The position numbers and the translations under genes are program-made. The notes under the pieces were generated by a model that did no database searches, was not told where the DNA came from, and was given only the letters and a program-made list of their open reading frames with translations. Shown one piece after another: positions 1-64,000 of a stretch of DNA of 64,000 nt. How positions within the stretch are numbered: position 1 is the first letter of the stretch; every line of letters begins with the position of its first letter. The DNA comes from Methyloceanibacter stevinii (GTDB lineage Bacteria > Pseudomonadota > Alphaproteobacteria > Rhizobiales > Methyloligellaceae): assembly GCF_001723355.1 (NCBI RefSeq), contig NZ_LPWE01000011.1:62001-126000 (forward strand). Direction: 5' to 3'.

Positions 1-1393
1 GTTGCCGGGCGCTACGCCCGAAGGCGGCTCGCTTGGCCCCGTCGCTCAATAGCGCATCGAGCCCATGGGCGATCTCGGCGGGGTCTTCCGGGTTCTTGAT
101 CAGCAGCCCGTCCAAGTCGGGACGGACCTGCTGCTTGATGCCGACTGCACTCGACGCCATCAGCGCCGCGCGTTTCCACATGGGTTCGGTGACCGTCAGT
201 CCGAAGCCTTCCTGGATCGAGTTCTGCACCACGATGTCGGAGCAGCATTGAAGCGCATTGACGATGAGGGCGTTGTTCTCCTTCGAGGACATCGGCAGGG
301 AGAGGATCGCAACATCGGCCTGCAGGTGCGGCGGCAGCGCGCTGTAGGCTGCACAGAGCTCGGAAAGGACCTCCTTGCCCTCGGGGTCGTCGTCGACCGA
401 GGCCGGGTCCGGCCCGGCCAGGACGAGGCGGACAAGTTGAAGCGCACGTAAATGGTGGTTGTCGAGATCCGTGCGGGCCTCGATGCCGCGTTTGAGCGAG
501 ACGAAGCCTTCCATCAGCGGAAAGAATCCTTTGAGCCGGTCCCAGCGCGAGATTTGGGTGACGATCGGGCGGAAAAGGAGGCCGAAATCCTCCGGCTCGG
601 TCGCAGGCGCCCAATCGCCGTCGGCCTGGAGCCGCCTGGCAGGCTCCGCGTAGGCCGGCGATATAACCGGTCCCCACGGTTTGACCAGCGCGGAATTGGC
701 GAGGATTCCGACCAGGTCGTGCACTTGGAGGTGCCGATTCTTGTGGCTGAGCGGGTCGATCGCCGGATGGATAATGGTGGCGCGCCCGGCAAGAACGCTC
801 GGAATGTACTCCGGCGCCGTGAAGACCGCATGGTCATACGGCTTCAGATAGGGATCGAGAAAACCCCACGCAGCGCGCGTCTCCGCCGTCTCATGGTCAA
901 GACCGATGTGGCAGCGCCAGATCGCCGCGATATCCATCTTCTCGCGCAGCAGGGCGCCCGCGCCCATGGGCTGCGGGTCGTGGACCACCAGCACGTCGCC
1001 GGGCTGCAGGAATTCTTCCATCGCCGCCGCGTTCTCGGCACTGACCCGGTCGTAGACCGCATGGTCAGGTGTCCCCAGATTGGGATCGCCGGCGCCATGG
1101 ATGAGGTTGTGCAGGTTCTTGGTCAGCCGGAAAAAGGCCTGCTCCTGCGTCTCGATCACCAGCCAGTGGGTGTCGACGCCGAGCTCTCGCAGGATGCTCA
1201 GGAGCGCCGGCAGCATCTCGGCCACGCCGCCGCCTTGCGCAGTGCTGTTGACCATGACGAGGCGTCGCCCATCGAACCCGGCCAAGCGGCTTTCGGCCTC
1301 TTGCCGAAGGCTGCGCACCGTGGCGCCCAAATCCGCGACGCCCTCATAGTCAGAGAGCGACACCGGATGGCGAGGTTCGACGATCTGAACCAT
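1..1393 (-). CDS. Trehalose-synthase-like GT4 glycosyltransferase (3' end outside window)
   Basis: The frame is open from the ATG at 1393 to the window edge, about 464 codons, so only the C-terminal tail is missing. The N-terminal part carries the glycine-rich VNSTAQGGGVAEM segment at residues 49-60, typical of the TreT-like branch of GT-B retaining glycosyltransferases. The C-terminal part has a readable EGFGLTVTE, the E-x7-E nucleotide-sugar motif of GT4 enzymes. Enzymes of this branch join a nucleotide-activated glucose to glucose to make trehalose, a cytoplasmic compatible solute, but the substrate here is inferred from family resemblance only. It lies upstream of the edge of the window with no visible operon partner; the ATP synthase b subunit gene ends 60 bp away on the same strand. 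A general sucrose- or trehalose-phosphate-type glycosyltransferase remains possible. Confidence 0.75.
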   Translation of the reverse strand, partial: MVQIVEPRHPVSLSDYEGVADLGATVRSLRQEAESRLAGFDGRRLVMVNSTAQGGGVAEMLPALLSILRELGVDTHWLVIETQEQAFFRLTKNLHNLIHGAGDPNLGTPDHAVYDRVSAENAAAMEEFLQPGDVLVVHDPQPMGAGALLREKMDIAAIWRCHIGLDHETAETRAAWGFLDPYLKPYDHAVFTAPEYIPSVLAGRATIIHPAIDPLSHKNRHLQVHDLVGILANSALVKPWGPVISPAYAEPARRLQADGDWAPATEPEDFGLLFRPIVTQISRWDRLKGFFPLMEGFVSLKRGIEARTDLDNHHLRALQLVRLVLAGPDPASVDDDPEGKEVLSELCAAYSALPPHLQADVAILSLPMSSKENNALIVNALQCCSDIVVQNSIQEGFGLTVTEPMWKRAALMASSAVGIKQQVRPDLDGLLIKNPEDPAEIAHGLDALLSDGAKRAAFGRSARQ

Positions 1394-1453
1394 GCCGGAA
1401 CACTATCGCACCGACACGCAGAATTGCCAAAAAGGCGAAGGGAAACTGAGCTG

Positions 1454-1945
1454 CTAGTTGAGCTTCGACTTCAGGTCGTCGATGCCGGCACCGATGAGCT
1501 TGTCGGCCGTCTCCGGCGTCAGCGAGCTGGAAATGACGGTCTGCGCGGCGCTGACCGCCGCATCGGCAGCCGCGGCCCGCACGTCGCGGAGCGCATCGGC
1601 TTCAGCTTGCGCGATCTTGTCCTCGGCCATCTTCATGCGCCGCTCGAACTGCTCAGTCATAGCGCGGGAGGTCTCCAGCGCCAGCGCCTCGGCCTCTTTC
1701 GCGGCGAGCTCGATGATGTCCTCGGCCTCGCGGGCGGCGTTGGCGGTCTTCTTCTTGTAGTCGGCGAGAACGGCCTCGGCCTCCTCGCGGAGCGCCTGCG
1801 CGTCCGCGAGTTCCTTGGCGATCGCCGAGGCCCGATTGTCGAGCGCGGAGGCGATCATCTTGTGGGCCCCGAAATACACGACGAGGCCGACGAACAGGAA
1901 GAAGGAGACCGCGACCCAGAACTCTGCCGTTGCGAGGAATTCCAT
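1454..1945 (-). CDS. atpF: F0F1 ATP synthase subunit b
   Basis: This 163-residue protein has one N-terminal membrane helix (about residues 8-28) followed by a long charged, alanine-rich coiled coil, the layout of the peripheral stalk subunit b. It holds the F1 head against rotation while the c-ring turns. It is the last gene of the F0 cluster and starts only 3 bp after the stop of the b' gene, so the two are surely cotranscribed and probably translationally coupled. The pair b and b' forms a heterodimeric stalk in alphaproteobacteria. The length is normal and the frame intact. Confidence 0.95.
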   Translation of the reverse strand: MEFLATAEFWVAVSFFLFVGLVVYFGAHKMIASALDNRASAIAKELADAQALREEAEAVLADYKKKTANAAREAEDIIELAAKEAEALALETSRAMTEQFERRMKMAEDKIAQAEADALRDVRAAAADAAVSAAQTVISSSLTPETADKLIGAGIDDLKSKLN

Positions 1946-1948
1946 CTC

Positions 1949-2434
1949 TTACGCCTTCCGTGCCGCCGTAACGGCCTTTTCGAGATCCGCCTTCGGGGGC
2001 GCGACGCCGATAAGCTGCTTGACGATGTCGGCCGCCGCTTCCGTCGCAACGGTGTTGACGTCCTTCATCGCCGAGTCCCTAGCCTTCTCGATCCGTGCCG
2101 CCGCTTCCGCAGCCTTGTCGGCCAGCTGCTTGTCGAGCTTGGCCCGCTCCGCGTCGGTCTCCGCCTTCAGCTTGGCGCGGCCTTCTTCGACGATGGCATG
2201 CGCCTTCTGCTTGGCCTCGGCCAAAGCCTGCTCGTAAGCGGCAATGGCCTCCTCGGTCCCGCGCTTGTTCTTCTCAGCCGCCTCGAGGTCGCCGGCGATT
2301 CTCGCCGCACGCCTGTCGATGACCGTGCTGATGCGCGGGATCGCGACCCACACCATCAGCAGATAAAGAATGCCGAAGGTAATGAGTAGCCAGATGACTT
2401 GCGGAGCCCAATCGATCGGATTGAGTTGCGGCAT
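1949..2434 (-). CDS. atpF2: F0F1 ATP synthase subunit b' (second stalk subunit)
   Basis: This 161-residue protein begins with a short leader ending in IDWAPQVIW, then a single membrane helix (about residues 10-30), then a long Ala/Glu/Lys-rich coiled coil. This matches the b' subunit found in photosynthetic and alphaproteobacterial F0 complexes, where it pairs with b to form the peripheral stalk. It sits between atpE and atpF in the usual alphaproteobacterial order a-c-b'-b. The spacing to atpE (about 38 bp) and to atpF (3 bp) indicates one transcript. The F1 genes are not in the window, as expected for this group, in which F0 and F1 form separate operons. Confidence 0.94.
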   Translation of the reverse strand: MPQLNPIDWAPQVIWLLITFGILYLLMVWVAIPRISTVIDRRAARIAGDLEAAEKNKRGTEEAIAAYEQALAEAKQKAHAIVEEGRAKLKAETDAERAKLDKQLADKAAEAAARIEKARDSAMKDVNTVATEAAADIVKQLIGVAPPKADLEKAVTAARKA

Positions 2435-2472
2435 AGGTCGTGTCCTTTTGAGAGAGCTTGCTTTAGCTCAGA

Positions 2473-2700
2473 CTAGAACACGAACAGGATGATCAGTGCC
2501 ACCACGAGGCCGAACAGGCCGGTCGCTTCGGCAAGAGCAAAGCCGAGAAGCAGGTTGGCGAACTGACCGGGAGCGGCCGACGGGTTGCGAAGCGCACCCT
2601 GCAGGTAGCTACCGAAGATGGTTCCGATACCGAGACCGGCACCGATAAGAGCGAGCGAGGCCAGGCCCGCGCCGATAAACTTTGCTGCTTCTGCTTCCAT
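2473..2700 (-). CDS. atpE: F0F1 ATP synthase subunit c
   Basis: The 75-residue product is a two-helix hairpin. The glycine-rich first helix contains [13 protein letters not shown], the polar loop contains RNP, and the second helix carries the proton-binding glutamate in ALAEATGLF. These are the diagnostic features of the proteolipid that forms the rotating c-ring in the inner membrane. The size is standard for alphaproteobacteria. It lies between atpB and the b' gene on the minus strand. The start ATG at 2700 is preceded by an AAGGAGAC Shine-Dalgarno sequence. Confidence 0.97.
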
Positions 2701-2739
2701 GATCTTAGTCTCCTTGAACGATCGAATATCTATGTGAGC

Positions 2740-3536
2740 TTAGTGAAGGTGGAGCGCATCGTTGAGATAGATGCAGGTGAGGATGGCGAACACATAGCTT
2801 GCAGGAACGCCACCAGAATTTCGAGGCCGGTGAAGGCCACCATGAAGGCCAATGCCGCCCAGCCGCCGAGAACGCCCATGGCGACCACGAAGGCGCCGAA
2901 CACTTTCAGCAGGGTATGACCGGCGGTCATGTTGGCGAACAGACGAACCGAAAGACTCAAGGGCCGCGTCAGATAGGAGATCACCTCGACCACCACGATC
3001 AGCGGCAGGAGGATGAACGGGACGCCCTTGGGCACGAAGAAACTGAAGAAGTGCGCGCCGTGCTTCACGAAACCGATGATCGTGACGCCGATAAACACCA
3101 TCAGCGCGAGAGCGAAGGTCACGATGATGTGGCTGGTCACGGTGAAGGAGTAGGGCATCATGCCGAGCATGTTCATGGTCAGCACGAACATGAAAAGCGT
3201 GAAGATAAACGGGAAATACTTCATCCCGTCGGTGCCCACATTGTCGCGCACCATGTCGGCGACGAAGGAATAGGCGAGCTCGGCGACCGACTGGGTGCGG
3301 TTCGGAACCATCTCGGCTTTGCGCATGGCGAATACGATGAAGACCGTGATGAGCACGGCGCCGATCACCATGAACAGTGCGGAATTCGTGAAAGACGCGT
3401 CGAAGCCGAAAATATCCAGCGGCACGATGCGCTGAATCTCGAACTGGTGCATCGGATCCGGCATACCTGTGCCGGTGCCGTGACCATCCCCGTGACCCGC
3501 GCTCTCAGCGGCGTAAGCTGCCCCAATCAAGGTCAA
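2740..3536 (-). CDS. atpB: F0F1 ATP synthase subunit a, frame broken near the 3' end
   Basis: This is the membrane subunit that carries the proton half-channels. The essential arginine is in RPLSLSVRLFANM, in the penultimate-helix region, followed by GLEILVAFLQA of the last helix. At about 2796-2798 one base appears to be missing. As written, the frame runs on to a stop at 2730 with an atypical Ser/Thr-rich tail. Adding one base gives AYVFAILTCIYLNDALHLH and a stop at 2740, the normal family ending. The first possible start is the TTG at 3536; an ATG at about 3464 (MPDPMHQFEIQ) matches the usual start in relatives better. The break hits an essential subunit, so a sequence error is more likely than a real mutation. 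Confidence 0.93.
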
Positions 3537-3541
3537 AGCCC

Positions 3542-3943
3542 CTAATCCTCATCGTCTCTTGTCACCGCATCGCGCTCCTTCTTGGTGCGCAAGTGATGAC
3601 CGGGCATCGGCTCGCCCTGCATTGTCTTTGCCGTTCGTATCACGTTCATGATCCCGCTGGCGGCGCCCAAAACCAGGAATACCAACATCAGGATCGGCTT
3701 CGTGCCGAACAGCTGGTCCAGTGCCCAGCCGATAAACCCCCCAACCGCGACGCTGGCGACCAGCTCGATCGACAGCTTGAAAGCTTGGCCCATGGCCTGG
3801 CCGCGTCCCTCGGTATTAACCGTCGGCGGACGCAGGCCCTTGGCCTCCATCAGCTTCCCATCGAGCGTGTCTAGCCGCCGCCGAATGCTCTCAGTGTCCT
3901 GATCGCCGTTTCCGGCTCCGGACTGATTTTCGGCTCCGGCCAT
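3542..3943 (-). CDS. atpI: AtpI-like F0F1 ATP synthase assembly protein
   Basis: The 133-residue product has a charged N-terminus with a short coiled-coil stretch, then two membrane helices (about residues 55-75 and 83-103) with GGFIGWALDQLFGTKP between them, the hallmark of the AtpI/Z family. The C-terminus is charged and cytoplasmic. AtpI helps assemble the c-ring and stabilise F0. It is the first gene of the F0 operon, 5 bp before the first possible atpB start. A promoter-like sequence lies about 60-90 bp upstream. Confidence 0.92.
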   Translation of the reverse strand: MAGAENQSGAGNGDQDTESIRRRLDTLDGKLMEAKGLRPPTVNTEGRGQAMGQAFKLSIELVASVAVGGFIGWALDQLFGTKPILMLVFLVLGAASGIMNVIRTAKTMQGEPMPGHHLRTKKERDAVTRDDED

Positions 3944-4005
3944 AGGCTATTGCTCAATTCCGGGAGAGCCCCAGAGGACCGGCTGGCCCCCAAGCTTCGC
4001 GCGCA

Positions 4006-4032
4006 CTTTAGTTAGGGAATCCCGAGTGTCAA
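4006..4032 (-). promoter_or_regulatory. Possible sigma-70-type promoter of the F0 operon
   Basis: Read on the minus strand, TTGACA (4032-4027) is followed after 15 bp by CTAAAG (4011-4006), about 60 bp upstream of atpI. The -35 box is a perfect consensus. The -10 box is weak and the spacing short, so this is a tentative call. The rest of the 222-bp gap between atpI and smc shows no gene. Confidence 0.35.
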
Positions 4033-4129
4033 GAAAGTCCCCGCCGTTGTGACGCCGCATGTGAGGCGCGGGCAACGGTTGGGCGAGATGACCCAAGCGA
4101 GAGGCTGGAAATGCCCTGAAAACGGCTGG

Positions 4130-4150
4130 AAAACCGGCCGCGGCCGGCTA
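4130..4150 (-). terminator. Possible intrinsic terminator after smc
   Basis: On the minus strand, just past the smc stop at 4166, the palindrome CCGGCCGCGGCCGG is followed directly by TTTT and then by a second short T run. The stem is very GC-rich but its loop would be only about four bases. Confidence 0.45.
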
Positions 4151-4165
4151 CCGGTGCTACGAGGA

Positions 4166-7100
4166 CTAGCCCGCGTCGCGAAGCTGCTCGGCGGTCTCCA
4201 GATCGACGGACACCAGCTGGCTCACGCCCCGTTCCTGCATGGTCACGCCGAACAGGCGGCTCATACGCGCCATGGTCAGCGGATGGTGGGTGATGATGAG
4301 GAAGCGCGTCTGGGTTTCCTTCGACATTTCCTCCATGAGCCGGCAGAAGCGGTCCACATTGGCGTCGTCCAAAGGCGCGTCCACCTCGTCCAGCACGCAG
4401 ATGGGCGAGGGATTGGTCAGGAACACCGCGAAAATCAACGCCAAGGCGGTCAACGCCTTTTCGCCACCCGACATCAGCGTCAGGGTCTGGGTCTTCTTGC
4501 CCGGGGGCTGCGCGAAAATCTCGAGACCCGATTCGAGCGGATCGTCAGAATCGACGAGCCTCAGCTCGGCCGAGCCGCCGCCGAACAGCGTCTGGAATAG
4601 GCGCGAGAAATGCGTGTTGACCGTGTCGAAGGCCTCGAGGAGCCGTTTGCGCCCTTCGCGGTTGAGGCTGGAAATGCCGGCGCAGTTGCGCGATCGCTTC
4701 TTCGCGTCGCCCTTCTCGCGCTCCATGCCTTCCAGCTGTTCGGCAAGCTCGATCTCTTCCTCTTCGGCGCGCAAGTTCACTCCGCCGAGCCGTTCGCGGT
4801 CGGCCTTGAGCTTGGCCAGGCGCGGCTCGACCTCCTCCAGGGAGGGCAGTTCGGCCCCTTCGGCGAGATTGGCGCGCGGCAGACATTCTTCCGGCGCACA
4901 GTCGACCTGCTCGCGGATGAGCCTGGACAGTCCGGAGCGGCGCTCCCGGGCGCCTTCAAGCCGCGCCTCGCTGCGTGCCTTGCCCTCGCGGGCCGAAGAC
5001 AGACGTTCCTGGACGGCGCGCAGAGCCTTGTCCTGCTCACGCAACGCGGTTTCCGCCTCCGCCAGATCGTCAGCGGCCTTGGACCGGTCGCGTTCCGCCT
5101 CCGCGATAGCGTTCATCAGCTTGCCGCGGCGCTCTTCGATCTCGGCCGGCAGGTTGGCGAGGGCTTCGAGGTCGGCCGTCGTTTCGGATTTGCGCGCGCC
5201 CAGCGTCTCGATGTGCTGTTGCGCGTTCGCGATCCGCTTACGCCAGAGATCCTCTTCGGCCGTGATGGCCTTGATGCGCTCCGTGCGGAGCCGCACTTCG
5301 TTTTCGAAGCTCTTGAGATTCGCTTGTGCCTGCGCCGCCTCGGAGCGGGCATTGGCGGCGTCACCTTGCGCCGCTTCCAGCGCTGCCGTCAGCCCATCCA
5401 GCGCCGTGAGTTCCTGCAGAGCGCCAGCCGCGGCCTCTGCCTGTTCCTGGGCCTCGTCGCGAGCGGCCTTGGTGCGGCTCAACGCTTCAGACAAAGCACC
5501 CAATTGTTTGCTGTTGGCCTGAACTTCGCGCTCCACCGTGGCGATGGCGCTGCGCGTCCGGTCGAGTTCGGCGCGGTCGTCCTTGATCTTGAGGCGAAGG
5601 TCCTTCGTCTTCTGGCTTGCAGCCTGACTCGCCTCGGTCGCGGCCTCGAGCGCCGCTTGGGCCGCCGTCTGCGCGTCCTCGGCATCGACCTTCAGAGCTT
5701 TTAGCGATTCGAGCCGTGTGCGCTCCTCGAGCCGTGCACCTTGCGCCGTCGCCGCCCCCGCTTGGACGCTGTAGCCGTCCCAGCGCCACAGATCGCCGTC
5801 TTTCGAGACGAGGCGCTGGCCGGGGCTCAACACGGCCTGCAGTTCGGCCCCTTGGTCGGCCTCGACCACGCCGATCTGCGACAGCCGGCGCGCTAGGGCC
5901 TCGGGGCCGGTGACGAACTGGCTGAGAGGGATAACGCCGTCAGGCAGGGCCGGATCGTCGGCGCCGGCGGCGAAGTTGCGCCAATGCACCGGGGCGCTGT
6001 CTTCGGCGGCAGCGTCGAGATCATCACCCAGCGCCGCGCCGAGCGCGTGCTCGTAACCACCCTCGATCCGGACATCCTCGACGATCGGGGTCCACTCGTT
6101 CGGCGGCGCCAGGAGCTTCAACAGGGTTGCAAGCTCGGTCTCGATCTCCTGACGGGCAAGGTTGGCGTCGGCAAGCGCGCTCCGAAGCCGCGTCTCCTCG
6201 GCCCTGGCTTGCTCCTCGTCGGCCTCGGCCTGCGTCAGGGCCGTGGCGGCTTCCTCGAGAAGTGCGGAGGCCCGCTCGGCTTCGGTATTCAGTTCGGTAA
6301 GTTTCGCCTCGCCGCCGCTTTCCGCCTCGAGATCGGCGAGCTGCTGCGCCAGATCCTCGGATTGGGACTGAAGCTGGGCGATCCGGCTGGCGAGCCGGGT
6401 TTGATCGTTCTCCAGGCGGCCGCGCTCGGCCCGCGCCTCGGCAAGCTCCGTCGTGGCCGCGCGCAGGGCCGTTTCGGCCTCGCCCAGTACGGTGGCCGCG
6501 GTGGCGGCAGCTTCGCGCAATTGCGGCTCCACGCTGTCGTCAGTGCCGGCGGCCTCGAGCCCGGCCTTTTCCGCGCCTAGGCCTTCCAGAACCTTGTTGG
6601 CTTCGGCGATTTGCTCCTCTTCGCGAGTCAGATCGCGGGCAGTCTGGGTAAGCTGCGTTTCCAGCTCGTCCTGCCGGGCCTTAGCGCGGGCTTCCTCGCG
6701 CTCCAGGGCATCGCGATCCACGGTGAGGCGGTGCAGGACCGCCGCGCGCGCAGCCTCTTCGTCGCGCAAGGGCTGAAGTTTCTCCGCCGCCTCGGACCGG
6801 GCCCGCAAAGCCTCCGCCTCGGCCTTGGTCTCCTCGGCCACTGTCCGCAGCGACTCCTGGAACGCCGCCTCGTCCCCTTCGACCTGCGCACAGGCCGCCA
6901 CCCATTGCAGGTGGTAGGAGAGGGCTTCCATCTCCTGAATCTTCGTCGAAATATCGCGGTAGCGCTTTGCCTGACGGGCCTGCCGGCGCGTCGCCTGAAG
7001 CTGCGAGGTCAACTGACCGATGAGATCGGCGAGGCGGGCGAGATTGCTTTCCGCCGCCTTGAGGCGCAGTTCCGCTTCGTGGCGCCGGCTGTGAAGGCCG

Positions 7101-7612
7101 GCGACGCCCGCGGCGTCCTCCAGCACGCGCCGCCGCTCCAAGGGCGTGGCGCTGACGATCTCTCCAATACGGCCCTGTTGCACGAGGGCCGGCGAGCGGG
7201 CGCCGGTCGCGGCGTCTTCGAACAGGAGGCGGACATCGCGCGCCCGCACATCCTTACCGTTGACGCGATAGGCGGAGCCGGCTTCGCGCTCGATCCGCCG
7301 CGTCACTTCCAGGACGTCGGCGTCGTTGAATTCGGCAGGTGCCAGCCGCTCGCTATTGTCGATGAAAAGAGTGACCTCGGCCGTGTTCCGTGCCGGCCGG
7401 TCCTGCGCGCCCGCGAAGATGACATCGTCCATGGCCGAGCCGCGCATGCTCTTGTAGGACGTCTCGCCCATGGCCCAGCGCAGGGCTTCCAGCAGGTTGG
7501 ACTTGCCGCAGCCATTGGGGCCGACCACGCCGGTCAAGCCGTGTTCGATGACGAGCTCTGTGGGCTCGACGAACGATTTGAACCCAAGAAGGCGAAGCCT
7601 GGAGATTTGCAC
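4166..7612 (-). CDS. smc: Chromosome segregation protein SMC
   Basis: The product is about 1148 residues, the normal SMC length. It has the N-terminal ATPase motif GPNGCGKSN (about residues 31-39), a very long coiled coil interrupted by a hinge near the middle, the signature LMSGGEKAL (about 1046) and Walker B ICVLDEVDAPLDD (about 1069). SMC with ScpAB compacts and aligns the nucleoid. I prefer the GTG at 7612, which gives VQISRLRLLGFKSF as in relatives; an ATG at 7723 would add an atypical leader. Between about 4704 and 4678 the frame looks wrong for about nine codons (KKRSRNCAG). The neighbouring frame reads EEAIAQLRR, which fits the coiled coil before ISSLNREGR. This suggests two compensating indels. 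Confidence 0.96.
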   Translation of the reverse strand: MQISRLRLLGFKSFVEPTELVIEHGLTGVVGPNGCGKSNLLEALRWAMGETSYKSMRGSAMDDVIFAGAQDRPARNTAEVTLFIDNSERLAPAEFNDADVLEVTRRIEREAGSAYRVNGKDVRARDVRLLFEDAATGARSPALVQQGRIGEIVSATPLERRRVLEDAAGVAGLHSRRHEAELRLKAAESNLARLADLIGQLTSQLQATRRQARQAKRYRDISTKIQEMEALSYHLQWVAACAQVEGDEAAFQESLRTVAEETKAEAEALRARSEAAEKLQPLRDEEAARAAVLHRLTVDRDALEREEARAKARQDELETQLTQTARDLTREEEQIAEANKVLEGLGAEKAGLEAAGTDDSVEPQLREAAATAATVLGEAETALRAATTELAEARAERGRLENDQTRLASRIAQLQSQSEDLAQQLADLEAESGGEAKLTELNTEAERASALLEEAATALTQAEADEEQARAEETRLRSALADANLARQEIETELATLLKLLAPPNEWTPIVEDVRIEGGYEHALGAALGDDLDAAAEDSAPVHWRNFAAGADDPALPDGVIPLSQFVTGPEALARRLSQIGVVEADQGAELQAVLSPGQRLVSKDGDLWRWDGYSVQAGAATAQGARLEERTRLESLKALKVDAEDAQTAAQAALEAATEASQAASQKTKDLRLKIKDDRAELDRTRSAIATVEREVQANSKQLGALSEALSRTKAARDEAQEQAEAAAGALQELTALDGLTAALEAAQGDAANARSEAAQAQANLKSFENEVRLRTERIKAITAEEDLWRKRIANAQQHIETLGARKSETTADLEALANLPAEIEERRGKLMNAIAEAERDRSKAADDLAEAETALREQDKALRAVQERLSSAREGKARSEARLEGARERRSGLSRLIREQVDCAPEECLPRANLAEGAELPSLEEVEPRLAKLKADRERLGGVNLRAEEEEIELAEQLEGMEREKGDAKKRSRNCAGISSLNREGRKRLLEAFDTVNTHFSRLFQTLFGGGSAELRLVDSDDPLESGLEIFAQPPGKKTQTLTLMSGGEKALTALALIFAVFLTNPSPICVLDEVDAPLDDANVDRFCRLMEEMSKETQTRFLIITHHPLTMARMSRLFGVTMQERGVSQLVSVDLETAEQLRDAG

Positions 7613-7732
7613 CTGCTGACGATCCTTATCTGCTACCGGGCGTAGTTTGGAACCGGGTAACGCGTGCTCCGTGACGGAAACGCGACAAGACCTGAACTTG
7701 GAGGGGGACGGCGCGATTCGCAACGCCGGAGA

Positions 7733-8458
7733 TCAAGAAGCCTGTGGTTCAATCAAGGCTTTCATCTGCTCGAAGGTCACTTCGCCCTGGAGCTTCTGGC
7801 CGTTGATAAAGAACGTTGGCGTTCCGACAACGCCATATTTGCGTCCCCGCTGCTTTACCTCCATCAACCCATCGATAATGCTTTGATTCGATAGGCATTT
7901 GTCAAATTGCGCGCGGGTCATTCCACTGGTTTTCGCGATTTTGTAGAGGGCGTCCGGACGGACTTCCTGGCTGACCCATTCGCGCTGACGGGAGAGATAA
8001 GCCTCTATGAGCGGCAGGTATTTGCTCTTCGGGGCGCATCTCGTGACGATCGCCGCCGCTCCCGCCGACTGGCCGATGGCGAATTCCCGGATGATGTAGC
8101 GCACCCGGCCGGTGTCCACATAGGTGCGCTTCACGCGCGGAAAGACCTTGGCGTGGTAGGCGCGGCAATAGGGGCAGGTGAGGGACACATACTCGATGAT
8201 GGTCACGGGGGCGTTGCGGTTGCCGTACTCGCGATCCCCGAGCGGTCCTGGTTCCAGAAGCTGGTCCTTGAGCGGGACTGCCTCGGGCGTCGTCCCGCCG
8301 GGCCCGCCACAGGCCCCGAGCCCCAGCGCAGCAAGGCCGAGGATGGCGCCGGTCAAGACGGTCGTGGCTAACCTGCTGAGCCCCAACAAGAATCCCCCGG
8401 GGATATCGATCCACGTTTCCGAAACCTCAGCCGCTCGAGCGGCTGCGATCCGAAGCAA
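7733..8458 (-). CDS. DsbA-family thioredoxin-fold lipoprotein
   Basis: A hydrophobic leader ends in the lipobox-like sequence GLGAC, so the mature protein is probably lipid-anchored in the periplasm. The thioredoxin active site is TCPYC, inside the VTIIEYVSLTCPYCRAYH region, and GTPTFFING supplies the cis-proline region typical of DsbA/DsbG relatives. Such proteins oxidise or isomerise disulfides. It is 241 residues from the first possible start; the true start may lie further in, near the hydrophobic stretch. It follows a second, similar gene (8505-9226) on the same strand and precedes smc. A DsbA gene next to smc and dciA is, as I recall, a common arrangement in Hyphomicrobiales. Confidence 0.9.
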   Translation of the reverse strand: MLRIAAARAAEVSETWIDIPGGFLLGLSRLATTVLTGAILGLAALGLGACGGPGGTTPEAVPLKDQLLEPGPLGDREYGNRNAPVTIIEYVSLTCPYCRAYHAKVFPRVKRTYVDTGRVRYIIREFAIGQSAGAAAIVTRCAPKSKYLPLIEAYLSRQREWVSQEVRPDALYKIAKTSGMTRAQFDKCLSNQSIIDGLMEVKQRGRKYGVVGTPTFFINGQKLQGEVTFEQMKALIEPQAS

Positions 8459-8504
8459 CTATGCACAGACTAACGTGCGGGACCGCCGAGGCGCAGCGTC
8501 GCGC

Positions 8505-9226
8505 CTAGCCGCTCGGCGGCGTTTCCGGCTTGCCCTCGATCACTGCGTCAAAGGACTCGATTCCGACACCCTCGAGGCGCGTGCCGTTGACGAAGAACGC
8601 TGGCGTACCGTCCACGCCGAACTCTTCGTGCGCCTTCTTACGGACCGCGACGATCTTGTTGAACAGGTCCTTGTCTTCGACACATTGCTTATAGCTGTCC
8701 TCCGAGAACCCGGCCTGCTTGGCGATGAGCTTCAGCTTCTCCTGGCCGTCGGGCCCAGGCGCAGCCCAGGTCTCCTGGGTCTCGAACAAGCCGTCGAGGA
8801 GGGGGTAGAACCGGTCCTTGCCGGCGCAGCGGGCCACCATCGAAGCGCGGGCCGCAAGGCTATCCAAAGGAAACTCGCGGAAGATGAAGCGGGCCTTGCC
8901 CGTGTCGATGTACTTCTCCTTCAGCTGCGGGAACACCTCCGTATAGAAGTGCGCGCAGTGGGGGCAGGTCATCGAAGCGTATTCCACGATCACGTTGTCC
9001 GCGTTGGGATCGCCGAGCACGATGTCTTCCAGCGGCCCCGCTTCCAGCAGAGCGGCCAATTCCGGATTTGCCTTGGGGGCATCAGGTCCGCTGCCGTCTC
9101 TCCGCTTGAGAAGTACAGGCCAACGGCCAGCGCGGCGGCCACCAGCGCACCGATGATGTAAACGCCATTATGGCTCTTCTTGGCCTCGGTCGAGGCTTCG
9201 GTCGTATCTTTCTTGGGCTTTGCCAC
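8505..9226 (-). CDS. Membrane-anchored DsbA-family protein, frame broken after the anchor
   Basis: The N-terminal part (AKPKKDTTEAST, then a membrane helix NGVYIIGALVAAALAVGLY) and the thioredoxin part (ELAALLEAG, IVEYASMTCPHC, GTPAFFVNG) lie in different frames. They join if one base is added near 9105-9118, giving a GSGPDAPKANPEL linker. The active site is CPHC and the protein would be about 240 residues with an inner-membrane anchor, as in the BdbD-like/thioredoxin-4 DsbA group. I chose the GTG at 9226 because GGAGAG lies 6 bp upstream; an ATG at 9250 is an alternative. It is paralogous to the downstream lipoprotein. Confidence 0.88.
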
Positions 9227-9374
9227 GTCGAACTCTCCGGCTTTCCTCATGCGCGGCTCCCTCACGGCAACCGGCGCCTACAATCGTTGAATGGCGCCGA
9301 TCCGGCAAGCGGGCGCAAGCGCGTTTGCTTCAACCCCTCGTGAGGGCGACACTTAGCCCTCGTGCTCGAAAGAC

Positions 9375-9950
9375 TCAACTCCGCCGCGCCGGCCGTCTTT
9401 TGTCCGATTCGGTGCAATGCATAGCAAGAGCGCCCAGCCGGTCCAGTGCCCTGGCCAAGCGTTTGTCTTGAATGCCTGCCGATTTGGGCAAGGCGTAGGC
9501 GGGCAGCGGAGGCTTCGGCGTGCGCTTGGGGCGGGCGACGCGAGAAATCGGCGCTTGCAGGAAGCGCATCTCCGTGACCGCCCGGTAGCCGAAATAGGCG
9601 TTGATCCGTTCCAATATCTGCGTGGTGCGATGCTGTACCTCGATGGCCCGAGGCCCTTCGATCCGCAGGACGAGGGTAGCTCCGTCACGCCGGTGCCCGC
9701 GGGTTCGCGGATTGCCGGTTTCCTCGTCGTCCCAATGGTCGTGGCGGCGCGGCCAGATGATGCGGTCGGGCAGGGTGTAGCGGGCAAGTTCGGCGCCGGC
9801 GATGGCGCGCCAATCGCTGAGAAGCGCGGTGGTGGCGAAGCCGCGGGCCCGCGCTGCCTGATCCAGCGCCTTCTCGACAAAGGCACCGATCGGGCGCGCT
9901 CCCGCTTTTCGCCCAGCGCCGGAGGGCCTTCGTTTGGTGCTACTCATCAT
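9375..9950 (-). CDS. dciA: DciA-family (DUF721) protein
   Basis: The 191-residue product has the DUF721 core: ALLSDWRAIAGAELARYTLPDRIIWPR followed by ATLVLRIEGPRAIEVQHRTTQILERINAYFGYRAV. DciA proteins help load the replicative helicase DnaB in bacteria that lack DnaC. The basic N-terminus (SSTKRRPSGAGRKAG) suits nucleic-acid binding. It begins 66 bp from the divergent mutY gene, so the two may share a promoter region. The basic C-terminal extension after about residue 140 is less conserved. Assignment to DUF721 is confident; the helicase-loader role is known from other species. Confidence 0.85.
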   Translation of the reverse strand: MMSSTKRRPSGAGRKAGARPIGAFVEKALDQAARARGFATTALLSDWRAIAGAELARYTLPDRIIWPRRHDHWDDEETGNPRTRGHRRDGATLVLRIEGPRAIEVQHRTTQILERINAYFGYRAVTEMRFLQAPISRVARPKRTPKPPLPAYALPKSAGIQDKRLARALDRLGALAMHCTESDKRRPARRS

Positions 9951-10016
9951 GGCTCCCGTAAATCCACGACGACTCTACACCATGGCGCGATGCGATTGCG
10001 CGTGGCATGAGGACTT

Positions 10017-13178
<3,162 letters not shown>

Positions 13179-13195
13179 TCGGTCGAAGGCGAGCG

Positions 13196-13633
13196 TCATG
13201 CCCTGGCATGCACCGAGATCGGCACCGGCCGGCGCGGTGCGATCTCGTCCAGCGTGATAGTGCCGAAGCGTTTGGCAAACAGCGCTTGAGCCTCCGCCAT
13301 CGTGTCCTCCATGACGGCGTTGACGTTCTTTTCCACCAGGCAGTTCGAATCTCGGCTGCGATTGCCGATGGCAAAAAGCCTGGGACAGCCGAGCGCCTCG
13401 TAGACGGCCAAGAGCGTGATCTGCCGCAACGGGCGTGCCAGCTGCCAACCTCCGCCATGCCCCTTGCCCGATCGGACAAGACCCGCATTGCGCAGGCCCG
13501 CCATGGTGCGCCGGAACACGGCCGGGTTGGTGCCCATGCTTCGTGCCAGCACTTTGGAGGTGAGTGGCTCTCCCACTTGCTCCATGTGCAAGAGGACATG
13601 GAGAACGTCGGAGAGCCGAGTGTCCTTGTTCAT
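13196..13633 (-). CDS. Rrf2-family transcriptional regulator
   Basis: The 145-residue product starts MNKDTRLSDVLHVLLHM and continues with the Rrf2 winged-helix motif (TSKVLARSMGTNPAVFRRTMAGLRNAGLV, then SGKGHGGGWQLAR). It has two cysteines, in ALGCPRLF and DSNCLVEKN, rather than the three-cysteine cluster of IscR or NsrR. It therefore resembles the YwnA-like, probably redox- or metabolite-responsive branch. The ATG at 13633 has AAGGTGG upstream, so the longer frame starting at 13708 is not needed. It is divergent from a methyltransferase gene, with palindromes in the shared promoter region, so autoregulation and control of that neighbour are likely. Confidence 0.88.
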   Translation of the reverse strand: MNKDTRLSDVLHVLLHMEQVGEPLTSKVLARSMGTNPAVFRRTMAGLRNAGLVRSGKGHGGGWQLARPLRQITLLAVYEALGCPRLFAIGNRSRDSNCLVEKNVNAVMEDTMAEAQALFAKRFGTITLDEIAPRRPVPISVHARA

Positions 13634-13678
13634 CGTGCCACCTTCTGTCGGCCATGCGCGGCTAAGCGCCATTGACAT

Positions 13679-13699
13679 ATGTAACTTCGAAAGATACGT
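13679..13699. promoter_or_regulatory. Imperfect palindrome upstream of the Rrf2-type gene
   Basis: Around a centre at 13689, ATGTAACTT and AAGATACGT pair at seven of nine positions. The size and position, just upstream of the regulator start and within the divergent promoter region, fit an Rrf2-type operator. This is inference from symmetry and location only. Confidence 0.4.
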
Positions 13700-13712
13700 G
13701 ACTTGCATTCCT

Positions 13713-13737
13713 CCACGTAGCTCGATCTGCTACGTGG
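13713..13737. promoter_or_regulatory. Perfect 9-bp inverted repeat between the Rrf2 and methyltransferase genes
   Basis: CCACGTAGC (13713-13721) and GCTACGTGG (13729-13737) are perfect inverted arms around a 7-bp spacer. It lies 75 bp upstream of the methyltransferase start and 80 bp from the regulator start. An operator is likely, although a hairpin in the mRNA leader cannot be excluded. Confidence 0.5.
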
Positions 13738-13811
13738 AATGGAGCCGCATGTACATTCCCGACTTCGTCCGACCGTGGCCGAGCAGCGACCATTCGTTTT
13801 GAGGCAGACGC

Positions 13812-14498
13812 ATGACCCAACACAAACTTCTACCTTCACCGTTCGCGAACCCGGAGGCCGTAGCGTCTTATGCAGAGGATGCTCCGCGCAAGGTGCCGGG
13901 GCTGGCCGATCTCCATCGTATGGTGACTCTCCTTCTTTCGGAGCAGGCGCCGGCCGGAGCCCATGTGCTCGTCGTTGGCTCTGGCGGCGGATTGGAGCTC
14001 AAGTCGATGGCCACGTTACGGCCGGATTGGCGCTTTACCGGCGTCGACCCATCGCGCGCCATGTTGGACCTCGCGCGGCACGCCGTCGTACCCTTTGCCG
14101 ATCGCGTCAATCTCGTGGCGGGCACGGTCGAAGAAGCACCGGCCGGTCCGTTCGACGGTGCAACGTGCCTCCTGACGCTGCATTTTCTTGACCGCAGCGA
14201 GAGACTCAGGACGTTGCGGGAAATTCGGCGCCGTCTAAATCCGGACTCAGGCCTGGTTGTTGTCCATCACGCACCGCCCGAGACTGACATCGAGCATTGG
14301 ATGGCGCGTTCTGCCGCCTTCGGCGGCCGCGGTAACAGCGATTGGGCGCGGGCAAGAGCCACGGGCCATACGATGGCAGAACGCCTGCCGCTGGTCGACC
14401 CGGCTGGGGAAGAGGAACTGCTGCATGACGCTGGATTCTCGGATGTTGCGTTGTTCTATGCCGCCTTCTCCTTTCGTGGTTGGGTGGCGACCGCCTGA
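13812..14498 (+). CDS. Class I SAM-dependent methyltransferase
   Basis: The 228-residue product has a Rossmann-fold SAM site: VLVVGSGGGLELK (motif I, about residues 54-66) with the acidic end of strand 2 in FTGVDPSRAML. The next strand reads FDGATCLLTLHFL, and RRLNPDSGLVVVHHA follows. This is the methyltransferase-25/UbiE-like fold with no domain that reveals a substrate. It is divergent from an Rrf2-type regulator and separated from it by two palindromes, so its expression is probably controlled by that regulator. The combination suggests a stress- or redox-responsive small-molecule methylation, but this is inference. Confidence 0.85.
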   Translation: MTQHKLLPSPFANPEAVASYAEDAPRKVPGLADLHRMVTLLLSEQAPAGAHVLVVGSGGGLELKSMATLRPDWRFTGVDPSRAMLDLARHAVVPFADRVNLVAGTVEEAPAGPFDGATCLLTLHFLDRSERLRTLREIRRRLNPDSGLVVVHHAPPETDIEHWMARSAAFGGRGNSDWARARATGHTMAERLPLVDPAGEEELLHDAGFSDVALFYAAFSFRGWVATA

Positions 14499-14582
14499 CC
14501 ACCATGGCGCTGGGACCAGACGGACGCCGAAGCGGGCAATAACCCAGGACCGGCTCTCCTCAATGTCGCTACGGCCCCGCGC

Positions 14583-15263
14583 TTATCTGTCTTCGGCGTC
14601 GTCGCAGGCAGCAACCATCTCGCCGCGCTCCGCCAGGATGCGCTGGATCGGCGCGAAGGAGCGGCGGTGGTGCGGGCAAACGCCATGCCGTTCGATGCCG
14701 CTGGCATGTTCCGGCGTGCCGTAGCCCTTGTTGTTCTCCCAGCCATAGCCGCGATAGCGCTTGGCGAGCTTCACCATGATCCGGTCGCGGGTCACCTTTG
14801 CCACGATGGAGGCGGCGGCGATCGAGAGCGATTTTCCGTCGCCGCCGATCACGGCCCGGGCTTGGCCGGGGAAGCGCTTGGGAACGGCATTGCCGTCGAT
14901 CAGTGCGGCGGCGTCGGCAACTTCGAGGCTCCGGAATGCCGTGCGCATGCCCCACAAGGTGGCTTGCAGAATATTGTCGCGATCGATACGGCCGACCTGC
15001 CCGATGACGACCGAGACGCGGGCGCTCGCCACGATCTCCTCGTAGCCGTCCTCGCGGGCCTGCGGAGTGAGGAGTTTCGAGTCGTTCAGTCCCGCTGGGA
15101 TGCGATCCGGGTTGAGCACGACGGCGGCGACCACGACCGGACCGGCCCAGGGCCCCCGGCCCGCCTCGTCGACGCCCGCCACCGGCACGCCGTGGAGATC
15201 CATCATCTCCGTTTCGAGATCGAAGGTCGGCAGGCTGGTTCGCGGGCGCGATGGCGATTCCAT
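14583..15263 (-). CDS. rnhB: Ribonuclease HII
   Basis: The 226-residue product carries VAGVDEAGRGPWAGPVVVAAV, which contains the conserved first acidic pair (Asp-Glu) and the GRG/GPV motifs of RNase HII. LNDSKLL, the VAKVTRDRIM segment and GYGTPEH follow in family order. The enzyme removes misincorporated ribonucleotides and RNA-DNA hybrids using Mg or Mn ions. The ATG at 15263 is preferred over one at 15299, because the latter adds a non-conserved leader. The next gene on this strand (radical SAM, 15340-16461) lies upstream, so they may share a transcript. Confidence 0.95.
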   Translation of the reverse strand: MESPSRPRTSLPTFDLETEMMDLHGVPVAGVDEAGRGPWAGPVVVAAVVLNPDRIPAGLNDSKLLTPQAREDGYEEIVASARVSVVIGQVGRIDRDNILQATLWGMRTAFRSLEVADAAALIDGNAVPKRFPGQARAVIGGDGKSLSIAAASIVAKVTRDRIMVKLAKRYRGYGWENNKGYGTPEHASGIERHGVCPHHRRSFAPIQRILAERGEMVAACDDAEDR

Positions 15264-15339
15264 GCCGGAACTGTCCGACGAACACCGCCCGGCGCGCAAC
15301 CGCCTGCGGCAAGACTAGCCGTGCGCTGTGGAAAAGGCC

Positions 15340-16461
15340 TTAGAGCAGGCTGAGCTGCTGGCCGGGCAGGGTGGGGGGCGTGAACAGGTCGGTGCGCAAT
15401 TTGTGGCGCTTGTCGAGGCCAAGCCGTTCAGCGGCCATCTGAAACCGCCGGCCGATCATCCAGGCATACGGCCCGTCGCCCTCCATGCGGCCGTGCCACT
15501 CGGCATCGTACAGCTTCCCACCCCTGGTCTGCCGCATCAGGGACAGCACGCGGTCGGCACGGTCGGGGCAATTGGCCCGCAGCCATTCCACGAAGAGATC
15601 GCCGATCTCGAGCGGCAGCCGAAGCAGGATATAGCCTGCTTCGCTGGCACCCGCGGCCGACGCGCGCTCCAGGATCCGCTCGATCTCGGCGTCTGTGAGA
15701 CCGGGCACGACGGGGGCGACCATCACGGAAGTGGGCACGCCGGCGTTTGAGAGCGTCTCCACGGCCTCCAGCCGCTTGTCCGGCGTGCTCGCGCGCGGCT
15801 CCATCGTCCGCGCAAGCTGCCGGTCCAGCGTGGTCACAGAAAGCGCCACCTTCACGAGGCCGCGTTCCGCCATGGATTGCAGAATGTCGAGGTCGCGGAG
15901 GACAAGCGCCGACTTGGTGACGATGCCCACCGGGTGGTTGGCCTCGCTCAGCACTTCCAGAATGCGCCGCATGATGCGGTAGCGCCGCTCGACGGGCTGA
16001 TAAGGGTCGGTGTTCGACCCGATTGCGATCATGCGGGGCTCGTAGCCGGGAGCGGCCAGTTCGCGCTCCAGCGCCTGCGCGGCGTTGGTCTTGGCGAAGA
16101 GCTTGGTCTCGAAGTCGAGGCCCGGCGACATGCCGAGGAACGCGTGCGTCGGGCGCGCGAAACAGTAGACGCAGCCATGCTCGCAGCCCCGATACGGGTT
16201 GATCGAGCGGTCGAAGCCGATATCCGGCGAGTCGTTCTTGGTGATGATGCGCCGGGCCGGAACTTCCTGCACCTCGGTCCGCAGCGCCTCGAGATCGCTT
16301 AAGGACTCCCAACCGTCGTCCACGGGTTCGTAGGTCTTGGCCTCGAAACGGCCGGAACGGTTGGTCTGCGCGCCCCGCCCGTGGCGGCGCGCATAGGCGA
16401 CCCCGCCCGCCTCATGGGGCAGGCTTTCCTCGTGGCTTGGCTTGCGAATGGCGACGTTCAT
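15340..16461 (-). CDS. PA0069-family radical SAM protein
   Basis: The 373-residue product has the radical SAM cluster motif CEHGCVYCF (about residues 95-103), preceded by SINPYRG, and later GSNTDPYQPVE. These are signatures of the Rv2578c/PA0069 group (COG1533, spore photoproduct lyase-like). The reaction catalysed by this group is not established. MNVAIRKPSHEE from the ATG at 16461 is the likely start; a longer frame upstream lacks family similarity. It lies divergent from the TIGR04283 glycosyltransferase gene. It should not be taken for the arsenosugar radical SAM enzyme, although the adjacent glycosyltransferase families were named for that pathway. Confidence 0.9.
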   Translation of the reverse strand: MNVAIRKPSHEESLPHEAGGVAYARRHGRGAQTNRSGRFEAKTYEPVDDGWESLSDLEALRTEVQEVPARRIITKNDSPDIGFDRSINPYRGCEHGCVYCFARPTHAFLGMSPGLDFETKLFAKTNAAQALERELAAPGYEPRMIAIGSNTDPYQPVERRYRIMRRILEVLSEANHPVGIVTKSALVLRDLDILQSMAERGLVKVALSVTTLDRQLARTMEPRASTPDKRLEAVETLSNAGVPTSVMVAPVVPGLTDAEIERILERASAAGASEAGYILLRLPLEIGDLFVEWLRANCPDRADRVLSLMRQTRGGKLYDAEWHGRMEGDGPYAWMIGRRFQMAAERLGLDKRHKLRTDLFTPPTLPGQQLSLL

Positions 16462-16572
16462 GGACGCAATATAGGCGCGCCACGAGAACAAATCAAGAAC
16501 AGTGAGAGCAGGCCCGGATTGGGCCATACGTCGCGATTGCTGAGGGCACGGCAACCGTTATAGTCCGGCCCT

Positions 16573-17262
16573 ATGATCTCGGTCATTATTCCAACACTCA
16601 ACGCCGAGCGGGTTCTCGTGCCGACGCTGTCGGCGCTCGTTCCCGCTGTGGTCGATGGCATCGTGCAAGAGGCCATCATCGCGGACGGCGGTTCGACCGA
16701 CGATACGTACGTGATTGCGGATGCCGCCGGCGTCCATTTGGTGCAAGCGCCGAGGGGTCGGGGCACGCAGCTCGAAGCAGGGGCCGCCGCCGCGAAAGGC
16801 GACTGGCTGCTGTTCCTGCATGCGGACACGGTCCTCGATCCCGGCTGGTTCAACGAAGCCATGAACTTCATCGAGCGCATCGAGACGGGCCGCAGGAAGC
16901 CGGCGGCAGCCTATTTCCGCTTCGCACTCGACGACGAGGGCTTCATGCCGCGGCTGATCGAGATGATGGTCGGCCTTCGCTGCGGGCTGCTTTCATTGCC
17001 CTATGGCGATCAAGGTCTCCTGATCTCGCGGACTCACTATCAGCGGCTTGGCGGTTTCCGTCCGCTCCCGCTGATGGAAGACGTGGATCTCGTGCGCAGG
17101 CTGAAGCGCCGGGAACTGTATGGGCTGAAGACGCGCGCCGTCACCAGCGCCCAGCGCTATCAGGACGAGGGTTATCTGATGCGCTGCTGCCGCAATCTGG
17201 GACTCATGCTTCTTTATCTCCTGCGCGTTCCACCTCGGGTTCTTGCCCGGCTCTACGAGTAG
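16573..17262 (+). CDS. TIGR04283-type family 2 glycosyltransferase
   Basis: The 229-residue product begins MISVIIPTLNAERVL, the GT-A nucleotide-sugar binding strand. EAIIADGGSTDDT is the DxSxD-type region and FLHADTVLDPGW provides the metal-binding motif. The C-terminal part has PYGDQGLLI and MEDVDLVRRL, conserved in the TIGR04283 family. This family was named for arsenosugar biosynthesis because of genome context elsewhere, but no arsenic gene is visible here. The broken TIGR04282 gene follows after 6 bp on the same strand, the usual pairing of these two families, so they probably work in one pathway. Confidence 0.88.
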   Translation: MISVIIPTLNAERVLVPTLSALVPAVVDGIVQEAIIADGGSTDDTYVIADAAGVHLVQAPRGRGTQLEAGAAAAKGDWLLFLHADTVLDPGWFNEAMNFIERIETGRRKPAAAYFRFALDDEGFMPRLIEMMVGLRCGLLSLPYGDQGLLISRTHYQRLGGFRPLPLMEDVDLVRRLKRRELYGLKTRAVTSAQRYQDEGYLMRCCRNLGLMLLYLLRVPPRVLARLYE

Positions 17263-17268
17263 CGGGCG

Positions 17269-17958
17269 GTGACCAGCGGACGCCGGAGAAGTGCCTCCGC
17301 CTTCGCGCCAAGTCTCATCGCGCCAAGTCTCATCGCGCCAAGTTTCATCGTGCCAAGCCTCATCGTCATGGCCAAGCGGCCGAAGGCCGGCGCTGTGAAG
17401 CGGCGCTTGGCGCGGGGCATTGGCAACGTCGCGGCGGCGCACTTCCACCGCACGACGCTCCGCCACACACTCATGAGACTTGGCACCGATCCGCGCTGGC
17501 GGACTTATCTGGCGGTCACGCCTGATCTTGCGCTTGCGGAATGCTGCTGGCCGTCATGGCCTCGCGTCCCGCGCATACCCCAAGGCGAGGGCGATCTCGG
17601 AGCGCATGCAGGCGCTGTTCGATTGTATGCCGCCGGGGCCGGTCGTCCTTGTCGGCAGCGATATCCCGCGGATCTCTCGCGCCCATATCGCGGAGGCCTT
17701 CCGGCTGCTCGGCAATGCAGACGCCGTGTTCGGCCCGGCGCAGGACGGCGGCTATTGGCTGGTCGGGTTTAAGCGAAGCCCCGGCCGCTGGCGCCGTTCC
17801 ATGGCGTGCCGTGGTCGGCCGACAAAGCGCTCGCAGCCACGTGCGAGAATCTCAAGGGGCGAAAAATCGCGTTCGCGGCCACGCTCAGCGACGTGGATAC
17901 GGCCGATGACTTGAAGAGTCAGCGAAACGACGCCGAGCGCCTCGTTCAGCCTAGTTGA
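17269..17958 (+). CDS. TIGR04282-type (DUF2064) glycosyltransferase, two frame breaks
   Basis: The family sequence is spread over three frames. Frame one reads LIVMAKRPKAGAVKRRLARGIG to VPRIPQGEGDLG. Frame two takes over near 17602 with ERMQALFDCMPPGPVVLVGSDIPRIS and AVFGPAQDGGYWLVGFKRS. Near 17779 a one-base change gives PRPLAPFHGVPWSADKALA to TLSDVDTADDL, stopping at 17958. Together these give a normal-length protein of about 228 residues with the GSDIP and DGGYWL motifs of DUF2064. The start is GTG at 17269. A 15-bp tandem repeat encodes four APSLI-like pentapeptides just before the first beta strand. It is paired with the upstream TIGR04283 gene and overlaps the convergent autotransporter stop by 8 bp. 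Confidence 0.82.
17305..17364 (+). repeat. 15-bp tandem repeat, four units, inside the TIGR04282 gene
   Basis: Four consecutive units of GCGCCAAGTCTCATC run from 17305 to 17364. The first two are identical, the third differs by one base and the fourth by two. In frame they encode APSLI, APSLI, APSFI and VPSLI. Because the unit is a multiple of three, copy-number changes would keep the frame. Confidence 0.9.
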
Positions 17959-20900
17959 ACAGCCAGGTCAGGCGGCCCTTGACGGCGTTGTCGGAGACAC
18001 TGTCCGCATATTGGCCTTGGTAGGAGACGCCGGCTGAGAGCCGGTCTGTCACGGCGAGGTCAAGGCCGGCATCCAGCAGGGCCGAGTCTTCGGCGAGCGG
18101 CACGCCGTCGATATCAAAGCCGATGCCGGTGGTGGCGAAGGCCAGCGATGCGCCGGGCGTGACGTCGTCGAAGGCGTGCAGCCAGGCAGCTTCGATGTGT
18201 GGTGTGACTGCCATGTCGCCCCACATCACGGTCTGCGCGGCGCGCAAGCCCACCGTGGTGTAGCCGACATCCTGGTCGATGCCGGACGTGCGCAAGGATG
18301 CTTCCGAGCCGCCCTTCTCGCGGAACCCACTGCTTTCGACCGACACGTAAGCGAGGCCGGCGAAGGGCTCGACCTCGACGCCTGCAACTTGCGTGGGATA
18401 TGCGACCTCGCCGAAGAGCTGTCCCGTGTCGGCGTCGTAATCCGCCTTCTGCCGTTCGAAGAAGCCTGGGAACACGACCGCGCGGGACGTCTCGATGTCG
18501 CTCCAGGCCCATAGACCGCCTCCGCGCAACGCGAAGCCTTCGACCGCACCGTTCACGTAGCCGCCGAGATGATAGGTCTTGGTGTTGGCGCCGCTGTAGC
18601 GTTCGTCGACACTCACGTCGGAGAAGGAAGCGCCGGTAGCGATACCCACGCGCCAGCCGTTCCAAACACTCGCATCCATGCCGGAGATGAAGCCGCCAAG
18701 ATTGCGGTCGGCCGTGGCGGCGTTGCCGTCGCCGTCGAAGGTTCCCCAGGCGCCGTAGCCTTGGGTCCAGAAGGCCAGAGGCGCCGCGGCGGGAGCCTCG
18801 TCCGCCAGCGACTTGCCGTCATACATGCCGGCGCCGCCAAGCATCATGGCCTGGCTGTCGTAGCCCGCCGTTTGCGGCCCGCCATTCCCCAGCGCGCCGC
18901 CCGCATGGCTCGCCTGCATCATGCGGCCCAGCACCGCCTCGCGCGCATAGCGGCTGTCGTCCACGAGCGTGCCTGCCACCGTCGCGTGGATCTCGCCCGA
19001 CAGCGCATCGACGCCTGGCGTGCGCCGTCCGCAGTTTGGTTCAGCACAGCCAAGAACAAGGGATTGTTCGTGGGGAACTCATCCAGCGCGCCGGCAACGG
19101 CCTTTTGGTTCTTCGTCTGGGCGACGTCCTGGAACAGCGTTGCATTGCGCTCCAGGTTAAGCACCACGTCGTTGCCCGTGCCGCCCGCGTAGTCGACGGT
19201 CGGGATCAGGAAGGCAAGATTGGTGAACACCGAGCCGAACTTGCCTTTGACGGAGTCTGTACCGTCATTCGCAATGATCACATAGTCCGTACTGTTTCTA
19301 TAGGCGCCGTCTGCGGCCAGCACTTTCAACGTCGCGCCGGTGAGGTTCACCGTGCCATTGACCACGACCTTGTCATGATTCCCTGCCGCATCCACTTCGA
19401 CCTCGAAGGTCGACGCGGCTGCCATCGAGAACGCGCCGTTGACGGTAATGGTGCCGAATGAGTTTCCCGGGGCCACCGTGCCGCCAAGGATATTCAGACC
19501 CCCAAATGTGGGATTGCCCTTCAGCGTGCCGCCTACTTGCGTGAAGGCCGCCGATGTCCCACCCGAAAAGCTCCAGGTGCCGCTCTCGATCTGGAAAGTC
19601 TCGAAGTCTCGAAACTGCTTTGTGTTAGAGCCCGTGTCGATCTTGTTCAGACTGAACCCGCCGTCGCCCGACCCGGCAAAGGCCAGCGTGTCCGTGCCGG
19701 GACCGGCGAGAACCAGGTTCTGGCTCCGGCCGCGCCCGACGTGGTAATTCCAAAACCAGGGCGGAGTTCGAGACGGTCGTTAAAGGCATTGGTCTGATCG
19801 AACTGGACCGCGCCGCCGGCCCCGCCCTTCAGGATCCCCGACACCGTCAGGGTTGTCGCGCCTCCGGCAGTCTCGACGGCGAAATCGTCGGTGTCCGTGC
19901 CCGCGCTCTTCACCGCGCTGTTGGGCCCAACAGCGACCGAGATCGGGGTGCCGTCGCTGACCGCGTTGATGCCGTCTTCAACGGTGCCGGTGACGTTGCC
20001 TTTGGCCGTGATTTCGACAGGGCCGCTGCCATTGTTGAAGGCATAAATGCCGAACGTTCCGCCGGCGACTTTGGCGCTGGCGGTCACCGTGAGATCGGTG
20101 GCGTTTGTGTTGTTGTAGACCTCAATGCCGGCTCGGAAGTCGCCGGTGACGTCGCCATTGGCGGTGATCTCGGTAGCGCCGCTGCCGTAGTTCCGCGCGA
20201 GGATGCCGCGCTGACCGCCTGTGACCGTGCTGTTGGCGGTTACCGTGAGAGCAGTGGCAGTGCCGGCGTTCTCCGCGTGGATGCCATCGGCGGCGGTGCC
20301 GGTGACGGCACCGTTGGCGGTGATCTTAGTCGCGCCGGTGCCGAAATTGTTGGCCTCGATGCCGGAATTGCCGCCTTTGACCACGCTGCGCGCGGTCACG
20401 GCGAGATTGGTTCCGCCGTGTTCGACGCGGATGGCGTCTTGGACGGTGGCAGTGGCTGCTCCGTTGGCAGTGATCTTGGTCGCGCCGTCGCCATCGTTGA
20501 AGGCATAAATACCATACGTACCACCTTTGACCTTGGCGCCAGCGGTTACCGTGAGATCGGTGGCAGTGGCGCTGTTGTACGCCTAAATGCCAGCCCGCAA
20601 GGTGCCGGTGACGTCGCTAGTGGCTCTGATCTTGGTCGCGCCGGTGCCCTTGTTGCTCGTAAGGATACCGCGCTGACCACCCATGACCGTGGCGCCGGCG
20701 GTCACCGTCAGATGGGTGGCGGTGCCGCCGTTCTCCGCGTGGATGCCGTAGGCCGCGGTGCCGGTGACGGCGCCGTTGGCGGTGATCTCGGTTTCGCCGC
20801 CGCCGGAATTGTTAGCCGCGATGCCCGACTTGCCTCCCGTGACCATGGCGTCGGCGGTCACGGTGAGATCGGTTCCGCCGCTTTCCGCGCGGATGCCGTC

Positions 20901-22087
20901 TTCGACGGTGCCGGTGACGTCGCCGTTGGCCGTGACTCTGACAAAGCCTTTGCCATTGTTGAAGGCATAGACACCGAACGTACCGCCTTCGACTTTGGCG
21001 CCGGCGGTCACCGTCAGATCGCTGGCATTGGTATCGTTGTACGCCTCGATGCCGGCGTCGTTGGTGCCCCTGACCTCGCCGTTGGCGGTGATGGAGGTGG
21101 CGCCCGCGCCCGAGGAGGCTCTGATTCCGTCGTCCGCGCCTGTGACGGAAGTGCTAGCGCCGGTGGTGATCGAGAGAGTGTCGCCATTGGAATTTGTTGC
21201 GAAGATGCCGTCCCCAGCTTTTCCGGTAACGTCGCCTTGCGCATTGACGATCACGTCGCCTGTGGTGCCGTCGCCCCTGATGACGATACCGGCCGTCCCG
21301 CCGGTGACGCCGTTCGTGCTGTCGCCGGTGATGAGCGTGATGTCGCCTGCCGACGGGGTCTCGCCGTAGATGTATATGCCGATGCTGTCGGTCGAGCTCA
21401 CGTCGCCATAGGCTTTGACCGTCGTCGCACTGCCGTTGTTGGTCGCCCGGATGCCCTGCACGCTTCCGCCGCTCACATCGCCATTGGTGGTAATGCTGAT
21501 GGCGCCAACGCCATTGTTGTCGGCGCCGATGCCGACAACCGTGCCGGACACAGTGGTCCCCACCGCCGTGGTTATCGTGATATTGCTCGCGAGACTTCCG
21601 TTCTGGGCATAGATGCCGGCGCCGGCCGTGCCGGTCACACTGCCGTTGGCGGTGATGGTTTGCCCGCCGCTGCTGTCGTTGTGAAAGACGGCGGCACTGC
21701 TGCCCTGCAAGGCACCGCCGAAAAACACGCTGATACCCCCGGACCCGCCAGAGTCGCCCATTGCATGGATATCGAGAGCCGTGTCGGCGGCTGTCAGAGG
21801 CGACGCGTTGCCATCGGTATAGGCGAGGAAGCCGTCGCCGGAGATGGTGACCGCGTTGCGCCGGACCCGCCGCCCGCCGTGGTGTCGACGCTGAAGCCAT
21901 ACGTGGTGAAGACGGCGGCATCGTCGGCATTGATCGTTTGGGTATCGGTGTTGGCGCCCGAGCAGACGAACTGGGTGCCAACACCGGGGGCGCACTGCGC
22001 GTAAGCGCCACGCGCATAACCGGTCAGCGCGCCCACAATCATCGTGGTCGAGAGCAGAATCTGCCGCCGAATCGTGCGCGCAGACAT
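17951..22087 (-). CDS. Large autotransporter adhesin with repetitive passenger; three frame breaks and one in-frame stop
   Basis: The start MSARTIRRQILLSTT with a signal peptide ending near GAYAQC exports the protein to the periplasm. The passenger is a long run of ITANG-VTGT-type beta-helix repeats with low-complexity Gly, Thr and Asn. The C-terminal about 280 residues, from PLAFWTQGYGAW, form the outer-membrane beta barrel of type V secretion and end in LTWLFN. The full product would be about 1378 residues. Frame breaks lie near 21858, 19720 and 19012, each repaired by one base. A TAG at 20583-20585 stands where the two other copies of the 462-bp repeat have GAG. Either the gene is decaying or the sequence is imperfect here; other genes in the window have similar breaks. 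Confidence 0.85.
19960..21047 (-). repeat. 462-bp higher-order tandem repeat in the autotransporter passenger
   Basis: Three equivalent GIE(A/V)YN positions on the minus strand lie at 21045, 20583 and 20121, exactly 462 bp (154 codons) apart. The first two units are complete and the third diverges near 19960. Each unit consists of three sub-repeats of about 51 residues with LTVTA, GG-GI and ITANG elements. This implies duplication of a three-rung block rather than of single rungs. Confidence 0.85.
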
Positions 22088-22308
22088 CTAATCTTGTCCC
22101 CCCAGCGCCTATTCTCGTTTGGCGCCGCAACCCGCAACGGCAGCGCGAAGATTCCCCTATCCACTATCCCCGGCTGAGGAATGCGGGGGCAAGCGCTCAC
22201 CTGAGGAGTGTCGCGTATGGAGAGCGCATTTCAGCCGATTGTTGCTGTATAGCCACAGGTTGCGCGCCGAAGTGCGTGTTGTTGGCCCATTGCGCAGGCC
22301 CGTAGCTT

Positions 22309-22866
22309 CTATCTCTTGCTCTTCTTCTCCTTCTTGCCCTCGGCGAGGCGGGGCAGGAGTTCGACGAAGGAGCAAGGGCGATGGCGCGCGTCGAGCTGGA
22401 ATTTCAGAATGCCGTTCCAAGCATCTTCGCAGGCGCCGGGCGATCCGGGGACGGAGAAGATCAGCGTCGTCTCGGCGAGGCCGCCGCAGGCGCGGCTCTG
22501 CACCGTCGACGTGCCGACCGTTTGATAGCTGAGCATGTGGAACAGCACGGAGAAGCCGTCGATCTCTTTGTCGAACAGCGGACGTACGGCCTCGGGCGTC
22601 ACGTCGCGCCCGGTGAACCCGGTCCCGCCGGTAGTGATGACAACGTCCACGTCATCTGCCTTCACCCAGGCCTTCACCCCCTTGCGGATGGATTTCTTGT
22701 CGTCAGAGACCACCATCCGGTCGGCGACGATGTGGCCGGCCTCTTCGATCATCTTCACGAGGAGGGGACCTGACTTGTCCGTCTTGGGCGTTCGCGTGTC
22801 GGAGACCGTGAGCACGGCGATGCGCAACGGAACGAAGGAGCGGGTGTAGTCGATGCGGGCAGACAT
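22309..22866 (-). CDS. moaB: Molybdenum cofactor biosynthesis protein MoaB
   Basis: The 185-residue product has the MoaB/Mog fold. VLTVSDTRTPKTDKSG is the N-terminal motif, VVITTGGTGFTGRDVTPEA is the substrate-binding loop, and FSVPGSPGACEDAW is the C-terminal SPGA-type motif. MoaB/Mog proteins adenylylate molybdopterin before molybdenum insertion. The Lys-rich C-terminus is an extension. It starts 51 bp after the uracil-DNA glycosylase stop on the same strand, so a shared transcript is possible. The 221 bp between moaB and the autotransporter start contain no gene and should hold the autotransporter promoter. Confidence 0.93.
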   Translation of the reverse strand: MSARIDYTRSFVPLRIAVLTVSDTRTPKTDKSGPLLVKMIEEAGHIVADRMVVSDDKKSIRKGVKAWVKADDVDVVITTGGTGFTGRDVTPEAVRPLFDKEIDGFSVLFHMLSYQTVGTSTVQSRACGGLAETTLIFSVPGSPGACEDAWNGILKFQLDARHRPCSFVELLPRLAEGKKEKKSKR

Positions 22867-22917
22867 GGTGATGTTCCTCCAGCCTTGTGGCTGATTGGCT
22901 CAACGGGCTGATCAGCT

Positions 22918-23745
22918 CTATTGGAGCGTGCTCAGTCTCTCTTTGAGCATGAGCAGGTCGCGCCAGGCATAGCGCTTCGCGTCGGGCGTACGAAGCAGAT
23001 AGGCAGGATGTAACGTCGCAAGCACCGGAATGTCGCGATCTTTCGCGTGATATAGTTTCCACTTGCCCCTGAGGCGCATGATGCCTTCGGTCGTTTGCAG
23101 CATGGACTTGGCCGCCGCGCCGCCGAGCAGCACGATCACGTCTGGCGCCAGCAATTCGATCTGGCGGGTGAGAAACGGCGCGCAGGATGCGATCTCCTGG
23201 GGCGTCGGTGTGCGGTTGCCCGGCGGGCGCCAATAGATCGTGTTGGTAATGTAGACGGACGTGTCGTCGAGGCCGATCGAGGCCAGCATCTTGTCCAGGA
23301 GCTTGCCGGCCCGGCCCACGAAGGGCTTTCCTTGCAGATCCTCGTCGCGGCCCGGCGCCTCCCCGATCAGCATCACCTTGGCCTGTTCGCTCCCGCGCGC
23401 AAAACACGTCGTCTTCGCGGTCCGTTTCAGGGGGCAGCCGTCAAAGGCCGCCGCGGCCTCTTCGAGGGCCGCAAGGGTCTTAATCCCATCCAGCGCAGGG
23501 GCAGGGGTGTTTGCCTGCGGCGGCGGCGCGGCCGGCCGCTTGGCCTTGGGCGGGGTCGCTGGCGGAGCCTTGGAGGCCGGCCTGGGATCGGGCCTCGGCG
23601 TCTTGGCGAGCGGCTCTTGGGGTTGCGGCGCAGCGGCTGACGCGGCGAAACGGTCTACCGGCGCATCCCCGATAGCCTCGTCCACACCCATGGCGGCGTA
23701 CCAGTCGAGCAGGCTCGAGGACTGTTTTGCGGCGCTTTCACTCAT
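22918..23745 (-). CDS. Family 4 uracil-DNA glycosylase
   Basis: The 275-residue product has a disordered Pro/Ala-rich segment (about residues 35-85), then the family-4 UDG domain. [18 protein letters not shown] holds the first iron-sulfur cysteines, [23 protein letters not shown] is the GEAPG active-site motif, and [13 protein letters not shown] and [10 protein letters not shown] give the remaining family motifs. It removes uracil from DNA and carries a 4Fe-4S cluster. The Pro-rich N-terminal linker is commonly seen in alphaproteobacterial members. It is divergent from the ETF-ubiquinone oxidoreductase gene. Confidence 0.93.
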
Positions 23746-23874
23746 TTGCTTGGGGACAGCCGATCCGATATTTGTCAGTTCAAGGCAATAAACGAGACTT
23801 TAGCACCAAATTTGCCACGGACGTGGAAACAGCTGGGCGCGGCTGGGTGCGCGACAAGAACAGAAAGGGCTGAG

Positions 23875-25530
23875 ATGAGCGATCAGGTCGAACGGGACGT
23901 GATGGAGTTCGATGTGGTGATCGTGGGCGGGGGGCCTGCGGGTCTGTCCGCTGCGATTCGGCTCAAGCAGCTCGCCGCCGAGAAGGACAAAGAGGTCTCC
24001 GTCGTCGTTCTGGAAAAGGGGTCGGAGATCGGCGCCCATATCCTCTCCGGCGCGGTGATCGACCCCGTCGGGCTCGACAAGCTCATCCCCGATTGGCGCG
24101 AAAAGGGCGCGCCGCTGACCGACGCGGTGACCAAGGACCTGTTCTACTATCTCGGCGAAGCGGGCGAGATCCGGCTGCCGAATCTGTTCATGCCGCCGCT
24201 AATGAACAATCACGGATGCTATGCGGGCAGCCTCAGCAATCTGACCAAATGGCTCGGTGAGCAGGCCGAGGCGCTGGCGTCGAGGTCTATCCCGGCATCG
24301 CGGTCGCCGATGTCATCGCGCGAAGGCGCCGTCGAAGGCGTCATCACCGGTGATCTCGGGGTCGCGCGCGACGGCAGCCAGAAGGACAGCTTCACGCCGG
24401 GCATGGCGCTGATGGGCAAATACACCTTCTTTGCCGAAGGTGCGCGGGGCTCGGTCACCAAACAGCTCATCAAGAAGTTCGGTCTGGATGAAGACAGTGC
24501 CCCGCAGAAATTCGGCATCGGACTGAAGGAGCTCTGGGAAATTCCGGCCGAGAAGCACCAGCCGGGTCTCGTGCAGCACACGATGGGCTGGCCGCTCGAC
24601 GACAAGACCGGCGGCGGCTCCTTTCTCTATCATTTCGGCGACAACCTGGTCTCGGTGGGCTTCGTCGTCCATCTCGACTACGCCAATCCCTATCTCAATC
24701 CATTCAAGGAATTTCAGCGCTCAAAGACCAACCCCGTGATCGCGCGGCACCTGGAGGGCGGCAAGCGCCTCGCCTATGGCGCCCGGGCGCTCACCGAGGG
24801 CGGCTACCAGGCCGTCCCACAGCTTGCGTTCCCCGGTGGGGCACTGGTGGGCTGCGCGGCCGGCTTCATGAACGTTCCTCGCATCAAGGGATCTCACAAC
24901 GCCATGCTCTCGGGCATGATGGCCGCGGAAGCGGCGTTCGATGCCCTCGGTGCCGGACGGTCGGCGGATACGCTGCTCGAATACATCCAGGCCTACGAGG
25001 CGAGCTCGTTGGCCAAGGAGTTGAAGAAGGTGCGCAACGTGAAGCCGCTCTGGTCGCGTTTCGGTACGCGGCTCGGGGTGATGCTGGGCGGCCTGGACAT
25101 GTGGCTCAATACGATTTTCCCGTTCCTCGGCCACACGCTGAAACACAAGAAAGCCGACTATGCGAGCTTGCGGTCGGCGGCGAAATGCAAGCCGATCGAT
25201 TACCCGAAGCCTGACAACAAGCTGACCTTCGACATCCTCACGTCGGTGTTCCTCTCCAACACCAACCATGACGAAGACGAGCCTGTGCATCTGAAGCTCG
25301 CGGATCCCGACATCCCGATCGAGGAGAACCTGCCGCACTACGACGAGCCCGCGCAGCGCTACTGCCCGGCGAATGTCTACGAGGTCGTGGAAGACGGCGG
25401 CTCGGTGCGTTTCCAGATCAACGCACAGAACTGCGTGCACTGTAAGACCTGCGATATCAAGGATCCGGCCCAGAACATCACCTGGGTCGTGCCGGAGGGC
25501 GGCGACGGGCCGAACTATGCCAACATGTAG
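23875..25530 (+). CDS. Electron transfer flavoprotein-ubiquinone oxidoreductase, short frame slip
   Basis: The 551-residue product starts MSDQVERDVMEFDVVIVGGGPAGLSAAIRL with the FAD-binding GGGPAG. The C-terminal ferredoxin-like part (RYCPANVYEV, then NCVHCKTCDIKDP) carries the 4Fe-4S cluster. The enzyme passes electrons from ETF, reduced by acyl-CoA and other dehydrogenases, to ubiquinone at the inner membrane. Between about 24278 and 24318 the protein reads SRSIPASRSPMSS. The neighbouring frame reads VEVYPGIAVADVI, as expected for the family, so two compensating indels are likely. I use the ATG at 23875; an upstream in-frame ATG at 23746 has no family support. Confidence 0.95.
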   Translation: MSDQVERDVMEFDVVIVGGGPAGLSAAIRLKQLAAEKDKEVSVVVLEKGSEIGAHILSGAVIDPVGLDKLIPDWREKGAPLTDAVTKDLFYYLGEAGEIRLPNLFMPPLMNNHGCYAGSLSNLTKWLGEQAEALASRSIPASRSPMSSREGAVEGVITGDLGVARDGSQKDSFTPGMALMGKYTFFAEGARGSVTKQLIKKFGLDEDSAPQKFGIGLKELWEIPAEKHQPGLVQHTMGWPLDDKTGGGSFLYHFGDNLVSVGFVVHLDYANPYLNPFKEFQRSKTNPVIARHLEGGKRLAYGARALTEGGYQAVPQLAFPGGALVGCAAGFMNVPRIKGSHNAMLSGMMAAEAAFDALGAGRSADTLLEYIQAYEASSLAKELKKVRNVKPLWSRFGTRLGVMLGGLDMWLNTIFPFLGHTLKHKKADYASLRSAAKCKPIDYPKPDNKLTFDILTSVFLSNTNHDEDEPVHLKLADPDIPIEENLPHYDEPAQRYCPANVYEVVEDGGSVRFQINAQNCVHCKTCDIKDPAQNITWVVPEGGDGPNYANM

Positions 25531-25699
25531 CGGGGCGCGGACGGGCCAACATTACGGAATGCTCATCTAGCTCAAGCGATTGGGTCACAAACGCGCCGCG
25601 TTTGAACCCAAATATAGTTTTCATGACAGGACAAAGCGCATAGCCTGTCTCGATGCGATGAACCAAATAGCTTGGGGCGGCGGAAGCCGGGCCGACGAA

Positions 25700-27463
25700 A
25701 TGACGAATCCAGACAGCGGACGTATGGGCAAATGGGCATTGCGATCGGTGCTTCTGGTCGCGATTCTCGCGGCCCCGACCGCCTATTCCGAGGTGGTGGC
25801 GAGAAAGCCGGAGACGACGGGCGCCCAAACCCTTCTCGGCAATTATCTGGCCGGCCGCATCGCACGCCATAACCATGACATCGAAGCCGCCGCCAAGTTC
25901 TACACCAGAGCCTTGGAGGCCGACCCGACCAACGAGGCCATCCTCGAGCAGGCATTCCTGCTGGAAGCCCGTGCGGGGCATTGGGAGCGCGCGACCGAAC
26001 TCGCCCGCGAGCTCGTTAATGTCGAGCCGTCGCACCGCGTTGCCCAGTTCCTGCTGGCCATCAATGCCTTCAAGGCGGGCGACTACAAGGAGGCCGAGGA
26101 GCACTTCTCCGAGGCGCGGCAGGGCCCGACGGTCGATCCGACCTCGACGCTGGCGCGCGCCTGGACCCAGGAAGCACAAGGCGAACACTCCAAGGCCTTC
26201 GACACGCTGGATGCGCTCAGCACGGCCAATTGGGCGAATTTCTACCTCCTCTACCATCGCGCCCTCATTGCGGATGTCGCCGGGCGCCATCAGCTCGCCA
26301 GCAAGTCATACGACGCGGCCTTCAAGCGGAACCCCAGAACCTTGCGGGTCGTCGACGCCTACGCGCGCCACGCCGCGCGCGGGAACCGGAAGGACCTCGC
26401 GATCGCGGCGCTCAAGCTGCACATGGCCAAGACCCTTCCGCACCCCATTACGGAGTCCCTGCTGAAAGACATCGAGAAGGGCGATTCGCCGGAGCTGGTT
26501 GTCAGCACGCCCGCGGAAGGCCTCGCCGAGGTCTTTTATGGGATCGGCAGTGTCGCCGTCGGCGAGGGAAATCTGGAAACCGGCACGCAGTATTTGAAAT
26601 TTGCGCTGCTCCTCAAGCCGGACTTCCCATTGGCCCAGGTCGCGCTCGCGGAGGCCTATTCGGAGGCGGAGAAGTACGAGGACGAGATCGCCGCCTTCGA
26701 CAATGTTCCGGAGTCATCGCCACTCTGGCTGAATGTACAAATTCAGAAGGCGTTTGCGCTGGCTTCGCTCGAGCGTATCGATGACGCGAAGGCCGTGCTC
26801 GACAAGATCATCGCCGAGAACCCAGACGATATCCGTCCGCTCGACGCGCTCGGTAGCATCCTCCGTTCCAAGGAGCGTCACGAAGAGGCGCGCGAGTACT
26901 ACACCCGGGCGATCGACCTTATCGACAAACCGGCGCAGCGAAACTGGGCGCTCTACTACGCGCGCGGCGTAACCAACGAACGTCTGAAGGATTGGCCTGC
27001 CGCGGAAGCCGATTTCAAACAGGCCCTCGAACTGAACCCGGACGAGTCGCTCATCCTGAACTACCTCGGCTACTCCTGGGTCGATCAGGGGATGAATCTC
27101 GAACAGGCCATGGACTACATCCGCAAGGCAGTGAGCTTGAAGCCTGACGACGGCTATTACGTGGATAGCCTCGGCTGGGCCTACTACCGGCTCGGGAGCA
27201 TGCCCCAGGCGGTCGAGCAGCTGGAGCGGGCGGTGGAATTGCGGCCGGACGATCCGATCATCAACGACCATCTCGGCGATGCGTATTGGCGCGTGGGTCG
27301 GACGCTCGAAGCAAAATATCAGTGGTACCAGTCCATGACGCTCGAGCCCGAGGACGACCTGAAAGAGATGCTGACGAAGAAAATCGCATCGGGCTTGGAC
27401 GCGGCGAGCGCGACCAAGTCGACGTCCGAAATGGTCGAGGCCAAAAGGAACACCTCGCATTAG
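25700..27463 (+). CDS. Tetratricopeptide repeat protein, probably exported
   Basis: From the ATG at 25700 the product is about 587 residues. MTNPDSGRMGKWALRSVLLVAILAAPTAYS looks like a signal peptide, followed by at least nine TPR units through the whole length, for example AAKFYTRALEADPTN and AEADFKQALELNPDESLILNYLGYSWVDQG. The late LGYSWVDQG and VDSLGWAYYRLG segments resemble outer-membrane or cell-envelope assembly TPR proteins common in Rhizobiales. TPR proteins are protein-interaction scaffolds and no enzymatic motif is seen. Earlier in-frame ATGs at 25580 and 25658 are possible. The ispE gene follows after 30 bp on the same strand, so a shared transcript is likely. Confidence 0.85.
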   Translation: MTNPDSGRMGKWALRSVLLVAILAAPTAYSEVVARKPETTGAQTLLGNYLAGRIARHNHDIEAAAKFYTRALEADPTNEAILEQAFLLEARAGHWERATELARELVNVEPSHRVAQFLLAINAFKAGDYKEAEEHFSEARQGPTVDPTSTLARAWTQEAQGEHSKAFDTLDALSTANWANFYLLYHRALIADVAGRHQLASKSYDAAFKRNPRTLRVVDAYARHAARGNRKDLAIAALKLHMAKTLPHPITESLLKDIEKGDSPELVVSTPAEGLAEVFYGIGSVAVGEGNLETGTQYLKFALLLKPDFPLAQVALAEAYSEAEKYEDEIAAFDNVPESSPLWLNVQIQKAFALASLERIDDAKAVLDKIIAENPDDIRPLDALGSILRSKERHEEAREYYTRAIDLIDKPAQRNWALYYARGVTNERLKDWPAAEADFKQALELNPDESLILNYLGYSWVDQGMNLEQAMDYIRKAVSLKPDDGYYVDSLGWAYYRLGSMPQAVEQLERAVELRPDDPIINDHLGDAYWRVGRTLEAKYQWYQSMTLEPEDDLKEMLTKKIASGLDAASATKSTSEMVEAKRNTSH

Positions 27464-27493
27464 GCGACGTTTCGCGATACCTCGTGTCGCGAT

Positions 27494-28432
27494 ATGCGCA
27501 TACGGGACATTGCTTGGGCGAAGCTCAACCTCACGCTTGAGGTGTTGGGCCGCCGCGACGACGGTTTTCACGAGCTAAGAAGCCTCGTCGCCTTCGCCGG
27601 CGTCGGCGATACCCTTGAGTTCGTCTCCCACCGGCAGGGGGCACCGAGGCTTGTGTCCGAGCAGGCCGGTTCGCAAGACAATTCCGAAACATTCGCGCTC
27701 GACGTGGAAGGTCCTTTTGCCCAGGCGTGGGAGGGCGCGAACCTCATTCTTGAGGCTGCGCAGACGGCACGAGCTCGGTTTCCCGCGCTGAGCCCAGGGA
27801 CGTTCCGCCTCGTCAAAACGCTTCCTGTCGCGGCGGGTCTGGGTGGCGGCTCCGCGGACGCCGCCGCCGCGCTGCGACTGCTGATGCAGACGAGTGACGG
27901 CGCGGTTGGCGCCGACGACGTCGCGGCGCTTGCGCCCGAACTCGGGTCCGACGTCGCCGTCTGTCTGCGGAGCGCGCCCGCATTCATGACGGGTCGTGGC
28001 GAGATCGTCGCGCCGGTAACGGGCTTCCCGCAATGCGGTGTCGTGCTGGTCAATCCCGGTGTGGAACTCGCCACCGGCGCCGTGTACGGGGCGCTCGGTG
28101 CCGCGCCATTGAAAGCGCCGCCGCAAGAAGCGCCACCGCAGGATTTCGGCGGGGACTTCGAGGCACTAATCGCCTACGCATCCGCGCGTGCCAACGACCT
28201 CGAGCCCGCGGCGTTGAAGCTCGCGCCCGAAATCGGATCTGTGCTGTCGAAGCTGCAGGAACTGGCCGGCGTCCGGCTCGTTCGTTTGTCGGGCTCTGGC
28301 GCAACCTGCTTTGCCGTGTTCGCCAGCCCACGCGAAGCGCTGCGGGCTGCGATCCTGCTGGCCGAGCAAGAGCCGGAATGGTGGATAACCGCCGGAATCC
28401 TCGGGGATCCTCACGCGCCGTTGAGCCAATAG
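27494..28432 (+). CDS. ispE: 4-diphosphocytidyl-2-C-methyl-D-erythritol kinase
   Basis: The 312-residue product is a GHMP kinase. AWAKLNLTLEVLGRRDDGFHEL carries the substrate-binding motif 1, LPVAAGLGGGSADAAAALR the phosphate-binding loop (about residues 112-130), and VRLSGSGATCFAVF the third motif. IspE phosphorylates CDP-ME in the non-mevalonate isoprenoid pathway. A low-complexity insert (APLKAPPQEAPPQD) sits around residue 200. It lies downstream of the TPR gene and converges on a polyprenyl diphosphate synthase, which uses the isoprenoid units made by this pathway. Confidence 0.95.
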   Translation: MRIRDIAWAKLNLTLEVLGRRDDGFHELRSLVAFAGVGDTLEFVSHRQGAPRLVSEQAGSQDNSETFALDVEGPFAQAWEGANLILEAAQTARARFPALSPGTFRLVKTLPVAAGLGGGSADAAAALRLLMQTSDGAVGADDVAALAPELGSDVAVCLRSAPAFMTGRGEIVAPVTGFPQCGVVLVNPGVELATGAVYGALGAAPLKAPPQEAPPQDFGGDFEALIAYASARANDLEPAALKLAPEIGSVLSKLQELAGVRLVRLSGSGATCFAVFASPREALRAAILLAEQEPEWWITAGILGDPHAPLSQ

Positions 28433-28459
28433 GCGCTGGAAGCTAGCAGGCGCCGCAAG

Positions 28460-29476
28460 CTAGTAAGGCCGGCTGACCGAGAACTCGATGGCCCCAAGGA
28501 GCGCCGACTTGACGTCGCCATCCGGGAAGATCGCCAGCGCGTCGCGGGCAATTGCTCCGTAGTGACGCGCCCGCTCCATCGTATCGGCTAGCGCGTTGTG
28601 CTTGGCGATCAGATCGATGGCCGTCTGCAAATCGTCGTCGCCAATCTCGCCCTGCTTGAGAGTCCGTTCCCAGAACTCGCGCTCGTCGGCGCTGCCGCGC
28701 CGGTAACTGAGCACGACCGGCAGCGTGATCTTGCCGTCGCGGAAATCGTCGCCCACGCTCTTGCCGAGTTCGGACTGCTCGCCCGAGTAGTCGAGTGCGT
28801 CGTCCACAAGCTGGAAGGCGACGCCGAGATTGCGACCGAAGGACCGCAAGGCCGCGGCTTCGGATTTCGGACGGTCGGCGATCACGGCGCCGACCTCGGC
28901 GGCGGCGGCGAACAGCGCCGCGGTCTTTGCCTCGATGACCGCCAGATAGTCGTCTTCCGTCGTATCGGTGTTGTTGGCGGTGATGAGCTGCATCACCTCG
29001 CCCTCGGCGATGATTGCCGCCGCATCGGAGAGGATGCGCAAGGCGCCCAAGGAGCCGACATCGACCATCATCTTGAAAGACTGACCGAGGAGATAGTCGC
29101 CGACGAGGACGGATGCCTCGTTGCCCCACAACAACCGCGCGGTGGTCTTGCCGCGCCGCAGGCTGCTCTCGTCTACAACGTCGTCGTGGAGCAGCGTCGC
29201 CGTGTGCATGAACTCCACGGCGGTCGCGAGCCATTGGTGGCCGTCGCCTTCATAGCCGCACAGCTTGGAGGCGGCGATCGTCAGCATGGGGCGCAGGCGC
29301 TTGCCGCCGGAATCGATCAGGTGCCGCGCAAGCTCCGGGATCAAGTCGACATTGGAACGGGCCTTGTCCAGGATGAACTGGTTGACACGGGCCATGTCCT
29401 CCTCGACAAGCGCGAAGAGTGGCGCGAGGCTCGCGTTCGAGTCGCGCGAGTCGGAAAGCTTGACGACAATGCCCAC
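28460..29476 (-). CDS. ispB: Polyprenyl (octaprenyl/decaprenyl-type) diphosphate synthase
   Basis: The 338-residue product has both aspartate-rich motifs of trans-prenyltransferases: LLHDDVVDESSLRRG (first, about residues 95-108) and AFQLVDDALDYSG (second, about 220). GGKRLRPML and GNEASVLVGDYLL are further family motifs. It elongates farnesyl or geranyl diphosphate to the long side chain of ubiquinone. Chain length cannot be read safely from the sequence; decaprenyl is usual in this group of bacteria. It is convergent with ispE and divergent from the DUF2007 gene. Confidence 0.93.
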   Translation of the reverse strand: MGIVVKLSDSRDSNASLAPLFALVEEDMARVNQFILDKARSNVDLIPELARHLIDSGGKRLRPMLTIAASKLCGYEGDGHQWLATAVEFMHTATLLHDDVVDESSLRRGKTTARLLWGNEASVLVGDYLLGQSFKMMVDVGSLGALRILSDAAAIIAEGEVMQLITANNTDTTEDDYLAVIEAKTAALFAAAAEVGAVIADRPKSEAAALRSFGRNLGVAFQLVDDALDYSGEQSELGKSVGDDFRDGKITLPVVLSYRRGSADEREFWERTLKQGEIGDDDLQTAIDLIAKHNALADTMERARHYGAIARDALAIFPDGDVKSALLGAIEFSVSRPY

Positions 29477-29593
29477 AGGCCAGTCTCCTCTGGTGAAGGG
29501 TTTCGTTTCCTCCAGTGCGGAGGGCTTATAGCACTGTCGGCGGTCCGAAATGAAGAACCAGGCTGGGCCGACTTTTCGGGAGCGGTTGTGGCG

Positions 29594-29827
29594 ATGAAAG
29601 AACTGATACGGTCGAACGATCCCGTGCTCATTTCATTTGTGAGCGCGCTCCTGAAAGAAGCGGGGATCGCCTTCACGGTGCTGGACACCAATATGAGCGT
29701 CATGGAGGGCTCGATCGGGGCATTGCCGCAACGTGTGCTGGTCGACGGGGGCTCGGTCGACAAGGCGCGTGCGCTGCTGACCGAGGCGGGCGTTGGAAAT
29801 GATCTCGAGCGCGACAATCGGTCCTAA
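29594..29827 (+). CDS. DUF2007-type small protein
   Basis: The 77-residue product MKELIRSNDPVLISFVSALLKEAGI to VDKARALLTEAGV is a typical DUF2007 single-domain protein, with the PVLISFVSALLKEAGI start and a central MEGSIGALPQRVLV. Domains of this fold resemble the PII-like alpha/beta plait and are thought to sense or bind small ligands, but the role is not known. It overlaps the start of the following methyltransferase gene by 29 bp, indicating translational coupling. Gene order polyprenyl synthase / DUF2007 / TrmN6-like methyltransferase is a familiar Rhizobiales neighbourhood. Confidence 0.85.
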   Translation: MKELIRSNDPVLISFVSALLKEAGIAFTVLDTNMSVMEGSIGALPQRVLVDGGSVDKARALLTEAGVGNDLERDNRS

Positions 29828-30605
29828 CGGCTCCGTGGAGCCCGGAACGACCGCCGATGCCTTTCTCGGCGGACGGATCGAAATCCTTCAGTACAAGACG
29901 GGACACCGGGGCGGCAGCGATGCCGTTTTCCTGGCCGCGGCCGTGCCGGCGCGGGCCGGCGAAAGGGTGCTGGATGCGGGAACAGGCGCGGGCACCGCGG
30001 GCCTATGCCTCCTGGCCCGTGTGCCGGGCATCGATGTCGCCGGGGTCGAAATTGACAAAAGTCAGTGTGCCCTTGCGCGGCAGAATGCGGAGCGGAATCG
30101 CGTCAGCGACCGGTTTCGCGTGATCGAGGCCGACGTCACCGCGCCGGGCAAGGTTCTCGGCACGGCGGGACTCGTGCGCGAGGGTTATGACCAGGTCATC
30201 GCCAATCCACCCTTCTACGGCGCAGGCTCGGTCCGGGCGGCGGCGGACGCTTCGCGCGCCAGCGCCCATGTCATGCCGGATGGAGAGTTGGAGCGCTGGG
30301 TGCGGTTTCTGACCACAATGGCGGGCCCGCACGCGACACTGACCTTGATCCACAGGGCGGAGTCTCTCTGTCCGCTTCTCGAGGTCCTGAAAGACCGCTT
30401 CGGCGGCCTTGCCATCTACCCGCTGTTTCCCCGGCGCGGTGTCCCGGCGGCCCGCGTCATCGTCCAGGGGCGCAAGAACAGCCGTGCGAGCGCGCGTCTC
30501 CTGCCGGGGCTGGTGCTGCATGAAGATGGGGGCGCCTACACGGCGGAAGCCGAAGCCGTCTTGCGAAGCGGCGCTGCGCTCAATTTGGATGCGACCGGCG
30601 TATAG
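29799..30605 (+). CDS. tRNA1(Val) (adenine(37)-N6)-methyltransferase-like protein
   Basis: The product is about 268 residues. VLDAGTGAGTAGLCLLAR is the SAM-binding motif I (about residues 48-65) and QVIANPPFYGAG is the NPPF catalytic motif of N6-adenine and N5-glutamine methyltransferases. IEILQYKTGHRGGSDAVFLAA is the N-terminal signature of the TrmN6/YfiC group, which methylates A37 of valine tRNA. A general N6-adenine methyltransferase of another substrate cannot be excluded. The ATG at 29799 lies inside the end of the DUF2007 gene; a TTG two codons upstream is also possible. Confidence 0.85.
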   Translation: MISSATIGPNGSVEPGTTADAFLGGRIEILQYKTGHRGGSDAVFLAAAVPARAGERVLDAGTGAGTAGLCLLARVPGIDVAGVEIDKSQCALARQNAERNRVSDRFRVIEADVTAPGKVLGTAGLVREGYDQVIANPPFYGAGSVRAAADASRASAHVMPDGELERWVRFLTTMAGPHATLTLIHRAESLCPLLEVLKDRFGGLAIYPLFPRRGVPAARVIVQGRKNSRASARLLPGLVLHEDGGAYTAEAEAVLRSGAALNLDATGV

Positions 30606-30645
30606 AGCCGCCACGGCAGCCACGGATACTCCCCGAAAAAGGCGA

Positions 30646-30678
30646 GGGCTGCCGCCATGGGGGGATCGGCGGCAGCCC
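30646..30678. terminator. Strong hairpin between converging genes
   Basis: GGGCTGCCGCC (30646-30656) and GGCGGCAGCCC (30668-30678) form a perfect 11-bp stem. It lies 41 bp after the TrmN6-like stop and 48 bp from the end of the converging small secreted gene. There is no T tract, so a transcription-blocking or mRNA-protecting hairpin is more likely than a classical terminator. Confidence 0.5.
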
Positions 30679-30725
30679 CGCGAGTGCCCGGATCTAGGGA
30701 GGAGCCCCGGGCATGAGATGGCTGG

Positions 30726-31067
30726 CTAGACGCAGACCCTCACGTCCTTCCAAACCCATTTGCGGTAGGAGTTTCCCCGGCGGTCCCAGACCTTGATCGG
30801 GACCTTGCGCGGGGCGAGGTGGCAGTAGGACCGACCGCGGTAATCGAACCAGCCACGGCCGTAACGGTGATCGCGCTTCGCCCCGTGGTGGCCCCGATGG
30901 TGGCGATAGCGGCCGGCTTGGGGCCCGGGAACGTAGTTGTGCTCATAGCCGCCGCGACCGTGGCGGTCGTGGTCCTTGTGGCCGTGTCCGCCGTCGGAGC
31001 CCGCATAGGCGGCTGTCGCCCCGAACGCCACCAGCGTGGCTGCTGCAAGAAGAGTCGTTCTCAACAT
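30726..31067 (-). CDS. Small secreted His/Gly/Arg-rich protein, function unknown
   Basis: The 113-residue product starts MLRTTLLAAATLVAFGATAAYAG, a clear signal peptide. The mature part is rich in His, Gly, Arg and Tyr (GGHGHKDHDRHGRGGYEHNY) and then contains a compact C-terminal module WFDYRGRSYCHLAPRKVPIKVWDRRGNSY. Two cysteines, in YCHL and the terminal VRVCV, could form a disulfide. Such small periplasmic or outer-surface proteins are common in Rhizobiales but unassigned; metal binding through the His-rich stretch is possible but not shown. ATG 31067 is chosen, since the upstream in-frame extension lacks signal-peptide character. Confidence 0.75.
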   Translation of the reverse strand: MLRTTLLAAATLVAFGATAAYAGSDGGHGHKDHDRHGRGGYEHNYVPGPQAGRYRHHRGHHGAKRDHRYGRGWFDYRGRSYCHLAPRKVPIKVWDRRGNSYRKWVWKDVRVCV

Positions 31068-31202
31068 GGTTCTTACCTCTATTCCGGCGGCCGTCGGGCC
31101 GCTCCAAGTGCTCGGTCTCAAGTCCTCGGTCTTGAGAACAGGTCTTAGAGGTGAGGTGCTGAACCGTGGCTGAGAGCCGCGTTCATCGGCTATTCAGGCC
31201 GG

Positions 31203-31242
31203 AAAAACAAAAGGCCGGCCTCCGGTTAGGAGGCCGGCCTTT
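31203..31242 (-). terminator. Intrinsic terminator of the 31271-31567 gene
   Basis: A perfect 14-bp inverted repeat (31210-31223 and 31229-31242) encloses a 5-base loop. On the minus strand it is followed by a T-rich run reading TTTTGTTTTT at about 31212-31203. It lies 28 bp after the stop of the secreted protein gene, which is ideal placement. Confidence 0.85.
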
Positions 31243-31270
31243 CGCCGGAGTGCGATACGGATTGGGAGAG

Positions 31271-31567
31271 CTATCGGTAGTACCAACGGCCCTGGGTCCG
31301 GTTTCGCCAATAAGGGTAGTAAGCGTAAGGGTAGGTGCCACAGCCGTAACGGGACCGGCAGTGCCGCGGCGGGTAATAGGCCGCGCGCGGCCGGACATAG
31401 CCGTAGCGGTCGGGTCCGACGAAGCGCCGGCCGCAATAACCGCTGCTGTAATAGCCGTTGCGCCAGACCTTGCGGCACAGGCCCGCCTCGGCCGGCTGCG
31501 GCGCAAGCGAGATACCGACAAACGCGACTGCCGCCGCCAAGCTCGCCAGGATCGCAAATTTTCTCAA
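31271..31567 (-). CDS. Small secreted Tyr/Cys-rich protein, function unknown
   Basis: The 98-residue product starts at TTG 31567, with GGAGG ending 9 bp upstream, and reads LRKFAILASLAAAVAFVGISLAP, a signal peptide ending near AEA. The mature part GLCRKVWRNGYYSSGYCGRRFVGPDRYGYVRP has four cysteines and many Tyr and Arg residues, suggesting a compact disulfide-bonded periplasmic or surface protein. A longer frame begins at 31672, but its N-terminal part lacks signal character. A strong terminator follows the gene. It resembles the neighbouring secreted gene in style but not clearly in sequence. Confidence 0.75.
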   Translation of the reverse strand: MRKFAILASLAAAVAFVGISLAPQPAEAGLCRKVWRNGYYSSGYCGRRFVGPDRYGYVRPRAAYYPPRHCRSRYGCGTYPYAYYPYWRNRTQGRWYYR

Positions 31568-31804
31568 CTGAGGTGTCCTCCAAGGACCGGCGCTGCGTAG
31601 AGCCGGCTCGCCGCTTCGAGTGGGGCGCCCGCGATACACTAGTTGTATACCATCCAATTGGCACCGGCTCATGTCTGTTTGCAGAATCTGCTTAACGGGT
31701 GGGGTTAACCGGGTGGCGGGGCCTATTGCCCCGGTCTAGCCTTTATTGATCCCGATCTAGTGGACAACTCTTGATCTGAATAGGCCTGCGGGTACGGTGC
31801 GTTT

Positions 31805-32691
31805 ATGAGCGAAAATGGTTTGATGACAGTCTTGAAATCCCTGCTGCCGAAGAGCTGGACCAAGCCCCGGCCTTTAGTCCCGGTTCTGCGCTTCAGCGGG
31901 CCCATTGGGATGAGCTCCCCGTTCAAGCAGGAACTCTCCCTGCCGACGGTCGCTGCCGCCATCGACAAGGCCTTCGGCATGCGTGGCGCGAAGGCGGTCG
32001 CCATTCAGATCAATTCGCCGGGCGGCGCTGCCGTCCAGTCGACGCTGATCCACAAGCGCATCCGCGCCCTCGCCGAGGAGAAGGACCTGAAGGTCTATAC
32101 GTTCTGCGAGGATGTCGCGGCGTCGGGCGGCTACATGCTGTCGCTCGCGGGCGACGAGATCTATGCGGATCAAAGCTCGATCGTGGGCTCGATCGGCGTG
32201 ATCGCCGCCGGCTTCGGCTTTCCCGGCCTGATGGAGAAGGTCGGTGTGGAGCGCCGCGTCTACACGGCGGGCAAGAGCAAGGACACGCTCGATCCGTTCT
32301 TGCCCGAGAAGCCGGCCGATGTGGAACGCATCAAGGCCATTCAGGTCGACGTGCACGAGGCCTTTATCGACATGGTGAAGTCGCGCCGGGGCGACAAGCT
32401 GACGAAGTCAGACGACGAACTCTTCACCGGCGCGTTCTGGTCCGGCAAGGTGGCGGCGGAACTCGGTCTCATCGACGGCCTGTCGGATTTGCGCACCAAG
32501 ATGCGCGAAGTCTTCGGCGAGGACGTGCGTTTCAAGCTCGTCTCGACGGGCGGAGGCTTACTCCGGCGCAATAAGAAGTCGGTTTCGGCCGGGGCCGGTG
32601 GTTTCGAGCTCGGTGGGTGGCCGCAGGCTTCGCCGCCGATGTGATCTCCGCGATCGAGGCGCGCTCTCTCTGGTCGAGGTTCGGATTGTAG
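31805..32691 (+). CDS. S49-family (SppA-like) peptidase, frame broken near the C-terminus
   Basis: The product has AVAIQINSPGGAAVQSTLIHKRI, the oxyanion-loop region. CEDVAASGGYMLSLAGDEI holds the catalytic serine of family S49 in the ASGGYM motif, and YADQSSIVGSIGVIA follows. The lysine of the Ser-Lys dyad is expected in the RVYTAGKSKDTLDPF segment. These are membrane-associated peptidases that degrade signal peptides or act in envelope stress. As written, the frame ends at 32644 with FELGGWPQASPPM. Adding a base near 32620 gives AAGFAADVISAIEARSLWSRFGL and a stop at 32691, just before the next small gene. The frame-restored end is used here. Confidence 0.88.
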
Positions 32692-32695
32692 AACA

Positions 32696-32893
32696 ATGCC
32701 CCAAGTTCTTCTATTGGCTGCAATCGGCGCGGGCCTGCTCTGGGTCCGGCGCTACTTCAAAAGGGAGCAGGAGCGCGTCCGGGCCGAATTGCGCAAGGCG
32801 CAGGAGGCGATGGAGCGGCGCGATATCGAGAGCGCCGTGCCGCTGGAAGAAGACCCCGTCACCGGCGTCTACCGCCCCAAGGAGCGCCCCTGA
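32696..32893 (+). CDS. Small membrane-anchored protein of unknown function
   Basis: The 65-residue product MPQVLLLAAIGAGLLWVRRYFKREQERVRAELRKAQEAMERRDIESAVP has one N-terminal membrane helix followed by a basic then charged alpha-helical or coiled-coil segment. The tail EEDPVTGVYRPKE is typical of small Rhizobiales membrane proteins downstream of S49 peptidases. It starts 5 bp after the restored sppA-like stop, so the two are probably cotranscribed. No function can be assigned. Confidence 0.7.
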   Translation: MPQVLLLAAIGAGLLWVRRYFKREQERVRAELRKAQEAMERRDIESAVPLEEDPVTGVYRPKERP

Positions 32894-33031
32894 CACTGAG
32901 ATGAGTGCCGAGGGGAGCCCCGCGGGCCCGTAAACCGGAGCCCCGGCTTAACGCTGGCTCCTTCTTGGCTTCCATTGTCGGCTGCAACGCAATAGCGTGC
33001 GGCGGCAAACCTGCCCCGTCCCGAATCGAAT

Positions 33032-33960
33032 ATGTCCAAGCAAGACAAATCCGCGGAAGCGCCGCGCCGTCGTTCCAGGACCTCATTTTGAGGCTTCAGC
33101 GCTTCTGGGCCGACCAAGGCTGCGTCATCCTCCAGCCCTACGATATGGAGATCGGCGCCGGCACGTTTCATCCGGCCACCACGCTGCGGTCGCTGGGCCC
33201 GAAACCTTGGAGTGCGGCCTATGTTCAGCCCTCGCGGCGTCCCAAGGACGGCCGTTACGGCGAGAACCCCAACCGGCTCCAGCATTATTATCAGTTCCAG
33301 GTCATTCTAAAGCCGTCGCCGCCGGACATCCAGGACCTGTATCTGGAGAGCCTCGTGCGGCTAGGCATCGATCCCAAGAATCACGACATCCGCTTCGTGG
33401 AGGACGACTGGGAAAGCCCGACGCTCGGCGCTTGGGGGCTCGGCTGGGAAGTGTGGTGCGACGGCATGGAAGTTTCGCAGTTCACCTATTTCCAGCAGGT
33501 GGGCGGGTTCGATTGCGACCCGGTCTCTGGCGAACTGACCTACGGTCTCGAGCGTCTGGCGATGTATGTGCAGGGCGTGGACAATGTCTACGACCTGAAC
33601 TTCAACGGCGGGGAAGGGGACGCCAAGGTCACCTATGGCGACATCTTCCTGCAGGCCGAACAGGAATACTCCCGGCACAATTTCGAGCACGCCAATACCG
33701 CGAAGCTGTTCGAGCATTTCCGCGACGCCGAAGCCGAGTGCAAGGCGCTGCTGGAGGCCGGCGAAAACGGGGGGCGGCATTTGATGGTGCTCCCGGCCTA
33801 CGACCAGGCCATCAAGGCCTCCCATATCTTCAACCTTCTGGACGCACGCGGCGTGATCTCGGTCACCGAGCGTCAGGCGTACATTTTGCGCGTGCGCGAT
33901 CTGGCCAAGGCCTGCTGCGCGGCCTGGCTCAAGACGGAAGCGGGCGGGGCGGCGGCATGA
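33032..33960 (+). CDS. glyQ: Glycyl-tRNA synthetase alpha subunit, frame broken in the N-terminus
   Basis: The product carries the class II synthetase core [39 protein letters not shown], then [37 protein letters not shown] and [14 protein letters not shown]. These are the alpha-subunit signatures of the tetrameric bacterial GlyRS. The ATG at 33032 gives [10 protein letters not shown] and then a break. Adding one base at 33060/33061 joins [12 protein letters not shown] as in relatives. Without it, translation from that ATG stops at 33089-33091. The stop overlaps the next gene by 4 bp (ATGA). Confidence 0.93.
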
Positions 33961-34382
33961 CCACAGCCAAGGCCAAGATCTTGCAGCAAGCGCCCGTGCT
34001 GTTCGCGCGTGATCTCCCCAAGACGATCGCCTATTGGGCCGAGAAGGTCGGCTTCCGCACGCTCGGCGTCTGGGGCGAGCCGGCGGATTTCGCCATCGCC
34101 GCCCGCGACGCGGCCCACGTCATGCTGACCCAAATTCCCGAAGCGCGGGAGGTGGTTCCCCACTGGCACATCAAGGACAAGATGTGGAACGCCTATTTCT
34201 GGGTAGACGACGCACGCGCCATGTATGACGAGCTGACGGAGCGCGGCGCGCTTATCGACTACCATCTGGGCGAGAAGCCCTATGGCGTTCTTGAATTCGG
34301 AATCCAGGATCTTGACGACCACGACATCGGTTTCGGTCAAGACCTCGGTTTGGGTCAAGACCCCGCGCGGAAAGGAGCCTGA
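33957..34382 (+). CDS. VOC-fold (glyoxalase/bleomycin-resistance-like) protein, between glyQ and glyS
   Basis: The 141-residue product has the paired beta-alpha-beta-beta-beta modules of the vicinal oxygen chelate fold: [27 protein letters not shown], then [32 protein letters not shown] and [17 protein letters not shown]. It starts inside the glyQ stop (ATGA) and glyS begins 6 bp after its end, so it is translated from the glycyl-tRNA synthetase transcript. The VOC fold binds a metal and small electrophiles, but no family function is evident. The terminal GQDLGLGQD is a local tandem repeat. Confidence 0.85.
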
Positions 34383-34388
34383 CGCGCG

Positions 34389-36440
34389 ATGGCTGAACTC
34401 CTGCTCGAATTCTTCTCCGAGGAGATCCCGGCGCGCATGCAGACCCGCGCGCAAGACGACCTTGCGCGCCTGCTGGACGACAAGCTCAAAGCCGCCGGTC
34501 TCGACTTCGATGCGATCAAGACCTTTGCCACACCGCGCCGCATCACCGCGGTGGTCGACGGTCTTCCCAAGCGCTCGCCTGACGTCAGCGAAGAGCGCAA
34601 GGGGCCGCGCGTCGGCGCACCCGACAAGGCCATCGAAGGGTTTCTGAAATCGGCCGGCCTCGGCTCCGTCGACGAAGCGGAGACCCGCGAAGACAAGAAG
34701 GGCAGCTACTACGTCGCGGTCATCGAGAAGCCGGGGCGCGACACCGCGGATGTGGTTGCAGAGATCGTCCCCGAGATCGTGAAGACGTTTCCGTGGCCGA
34801 AAGCCATGCGCTGGGGCGCCGGCAAGCTCCGCTGGGTGCGGCCGCTGCATTCCATTCTCTGCGTGCTGGGCGGCAAGGTCGTGGACTTCGAAGTCGACGG
34901 CATCAAGAGCGGCAAGAGCACGTGCGGCCATCGCTTCATGGCGCCGAAAGAGTTCGACGTGAAGAGCTTCGCCGATTACGAGGCGAAGCTGCGCAAGGCC
35001 TTCGTCATTCTCGACAGCGATGAGCGCGCCGCCAAGATCCAGGACGGCGCACGCGCGCGGGTCGGCGAGCATGGTTTCGCGCTCGTCGAGGACGCGGGGC
35101 TGCTTGCGGAAAACGCCGGTCTCACCGAATGGCCCGTGCCGCTCATGGGCGCCTTCGACGAAGAATTCTTGAGCGTGCCGCCGGAAGTGCTCGCCACCTC
35201 CATGAAGGCGCATCAGAAGTGCTTCTCCGTCTCGAAGGGGGATGACCTTGCCAACCGGTTCGTGCTCGTCGCGAACCTGGAGGCCGACGACGGCGGCACG
35301 TCCATCACCCAGGGCAATGAGCGCGTGATCGCGGCAAGACTGTCGGATGCGAAGTTCTTCTTCGATCAGGATCTTAAGGTCTCGCTCGAAACGCGCGTGC
35401 CGCAGCTCAAGGACATCACCTTCCATGAGAAGCTCGGCACCCAATACGAACGCGTACAGCGCATCTTCAAGCTGGCGCGGGATTTGGCGCCGCTGGTCGG
35501 CGCAGACGCTGAAGATGCGGAGCGCGCGGGCATTCTGTGCAAGGCCGATCTCGTGAGCGACATGGTCGGCGAGTTCCCCGAGCTACAGGGCACCATGGGC
35601 CGCTACTACGCGCTCGATCAGAACGAGCGGCCCTCCGTCGCCAATGCTATCGCGGATCACTACAAGCCGGTGGGACCAACGGACGACGTGCCGCGCGCGC
35701 CTGTCTCCATCGCGCTCGCGCTCGCCGACAAGCTCGACACGCTGGTGGGCTTCTGGGCCATCGACGAAAAGCCGACAGGCTCGAAGGATCCCTATGCGCT
35801 GCGCCGTGCGGCGCTCGGCGTCATCCGGATTATTCTAGAGAATGACGTACGGCTGCCGCTCCTGTCGCAAATTGAAGCGCAGTTGCCGACGGACGCGGCG
35901 GGCAAGGAAGAGACGGCGCGCAGCCTTCTGGACTTCTTCGCCGATCGCTTGAAAATCTATCTTCGCGACCAGGGCGCGCGGCACGATCTTGTCGACGCGG
36001 TGTTCGCGCTCGGCGGCGACGATTTGCTGATGATCGTGCGGCGGGTCGAAGCCCTCGGCCGTTTCCTCGATACGGACGACGGTGCGAACCTGCTCGCGGG
36101 CACCAAGCGCGCGGCGAACATCCTGCGTATCGAAGAGAAGAAGGACAAGAAGAGCTACGACGAAGCGCCCGACCCCGCGCTGCTCGAAGCGCCGGAAGAA
36201 AAGGCGCTGGCCAAGGCCGTGGACGATGTCGAAAAGGCCGCCGCAAAAGCTGTGCAAGACGAGGATTTCGAGGCCGCCATGTCCGCCATGGCGAAGTTGC
36301 GCGCGCCGGTCGATGCGTTCTTCGACACGGTCACGGTCAACGCGGACGATCCGAAACTGCGCGAGAACCGCTTGCGGCTCCTCAATCGTATCCGCAGCAC
36401 GACAAAGACCGTCGCCGATTTCTCCAAGATCGCGGGTTAA
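34389..36440 (+). CDS. glyS: Glycyl-tRNA synthetase beta subunit
   Basis: The 683-residue product starts [21 protein letters not shown], the invariant N-terminal LLE-SEEIPA motif of Gly[20 protein letters not shown]-type [19 protein letters not shown] and the HD-type region and C-terminal tRNA-binding domain follow in order. The C-terminal segment [39 protein letters not shown] is the anticodon-binding helix bundle. It is the second subunit of the alpha2beta2 enzyme. Position and direction follow glyQ with one VOC-fold gene in between. The frame is intact over the full normal length. Confidence 0.96.
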
Positions 36441-36443
36441 CCC

Positions 36444-36869
36444 ATGCGTCCGCACATCAGCATGATCACACTCGGCGTTGGAGACATTGCCGATGCGACG
36501 GCGTTCTACGAGCGGCTGGGTTTCAAGCGGTCGAGCCAGAGTCAGGAAGCAGTGACGTTCATGCAGGCCGGTGCCGTGGTGCTAGGGCTTTTCGGCCGCG
36601 ATGCTCTCAAAGACGACGCCAAGGCCGACGGCATCTGGACCGGAAACGGCGGCACGGCCATCGCCATGAACTGCGCCGATGAGGCGCAGGTCGACGCCAT
36701 GATGGCGCAAGCCGAGGCGGCCGGCGCACACATCCTCAAGCCCGCCGAGAAGGTATTCTGGGGCGGCTACAGCGGCTATTTCGCCGACCCGGACGGCCAT
36801 GCCTGGGAGGTCGCCCACAATCCGTTCTGGCCGCTGGACGAAACCGGCCGCGTCGAGTTACCCGCGTGA
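36444..36869 (+). CDS. VOC-fold glyoxalase-like protein
   Basis: The 141-residue product MRPHISMITLGVGDIADATAFYERLGFKR is a VOC-fold start, followed by VTFMQAGAVVLGLFGRDAL, the metal/substrate face, and ILKPAEKVFWGGYSGYFADPDGHAWEVAHNPFW, the conserved glyoxalase-superfamily ending. The FADPDGHAWEV segment includes a possible metal ligand Glu and His. It starts 3 bp after the glyS stop and continues the operon. It resembles lactoylglutathione-lyase-like proteins of unknown substrate. Confidence 0.88.
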   Translation: MRPHISMITLGVGDIADATAFYERLGFKRSSQSQEAVTFMQAGAVVLGLFGRDALKDDAKADGIWTGNGGTAIAMNCADEAQVDAMMAQAEAAGAHILKPAEKVFWGGYSGYFADPDGHAWEVAHNPFWPLDETGRVELPA

Positions 36870-37231
36870 GTAACAAGGCCGATACCGAACCCGGCCACAT
36901 CTTCGTCTACGGGACGTTGCGCCAGGGCAGCAATCATCCGATGGCACGGCGTCTCTCGGCGCAGGCGCGTTATGTGGGCCAGGCCCGTGCAAACGGCAGG
37001 CTCTACGACATGGGCTGGTACCCGGCCGCGATGTTCGACGAGAGCGCGCCGACACGCATCATCGGCGATGTGTTCGCCTTGCCGCCGGGCGAGCGCCTTC
37101 TCGCGGAACTCGACGCCTATGAGCATGGCGATCCGAACTACGCGCGCATCCCCCTCGAAGTGTCGCTGGTCGGCACCGGCACGGTCCTGGTTTGGACCTA
37201 CGGCGTGTCCAAACCGCCGAACAGCGCGTGA
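36866..37231 (+). CDS. Gamma-glutamylcyclotransferase (AIG2-like) family protein
   Basis: The 121-residue product GHIFVYGTLRQGSNHPMARRLS begins with the VYGTL-R-G motif of the gamma-glutamylcyclotransferase fold. A conserved Glu lies in LDAYEHGDPNYARI and the domain ends VLVWTYGVSKPP. Such enzymes cleave gamma-glutamyl amino acids to 5-oxoproline, or act on gamma-glutamyl amines. The GTG start at 36866 overlaps the previous stop (GTGA), indicating coupling with the upstream VOC gene. Assignment to the fold is firm; substrate is unknown. Confidence 0.88.
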   Translation: MSNKADTEPGHIFVYGTLRQGSNHPMARRLSAQARYVGQARANGRLYDMGWYPAAMFDESAPTRIIGDVFALPPGERLLAELDAYEHGDPNYARIPLEVSLVGTGTVLVWTYGVSKPPNSA

Positions 37232-37417
37232 TCCCCGGGGGCGATTTTTTGACCCATTGGAACGCCAAGTCGCGGCGTCCCATCCGGCCCTAACTGCGCG
37301 CACCTAAACTCGCGCGCACCCTACGTCGATTTGCCCGTTTGTGTGCGATGCGCTGGGCGGGCTAAAAGAAGGGGCGGACCGGGCAATCAACGACGAATGA
37401 CAGGAGGCGAGGCCGAG

Positions 37418-40105
37418 ATGGCGGAACAGACGCCCAAATGGGTGTACAGCTTCGGCGGTGGACACGCCGATGGCTCCGCCGCGGACAAGGATCGTCTCGG
37501 CGGCAAGGGCGCACACCTTGCCGAGATGTCGCGTATCGGCCTGCCCGTTCCCCCTGGTTTCACCATCGCCACGGATATGTGCGCGGCCTATTACGAGAAC
37601 GGCCGCAAGCTCCCCGACGCGCTGAGACCCATGGTGGACGAGGCGCTTGTCCAGATGGCGTCCTACACCGGCGCGCATTTCGGCGATGTCGAGCATCCGC
37701 TGCTCGTGTCGGTGCGCTCCGGCGCACGCGCGTCCATGCCCGGCATGATGGACACGGTTCTCAATCTCGGCCTCAACGACGAAACCGTCGAAGGGCTTGC
37801 CCGCCGCACCGGAGAGCGGCGCTTCGCCTACGACACCTATCGGCGCTTCATCCAGATGTACGCCGATGTGGTGCTTGGCGTGGATCACGGCTTGTTCGAG
37901 GATATCCTCGAGAACTACAAGGCGCTGAAGGGCTACGAACTCGATCCCGAACTTCAGGCGGAGGATTGGATCGAGATCGTCGCCCGCTTCAAGTCGCTGG
38001 TCGAAAAGGAGTTGGGCCTGCGGTTCCCGCAAAGCCTCCGCGACCAGCTTTGGGGCGCGATCGCCGCCGTGTTCGGGTCCTGGCAGAACGCGCGGGCTAT
38101 CGCCTACCGGCGGCTTCACGACATTCCGGACGATTGGGGCACCGCCGTCACTGTCCAGACCATGGTGTTCGGCAATAAGGGCGACAACAGCGCCACCGGC
38201 GTCGTGTTCACGCGCAATCCCTCGACCGGTGAGAACGAACTGTTCGGCGAGTTTCTCTTGAATGCGCAGGGCGAGGACGTTGTTGCGGGCCTCCGCACGC
38301 CCCAGCCCTTGACCAAGCAAGCCAGCGCCGCCAACGGCAATGGCAAGGTCTCTCTCGAAGAGGCGATGCCGGAGGCCTTTGCCAAGCTGAAGCACAATTG
38401 CGCCGCCCTGGAACGGCATTTCCGCGACCTGCAGGACATCGAGTTCACGATCGAGGCGGGCGAACTCTTCATGTTGCAGACCCGCGCCGGTAAGCGCTCC
38501 ACGCAGGCCGCGCTGAAGATCGCCGTCGATATGGCGGGCGAAGGCATCATCACCCAGGAAGAAGCCGTGATGCGGATCGACCCGGCGCATCTCGACCAGC
38601 TGCTGCATCCGACGCTCGATCCCAACGCGGACATGACGGTGCTGGCGAAGGGGCTGCCCGCATCGCCGGGCGCCGCGTCCGGTGAGATCGTCTTCGATGC
38701 GGACGAAGCGGTCCATCTGAAGAGCCAGGGGCACACGGTCATTCTGGCGCGCATCGAGACCTCGCCCGAGGACGTGCAAGGGATGCATGCGGCCGCGGGC
38801 ATCCTGACCACCCGTGGGGGTATGACGAGCCACGCCGCCGTGGTGGCGCGCGGCATGGGACGGCCCTGCGTGGCCGGTGTCGCCGCGGCTCATATCGATC
38901 TCGAACGCGAAACGTTGGAAGCGTCGGGCGTCGTCTTGCGTAAGGGCGATATCGTCACCATCGACGGGTCTTCCGGAAAGATCATCAAAGGGCGCGTGAC
39001 CATGCGGCAGCCCGATCTGTCGCCCGACTTCGCCACGCTGATGGAATGGGCCGACGGTCTGCGGCGCATGGAAGTGCGCGCGAACGCCGATACGCCGGCC
39101 GACGCCGGCATGCACCGGGACTTCGGCGCCGAGGGGATAGGCCTGTGCCGGACCGAGCACATGTTCTTCCAGGACAATCGCATCGTCGCCATGCGCGAGA
39201 TGATCCTGGCGGAAACGAAGGAGGCGCGCCGCGCGGCGCTCGCCGAGCTCCTGCCGGAGCAGCGGCAAGACTTCATGGCGCTCTTCAAGATCATGAAGGG
39301 ACTGCCGGTGACGATCCGGCTCTTCGATCCGCCTCTCCACGAGTTCCTGCCGCACGAGGAAGACGCGATTGCCGATGTGGCGGAAGCCATGGGGGTGGAA
39401 ATCGCACGTCTCAGCCGCCGCATCGCCGTTCTCAGCGAATTCAACCCCATGCTCGGTCAGCGCGGAGCGCGTCTGCTCGTCTCCTATCCGGAGATTGTCG
39501 ACATGCAGGCTCGGGCGATCTTCGAGGCCGCCATCGAGTCCGGGAAGGAGCTGCACGACCGCGTCCGTCCCGAGATCATGGTGCCGCTCGTGGCCACCAA
39601 GCGGGAACTCGACCTCATCAAGGAGCGCATCGCCGAGACGGCGCGTGCGGTGGAGAAGGAACGCGAGACGACGCTCGCCTTTCAGGTCGGATCCATGGTG
39701 GAACTGCCCCGCGCCTGTCTCGTCGCCGGCGAGATCGCGGAGTCGGCGGAGTTTTTCTCCTTTGGAACCAATGACCTAACCCAGACTACGTTCGGCCTCA
39801 GCCGCGACGATGCGGGCCGTTTCCTTGGGGAATACGCCGACAAAGGGATCATTAACCACGATCCATTTATGACGCTCGACGCTGCGGTCGGCGAGCTCAT
39901 GGAAATCGGCGTGGAACGCGGCCGGGCCGTCCGCCCGGACCTCAAGATCGGCATTTGCGGCGAACACGGCGGCGACCCGGAAACCATTGGTTTTTGCGAG
40001 AAAATTGGGCTGACTTACGTGTCCTGTTCGCCCTATCGGGTGCCCGTCGCGCGCCTTGCCGCGGCCCAGGCAGCCGTGAAAAACCCTGCAGTAACGGATC
40101 GTTAG
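37418..40105 (+). CDS. ppdK: Pyruvate, phosphate dikinase
   Basis: The 895-residue product has the full domain order. The N-terminal ATP-grasp domain includes LGGKGAHLAEM and SVRSGARASMPGMMDTVLNLGLN, the phosphohistidine loop reads TTRGGMTSHAAVVARGMGRP (about residue 470), and the C-terminal PEP-binding barrel contains GLCRTEHMFF, SFGTNDLTQ and GICGEHGGDP. It interconverts pyruvate plus ATP plus Pi with PEP plus AMP plus PPi, so it connects glycolysis and gluconeogenesis. The ATG at 37418 has AGGAGG 10 bp upstream; an ATG at 37397 is possible. The 312 bp between the GGCT-family stop and this gene contain no other gene, but include a GC palindrome with a T6 run near 37220-37250. Confidence 0.96.
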   Translation: MAEQTPKWVYSFGGGHADGSAADKDRLGGKGAHLAEMSRIGLPVPPGFTIATDMCAAYYENGRKLPDALRPMVDEALVQMASYTGAHFGDVEHPLLVSVRSGARASMPGMMDTVLNLGLNDETVEGLARRTGERRFAYDTYRRFIQMYADVVLGVDHGLFEDILENYKALKGYELDPELQAEDWIEIVARFKSLVEKELGLRFPQSLRDQLWGAIAAVFGSWQNARAIAYRRLHDIPDDWGTAVTVQTMVFGNKGDNSATGVVFTRNPSTGENELFGEFLLNAQGEDVVAGLRTPQPLTKQASAANGNGKVSLEEAMPEAFAKLKHNCAALERHFRDLQDIEFTIEAGELFMLQTRAGKRSTQAALKIAVDMAGEGIITQEEAVMRIDPAHLDQLLHPTLDPNADMTVLAKGLPASPGAASGEIVFDADEAVHLKSQGHTVILARIETSPEDVQGMHAAAGILTTRGGMTSHAAVVARGMGRPCVAGVAAAHIDLERETLEASGVVLRKGDIVTIDGSSGKIIKGRVTMRQPDLSPDFATLMEWADGLRRMEVRANADTPADAGMHRDFGAEGIGLCRTEHMFFQDNRIVAMREMILAETKEARRAALAELLPEQRQDFMALFKIMKGLPVTIRLFDPPLHEFLPHEEDAIADVAEAMGVEIARLSRRIAVLSEFNPMLGQRGARLLVSYPEIVDMQARAIFEAAIESGKELHDRVRPEIMVPLVATKRELDLIKERIAETARAVEKERETTLAFQVGSMVELPRACLVAGEIAESAEFFSFGTNDLTQTTFGLSRDDAGRFLGEYADKGIINHDPFMTLDAAVGELMEIGVERGRAVRPDLKIGICGEHGGDPETIGFCEKIGLTYVSCSPYRVPVARLAAAQAAVKNPAVTDR

Positions 40106-40220
40106 CCAGTCTGCGCCGAAAGTGTTGGGCGTTGCCGATATGCACAGATTGATCTAGAATAATCACTGCTCGTTAAGGCAAACAACGGGGTCCGGGCTCA
40201 ATCCGGCAGGGGGGGCTTTG

Positions 40221-40239
40221 CACCGACTTTCCGTCGGTG
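40221..40239 (+). promoter_or_regulatory. Hairpin in the 294-bp gap after ppdK
   Basis: CACCGAC (40221-40227) and GTCGGTG (40233-40239) form a perfect 7-bp stem around TTTCC. The whole gap 40106-40399 lacks a gene. It is the leader of the SleB-like hydrolase gene, whose ATG at 40400 is preceded by GGAGGG. The hairpin has no T run and its role is unknown. Confidence 0.3.
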
Positions 40240-40399
40240 ATCTTCCAGCCAGCAGCTTGGAAAATTTTGGGGATACCCTAGGGAACGCGTGGTTCGTCCG
40301 CACGTTTGAACGGGGTAAGAAGTTTCGGAGGCTTACCAGGGGGATGCTCGCCAAGGCGGGCAGCTGGCAAGTCGGCCGTACGGGGATCTTGGAGGGATA

Positions 40400-41461
40400 A
40401 TGGGCCGACGCTCGTTTCGTCGGATGTGGTACGCCGCCGCTGCGCTCGTATCGCTCCCGTCAATCGGTGTGGGTTATGCAGCCGCATACGGCAGCCTGTT
40501 TGGCGCCGAGGTTGAGCTGTACCTGCCCGCTCCCGGCACTATTTCCAACGCAATTCGAACCGAAGACGACGCCGAGCCCAGAGAGGTTTCGACTGCCGCC
40601 GCCCGTCTGTTCTACGAAGACGGTAAGGGTCCTCGCGCGGATCGCTTTGCGGTTTCCGCCTCGAAGCCGGCCAGGGCCTCGATCATGGCCAGCATCGCGA
40701 AGTTGCCTGCGCTGCCCGGGTTCTTCACCGAGAAAAAGGACGATGAGGGCGGGGCCGTCATTCCCGTCGCGTTCGTCCCGTCGCAGCAGGATCAAGACAT
40801 CGGCAGCGCCGTCCTCCCGACGGCGGGTTATGCGGCGCTCTTCGATGCCAGCTACGAGGTCGACGGTTTCCGTCCCGATCCCTATGACATCGCTTATCGT
40901 CCCTCGGAGGAAGCTCTGAAGTTCCGCTACAAGGGCGAGACCCAGGCCGAGTTCGAAGAACGCGAGCGCCATTGTCTGGCCACCGCCATTTATTTCGAAG
41001 CGCGGGGTGAGCCGCTCAAGGGGCAGATTGCCGTATCGCAGGTGATCTTGAACCGCGTCCGCAGCCCGAAGTTCCCGCAGACGATCTGCGGCGTCGTCTA
41101 CCAAGGGCAGCACCGCAAAGGGTGCCAATTCTCCTTTACCTGTGACGGCCATTCCGACAATCCGCGTGACAAGGCCCTTTGGGCGCGCGCGCAAGAGCTC
41201 TCCAAGAGCTTCATGGCGGGCGAGCATTGGCTTCCGGAAGTCGGCTACTCGACCTTCTACCATGCGGACTATGTGCGGCCGCGCTGGTCGTACCGCATGA
41301 ACAAGATCGATAAGATCGGCCGGCACATTTTCTACAAGAAGCGCGGCGAGCAGCCCTACCTGGTCGAGGCCTCCCTTACCGATGAATCGGGGACAGAGGC
41401 GACGCCGAGGGTAGCGACGACTTGCCGACGACGTCCCTTGCCTGGGCCGTGCAAGCCGTGA
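40400..41461 (+). CDS. SleB-like cell wall hydrolase (Hydrolase_2 domain)
   Basis: The 353-residue product has an N-terminal membrane or signal segment (WYAAAALVSLPSIGVGYAAAYG), a variable linker, and a C-terminal SleB-type domain starting at ERHCLATAIYFEARGEPLKGQIAVSQVILNRVRSPKFPQTICGVVYQG. It continues with KGCQFSFTCDGHSDNPRDKALW and TFYHADYVRPRW. The glutamate in YFEARGE is the expected catalytic acid of this peptidoglycan hydrolase family. The last residues (ATPRVATTCRRRPLPGPCKP) look out of frame. Adding a base near 41400-41418 would give DAEGSDDLPTTSLAWAVQAV and extend the gene to 41545, overlapping the nadC 3' end. The shorter form is given. Confidence 0.88.
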   Translation: MGRRSFRRMWYAAAALVSLPSIGVGYAAAYGSLFGAEVELYLPAPGTISNAIRTEDDAEPREVSTAAARLFYEDGKGPRADRFAVSASKPARASIMASIAKLPALPGFFTEKKDDEGGAVIPVAFVPSQQDQDIGSAVLPTAGYAALFDASYEVDGFRPDPYDIAYRPSEEALKFRYKGETQAEFEERERHCLATAIYFEARGEPLKGQIAVSQVILNRVRSPKFPQTICGVVYQGQHRKGCQFSFTCDGHSDNPRDKALWARAQELSKSFMAGEHWLPEVGYSTFYHADYVRPRWSYRMNKIDKIGRHIFYKKRGEQPYLVEASLTDESGTEATPRVATTCRRRPLPGPCKP

Positions 41462-41494
41462 CCGGGTCCGTCGATGCAGTTACCGGAACGAGCG

Positions 41495-42358
41495 CTACCG
41501 CTCCCACTCAAGTGATGAGTCTAGGTTACGGGGCGAGTGAGTAAGGGCTCCGACTGAGATCAGGTCGACGCCCGTCCGCGCGATTGCCGCGACACTCTCC
41601 AGCGTGACACCACCCGACGCTTCGGTCACCACCTTACCCTCTACGATTTCCACGGCCTCTTTGAGGGTCGCCAGATCCATATTGTCCAGCAACACCGCGT
41701 CGATCGGGTAGGCGAGCGCCTCCCGCAGCTGGTCGATCGTATCCACTTCCACTTCGATCTTGACCATATGACCGCCGCGCGCGCGCAAGTGTGAGAGCGC
41801 CGCGCCGATCCCGCCGGCCGCGGCGATGTGGTTGTCCTTGACCAGCACCGCGTCATAGAGGCCGAAACGGTGGTTCACGCCGCCACCGCAGCGCACCGCG
41901 TATTTCTCCAGCCCCCGCAAACCGGGCGTCGTCTTGCGGGTGTCGGCGATCCGCGCGCCGGTGCCGTCTACCGCCGCGACATAGGCGGCCGTCAGCGTCG
42001 CGATTCCGCACAGGCGCCCGAGGAAGTTCAGCGCCGTGCGCTCGCCCGTAAGCAGCGCCCGCGTCCGGCCTTCCACCCGGGCGATGGCCGCGTCTGCCTC
42101 GGCCGCATCGCCGTCGTTCACGAGCCGTTCGAAAACCACATCCGCATCGAGCGCACGGAACGCCGCTTCCGCGAAATCGAGACCCGCAATGCAGGCCGGC
42201 TCGCGGACGACAATCGCGGCAGCGCCGCGCGCATCGGCGGGAATAATGGGATCCGTGGTGATGTCGCCCGCGAGGCCGAGGTCCTCTTCGAGCGCGTCGC
42301 GCACGGCCTTCTCGACGAGGTGCCGCGGCAGCGGCGTAACGGGTTCCGGGGTATTCAT
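41495..42358 (-). CDS. nadC: Nicotinate-nucleotide pyrophosphorylase (carboxylating)
   Basis: The 287-residue product has the quinolinate phosphoribosyltransferase core. LLTGERTALNFLGRLCGIATLTAAYV and TRKTTPGLRGLEKYAVRCGGGVNHRFGLYDAVLVKDNHI form the PRPP/quinolinate-binding region, and DAVLLDNMDL and VTEASGGVTLESVAAIARTGVDLISVGALTHS form the barrel's end. It converts quinolinate to nicotinate mononucleotide. It is the last gene of nadA-nadB-nadC on the minus strand. The gap to nadB is 45 bp. Confidence 0.95.
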   Translation of the reverse strand: MNTPEPVTPLPRHLVEKAVRDALEEDLGLAGDITTDPIIPADARGAAAIVVREPACIAGLDFAEAAFRALDADVVFERLVNDGDAAEADAAIARVEGRTRALLTGERTALNFLGRLCGIATLTAAYVAAVDGTGARIADTRKTTPGLRGLEKYAVRCGGGVNHRFGLYDAVLVKDNHIAAAGGIGAALSHLRARGGHMVKIEVEVDTIDQLREALAYPIDAVLLDNMDLATLKEAVEIVEGKVVTEASGGVTLESVAAIARTGVDLISVGALTHSPRNLDSSLEWER

Positions 42359-42403
42359 GAGACGCCCCTCAAGGTGCGATGTTCGCTTGCGCGGGAGCTG
42401 GGT

Positions 42404-44026
42404 CTAGCCCTGGCTGACGACGCGCAGACGCGGCGGACTGGCGATGCCGGCGGCCTCGCGGGCAAACTCGTCGGCCTGCTCCAGGGTCAGGAAGCTCCGC
42501 CGGGCCTGAGCCTCGTCGGGCGCAGGATAGTCGCTGCGGAAATTCGCCCCGCGGCTTTCGGTCCGGGCGAAGGCAGCCGTGGCCACGAACTTGGCCGTCG
42601 TCAGCATGTTCGCAAGCTGCGGATCGCCTTCGTTCTCGCGCTCGAGAGCGATGATTGTCCCGAGGGCCTCCGACAGTCCGTCAGCGTCGCGAACAACACC
42701 CACATTGGCCGACATGGTTTCGCGGAGCGTCCGCTCGGCCTGGCTGTTGCGATAGATGCCGCCGCTGGCGCGCGCGACCGCGTGCAGATCCTGAGGCGGC
42801 AGGGGTGGCAGGCCAGCGGTGATGTCCTCCGCGACACGGGCGCCGAACACGACGGCCTCGAGAAGCGAGTTCGAGGCAAGACGGTTCGCGCCGTGCGCGC
42901 CCGTCGAGGTTACCTCGCCGCAGGCCCACAAGCCGTCGACGGTGCTGCGTCCCTGTACGTCCACCAGAATGCCGCCCATGTGATAGTGCGCCGCCGGCGC
43001 CACCGGGATGGGCTCCTGTGCCGGGTCGATCCCCGCCGAGCGGCAGGTCGACGCGACCGTGGGAAACTTCTCTGCGATACCGGGACCGATCGGACGGCAA
43101 TCGAGAAACGCGCCGCGCCCGCTCACGACCTCGCGATGGACGGCGCGCGCGACCACGTCACGCGGGCCGAGTTCGGCATCCTCGTGAACGGCGCGCATGA
43201 AACGCTCGCCCTTGCGGTTGACGAGCAGCGCGCCCGCGCCCCGAAGCGCTTCGGTGGCGAGCGGCGCCGGATCGCGGCCGATATCGATCGCGGTGGGGTG
43301 GAATTGCACGAATTCCGCATCGGCAATCACTGCGCCGGCGCGCGCCGCGATGGCGACACCTTCGCCACGCGCCTCGACCGGATTGGTGGTGACCGAGTAA
43401 AGGTGACCGGCGCCGCCAGTCGCGAGCACCACCGCCCGCGCGGGCAGGACAAAGGTGTCCGTTTGAGCTTCCTCCATGGTAGGCGCAAGGACGATGCCCC
43501 GGACGCGTCCCTTGTGGACGACCAAATCGCGTGCGGCCACGCCCTCGAGCACGGTGATCGACGGCGTCTTGCGCACCGCGGCGATGATGGCGCTCATGAT
43601 GGAACGGCCGGCAGTGTCCCCTTTGACATGCAGGATGCGATTGGTGCCGTGTGCGGCCTCGTGGCCGAAGGTCAGCTTGCCTTCGAGGTCCTTGTCGAAG
43701 GGCACGCCGTAGCGCAGCAGATCCTCGATCCGGGCCCGGGCCTCTCGTGCCATCAGAAGCGCCACCGCCTCATCGACGAGCCCAGCCCCGGCGCGCACCG
43801 TGTCGGCCGCATGGTCTTCGGGCGTGTCGCCTTCGGACAGCGCGGCCGCGATACCGGCTTGCGCCCAGACGCTGGACGCGCCTTCGCCGATCGGTGCGGG
43901 CGAGATGACGGTGACGTTCAGCGGCGCAAGCTTGAGGGCCGTGAACAGACCCGCAAGACCGGCGCCGACGACAACCACGCTGTCAGCGGCGTTTCTCGGC
44001 ACAAAGGATGGTCTGCCGTTCGTCAT
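42404..44026 (-). CDS. nadB: L-aspartate oxidase
   Basis: The product is about 540 residues. VVVVGAGLAGLFTALKLAP is the FAD-binding motif, SSVWAQAGIAAALSEGDTPEDHAADTVRAG is the active-site loop region, and HVKGDTAGRSIM and GGAGHLYSVTTNP are typical of NadB. HYHMGGILVDVQGRSTVDGLWACGEV and GANRLASNSLLEAVVFGARV complete the family pattern. It oxidises aspartate to iminoaspartate, which NadA condenses to quinolinate. I prefer the ATG at 44026 because AAAGGAC precedes it. The start lies close to the nadA stop at 44060, so coupling is likely. Confidence 0.95.
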   Translation of the reverse strand: MTNGRPSFVPRNAADSVVVVGAGLAGLFTALKLAPLNVTVISPAPIGEGASSVWAQAGIAAALSEGDTPEDHAADTVRAGAGLVDEAVALLMAREARARIEDLLRYGVPFDKDLEGKLTFGHEAAHGTNRILHVKGDTAGRSIMSAIIAAVRKTPSITVLEGVAARDLVVHKGRVRGIVLAPTMEEAQTDTFVLPARAVVLATGGAGHLYSVTTNPVEARGEGVAIAARAGAVIADAEFVQFHPTAIDIGRDPAPLATEALRGAGALLVNRKGERFMRAVHEDAELGPRDVVARAVHREVVSGRGAFLDCRPIGPGIAEKFPTVASTCRSAGIDPAQEPIPVAPAAHYHMGGILVDVQGRSTVDGLWACGEVTSTGAHGANRLASNSLLEAVVFGARVAEDITAGLPPLPPQDLHAVARASGGIYRNSQAERTLRETMSANVGVVRDADGLSEALGTIIALERENEGDPQLANMLTTAKFVATAAFARTESRGANFRSDYPAPDEAQARRSFLTLEQADEFAREAAGIASPPRLRVVSQG

Positions 44027-44059
44027 CGCTGTCCTTTCGACGTCGTACTGACGCACACG

Positions 44060-45126
44060 CTAGTGGTTGAGATTGATCATCCGCTCGACGGCGGCGCGGG
44101 CGGCTTCCACCACGGCCGGATCGACGGTCACCTCTTCCTTCATGAAGATGAGGCTATCGAGGATCTTCGGCAGCGTGATGCGCTTCATATGCGGGCAGAG
44201 ATTACAGGGCCGCACGAACTGGGTGTTCGGCGCTTCGACCGCGACGTTGTCGCTCATGGAGCACTCGGTCACGAGCAGCACCTTGGAAGGCTGGTTGTCC
44301 TCGACCCATTTGATCATGCCGGAGGTCGAACCCGTGAAGTCGGACTCGTCGATCACCTCGGGCGGACACTCGGGGTGCGCGATGATCTTCACGCCCGGGT
44401 CGCTTTCGCGATAGGCGCGAAGCTCCTCGGCGGTGAAGCGCTCATGCACTTCGCAGTGACCCTTCCAGGTGATGATCTCCACATCCGTCTGGGTCTGAAC
44501 CCATTTGGCGAGAAACTCGTCGGGGATCATGATCACCCGTTTCGCGCCGAGGGACTCGACCACGCGCACGGCGTTCGACGACGTGCAGCAGATATCGGAC
44601 TCGGCTTTCACGTCCGCCGACGTGTTCACATAGGTGACCACCGGAACGCCGGGATAGGCTTCGCGCAATGCACGGACATCCTCGCCCGTGATCGACTCCG
44701 CCAGCGAACAGCCGGCGCGGCTATCGGGGATCAGAACCTTCTTGTCGGGATTGAGCAGCTTCGACGTCTCCGCCATGAAGTGCACGCCGCACTGAACGAT
44801 CACCTCGGCATCGGCCTTCGCGGCCTCGCGCGCGAGCTGCAAAGAGTCGCCGACCACGTCGGCCACGCAATTGTAGATCTCCGGTGTCATATAGTTATGC
44901 GCCAGGACCACCGCGTCGCGGACCTGCTTCAGATCGTTGATGGCTTTCACGTAAGGCGCGAATTGAGGCCATTCGACAGGCGGAATCACGCGCGCGACAC
45001 GCTCATACAGATGCGCGGTCTCGCGGGCCACTTCGGGCGTATACGTAAGATCGGGAACGAGCTCGGAAGGCAGCACGGCCTGTGCCTTGGCCTCCCAGCC
45101 TCACTCCCAATTTGAACGGATTCCAT
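44060..45126 (-). CDS. nadA: Quinolinate synthase, frame broken at the N-terminus
   Basis: The core [67 protein letters not shown] and PCNLCPHMK contains the three iron-sulfur cysteines of NadA. Translation from the GTG at 45076 gives the main domain. The ATG at 45126 has AGGAGG 9 bp upstream and gives MESVQIGSE. Adding one base at about 45101 then joins [14 protein letters not shown] in frame. The natural start is therefore taken as 45126. NadA makes quinolinate from iminoaspartate and dihydroxyacetone phosphate. It heads the nad operon under two palindromic operators. Confidence 0.93.
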
Positions 45127-45145
45127 CGCTATCGGCCTCCTGATA

Positions 45146-45247
45146 ATATACTCAATATGAGTATATATAGGGTGTAAAAAGGTCCGGCTCAAGGCCGGCG
45201 CGTTTCCTCGACCGCGCACATCAGCGCTATTCTCATACTGAGTATAG
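45146..45247 (-). promoter_or_regulatory. nad operon promoter with two palindromic operators (NadQ-type)
   Basis: Operator 1 is TATACTCA-ATA-TGAGTATA with 9-bp perfect arms (45146-45166). Operator 2 is CTATTCTCA-TAC-TGAGTATAG with one mismatch (45227-45247). Their centres are 81 bp apart. Between them, on the minus strand, lie TTGAGC (45192-45187) and TATATA (45169-45164), 17 bp apart, so operator 1 overlaps the -10 element. The RBS AGGAGG lies at 45141-45136. The gap 45127-45426 holds no gene. This resembles NadQ sites described in other Rhizobiales, from memory, and a NadQ-like gene lies at 51963-52988. Confidence 0.8.
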
Positions 45248-45426
45248 CATTTTATCCTTATTCTTCAAGGCGTCGCTGCTTTGCACAATTTTCGTGGGGC
45301 CTATCAAGACGTTACTCCGAGGCCCCGAAAAACCGCCGCGGGCGAGGGATAGGCGGATAGACCAGTTGTGGTTGGCAGATAGGGGCATCCCGGATTACCC
45401 TGAAGGCGGCAAGCGGGGACTGTAGG

Positions 45427-47007
45427 ATGCGTGGGCATGCTTCATTCGCGATCCTTAAACGGCTGGGGCCATGCGCCCTCGCGCTCCCGCTCGGCCTCCT
45501 GATAATTGCATTGCCGCAGCCCTCTCGCGCGGACGACACCGTCATTCTCGAAATACCCGATCACCCGGGCGCCGGCACGGTTGACGTGCAGGTCGAGGAA
45601 GAAGACGCCGAGCCGCCGGCGGAAGAATTGATGATCGCCGATGCGATCAAGGTGCAGCTCAACAAGCCCAGCCTCCAAAAAGGACAGCATGCGGACGATA
45701 TCGCAGCGCTCACGGAATTTTATCGGACCCGAACCGGCCCTGCATTGTGGCTCACGACCGCTGGGTTCTCGGAGCGCGGCGCTGCGCTGCTGGAGCTCAT
45801 TGGAAAAGCGGATAGCTGGGGACTCGACCCAACCGCTTTTCCCGTGCCGCCGAAAGACTACAAGCCCGGCACGGCGGAGGATCAGGCGGCCACGGAATTG
45901 GCGATCAGCCTCGCCGCGTTGAAATATGCCCGCGCGGCCCGCGGTGGCCTCACCGACCCGAAGAGCATCAACCCGCTCTACGGCCACAGTCCCGCGGTTC
46001 GCCCGCCGGCCGAGGTGCTCAAGGAACTTTCCACCGCCTCCGCGCCGGATGAGGTGCTTCTGGAGCTTCATCCAAAACACGAACAGTTCGTCCGGCTGCG
46101 CAAGGCGCTCGCCAATGCCAAGTCCGAGAACGAGGACCTGCTCCTGCGGCGGAACATGGATCGTTGGCGCTGGATGCCAGAAGACCTCGGCGCGACCTAC
46201 GTTTGGCTGAACATTCCCGAGTTCATGGTGTACGCGGTCGAAGACGGCAAGACGGTCGAGTCCGAAAAGGCCATCGTCGGCGCCACGGGGTCGCCGACCC
46301 CGGTGCTTTCGGCGGACATGACGGAGATCGTGTTCAATCCGGAACGCATCGTGCCATCCGCCGTGATCCGCCGGGACGTGCTGCCCAAGCTGCGGGGCAG
46401 CGGGTCGTTCTTCGGCGGTACCGCCAACACGGTTCTGGATCAATACGGCATCACGGTGAAGAAGGGCGGCAAGACTGTCGACCCCAAGACGATCGACTGG
46501 AGGAAAGCCAACCTGTCCGGTCTCACCTTTGTGCAGAAGCCCGGCCGGACGAACATCATGGGCAACGTGCAGTTCCTCTATCCGAATGACCGGAAGGTCT
46601 TCATGCGGGCCACGACGTTCGGCGGCAAGTTCGCCCGTGACAACCGCGCCGATGGCGCCAAGGACCCACGTGTCGACAACGCGGAAGAACTTGCCGCGCG
46701 TATCCTGGCCGCCAGCAATGACACCAGCAGCGCGACCGTCCGTCAGCAAATCGCAAGCGGCAGGACGAGCCGGGTTAGCCTCAAGAAGCCGATCCCGGTG
46801 CACATGACCTATTTCACGGCCGTGGTCGGTGACGATGGCACGGTGAAGACGTTCGGCGACGTCTACGAACTGGACAATCTTCCGGCGGCAGCCCCGGCGC
46901 CGGCCGAAGATGCCTCGTCCGCTCCAGCGGCGGGTGCGCCGTCCAGCGACGCGCCCGAGTCCGCGCGCAAGCCGATCAACGGCAGCCTTGCGACCACGAG
47001 CCCCTAA
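45427..47007 (+). CDS. L,D-transpeptidase-like (YcbB-type) protein lacking the catalytic Cys motif
   Basis: The 526-residue product has an N-terminal signal segment (PCALALPLGLLIIALPQPSRA), a peptidoglycan-binding-like region (FYRTRTGPALWLTTAGFSERG) and a C-terminal YkuD-type domain: RNMDRWRWMPEDLGATYVWLNIPEF, VIRRDVLPKLRGSG, GRTNIMGNVQFLYPNDRKVFM and PVHMTYFTAVVGDDG. Active family members carry HDTP and SHGC-xR motifs here. This protein has RATTF and, at residues 408-418, ADGAKDPRVDN, so both catalytic His and Cys are absent. Neither other reading frame restores a Cys motif, so this looks like real sequence. It may be a pseudoenzyme or regulator of cell-wall crosslinking. Confidence 0.85.
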   Translation: MRGHASFAILKRLGPCALALPLGLLIIALPQPSRADDTVILEIPDHPGAGTVDVQVEEEDAEPPAEELMIADAIKVQLNKPSLQKGQHADDIAALTEFYRTRTGPALWLTTAGFSERGAALLELIGKADSWGLDPTAFPVPPKDYKPGTAEDQAATELAISLAALKYARAARGGLTDPKSINPLYGHSPAVRPPAEVLKELSTASAPDEVLLELHPKHEQFVRLRKALANAKSENEDLLLRRNMDRWRWMPEDLGATYVWLNIPEFMVYAVEDGKTVESEKAIVGATGSPTPVLSADMTEIVFNPERIVPSAVIRRDVLPKLRGSGSFFGGTANTVLDQYGITVKKGGKTVDPKTIDWRKANLSGLTFVQKPGRTNIMGNVQFLYPNDRKVFMRATTFGGKFARDNRADGAKDPRVDNAEELAARILAASNDTSSATVRQQIASGRTSRVSLKKPIPVHMTYFTAVVGDDGTVKTFGDVYELDNLPAAAPAPAEDASSAPAAGAPSSDAPESARKPINGSLATTSP

Positions 47008-48394
47008 GCGCTTTTCGTAGACGCTTCCGCGTCGGCCGCGTCCTCGCCAATTTCGCTGATGGCTTCGGGGTCGAGCCACCGCATCAGCAGGTAGATCAGG
47101 AAAGATGCGAGCAGGAGCCCCCCGGCTATGGCGGGGGCTTCCCAGTCGCCGCTCGACACGCGCACGACGATCAACCCGAGGCAGACGAGGAACCCCAGCG
47201 CCGGAATGATGCGCGGGATCTCGAAGCGGCCCGGCGGCTCGCCTTTGCGCCCCTTTAAGATGAACAGCGAACCGTTCACGACCGCGAACACGGTGAGCAG
47301 CAGCAGCACCGTGGCGGCGGCCAGCTCGGCGATCGTGCCCACAAGGGCCAGCGGCACCAGGATCAAGAACAAGACCAGGATCGCGATATGGGGTGTGCGG
47401 CGCTGGCGGTGCACCTTGCCCAGGTGATCGGGCAGGAGGTTCTGCCGCGCCATGCCATAGAGCAGGCGCGAGGACGTGACGAAATTCACCAACCCTGTGT
47501 TGGCGACGGCGAAGATGGTGATAGCCGTAAACAGGATGGGTGGAACAATCGGTGCCGCGCGCGCCATGACCTCGGTGATCGGTCCGGGCGCCGCGGCGAG
47601 TTCGTCCCAGGGCACCACCGACACGGCTGTGATCGCCACGGCAATGTAAACGACAGCGGCGATCACCATGCCGATATCAGCCCGAATGGGATCGTCGTCT
47701 CCGGCTCGCGCACTTCCTCGGCGACGTTGTACATGTCCTCGAAGCCGATAAAGGCGAAGAAGGCAAGCACGGCGCCTTGAATGACGATCAGGAACGTCAA
47801 GTCGCCATCCGCGACGGGGGGCGTTTCGAAATAGTCGACCGAGCCCCAATAGGGCAGTCCCACCGCCACCACGAGAAGAAGGCCGGCGACGGACACGACC
47901 GTGCACAGCACGTTCACCCACATGGCTTCCTGGATGCCGCGGAAGATGATCGCGGTCGTCCCGAACAGGTAGCACAGGGCGATGGCGGCGACGGGCAGGC
48001 CGTTCAGGCCGAAAAGCTCGAGGAAGTTCGCGCCGAACACGCGGGATTGTGTGGCGATCGACGTCAGTCCCGAACAGACCAGCGCCAGTCCGACCATGAA
48101 GCTCAGAAGCGGAAAGCCGTAAGCCCGTTGCGCCACGTAGACGGCGCCCGCCGCGCGCGGATAGCGCGAGCCGAGCGAGGCGTAGGACAAGGCCGTCAGC
48201 AGGGCGGCGACGAGCGCGACGACGAAGGCGAGCCAAACGGCGTTGCCGACTTCGCCCGCGGCCTTGCCGATCAGGCCGTATATCCCAGCGCCCAGCATGC
48301 TGCCGAGCCCATACAGCGCCATCTGAACCGGTCCGATCGACCGGTTCAGTGTCGGGCCGCTCTCTTGCTCGGGTGTGGTCAGGTCATCCCCCAT
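47004..48394 (-). CDS. APC-family amino acid permease, frame broken in the middle
   Basis: The N-terminal half has IGPVQMALYGLGSMLGAGIYGLIGKAAGEVG, the conserved first helix of APC transporters, and continues through LGSRYPRAAGAVYVAQRAYG, FEDMYNVAEEVREPETTIP. The C-terminal half, in another frame, begins near IRADIGMVIAAVVYIAVAITAVS and ends with ILVPLALVGTIAELAAATVLLLLTVFAVVN. Adding one base near 47690 joins them into a protein of about 463 residues with about 12 membrane helices. It imports or exchanges amino acids at the inner membrane. The start at 48394 (MGDDLTTPEQ) is probable. The 3' end overlaps the convergent transpeptidase gene by 4 bp. Confidence 0.88.
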
Positions 48395-48512
48395 AGTCCG
48401 TTCAGTACCATGGGCTTGCGGCATCGCCTATGACGGCGTGTGCCTGCCCCAGTCGCGGGCCGCACGTCGCGAGCTTGCTTGGCCAAACGGCTGCGCGTGC
48501 CACGCTGTCCGG

Positions 48513-49274
48513 CTAGCTCTTCAGGCGGTAGCCGGTCTTGAACACCCACCACACCGCAGCGAGGCACAGGGCTAGGAACAGGCCGATCATGGCAAGGCTC
48601 ACCTCAACGCGGACATCCGAAGTGCTGTAGAAACTCCAGCGGAAGGCGCTGACGAGATAGACGACCGGGTTGAGCAGCGAGATTTTCTGCCAGACCGGGG
48701 GCAGCACCTTGAGCGAGTAAAAGGTGCCGCCAAGAAACGTCAGTGGCGTGATCACAAGGAGCGGGACGAGCTGAAGCTGCTCGAAGCCTTCGGCCCAGAG
48801 CCCGATGACGAATCCCAAAAGGCTGAAGGTGAGGGCGGTCAGCACGAGGAAGAACACCATCCACGCGGGATGGTCGATCCTGATGTCGACGAACAGGGTT
48901 GCCGTCGCGAGAATGATGAGCCCGAGAATGATCGATTTCGTCGCGGCGGCTCCCACATAGCCGGAGACGATCTCGAACGGAGACAGCGGCGCCGACAATT
49001 GCTCGTAGATCGTCCCTGTGAAGCGGGGAAAGTAGATGCCGAAGGAAGCGTTCGCCACGCTCTGGGTCAGCAGGTTCAGCATGATGAGGCCCGGTACGAT
49101 GAACGCGCCATAGGGTACGCCGTCGATCTCGCTGATGCGGCTGCCGATCGCCGCGCCGAACACCACGAAGTAGAGCGAGGTGGCGATAACGGGCGAGACC
49201 AGGCTCTGAAGAAGCGTGCGAATCCAGCGCGCCATTTCGAATTTGTAGATCGCGACGATGGCGGGAAGGTTCAT
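48513..49274 (-). CDS. ABC-2 type transporter permease
   Basis: The 253-residue product has six membrane helices and an ABC-2 permease fold: [71 protein letters not shown], and the late [37 protein letters not shown] motif. This matches the YadH/NodJ-like group of exporters. Its start overlaps the end of the ATPase gene by 4 bp (ATGA), so both are translated from one message and form a single exporter. The exported substrate is unknown; drugs, polysaccharide or lipid are all possible in this family. Confidence 0.92.
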
Positions 49275-50197
49275 TGGTCGCGCCTCACTAGGTCGACGAA
49301 AATTTCCTCGAGCGAGCTCTGCGACGTGTCGAGATCCTTGAAGCGGATGCCGGCGTCGGAGAGGTCCGTCAGGAGGTGAGTGATGCCCGTGCGCTCGCCC
49401 TGGCTGTCATAGGTGTAGATCAGTTCGTACCCGTCCTTCGCGAGCACGAGCTGATGCTGCTTCAACGTGGCGGGCACCGTGTCGATGGCCTCATGAAGCT
49501 GCAGGGTCAGCTGCTTCTGGCCGAGCTTGTGCATCAGCTCATTCTTGTTCTCGACGAGAACGAGTTCGCCTTTGTTGATCACGCCGATCCTGTCGGCCAT
49601 GTCCTCGGCCTCCTGGATGTAGTGCGTCGTCAGGATGATGGTCACGCCCGAGTCCCGCAGTTGCTTGACGAGCGCCCACATCTCATTGCGCAACTCTACA
49701 TCCACGCCGGCCGTCGGCTCGTCGAGGAACAGGATCTGCGGTTCATGGGAGAGCGCCTTTGCGATCAGGACACGGCGCTTCATGCCGCCCGAGAGCGTGA
49801 TTAGCCTTGAATCCTTCTTGTCCCAGAGAGTGAGATCCTTGAGCACCTTTTCGATGTGGGCCGGATCCGGCCATTTTCCGAACAGACCGCGGCTGTGGGA
49901 TACCGTGGCCCAGACGGTTTCGAACATGTCGGCCGTGAGTTCCTGTGGAACCAGGCCGATCATGGACCGCGTCGCCCGATAGTCCGTAATGATGTCGTGT
50001 CCGTCGACCGTGACCGTGCCGGCGCTCGGGGTGACGATGCCGCAGATGATGCTGATAAGCGTGGTCTTGCCCGCGCCATTCGGACCAAGCAGCGCGAATA
50101 TCTCGCCCTTCTCGATCTCGAGATCGATGCTCTTGAGCGCATGAAAGCCCGACTTGTAGGTCTTCGACAGGCCTTGAATAGAGATGATCTGCGACAT
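49271..50197 (-). CDS. ABC transporter ATP-binding protein
   Basis: The 308-residue product has Walker [10 protein letters not shown] (about residues 38-46), the Q-loop GLVPQELT, the LSGGMKRR signature, Walker [15 protein letters not shown], and the switch His in TTHYIQEAE. The C-terminal extension with a NodI-like [14 protein letters not shown] region resembles the YadG/DrrA type. It energises the permease encoded just downstream at 48513-49274. An 85-bp gap separates its start from the small conserved protein gene on the same strand. Confidence 0.94.
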
Positions 50198-50282
50198 TGT
50201 TGGCGGCAGGTGTGCGTTGAGGGTGGGAGCGTGCAGAGCGAAACTGCGTGCTGTGGTGTCTAGGGCTGGGCGTCGGGCCGAC

Positions 50283-50687
50283 TCACCCGGAATCGGCCTC
50301 CAACCTATAGCGCTCGATGACGCTCGGCTGGATCACATTTGCATGAAGAGCCAAGAGGATAAGCTTCGCGTCGGAACTCGTATCATCGTCGAGCGCCAGG
50401 TCAATCCGCTTCTCGACCGCCTGGGTGAGATGCACGCCGTTGGCGGTCGCGAAGGGCGCGTCCCCCACCATGCAGTAGGCGAGGAGTTCGGCAGCCGCCC
50501 GGCTGTCCTTGTCCGACAGGCTCATGCCATCCGTCTTGGCCATCAGGATGCGCAGGGCGGCGAGTTTGACGGCTTCGGGCACCAGCTTCGGATGCAGGTC
50601 GAGCGCGCGCAAATCTGCATCGAATGTCCGCAACGCCGGCGAACGGCCGAAAAGACCCATAAAGCCGATCGAAAGAGGCGGGATCAT
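50283..50687 (-). CDS. Conserved protein of unknown function
   Basis: The 134-residue product begins [48 protein letters not shown] and is mostly alpha-helical with a hydrophobic, Ala/Leu-rich pattern, without membrane segments or a signal peptide. The GLFGRS-ALR-D-ALR start looks familiar from short Rhizobiales proteins, but no function is known to me. Its start overlaps the stop of the upstream sugar dehydrogenase gene by 4 bp (ATGA), so the two are cotranscribed and coupled. Confidence 0.7.
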
Positions 50688-51865
50688 TGATCCTCTGCCG
50701 TGAGGCGCAGGATCTTCCCGTCATCTTCGTCAGTGAGGGCATAGACGGCGCCGTCGGGCCCTTGCACCACGTTGCGAATGCGGACGCTGAGCGGAATCCG
50801 TTCCTCGCCGGTGACCTTGTCGCCATCGATGCTGAGCCGGACGATGCTCTCTGAGGATAGGCCCCCAACGAGCAGATCGCCTGCCCAGGCCGGGATGGCC
50901 TCCGACGTCCAACCGGGAACGGGCTCGGCCGTATAGAACGTCGCGCCCGACGGCGAGATCACGGGCGTCCACTGACGGACGGCATCGGCGAATTCCGGCC
51001 GCGTCGGCGGATTGGGAATGTCCTTCCCGTCATAATGCGTGCCCCAGCTGACCAGCGGCCAACCGTAATTCTCACCCGGCGCCGGACGGTTCAACTCATC
51101 GCCGCCTTTCGGACCGAACTCCAGAGTCCAAAGCTTGCCCGTCTGCGGGTCGATCGAGGCGCTCTCCACATTGCGGTGACCGAGAGACCAGATCTCCGGC
51201 TGCGCGTCCTTCTGTCCGATGAAGGGATTGTCCTGCGGCACCGACCCATCCGGGTTGATCCGGACGACTTTTCCAAGGTGGCTGGAAAGATCCTGCGCGG
51301 GTTCGAACTTGAAGCGGTCGCCGAGCGTGATGAAGAGCGTGCCGTCGGGAGCGAAAGCGAGCCGTCCTCCGAAATGATTGGGTCCCTTCACTTTCGGCGT
51401 CTGCTGAAAGATCACCTTGAGGTCCGTCAGCCCGCCGTCTTGGAGTCGGCCTCGGGCAACGGTCGTGCCGACACCATCGTCTCCAGCTTCCGCATAGGAC
51501 AGATAAATCAGCTTGTTGGTCATGAACGTCGGGTCGAGCGCCACGTCGAGCAGGCCGCCCTGGCCCTGGGCCACGACCTCGGGCACGCCGGACAGGGGCT
51601 CGGACAATGCCCCGTCCGCGCCGACCAAACGCAGGGTTCCCGGCCGTTCGGTTACCAGCATGCGGCCGTCCGGCAAGAATGCCATGCCCCAGGGGTGTTT
51701 CAGCCCCTCCGCCACGGTCTCGACCCTGATCGAGCCGGCTTCAGTGTCGATTGTTTGCTGCTGGGCAGCGGCAGGTCCCAAGTCGAGGGCCAGGACGGCG
51801 ATCAGTCCGGCAAGGGCATATTGCGCAGCGGTCTTGCGGAGGTCTGCGAGGCGAGGCGGTGTCAT
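50684..51865 (-). CDS. PQQ-dependent aldose-sugar/sorbosone dehydrogenase-like protein
   Basis: The 393-residue product has a signal peptide (AGLIAVLALDLGPAAAQQ) and a six-bladed propeller of the glucose/sorbosone dehydrogenase family: LKHPWGMAFLPDGRMLVTERPGTLRLV at the start, LLDVALDPTF, NHFGGRLAFAPDGTLFITLGDRF, GHRNVESASIDPQTGKLWTLEFGPKGGDELN and the terminal GEERIPLSVRIRNVVQGPDGAVYALTDEDDGKILRL. It is a periplasmic enzyme that oxidises sugars with PQQ. The small conserved gene downstream overlaps its end. PQQ biosynthesis genes are not in the window. Confidence 0.92.
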   Translation of the reverse strand: MTPPRLADLRKTAAQYALAGLIAVLALDLGPAAAQQQTIDTEAGSIRVETVAEGLKHPWGMAFLPDGRMLVTERPGTLRLVGADGALSEPLSGVPEVVAQGQGGLLDVALDPTFMTNKLIYLSYAEAGDDGVGTTVARGRLQDGGLTDLKVIFQQTPKVKGPNHFGGRLAFAPDGTLFITLGDRFKFEPAQDLSSHLGKVVRINPDGSVPQDNPFIGQKDAQPEIWSLGHRNVESASIDPQTGKLWTLEFGPKGGDELNRPAPGENYGWPLVSWGTHYDGKDIPNPPTRPEFADAVRQWTPVISPSGATFYTAEPVPGWTSEAIPAWAGDLLVGGLSSESIVRLSIDGDKVTGEERIPLSVRIRNVVQGPDGAVYALTDEDDGKILRLTAEDQ

Positions 51866-51962
51866 CGGTGGCCAATACTCGAAAAAGGGGCTCGGAACGT
51901 CTCGTTTGCAATGTCGCTGTTCCAGGCCCCCCGTTCAAGGGGGCCAGGGTGCGGCCTCAGGG

Positions 51963-52988
51963 CTAGCTCCGGCCCGCGCTCACGCGCAGCCCGGGAGCGG
52001 GACGCTCCAGGACGACCTCGCGGCGAAAGCGGTAGAGCTTGGCCGGACGTCCGCCCGTCTCGGTCGAGACATTCCCGGTCGGCTCGACGAGCCCGCCTTT
52101 TTCAACGAGCCGCCGGAAGTTCTGCTTGTGCAGCAGCCTGCCGGAGATCGACTCCACCGTTTTTTGCAGGTCGTAGAGCGTAAACTCCGGCGGGAGCAGT
52201 TCGAACACGACAGGCCGGTATTTCAGCTTGCCGCGCACGCGGCCCATGGCGGTTGCGAGAATGCGTCGGTGGTCGAGCGCCATGGGGCGGCCGAGTTCGG
52301 GCAAATCGGCCCAGCGGTTCGCCGCCGAGCGGCCGTCACGCCGGGCTTCCTCCACGAGACCCGCTTCGTAGAGCAACTCGTAGCGCTCCAGGACCTTCTC
52401 TTCGTCCCAGCCGCCGCCGATGCCGAAGCCGATCTTGAGGCGTTCGGGGCGACGCAAGGGCCGGGCCGGCTCGCCGGGGGAAGGGGGCCGTTCGGCCCAG
52501 GCCTTCAGGCGGGGTTCGATCTCCTCGGTAAGGATTTGCGGCTTCCCCTCGCGCCAATCCTCCCATGGGAAGTAGGTGTACCAGGGAGACCAGTAGGCGC
52601 CGCGCATGTCCGCGGGCGTGCCGCGGGTCAGGGCGAGATAGCCGACCGAGAGCGTATGGGCGCCGCCCGGCTCCGCATGCCGGCCCCGGTCTCCAAAGGT
52701 GTAGAGCTGTTCGACGTATCCGAGTTCGATGCCCGTCTGCCGCTCCACCCATTCGCGCAGCCCGATTTCGAGCGTGCGATGGGCGCGCGGCGCAAAAGGA
52801 CCGAAGGGAAGGGCGTCCCGGCAGTCCTCACCGGCGAGGCCCGGCCGCACCACCAGAATGTGCGGCTGCTGGTCCTGGACCATGACGATCGCCGCGTTGA
52901 GGCCGAGTTCGATCTGCGGATTGTTCGCGGACGGATCACCGTCCGAGTAGGTCTCGGCAGCCGCGTTATGGCGCCGCCCGCTAGCCAT
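51963..52988 (-). CDS. nadQ: NadQ-like (NrtR-type) transcriptional regulator of NAD biosynthesis
   Basis: The 341-residue product has an N-terminal Nudix-like part (IELGLNAAIVMVQDQQPHILVVRPG, LREWVERQTGIELGYVEQLYTFGDRGRH) without a recognisable catalytic Nudix box. The C-terminal winged-helix half, RGKLKYRPVVFELLPPEFTLYDLQKTVESISG, then NFRRLVEKGGLVEPTG, is the NrtR/NadQ DNA-binding signature. NadQ proteins repress de novo NAD genes in Rhizobiales. The nadABC promoter 7 kb away carries two palindromes of the right size. The ATG at 52988 lies 3 bp after the restored stop of the phosphatase gene, so the two share a transcript. Confidence 0.87.
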   Translation of the reverse strand: MASGRRHNAAAETYSDGDPSANNPQIELGLNAAIVMVQDQQPHILVVRPGLAGEDCRDALPFGPFAPRAHRTLEIGLREWVERQTGIELGYVEQLYTFGDRGRHAEPGGAHTLSVGYLALTRGTPADMRGAYWSPWYTYFPWEDWREGKPQILTEEIEPRLKAWAERPPSPGEPARPLRRPERLKIGFGIGGGWDEEKVLERYELLYEAGLVEEARRDGRSAANRWADLPELGRPMALDHRRILATAMGRVRGKLKYRPVVFELLPPEFTLYDLQKTVESISGRLLHKQNFRRLVEKGGLVEPTGNVSTETGGRPAKLYRFRREVVLERPAPGLRVSAGRS

Positions 52989-52991
52989 GGG

Positions 52992-53567
52992 CTAGACCGC
53001 GTGTCTTGCGGGTAGTGAAAACACCTTGCCCTCTTCGGCCAGCAGGCCGCGCCCCGATATGTTCCACCGCGGCGTTCATGCGGCCGCCGCGGCTAAGGAC
53101 CTCGTCCGCGATCGCGACGATCCGCCGGTTCGGATAGGCGGTAGGGGAGGCGCGGCGCAGGCGCGCGCCAGGGAATGCTCATCCGCATGCGGATTGAGAG
53201 CGCAGAGAACGACGAACGCGCCGGCGGTGGAGCGGCTGATGCCGGCCCAGCAATGAATCAGCAGCGGCGCCTTCTGATCCCAGTCGACGGCAAACTCGAT
53301 GAGCTTGGCGACATGGTCCTCGCTCGGGACCACGAGGCCATCGCGCGGTTCGGCGATATCGTTCATGGCCAGGCGCAAATGCCGCTCGTGGACGATGGTT
53401 TCGGGCGTGTCGATCAGGGTCTCCCCATTGATCAGCGTCACCAAATGGCTCACGCGCGCTGTCGCGACGGTCGCCTGAACATGGCTCAAGGGGCACACAA
53501 GGACGGTATCCGGGGACATCGTCTCCGGCTCCACTTGGTGATCACTGTCGAACGTCAGAGTATCCAT
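52992..53567 (-). CDS. Tyrosine/dual-specificity phosphatase-like protein, two frame breaks
   Basis: The sequence LVTLINGETLIDTPETIVHERHLRLAMNDIAEP leads to APLLIHCWAGISRSTAGAFVVLCALNPHAD, where HCWAGISRS is the C-x5-R active-site loop of Cys phosphatases. After SLAR the written frame becomes Pro-rich. Adding one base at about 53160 gives LRRASPTAYPNRRIVAIADEVLSRGGRMNAAVEHIG. A second change near 53055 gives GRGLLAEEGKVFSLPARHAV and a stop at 52992-52994. The complete protein is then about 191 residues. It lies immediately upstream of nadQ in one transcript. The substrate is unknown. Confidence 0.85.
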
Positions 53568-53610
53568 GAGCCTCTCTAATGTAGCGATTCGCCTACCGTC
53601 TGTACGCTAT

Positions 53611-54279
53611 TCATCTGGCAAGCTCGTGAAACCGTTTCAAGAACCTCTCCTCACCTTCTGACGCCGGAACTGGGCGCAAGCCGGTCAGAGTCGTGACGAG
53701 ACGGGGGCTTAGGCCCTTTGGTTGGCCAAAAAATTTCCGGGCTTCGGCCTGCGAGAAGCCTGCAAGTCCCACAGCCTCATAGTAGGCGGCGATCTTATCG
53801 GCGCGCTTGATGAGCTGGCCGACCTCATCGGGAAGCTCGGTCGGAAGCCCGAAACGGACATGGATCGCCGTGAGGAGCCGCGATTCGAAGACGCGGTAGT
53901 CGAGCGATAAGGCCGCCTTGAAGGGGCTGATCAGGTCGCCGATGACGTATTCGGGCGCATCGTGAAGCAGCGCGGCGAGTTGATGCGCGGCGGGCTCGGA
54001 CGGTGAGAGGTCCCGCACGATCGCCTCCACGAGCAGGCTGTGCTCGGCCACCGAGAAGGTGTGGTCGCCCCGGGTCTGGCCGTTCCAGCGCGCGACGCGC
54101 GCGAGCCCATGCGCGATGTCCTCGATCTCGATGTCGAGCGGGGAGGGATCGAGAAGATCCAGCCGCCGTCCGCTGAGCATGCGCTGCCAAGCGCGGGGCA
54201 GTGGAGTGTTGGATGCGGCGTTCAATGCTCTCTCTTCGTTGTTCGGCGCGAACTGATCGCAACGCGGCGGACAAGTCAA
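53611..54279 (-). CDS. HD-domain phosphohydrolase (YfbR-like)
   Basis: The 222-residue product has the segment ARWNGQTRGDHTFSVAEHSLLVEAIVRDL, with the first His, then HQLAALLHDAPEYVIGDLISPFK, the HD metal-binding motif, and LIKRADKIAAYYEAVG. These are the spaced metal ligands of HD-domain phosphohydrolases, close to the YfbR 5'-deoxynucleotidase-type group. It probably removes phosphate from nucleotides, but the exact substrate is inferred. The C-terminus is variable. Possible later starts exist within the first 20 residues (for example at LNAASNTPLP). Confidence 0.82.
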   Translation of the reverse strand: MTCPPRCDQFAPNNEERALNAASNTPLPRAWQRMLSGRRLDLLDPSPLDIEIEDIAHGLARVARWNGQTRGDHTFSVAEHSLLVEAIVRDLSPSEPAAHQLAALLHDAPEYVIGDLISPFKAALSLDYRVFESRLLTAIHVRFGLPTELPDEVGQLIKRADKIAAYYEAVGLAGFSQAEARKFFGQPKGLSPRLVTTLTGLRPVPASEGEERFLKRFHELAR

Positions 54280-54417
54280 ACAGGTCCTGCCGAACGATCG
54301 CCGCTATTGGAAGAGAGACGACCAAAAAAGACATGGACGATGCAACGCATGGATGCCAATCATAACGGTCTCGCGAATATTTAGAGGAACGACCAAGCAC
54401 GATTGGGAGAACGCGAC

Positions 54418-54657
54418 ATGGCGAAGTTGCCGAGATTCTCGCTCAGCTACAACGACAAGAACAAGAAGTGGGAGCTGAAGCGTGAGGGTTCTGGAGAAGT
54501 CGTAAAACGATTCAAGACCAAGGCCAACGCGACCAAGGGCGGCGTCTTGGAGCGGGCCGTCAAGAAGATGGGCTCGGTGCGGATCAGAAAGCGCGACGGC
54601 AAGATTCAAGAAGAGCGTACCTATCCGCGCAGCATGGACCCGCGCGGACGCGGCTAG
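54418..54657 (+). CDS. DUF2188-type small protein
   Basis: The 79-residue product MAKLPRFSLSYNDKNKKWELKREGSGEVVKRFKTKANATKGGVLERAVKKMG-SVRIRKRDGKIQEERTYPRSMDPRGRG has the DUF2188 pattern: a two-stranded start (W-L), a helix with Ala/Lys and an RIRKRDGKIQEERTYP ending. It is basic and probably binds nucleic acid or a protein partner, function unknown. ATG 54418 is used; an upstream ATG at 54403 is also in frame and ends in the typical MGERD. It sits alone between two minus-strand genes. Confidence 0.75.
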   Translation: MAKLPRFSLSYNDKNKKWELKREGSGEVVKRFKTKANATKGGVLERAVKKMGSVRIRKRDGKIQEERTYPRSMDPRGRG

Positions 54658-54670
54658 TCCTCAGGGCAAT

Positions 54671-55252
54671 TTAAAGGGCGGCGCATTCCTTGTGCCGCTG
54701 GCAACTCGTCAGGTGATCGTTGACGAGCCCTGTCGCTTGCATGAAGGCATAGACGATGGTGGGGCCGCAGAACTTGAAGCCCCGCGCTTTCAGTTCCTTC
54801 GACATCGCGCGCGACAAGGGTGTTTCGGCGGGGACGTCGCGCATTGACTTGAAGCGGTTGATTACCGGCTTTCCGTCCACGAAGTCCCAGAGGAACGCCG
54901 AGAAGCCGGGGCCGCTCTCCATCATGTCAAGCCAGACTTGCGCGGACTTGATGGCCCCTTCGATCTTGAGGCGGTTGCGGACAATGCCCGCATCGCCCAT
55001 CAGCGCTTCCACCTTCTTGGTGTTGTAGCGGGCGATCTTTTCCGGTGCGAAGCCATCGAAGGCGTCACGGAAAGCATCCCGCTTGCGCAAGATCGTGATC
55101 CAGGCGAGGCCCGCCTGGAAGCCGTCGAGGATGAGTTTCTCGTAGAGCGCGCGGTCGTCGTACTCGGGCACGCCCCATTCCTCGTCGTGATAGGCCACGT
55201 AGAGCGGATCGGTCCCGGGCCAAGGACAGCGGGAGGGAGCGCCGGTACTCAT
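54671..55252 (-). CDS. tag: DNA-3-methyladenine glycosylase I
   Basis: The 193-residue product has the Tag signatures: CPWPGTDPLYVAYHDEEWGVPEYDDRALYEKLILDGFQAGLAWITILRKRDAFRDAFDGF near the start, with the zinc-ligand Cys and the conserved Trp and Tyr. GFKFCGPTIVYAFMQATGLVNDHLTSC at the end includes the second zinc-ligand region. It excises 3-methyladenine from alkylated DNA. The ATG at 55252 overlaps the stop of the YgfZ-like gene by 4 bp, so the two genes are coupled on one transcript. Confidence 0.95.
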   Translation of the reverse strand: MSTGAPSRCPWPGTDPLYVAYHDEEWGVPEYDDRALYEKLILDGFQAGLAWITILRKRDAFRDAFDGFAPEKIARYNTKKVEALMGDAGIVRNRLKIEGAIKSAQVWLDMMESGPGFSAFLWDFVDGKPVINRFKSMRDVPAETPLSRAMSKELKARGFKFCGPTIVYAFMQATGLVNDHLTSCQRHKECAAL

Positions 55253-56133
55253 ACGCTCTCGGCCACCGGCAACTCGAATGTCGCGAACGCGGGAAGGCGG
55301 ACGGTGATCGTCGTGCTTCCGGCCTGCGGGGTCGTGCCCTTCGCCTTGGCCGAACCCAGCCGGTCGAGCCGGAGCAAGGCCAGCCCATGGGATCCGTGCG
55401 CAGAGCCGATAGCGCCCAATGGCACGGCGCCGGCCACCACCTCGGCGCCCGGCTCCAAGGGAGCATCGCCGTCGACGGGGACCACGCGTTTTCGCGCCGT
55501 GCCGCGATGCTGCATGCGGGAAACGACCTCCTGGCCTACATAGCAGCCCTTCTTGAAGTCCACGCCGTCCAGCTGATCGTAGAGTGCCTCGTGCGGAAAG
55601 GTATCGCCATAGGCGTAATCAGGTCCGCCTTCCGGAACGCCGAGGGCAATGCGGTGAGCGAGGTAGTCGGCCTCGCTCGCCGGAGCGCCGACCGCTTCGT
55701 CCAAGACACTGCCGTCCCGCAAGAGGATACGCAGGCCAAGCTCCGGCAGCCGGGGGTCGGCGAAGGCTATGGAGCCATCGGGCAGAGCGGGCGTGCCGCC
55801 CCAGGCCGCCGCGACGGTCCATGCGGGTTCTGCTTCGACGGTGACGGCCGAACGTAACTTGTAGAACGACAGCCGTTTTGCGAGGGCGTCGAGACTTTCC
55901 ACAGGCGCCTCGATCAGAAAGCCGTCCCCGTCCGGCAGCACGAAGAAATCGAACAGGATTTTTCCTTGCGGCGACAAGAACCCCGCGAAGATGGCGCCGC
56001 CGTCATCGGTCTTGTTCAAGTCGTTGGTGACCAAGCCCTGCAGGAACGTCTTGGCGTCGGCGCCGGAAACGCGCAACACCCCGCGGTCGGTCAGGGAGGT
56101 TGTGTGGCAGATTTCTTGTTCGCGATGACTCAT
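55249..56133 (-). CDS. ygfZ: YgfZ-like folate-binding protein (GcvT family)
   Basis: The product is about 294 residues. LTDRGVLRVSGADAKTFLQGLVTNDLNK is the GcvT-like start, GFLSPQGKILFDFFVL a strand of the folate site, and DGVDFKKGCYVGQEVVSRMQHRGTARKRVVPV carries the KGCYVGQE motif that identifies YgfZ. YgfZ/IBA57 proteins support assembly of some iron-sulfur clusters using tetrahydrofolate. The ATG at 56133 gives MSHREQ; an ATG at 56154 is also in frame. The 3' end couples to tag. It is divergent from the dihydroorotase gene. Confidence 0.92.
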   Translation of the reverse strand: MSHREQEICHTTSLTDRGVLRVSGADAKTFLQGLVTNDLNKTDDGGAIFAGFLSPQGKILFDFFVLPDGDGFLIEAPVESLDALAKRLSFYKLRSAVTVEAEPAWTVAAAWGGTPALPDGSIAFADPRLPELGLRILLRDGSVLDEAVGAPASEADYLAHRIALGVPEGGPDYAYGDTFPHEALYDQLDGVDFKKGCYVGQEVVSRMQHRGTARKRVVPVDGDAPLEPGAEVVAGAVPLGAIGSAHGSHGLALLRLDRLGSAKAKGTTPQAGSTTITVRLPAFATFELPVAESV

Positions 56134-56209
56134 GGGGTGCCCTTCTGCTACCAAAGCGATGACTATCTAGGTGCCGGGCGTTTGCCCCACAAGGAGAAGC
56201 CGAAGCGCG

Positions 56210-57553
56210 ATGGCTGAAACGTTCGACATCCTTTTCAAGGGCGGAACAGTAGTAAACCACACTGGCGAAGCCCCTGTCGATATCGGCGTGCGCGATGGGC
56301 GAATTCGCGCGATCGGCGAGATCGACGCAAGTCGCGCGGACCAGACGGTCGACGCGCGCGGCCTCCATATTCTGCCGGGCGTCATCGACACCCAGGTCCA
56401 TTTCCGCGAGCCCGGTATGGAGCACAAGGAGGACCTGGAAACGGGCAGCCGCGCCGCGGTTTTGGGCGGCGTCACGGCCGTTTTCGAGATGCCGAACACG
56501 AGCCCGCCCACCACGAGCGCCGAGGCGCTGGCCGCCAAGGTCGCCGCGGGCACCGATCGCATGCATTGCGACTTTGCGTTTTTCGTCGGCGCGACCGCGA
56601 GAACGCCGCCGATCTCGGCCGAGCTCGAACGGCTTCCGGGCGCCGCGGGCATCAAGATCTTCGCGGGCTCCTCCACGGGCGATCTTCTGGTCGAGGATGA
56701 CGAAACCCTCACGCAAGTGTTCTCCACCATTCGCCGCCGCTGCTCGATCCACTCGGAGCTCGAGTCCCGCTTGCGGGAACGGCTTCCGATCCGGCGCGTG
56801 GGCGACCCGACCAGCCATTACGAGTGGCGGGATGAAGTGGCTGCCCTCGAGTCTACGCAGCGTCTCCTGAGGCTGGCCCAGGCGACGGGCGCGCGAATCC
56901 ACATCCTGCATGTCTCGACGGGCGCCGAGATGGAGCTGCTGTCGCACCACAAGGACGTGGCGACGGTTGAGGTCACGCCGCAACACCTGACGCTTGCCGG
57001 TCCGGAGGACTATGAGCGCCTCGGGACCAAGGTTCAGCAGAACCCGCCCATCCGGGATCGGGCGCATCAGGACCTGTTGTGGTGGGGACTGCAACAGGGC
57101 GTTGTCGATATCCTGGGATCGGACCACGCCCCGCATACGCTCGAAGAGAAGGCGGCCACCTATCCCGCAACGCCGTCCGGCATGCCCGGCGTGCAGACGC
57201 TGGTGCCGATCATGCTCGACCACGTCAACGCTGGCCGGCTCAGCCTCGCCCGTTTCGTCGACCTCACCAGTGCGGGCGCGCAGCGCCTCTTCGGAACCAC
57301 ATGCAAGGGCCGCATCGCCGTCGGGTACGACGCCGATTTCACGGTCGTCGATCTCAAGGCCGAACGCGTCATCGAGGACGCGTGGATCGGCAGCAAGGCC
57401 GGCTGGACGCCCTTCGCAGGCCGGAAGGTGCAAGGCTGGCCGATCGGCACCGTGATCCGGGGGCATCTGGCCATGTGGGAAGGCGAACTCGGCGCGGCAC
57501 GCGGTCAGGCCGTGCGCTTCGACGAGGGGTTGCCGCAGAGCGGCACGGACTAA
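56210..57553 (+). CDS. pyrC: Dihydroorotase (class I-like), first metal His replaced by Gln
   Basis: The product is about 447 residues, with an amidohydrolase barrel. The metal motif reads GVIDTQVHFREPGMEHKEDLETGSRAAVLGG, so the usual HxH is Q62-x-H64. IKIFAGSS, CSIHSELE, IHILHVSTGAE and DILGSDHAPHTLEEK provide the other ligands. The protein belongs to the alphaproteobacterial dihydroorotase group that cyclises carbamoyl aspartate in pyrimidine synthesis. The Q for H change, as I recall, is common in this branch, so it need not mean inactivity. ATG 56210 is chosen with AAGGAG upstream; a longer frame from 56171 is less likely. Confidence 0.85.
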   Translation: MAETFDILFKGGTVVNHTGEAPVDIGVRDGRIRAIGEIDASRADQTVDARGLHILPGVIDTQVHFREPGMEHKEDLETGSRAAVLGGVTAVFEMPNTSPPTTSAEALAAKVAAGTDRMHCDFAFFVGATARTPPISAELERLPGAAGIKIFAGSSTGDLLVEDDETLTQVFSTIRRRCSIHSELESRLRERLPIRRVGDPTSHYEWRDEVAALESTQRLLRLAQATGARIHILHVSTGAEMELLSHHKDVATVEVTPQHLTLAGPEDYERLGTKVQQNPPIRDRAHQDLLWWGLQQGVVDILGSDHAPHTLEEKAATYPATPSGMPGVQTLVPIMLDHVNAGRLSLARFVDLTSAGAQRLFGTTCKGRIAVGYDADFTVVDLKAERVIEDAWIGSKAGWTPFAGRKVQGWPIGTVIRGHLAMWEGELGAARGQAVRFDEGLPQSGTD

Positions 57554-57570
57554 TGTCCGCCGGCGCGCGC

Positions 57571-58170
57571 CTATTTCATGAAGTAGTGCCAAATGCCGTT
57601 CGGCGCGACCCCGAGGCGGTAGCCGGTGTATTTGCCTGACGCCATCATGGCTTTGGCCTCCTCGGGTGGGACCAGCCGGTAAAGCTCCACCTGTTCCTTC
57701 GGCGTGAGCGTGGTGAGATCGATCTCCGCGAAATACGGCCAGACATACATTCCGGTATCGCCCTTGCCCGTCAGGACGAAGCCGGTGCTCAGCATGTCCA
57801 ACATATTTGCGAGAACGTCGCGCCCGGTCCCGTCCACGGACTGCGCCTTCCAATAGGCAATAGGGTCGTCGACATGCTTGGCCGCGACCATCGGCTTCAA
57901 TTCGTTCGATTCGAGCACGGCCCGCATCTTTTCGATGTCGCCCGTCTCCGCTGCGAGCACGATCATTCTCAGGATTCGCTGGACCAGTTTGGGCGTGGCG
58001 GTGGCGTCGTTCAGGACCGTGGGGCCGGTCCTGGCGAGGACTGCTTCGGCCTCGGGGTCGGGCAGTTTGTCGCTTGCGCCAGCCGTGTTCCCCGAGCCGT
58101 AGACAAGCAACGCAGCGCCCGTTACCAATGCCGCGAGGGCGGCCATGACGACGTTTTTCCGCAGCTTCAT
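57571..58170 (-). CDS. Conserved secreted or membrane-anchored protein, function unknown
   Basis: The product is about 199 residues. MKLRKNVVMAALAALVTGAALLVYG is a signal peptide or membrane anchor, and the rest is a globular, mostly helical domain with conserved-looking tracts: LKPMVAAKHVDDPIAYWKAQSVDGTGRDVLANMLDML, then VWPYFAEIDLTTLTPKEQVELYRLVPPEEAKAM and GYRLGVAPNGIWHYFMK. No motif I can name. ATG 58170 is preceded by GGAG; a start at 58182 is also possible. It converges on the dihydroorotase gene and has no operon partner. Confidence 0.75.
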   Translation of the reverse strand: MKLRKNVVMAALAALVTGAALLVYGSGNTAGASDKLPDPEAEAVLARTGPTVLNDATATPKLVQRILRMIVLAAETGDIEKMRAVLESNELKPMVAAKHVDDPIAYWKAQSVDGTGRDVLANMLDMLSTGFVLTGKGDTGMYVWPYFAEIDLTTLTPKEQVELYRLVPPEEAKAMMASGKYTGYRLGVAPNGIWHYFMK

Positions 58171-58299
58171 GCGAGACTCCATGCGATTTGAGTCAATCTC
58201 GCAGAACCGCGGTCAGTTGCAAGTTCATGCCGCGAGTAATCAGGTGCGGGGTCGTGGCGATCGAGCCCGATCGATAGTCAGCGAATAGGTCCTTGGACT

Positions 58300-58968
58300 T
58301 TGGAAGCAGGCGCGCAAATTGTGCTGTCCGCCATCCAGCTCGTGCTTGCCGGGCTGGGAATAGGCTTGTTGATGGCGGCGCCGATCGGGCCCGTGAATGT
58401 CCTTGTGATCCAGCGGGCCGTGGCCAACGGCTTTTGGGGCGGTCTCGCAGCAGGCATCGGCGCCGTTCTTGGCGATGGCCTCCTCGCGGCTGCGGGCGCG
58501 TTCAGTATCGCGGCGATTTCGGATGTGATCCTCGCCTACGGCGATACGATTCAATTGATCGGTGGCGTGCTTCTCGTGGCGTTCGGCGTCGCGCTCCTTG
58601 TGACGCGGCCAGTGATGACAACCCCGCCCCACGAGCGCTCCCACATTCTCGAGCACATGGGCATCATCCCCCAGACCTTCATCCTGACCGTCACGAATCC
58701 CGGCGCGGTGTTGGGCATGGCGGCCATGATCGGCGGTCTGGGATCGCTCATCGGCGGCCTCAACACCAATCTGGAGGCGCTGATTCTCGTCGCCGCAGTG
58801 ATGGGTGGCAGCCTGTTGTGGTGGCTCGGCCTGTCCGAACTGATCGCCACGATCCGCCACAAGCTGACGGACAACCGGCTGAAACTGATCAATCGGATCG
58901 CCGGTCTTGTTCTGCTCGGTTTCGGGGTCGCTCTGATCGTCGAGATCGGAGTGCGGTATTTCCGCTAG
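58300..58968 (+). CDS. LysE-family translocator
   Basis: The 222-residue product has six predicted membrane helices. LVLAGLGIGLLMAAPIGPVNVLVIQRAVANGFWGGLAAGIGAVLGDGLLAAAG is the conserved LysE/RhtB N-terminal half, with the APIGPVN and GAVLGDG motifs, and PQTFILTVTNPGAVLGMAAMIGG is the second-half loop. LysE-type transporters export amino acids or related small molecules to avoid overload. The start at 58300 may be a non-standard codon or a site within a few codons. It stands alone on the plus strand between two minus-strand genes. Confidence 0.88.
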   Translation: MEAGAQIVLSAIQLVLAGLGIGLLMAAPIGPVNVLVIQRAVANGFWGGLAAGIGAVLGDGLLAAAGAFSIAAISDVILAYGDTIQLIGGVLLVAFGVALLVTRPVMTTPPHERSHILEHMGIIPQTFILTVTNPGAVLGMAAMIGGLGSLIGGLNTNLEALILVAAVMGGSLLWWLGLSELIATIRHKLTDNRLKLINRIAGLVLLGFGVALIVEIGVRYFR

Positions 58969-58979
58969 AGCGTGGCGGG

Positions 58980-59240
58980 CTATTGCGCCGTGCGCCGCAA
59001 GGTGAACTCGCCGTGGTGGATGCGGCGCGGGAGCCGGGACGTCATCTCGGCGACGGCGTTCTCGCCGTAGACGTCGATCAGATCCGTTAGAGCAGCGAAC
59101 AGGGCCGCGTTGGCCAGCATCTCGGGCTCGATGCCGTCATGGAGTGCGTCCTCCCAAGCATCGAGGATGTAGCGCAGAGCCGCTTGCTTGTGGACCTCTC
59201 CGTCTTCTCCATGCTGTTCGATGCTGAATTCGGTGCTCAA
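58980..59240 (-). CDS. Small conserved protein, function unknown
   Basis: The product is about 86 residues: LSTEFSIEQHGEDGEVHKQAALRYILDAWEDALHDGIEPEMLANAALFAALTDLIDVYGENAVAEMTSRLPRRIHHGEFTL. It is acidic and largely helical. A TTG start at 59240 with GAGGGAG 8 bp upstream is the best choice; an upstream GTG at 59282 would add 14 residues. The WEDALHDGIEPEMLANAALFAALTDLI segment resembles small Rhizobiales DUFs without known role. It sits 12 bp from the LysE gene end on the opposite strand. Confidence 0.7.
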   Translation of the reverse strand: MSTEFSIEQHGEDGEVHKQAALRYILDAWEDALHDGIEPEMLANAALFAALTDLIDVYGENAVAEMTSRLPRRIHHGEFTLRRTAQ

Positions 59241-59329
59241 GCGGGGGACTCCCTCGAAAGGCGAAACCATTTCGCCCGACACACTTACAACGCGTGCCGC
59301 CCGTCCGTTCGAGGAGAGTAAACTAACGG

Positions 59330-59917
59330 TTAATTTCTGGCCGCGTTCGGGCCGTCGTCAGACTGCGTGGCCTGAACCCGCGGCTGAGAAGCGCTCGCAA
59401 ACACGGACGTTTGCGACAGCGCGGTCGCGAGTTCGGCGCCTTCCGTCGAGAAGCGGCTGGCGGCCCGCGTGGCCGACTCGGTGCAGGTCCGGTAGGTCCG
59501 GCGGTAGCCCCGGTACCCGTCGTTGAACTTGTTGACCAGCTTGGCGCGGCGGACGGCTGTCGTCCCTTCGTTTCGCAGGATCTCGTTCATCTGATCGCGC
59601 CAGAGCTGCCCCTCGCCGGCGCCGCAGAGTTCGCGCAGATAGTGAACCGCACCCAGAATTTCGGCCAAACGCATCAGATTCTCGTCATAAGGCCGATCGT
59701 CGGGCGGCGGCGGGGCCAGCACTTCTTCCGCCGGCGGCGTCACTTTCGGGAGGTCGTAACCCCGGCGCGGCGCGGCACGGCGCTGCTTCTTCGGCTTTTG
59801 CTTGTCGAAGAACCAGAAAAACTGAGCATTTGCAGGCGGAACATAGGCCACGGTGCCCGTACCGGCCCAAAAGAGCCCGCACAGAAGCAGTGCCAAAGGT
59901 TTCGCAAGCCGTCCCAT
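59330..59917 (-). CDS. TIGR02301-family secreted protein
   Basis: The 195-residue product has a signal peptide (LALLLCGLFWAGTGTVAYVPPANAQ), a Pro-rich linker and the TIGR02301 domain ENLMRLAEILGAVHYLRELCGAGEGQLWRDQMNEILRNEGTTAVRRAKLVNKFNDGYRGYRRTYRTCTESATRA. The two cysteines, in RELCGA and YRTCTES, are conserved in this Rhizobiales family and could form a disulfide. The role is unknown; it is probably periplasmic. It is followed by a gap with no other gene and is on the same strand as the conserved protein gene at 59994. Confidence 0.88.
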   Translation of the reverse strand: MGRLAKPLALLLCGLFWAGTGTVAYVPPANAQFFWFFDKQKPKKQRRAAPRRGYDLPKVTPPAEEVLAPPPPDDRPYDENLMRLAEILGAVHYLRELCGAGEGQLWRDQMNEILRNEGTTAVRRAKLVNKFNDGYRGYRRTYRTCTESATRAASRFSTEGAELATALSQTSVFASASQPRVQATQSDDGPNAARN

Positions 59918-59993
59918 AAGGTCTGACTAACGCCAATTCATGGTGAAATCTAGCCGCGCCGTGCGGCGTGGCCCGCCCTGAAGACGGCGGACG

Positions 59994-60590
59994 CTAGCGC
60001 TTGCGCAGCCGGAACAGCGTATCGATCGTGATCTGGCCGCGTTTCGCGCCCTGGCCGCCATCGTCCTCCGAGACATAGCCGTTGGCGATGGCATTGGCGT
60101 CGTCGATGAGAACCCGCAGGCGCGATGCCGCTCCCGAGCAGGTCATTGTGAGGTCGTTCTGGTTGTCGAGCGTCTGACCGACCGCGGCCACGACCCTCAG
60201 GGCCTCGGCCTGGAGACGTGCGACCGCGGAATCGAACTGTTCGCGCACCTTTTCCGGCGCCCGGCGATAGGCCGCGATCGCAAGGTCCTTGTTGTCGAGC
60301 GCGGAGCGGTTGAAATGCTCCTCGTAGTCCACCGCCTGCCAGCGGTGCAGGTCCGGTCCGAATGCGGACGGGTCGACCGGGAGCGCTTCCAACAGCATCA
60401 CCAACTCGTGGAACTGATTGAGATAGTCCGAGGCCAGAAAGGTCTGTTCGTTGATGTTCGTGCCGGGGACATGGGAGCGCAGATGGCTGGCCATGGCGTT
60501 CTGAAATGCGGCGGCGATGGCGTCGCGGCTCACGTCTTCCTGGATTTCCGGGCGGGTCACGTTAGGCTCTCTCTTCTTTGGCAAAATCAT
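59994..60590 (-). CDS. Conserved protein of unknown function
   Basis: The 198-residue product begins MILPKKREPNVTRPEIQEDVSRDAIAAAFQNAMASHLRSHVPG and is rich in helix. SDYLNQFHELVMLLEALPVDPSAFGPDLHRWQAVDYEEHFNRSALDNKDLAIAAYRRAPEKVREQFDSAVARLQAEALRVV suggests a helical bundle. No signal peptide or membrane segment is apparent, and I recognise no family. The final part contains SEDDGGQGAKRGQITIDTLFRLRKR. It is divergent from the SRAP gene. Confidence 0.72.
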   Translation of the reverse strand: MILPKKREPNVTRPEIQEDVSRDAIAAAFQNAMASHLRSHVPGTNINEQTFLASDYLNQFHELVMLLEALPVDPSAFGPDLHRWQAVDYEEHFNRSALDNKDLAIAAYRRAPEKVREQFDSAVARLQAEALRVVAAVGQTLDNQNDLTMTCSGAASRLRVLIDDANAIANGYVSEDDGGQGAKRGQITIDTLFRLRKR

Positions 60591-60669
60591 GTGTCGCTCC
60601 TCGTTTCAGGGTTGCGGCATTATGGTTTCCATCTGGTTAACAACGGTTGGGACTCATCGGCGCGCCACC

Positions 60670-61368
60670 ATGTGCTCTCGTTACGATCTGACCACGCCAC
60701 CGGAGGCCGTCCGCGCCTTTTTCGGCTATCGCGACAAGCCGAACTTTCCGCCGCGCGACAACATCCGGCCGACCGAACCGATCGCCGTCGTGCTTCTGGA
60801 TGCTGAAGGCGAGCGGCGCTTCCGTCTGATGCGTTGGGGATTGCTGCCGCACTTCGTGAAGGACCCGAAGACGTTCCCGACCCTGTTCAATGCCAGGTCC
60901 GAGGAACTTCTCTCCAAGCCGTCGTTTCGCAATGCCGCGCGCCGCCGCCGCTGCTTGATTCCCGCCGACGGCTTTTACGAATGGACCGGACCCAAGGGAC
61001 AGCGCCGTCCGTACTATCTGCGGCCGGAGCCGCCGCAGCTGTTCGCCTTCGCCGGGCTTTACGAAAGTTGGAGCGAGCCGGAAGGCGGCGTGATCGATAC
61101 GGCGACGATTCTCACCTGCGAACCGAATGCGACGGTTGCCCCGCTGCACAACCGGATGCCCGTCATTCTCGCGCCCGACTGCTACGATGCGTGGCTCGAT
61201 ACGAAGGATGTCAGCGCCGAGGAAGCCCTTGCCATGACGGGCCCGGCACCCGACGATCTGCTGGAGGCGATTCCCTTGCATGGAAAAGTCGGCGCAAAGC
61301 CGAAGTCTGGAACGAAGGGAACGACAAAAGACGACAAGAAGAAGTCGTCACAGCCGCCGTTGCTTTAG
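60670..61368 (+). CDS. SRAP-domain DNA-protein crosslink sensor (HMCES/YedK-like)
   Basis: The 232-residue product starts MCSRYDLTTPPEAVRAFFGYRDKPNFPPRDNIRPTEPIAVVLLD. Removal of Met exposes the catalytic Cys2 that crosslinks to abasic sites in single-stranded DNA. NARSEELLSKPSFRNAARRRRCLIPADGFYEWTGP includes the Glu and Asn residues of the active site and LHNRMPVIL the His. ATG 60670 lies well placed within CACCATG. The Lys-rich C-terminal extension (GTKGTTKDDKKKSSQ) is not part of the domain. It precedes the PPK2 gene by 26 bp on the same strand. Confidence 0.93.
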   Translation: MCSRYDLTTPPEAVRAFFGYRDKPNFPPRDNIRPTEPIAVVLLDAEGERRFRLMRWGLLPHFVKDPKTFPTLFNARSEELLSKPSFRNAARRRRCLIPADGFYEWTGPKGQRRPYYLRPEPPQLFAFAGLYESWSEPEGGVIDTATILTCEPNATVAPLHNRMPVILAPDCYDAWLDTKDVSAEEALAMTGPAPDDLLEAIPLHGKVGAKPKSGTKGTTKDDKKKSSQPPLL

Positions 61369-61394
61369 GCGGTTACGCGATAAGGGGGAGGAAA

Positions 61395-62279
61395 ATGCTG
61401 CCAGACAAGATTCTCGATCGGTACCGCGTCACCAAGGGCGACAGTTTCAAGCTCAAGGACTACGACCCCGACGATTCGGGCAATGTCGACTTCAGCAAGA
61501 AGGACGGCGAGGAACTGCTCGAGCTCGGCGTCAAGCGTTTGTCTCGACTCCAGCAGCGCCTTTACGCGGAAGGCCGCTGGGCGGTGCTTATGGTGCTGCG
61601 AGGGATCGATACGGCCGGCAAGGACGGCATCATCAAACACGTGCTCACGGGCGTGAATCCGCAAGGGGTCACGGTGCATTCCTTCAAGCAGCCGAGTCAT
61701 TTGGAGTTGGCGCATGATTATCTGTGGCGCGCCTATCGCGCATTACCCCAGCGCGGCCACCTCGGCATCTTCAACCGGTCCTACTACGAAGATGTGCTCG
61801 TGGTGCGCGTGCACCCGGATCTGCTTCAGAACCAGAACCTGCCGCCCGAACTCGTCACGAAGGACATTTGGAAAGAGCGCTATCAGGACATCAACGATTT
61901 CGAGCGGCATTTGTCGCGAAACGGAACGCTGCCGATCAAGTTCTTCCTGAACATCTCAAGGAAGGAGCAGCGGGAGCGCCTGCTCGCGCGCTTGGAGGAT
62001 CCCGACAAGATCTGGAAGTTTTCGGCCGCCGACGTCGCCGAGCGCAGGCTGTGGGACAAGTACCAGAACGTCTATGAGGAAATGATCCGCAGTACGGCGA
62101 CGGAGCACTCTCCCTGGTACGTGGTGCCCTGTAACAAGAAGTGGTTCGCCCGGCTTGTCGTCGCCGGCGTGCTGTCCGAACACATCAAATCGCTCGATCC
62201 CAGCTTCCCGAAAATGTCCAGCGAGGACGCGGCGGAGATTGATGCCGCGCACAAGGAGCTCCTGGACGAGGGGAAATAG
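61395..62279 (+). CDS. Polyphosphate kinase 2 family protein
   Basis: The 294-residue product has the PPK2 fold: MVLRGIDTAGKDGIIKHVLTGVNPQGVTVHSFKQPS is the Walker A loop with its following strand, and GHLGIFNRSYYEDVLVVRVHP the Walker B-type region. YVVPCNKKWFARLVVAGVL closes the domain. PPK2 enzymes transfer phosphate from polyphosphate to nucleotides; whether the preferred acceptor is a nucleoside mono- or diphosphate cannot be decided here. The ATG at 61395 has GGGGGAGG upstream. It follows the SRAP gene and converges on the O-methyltransferase gene. Confidence 0.92.
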   Translation: MLPDKILDRYRVTKGDSFKLKDYDPDDSGNVDFSKKDGEELLELGVKRLSRLQQRLYAEGRWAVLMVLRGIDTAGKDGIIKHVLTGVNPQGVTVHSFKQPSHLELAHDYLWRAYRALPQRGHLGIFNRSYYEDVLVVRVHPDLLQNQNLPPELVTKDIWKERYQDINDFERHLSRNGTLPIKFFLNISRKEQRERLLARLEDPDKIWKFSAADVAERRLWDKYQNVYEEMIRSTATEHSPWYVVPCNKKWFARLVVAGVLSEHIKSLDPSFPKMSSEDAAEIDAAHKELLDEGK

Positions 62280-62282
62280 CCT

Positions 62283-63002
62283 CTAGTCCGATGGAGCTTG
62301 CGTCACCTGCACGATCGCGAGGCCGTCGTGGCCCTTGTGTCCAACGGTCTGAAACGCGGTTGCGGTCACGCGCGGATCGGCGGCCGCGCGGGCATAGAAC
62401 GCACGCAGTCCTTTGACGTGTTTGTTGTCGCTTTGCGCGGCGAGGATCGCACCTTCGCGCACCACGTTGTCCACCACGATGAACGACCCGGGCCGGGCGA
62501 GCTTCACCGCCCAGTCGAAATAGTCGGGCGTGCTCGGCTTGTCGGCGTCGATGAAGATAAGGTCGAACGGCCCGGCACCTTCCGTGTGCAACGCGGCCAT
62601 GGAGTCGAGCGCAGGGCCCACACGGACGGTGATTTTGTCGCCGAGGCCGGCGTTTTCGAAATTGGCTTGGGCGATTTCGGCATGGCGAGGGTCGAGTTCG
62701 AGCGTCGTCACATGGCCGCCCTCTGCAAGGCCGCGCGCGAGCCAGATCGTGCTGTAGCCGCCGAGCGTGCCCACTTCCAAAATCTTGCGCGCCTGCAAGG
62801 CCCGGGCGAGCATCATCAGCAGCTTGCCCTGCAGGGGCGCGACCTGAATCGCCGGAAGGCCCGCCGCGTCGCAGGCGGCTTGCGCGGCCTCGAGGACCGG
62901 ATCGGCCTCTAGGAAGTTCTCGACGATATAGTCGTCGATCGCGAGCCACTTGTCGTCCTGAGTCATATGAGGCGGCTTCTCGGGCGGCGCGGATTGGGTC
63001 AT
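62283..63002 (-). CDS. O-methyltransferase (catechol/caffeoyl-CoA type family 3)
   Basis: The product is about 239 residues. KILEVGTLGGYSTIWLARGL is the SAM-binding motif I, VTTLELDPRHAEIAQANFENAG the acidic strand 2, DLIFIDADKPSTPDYFDWAVKLARPGSFIVVDNVVREGAI the metal-binding DADK and DN motifs. These are the marks of Mg-dependent O-methyltransferases of family 3. The substrate is unknown. ATG 63002 overlaps the upstream FAD oxidase stop by 4 bp (ATGA), so they are coupled and may act in the same small-molecule pathway. Confidence 0.92.
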   Translation of the reverse strand: MTQSAPPEKPPHMTQDDKWLAIDDYIVENFLEADPVLEAAQAACDAAGLPAIQVAPLQGKLLMMLARALQARKILEVGTLGGYSTIWLARGLAEGGHVTTLELDPRHAEIAQANFENAGLGDKITVRVGPALDSMAALHTEGAGPFDLIFIDADKPSTPDYFDWAVKLARPGSFIVVDNVVREGAILAAQSDNKHVKGLRAFYARAAADPRVTATAFQTVGHKGHDGLAIVQVTQAPSD

Positions 63003-64000
63003 AGAAGTTTTCCTGGATTGAGGATGCCGTTTGGATCGAAGCTGGCCTTGATCGATTTCATGAGGTCGATCGCGACCGCGCCTTTCGCGTGGGGCAGGAG
63101 ATCGCGCTTCATGCGCCCTATCCCGTGTTCGGCACTGATCGAACCGCCGAGATCGAGGACGATCTCGTGGACCGCGGCATTGAGCGCCTCCCAATTCGCG
63201 AGATACACATCCTTGTCCATGCCGACGGGCTGACTGACGTTGTAGTGGATGTTGCCGTCGCCGAGATGTCCGAAGGGAACGGGCCGGGCGCCGGGGATCA
63301 TCAGCTCCACGAGATCGTTGGCCCGAACAATAAACTCAGGCACATGTGCGATGGGAACGGACACGTCGTGCTTGATGCTGCCGCCTTCGTATTTCTGAAC
63401 TTCGCTCATGACCTCGCGCAGCTTCCACAGCTCACCCGTCTGCCGGTCGGACGTCGTCAGGACGGCGTCTTCGATCACCCCGGATTCGATAGCGCCGGCG
63501 AGTTGCGTCTGCACAAGGTCATGGACCGTTGCGCCGGCGAGGGGGCTGGAAACCTCGAGAAGGACGTACCAGGCGTGGGGGGCTCTGAGCGGATCATGAA
63601 GTCCCGTACCGTGTTTGATCGCGAAGTCGAGACCGATGCGCGGCAGGATCTCGAAGGCGGTGAGCATTGGCCCGGCCGCGTCGCGCATCCGGGCCAGAAG
63701 CTCGGTCGCGCTTTCGAGGTCGCCCAAGCCCGCCATACAGGTGACCCTCTCGGCGGGACGGGGAAACAGGCGCAAGACCGCTGCCGTGATCACGCCGAGC
63801 GTTCCTTCCGCACCGATGAAAAGATTCTTCAGGTCGTAGCCCGTGTTGTCTTTGCGTAAGCCTTTGAGGCCGTGCCACACGCGCCCGTCCGCGAGAACGA
63901 CTTCGAGCCCGAGCGCGAGATCCCGCGCGTTCCCGTACGCAAGCACGGCCAGGCCGCCCGCGTTCGTCGAAAGGACGCCGCCGATTTGGCAGCTTCCCTC
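62999..64000 (-). CDS. FAD-binding oxidase (D-lactate/glycolate dehydrogenase-like), 5' end outside window
   Basis: The frame stays open from the stop at 62999 to the window edge. QIGGVLSTNAGGLAVLAYGNARDLALGLEVVLADGRV and GYDLKNLFIGAEGTLGVITAAVLRLFP are the FAD-binding (FAD_binding_4) domain. The C-terminal GlcD-like part includes PVPFGHLGDGNIHYNVSQP, and SISAEHGIGRMKRDLL has the conserved His-Gly pair. The ending NPGKLL is standard. These enzymes oxidise D-lactate, D-2-hydroxyglutarate or related 2-hydroxyacids and pass electrons to the respiratory chain. Substrate cannot be decided. About 125-150 N-terminal residues are missing. Confidence 0.9.
   Translation of the reverse strand, partial: EGSCQIGGVLSTNAGGLAVLAYGNARDLALGLEVVLADGRVWHGLKGLRKDNTGYDLKNLFIGAEGTLGVITAAVLRLFPRPAERVTCMAGLGDLESATELLARMRDAAGPMLTAFEILPRIGLDFAIKHGTGLHDPLRAPHAWYVLLEVSSPLAGATVHDLVQTQLAGAIESGVIEDAVLTTSDRQTGELWKLREVMSEVQKYEGGSIKHDVSVPIAHVPEFIVRANDLVELMIPGARPVPFGHLGDGNIHYNVSQPVGMDKDVYLANWEALNAAVHEIVLDLGGSISAEHGIGRMKRDLLPHAKGAVAIDLMKSIKASFDPNGILNPGKLL

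Follow-up and report, generated by a model that had tools for sequence, protein, structure and literature searches.

The window (the whole 64,000-nucleotide stretch of Methyloceanibacter stevinii DNA that was analysed) holds, between nadA and an amino-acid permease gene, a gene whose product is related to the L,D-transpeptidases. Its features and neighbours, in window coordinates, are as follows.

45427..47007, + strand: pseudo-L,D-transpeptidase gene, an open reading frame of 526 residues with no internal stop
45427..45531, + strand: putative Sec signal peptide, residues 1–35, recognised by inspection (basic start, hydrophobic run, SRA preceding DD)
45706..46110, + strand: Scaffold domain PF20142, residues 94–228 (Pfam E-value 1.1e-25)
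46144..46878, + strand: former catalytic (YkuD) domain, approximately residues 240–484 (PF03734 match over residues 257–392, E-value 2.8e-8)
46345..46347, + strand: Arg307, replacing the pocket Trp (YcbB Trp425; alignment to YcbB 6ntw)
46606..46608, + strand: Arg394, replacing the catalytic His (YcbB His509; same alignment)
46663..46665, + strand: Asp413, replacing the nucleophile Cys (YcbB Cys528; same alignment)
46966..46992, + strand: C-terminal RKPINGSLA, residues 514–522, invariant across six copies without Cys and His
44060..45076, - strand: nadA (PF02445, by Pfam), divergent neighbour and locus marker
47004..48424, - strand: gene for an amino-acid permease, convergent with the pseudo-transpeptidase gene and broken in the window into two overlapping open reading frames

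The counterpart of the split permease is a single open reading frame in loci L046 (6545–7978) and L132 (10320–11738), and its split in the window is either an assembly error or a recent pseudogene. Both Pfam matches of the L,D-transpeptidase-like protein scored above the curated cut-offs (Scaffold, 91.4 vs. 24.6 bits; YkuD, 34.9 vs. 23.4 bits), and the YkuD match ended immediately before the absent His and Cys. No peptidoglycan-binding domain was found by Pfam in this protein, nor in the three Cys-bearing paralogues of the genus and the one orthologue with a GHxCPRV motif that were scanned.

Among solved structures the top phmmer match was E. coli YcbB (6ntw; E-value 1.7e-30), and residues 394, 413 and 307 of the window protein aligned with chain positions 479, 498 and 395, which on adding 30 become His509, Cys528 and Trp425 in the numbering of PMC6478713. 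Passages of that paper name His509 as the base, Cys528 as the nucleophile and Trp425 as a contact of meropenem, whose replacement by Ala confers beta-lactam sensitivity. An earlier note on this DNA had described an L,D-transpeptidase-like protein without catalytic His or Cys, and the alignment agrees: the nucleophile Cys and the catalytic His that characterise an L,D-transpeptidase as an enzyme are both missing, with Asp413 and Arg394 in their places. The window's genome encodes 15 YkuD proteins, the other 14 of which keep the Cys in the expected motif.

An AlphaFold2 model built on 62 aligned proteins (mean pLDDT 81.7, pTM 0.77) had pLDDT values mostly >90 for residues 71–480, with a dip at 321–340, and <50 for residues 1–58 and most of those after 488. 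With Foldseek the model matched nine YcbB/LdtA chains at E-values ≤2.2e-17, followed by single-domain transpeptidases at ≥2.4e-3, and VIA-align gave Z-scores of 20.0–22.3 and an rmsd of 4.0–4.7 over 363–383 residues for seven YcbB/LdtA entries, the other rows shown having Z ≤11.9. The predicted fold, for which the earlier note had advised a model, is that of full-length YcbB. By its domains and structure the window protein is a YcbB-type L,D-transpeptidase in fold and descent.

All 17 genomes examined of Methyloceanibacter, a methylotrophic genus, gave matches. A copy lacking both Cys and His was present in six of the 17 (G000, which is the window's, G014, G004, G009, G013 and G003; the G014 and G004 assemblies are single contigs), and the loss being common to these genomes, the earlier statement that it was not an indel artefact holds. 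In nine genomes (G001, G002, G005, G006, G008, G010, G011, G012 and G015) the copy has HDT and GHxCPRV. The copy of M. marginalis (taken to be G007; locus L050) keeps HDT and has GQSEPRV, with Cys replaced by Glu and Trp by Arg (reading NPER); its frame is broken at two places, and that of M. methanicus (taken to be G013) at one, close to residue 50. The assemblies of both consist of several contigs. As two of the seven Cys-less copies thus have broken frames, certain strains may be able to do without the gene. The M. methanicus break (L047, ~5110–5190) falls in an acidic linker, downstream of which the frame is open and conserved. No copy of the orthologue was recognised in G016; at the end of its contig C47 (L127, 5608–6309), in a fragmented assembly, we observed a Scaffold-YkuD relative from which nearly the whole catalytic core is absent without a break in the frame; its scaffold and C-terminal strands remain.

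The order seen in the window, with nadA divergent upstream and the permease downstream, recurs elsewhere: by tblastn, nadA, the gene and the permease were found together in the five other genomes with a Cys/His-less copy, and likewise in M. marginalis, G002, G012, G008, G011 and G015. G001 has nadA without the permease, the next gene, an ABC-2 permease, being present; G005, on a short contig, also has nadA without the permease; G010 has the permease side only, its contig beginning at the gene; and G006, with a contig of only 4778 bases, has neither flank. Based on the fact that eight of the nine GHxCPRV copies carry nadA and/or the permease, placing them in the same position beside nadA, they are positional orthologues and not look-alike paralogues. 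They are 43–47% identical to the window protein and differ from it in that the His of HDT, the Cys and the Trp are kept, while the Ser and Gly of SHGC are replaced.

For phylogeny, 107 phmmer matches were reduced to 81 proteins, with one open reading frame per locus; nine loci, duplicates or second copies, and matches scoring <105 bits were dropped. The nine loci included the M. marginalis loci L029 and L050, which re-entered only as a piece in a 27-row tree. Removal of L101, L099, L089 and L083, taken to be pieces or near-copies, left 77 proteins. In the tree of these 77, calculated with the motif strip removed, the six Cys/His-less copies were monophyletic (100/100), with a long stem (0.7 changes per column), and lay nested among the GHxCPRV copies; the altered-motif proteins of the genus made up one group (97/82) beside the SHGC paralogues. 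The second tree, of 27 chosen rows and 248 columns, joined M. marginalis to the six as their sister, with support of 100/100 for the group of seven and 100/99 for the six within it. The six copies all stem from one event, and the alignment of homologues that the earlier note had called for shows the loss to be clade-wide; a close homologue with SHGC, which that note had taken as the sign of a local error, was looked for within the clade and none of the six has it. Because the nearest Cys-bearing copies have GHxCPRV and not SHGC, the loss began from an already altered motif, and because the sister M. marginalis is without Cys and Trp yet keeps the His, the loss of Cys and Trp cannot postdate that of the His. 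On the aligned motifs, the parsimonious order would be an alteration of the Ser and Gly of SHGC first, then loss of Cys and Trp, and then loss of His.

Outside Methyloceanibacter, relatives were sought with a profile built from the six copies, which was searched against 30 genomes of the family and 397 of the order; the order search matched 263 of the 397 genomes at an E-value of 1e-40 (252 outside the genus), with at most three candidates scored per genome. Among 32 non-genus loci from 32 genomes (13 from the family search, which cover each non-genus genome of the family once, and 19 from the order search) there were no Cys-less relatives, every locus having retained the Cys, the Trp and either HDT or HDA; rarer or more distant Cys-less cases outside the genus are possible. 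SNGC, SSGC, SAGC and SYGC all occur among these loci, which leaves the second His, that of SHGC, without diagnostic value; the diagnostic residues are the His of HDT and the Cys. In the literature searched, which was represented mainly by titles and the opening lines of abstracts and left most subscription journals outside, we found no report of a Cys-less YcbB-type protein and no matching paper on a YkuD or LD-transpeptidase pseudoenzyme. Papers on pseudoenzymes and from the ubiquitin field came up as well, and by their titles none dealt with YkuD. The three matching passages of a 2025 L,D-transpeptidase review (PMC12729407) describe no Cys-less member, and the matching passages of PMC11841132 hold nothing on Cys-less members.

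Several observations concern other paralogues in the genus. In the window's genome, one Scaffold-YkuD gene with the canonical SHGC (L097, C4:95100–97300) is split into frames of 289 residues (cut by the locus end) and 472 residues, its counterpart in G014 (L096) being a single frame of at least 644 residues, and a Scaffold-YkuD gene on C13 (L005) is similarly split (379 and 359 residues). Near an SHGC Scaffold-YkuD gene on C10 of the window's genome lies a small YkuD protein in which SCGC replaces SHGC (L009, 1363–2100). Paralogues with GHDCVRM, GHECVRM, GYGCVRM or GHNCIRM (L031, L068, L070, L073, L078, L083, L090, L102 and L028) keep the dyad and not the full SHG. Among the fetched loci, G[HY]xC or GHNCIRM paralogues were found in nine of the 11 genomes without the Cys/His-less form vs. 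none of the six with it; as this concerns fetched loci only, one clade and several incomplete genomes, we gave a link with this second paralogue no weight.

Replacement in the six copies reaches further than the catalytic residues. Of 127 positions conserved in ≥85% of 33 Cys-bearing relatives in the genus, 27 are lost in all six, and these cluster near the former active site (lost at 10 of the 22 such positions within residues 372–420 vs. 17 of 105 elsewhere; Fisher p 0.007), although without the motif positions 394, 411 and 413 the excess falls to 7 of 19 vs. 17 of 105 (p 0.055), so that remodelling of the active site beyond the motif is suggested by the aligned sequences, not proven. The replaced positions include Trp307, His394, Cys413, Lys382, Tyr392, Pro374 and His411. 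All 33 Cys-bearing relatives in the genus and all 38 outsiders counted have the pocket Trp, where each of the six has Arg; Lys382 (33/33) has become Gln, Phe294 (33/33) Leu and Pro374 (32/33) Arg. The earlier claim that the flanking fold is well kept thus stands for the fold as modelled and has to be tempered near the old active site, where conserved positions are often replaced. Position 394 is Arg in five copies and Ser in one, and position 413 is Asp in four of the six and Glu in the other two and in M. marginalis, giving an acid in seven of seven. Residues newly fixed across the six include Arg307, Lys412 and Arg374. Arg307 occurs together with the acid at 413 in all seven Cys-less copies, and the two might conceivably pair across the old pocket, closing it.

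Selection was measured by Nei-Gojobori dN/dS on seven chosen pairs out of 15 per gene. The Cys/His-less copies gave 0.133 for the closest pair and 0.096–0.217 over the seven, the wider-pair values being rough because dS exceeds 1 in those five pairs; in the same genomes the SHGC paralogue, which in the window's genome lies at C10:384229, gave 0.082–0.164, nadA 0.027–0.063, the ABC-2 permease 0.041–0.077 and nadB 0.055–0.209, and the Cys/His-less gene exceeded nadA in every one of the seven pairs. By region, pN/pS in the Cys-less copies vs. the SHGC paralogue was 0.26 vs. 0.24 in the scaffold, 0.18 vs. 0.16 in residues 240–371, 0.22 vs. 0.12 in the strip 372–420 and 0.24 vs. 0.19 in residues 421–484 (G014 was left out of the Cys-less group, and the SHGC group takes in one genome, G006, beyond the six). 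The GHxCPRV group, with G006 left out, had higher values (0.36–0.48), which come from a broader sequence set and so are not directly comparable. As the regional values lie near those of the paralogue, the former catalytic domain is still constrained, and nearly as much as the active one; constraint on the strip 372–420, which surrounds the former active site, is weaker than in the SHGC paralogue. The six copies are under purifying selection, in line with the selection that the earlier note had proposed, and the protein is a pseudoenzyme in that, within an active family, its lineage has lost conserved catalytic residues and selection continues after the loss.

Because the dyad and the Trp are lost and yet the protein is kept nearly as strictly as a working relative, a non-enzymatic job in the envelope is probable, and our favoured conclusion, held with good though not full confidence, is that the gene encodes an exported homologue of the YcbB-type L,D-transpeptidases, no longer catalytic, which has been kept for such a job. 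Judging from its N-terminal sequence only, the protein would be exported to the periplasm, where it would be expected not to acylate a stem peptide; it would most likely act through protein–protein contacts, using its scaffold domain and the old cleft with its altered charge, and, by analogy with DipM, would probably be a partner of the cell's true Scaffold-YkuD transpeptidases or a decoy for them. Somewhat short of even odds, we speculate that it is a pseudo-L,D-transpeptidase regulating or anchoring true L,D-transpeptidases, with nested stages of loss alive in one genus: SHGC; GHxCPRV with the dyad kept; His still present after the loss of Cys and Trp; and the dyad gone with the pocket re-charged (Arg307 and Asp/Glu413).

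The earlier note had also proposed peptidoglycan binding, read here as a protein still holding stem peptides in the old cleft, and the kept fold and the invariance of Arg407 and Arg415 across all 62 aligned proteins are consistent with this. However, replacement of the Trp in all six and of other pocket positions (Lys382, Phe294 and Pro374) speaks against a simple retention of substrate binding, making donor-peptide binding in the old cleft less likely and this alternative rather unlikely as a whole; that Pfam finds no peptidoglycan-binding domain weighs little, as the Cys-bearing relatives scanned are also without one. Decay to a pseudogene might be read from the long stem branch and the two broken copies, but dN/dS is 0.10–0.22 among copies already without the dyad and the six rows read contain no stop (the M. 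methanicus row begins past its frame break); for the clade we rejected this explanation on dN/dS despite the broken copies, and consider it improbable. New chemistry, using the acid at 413 with the neighbouring Lys412 or with Arg394, would fit the acid in all seven Cys-less copies and the Lys412 invariant in six, but an Asp/Glu interchange and Arg/Ser at 394 would be unusual for a catalytic pair and no base is fixed, so we regard it as highly improbable. A local sequencing or assembly error, which the split genes nearby and elsewhere in the window's assembly might have suggested, is ruled out for practical purposes by six assemblies, two of them single-contig, that have the same loss.

The fold of DipM and the LytM factors is unrelated to the YkuD fold. 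The inactive LytM factors and DipM offer a working analogy only for the retained, non-catalytic protein proposed here, being likewise of a cell-wall enzyme fold without catalysis, and DipM has demonstrated partners, whereas any partner of the window protein would be putative (PMC10336132). E. coli YcbB (LdtD) and V. cholerae LdtA have the Scaffold and YkuD domains and the overall fold in common with the window protein, which, unlike them, is without the catalytic His, the Cys and the pocket Trp and, like its genus paralogues, without the Pfam peptidoglycan-binding domain. DpaA/LdtF is another YkuD-fold protein that is not an L,D-transpeptidase; unlike the window protein, it keeps a catalytic Cys143 and is an active amidase (passages of PMC10653827 and PMC12729407).

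Inactive relatives of wall hydrolases, such as DipM, act as regulators (PMC10336132), and if the role we infer is true, the window protein would be a candidate for an equivalent regulator among relatives of the L,D-transpeptidases; were it to regulate or anchor true L,D-transpeptidases, it would be for 3,3-crosslinking the counterpart of what inactive LytM factors are for autolysins. In Agrobacterium, also of the Hyphomicrobiales, L,D-transpeptidases matter for polar growth and number 14 copies (PMC11527210). As several stages of the loss persist in Methyloceanibacter, most of them at one locus, the genus offers a ready series on the passage from enzyme to non-enzyme.
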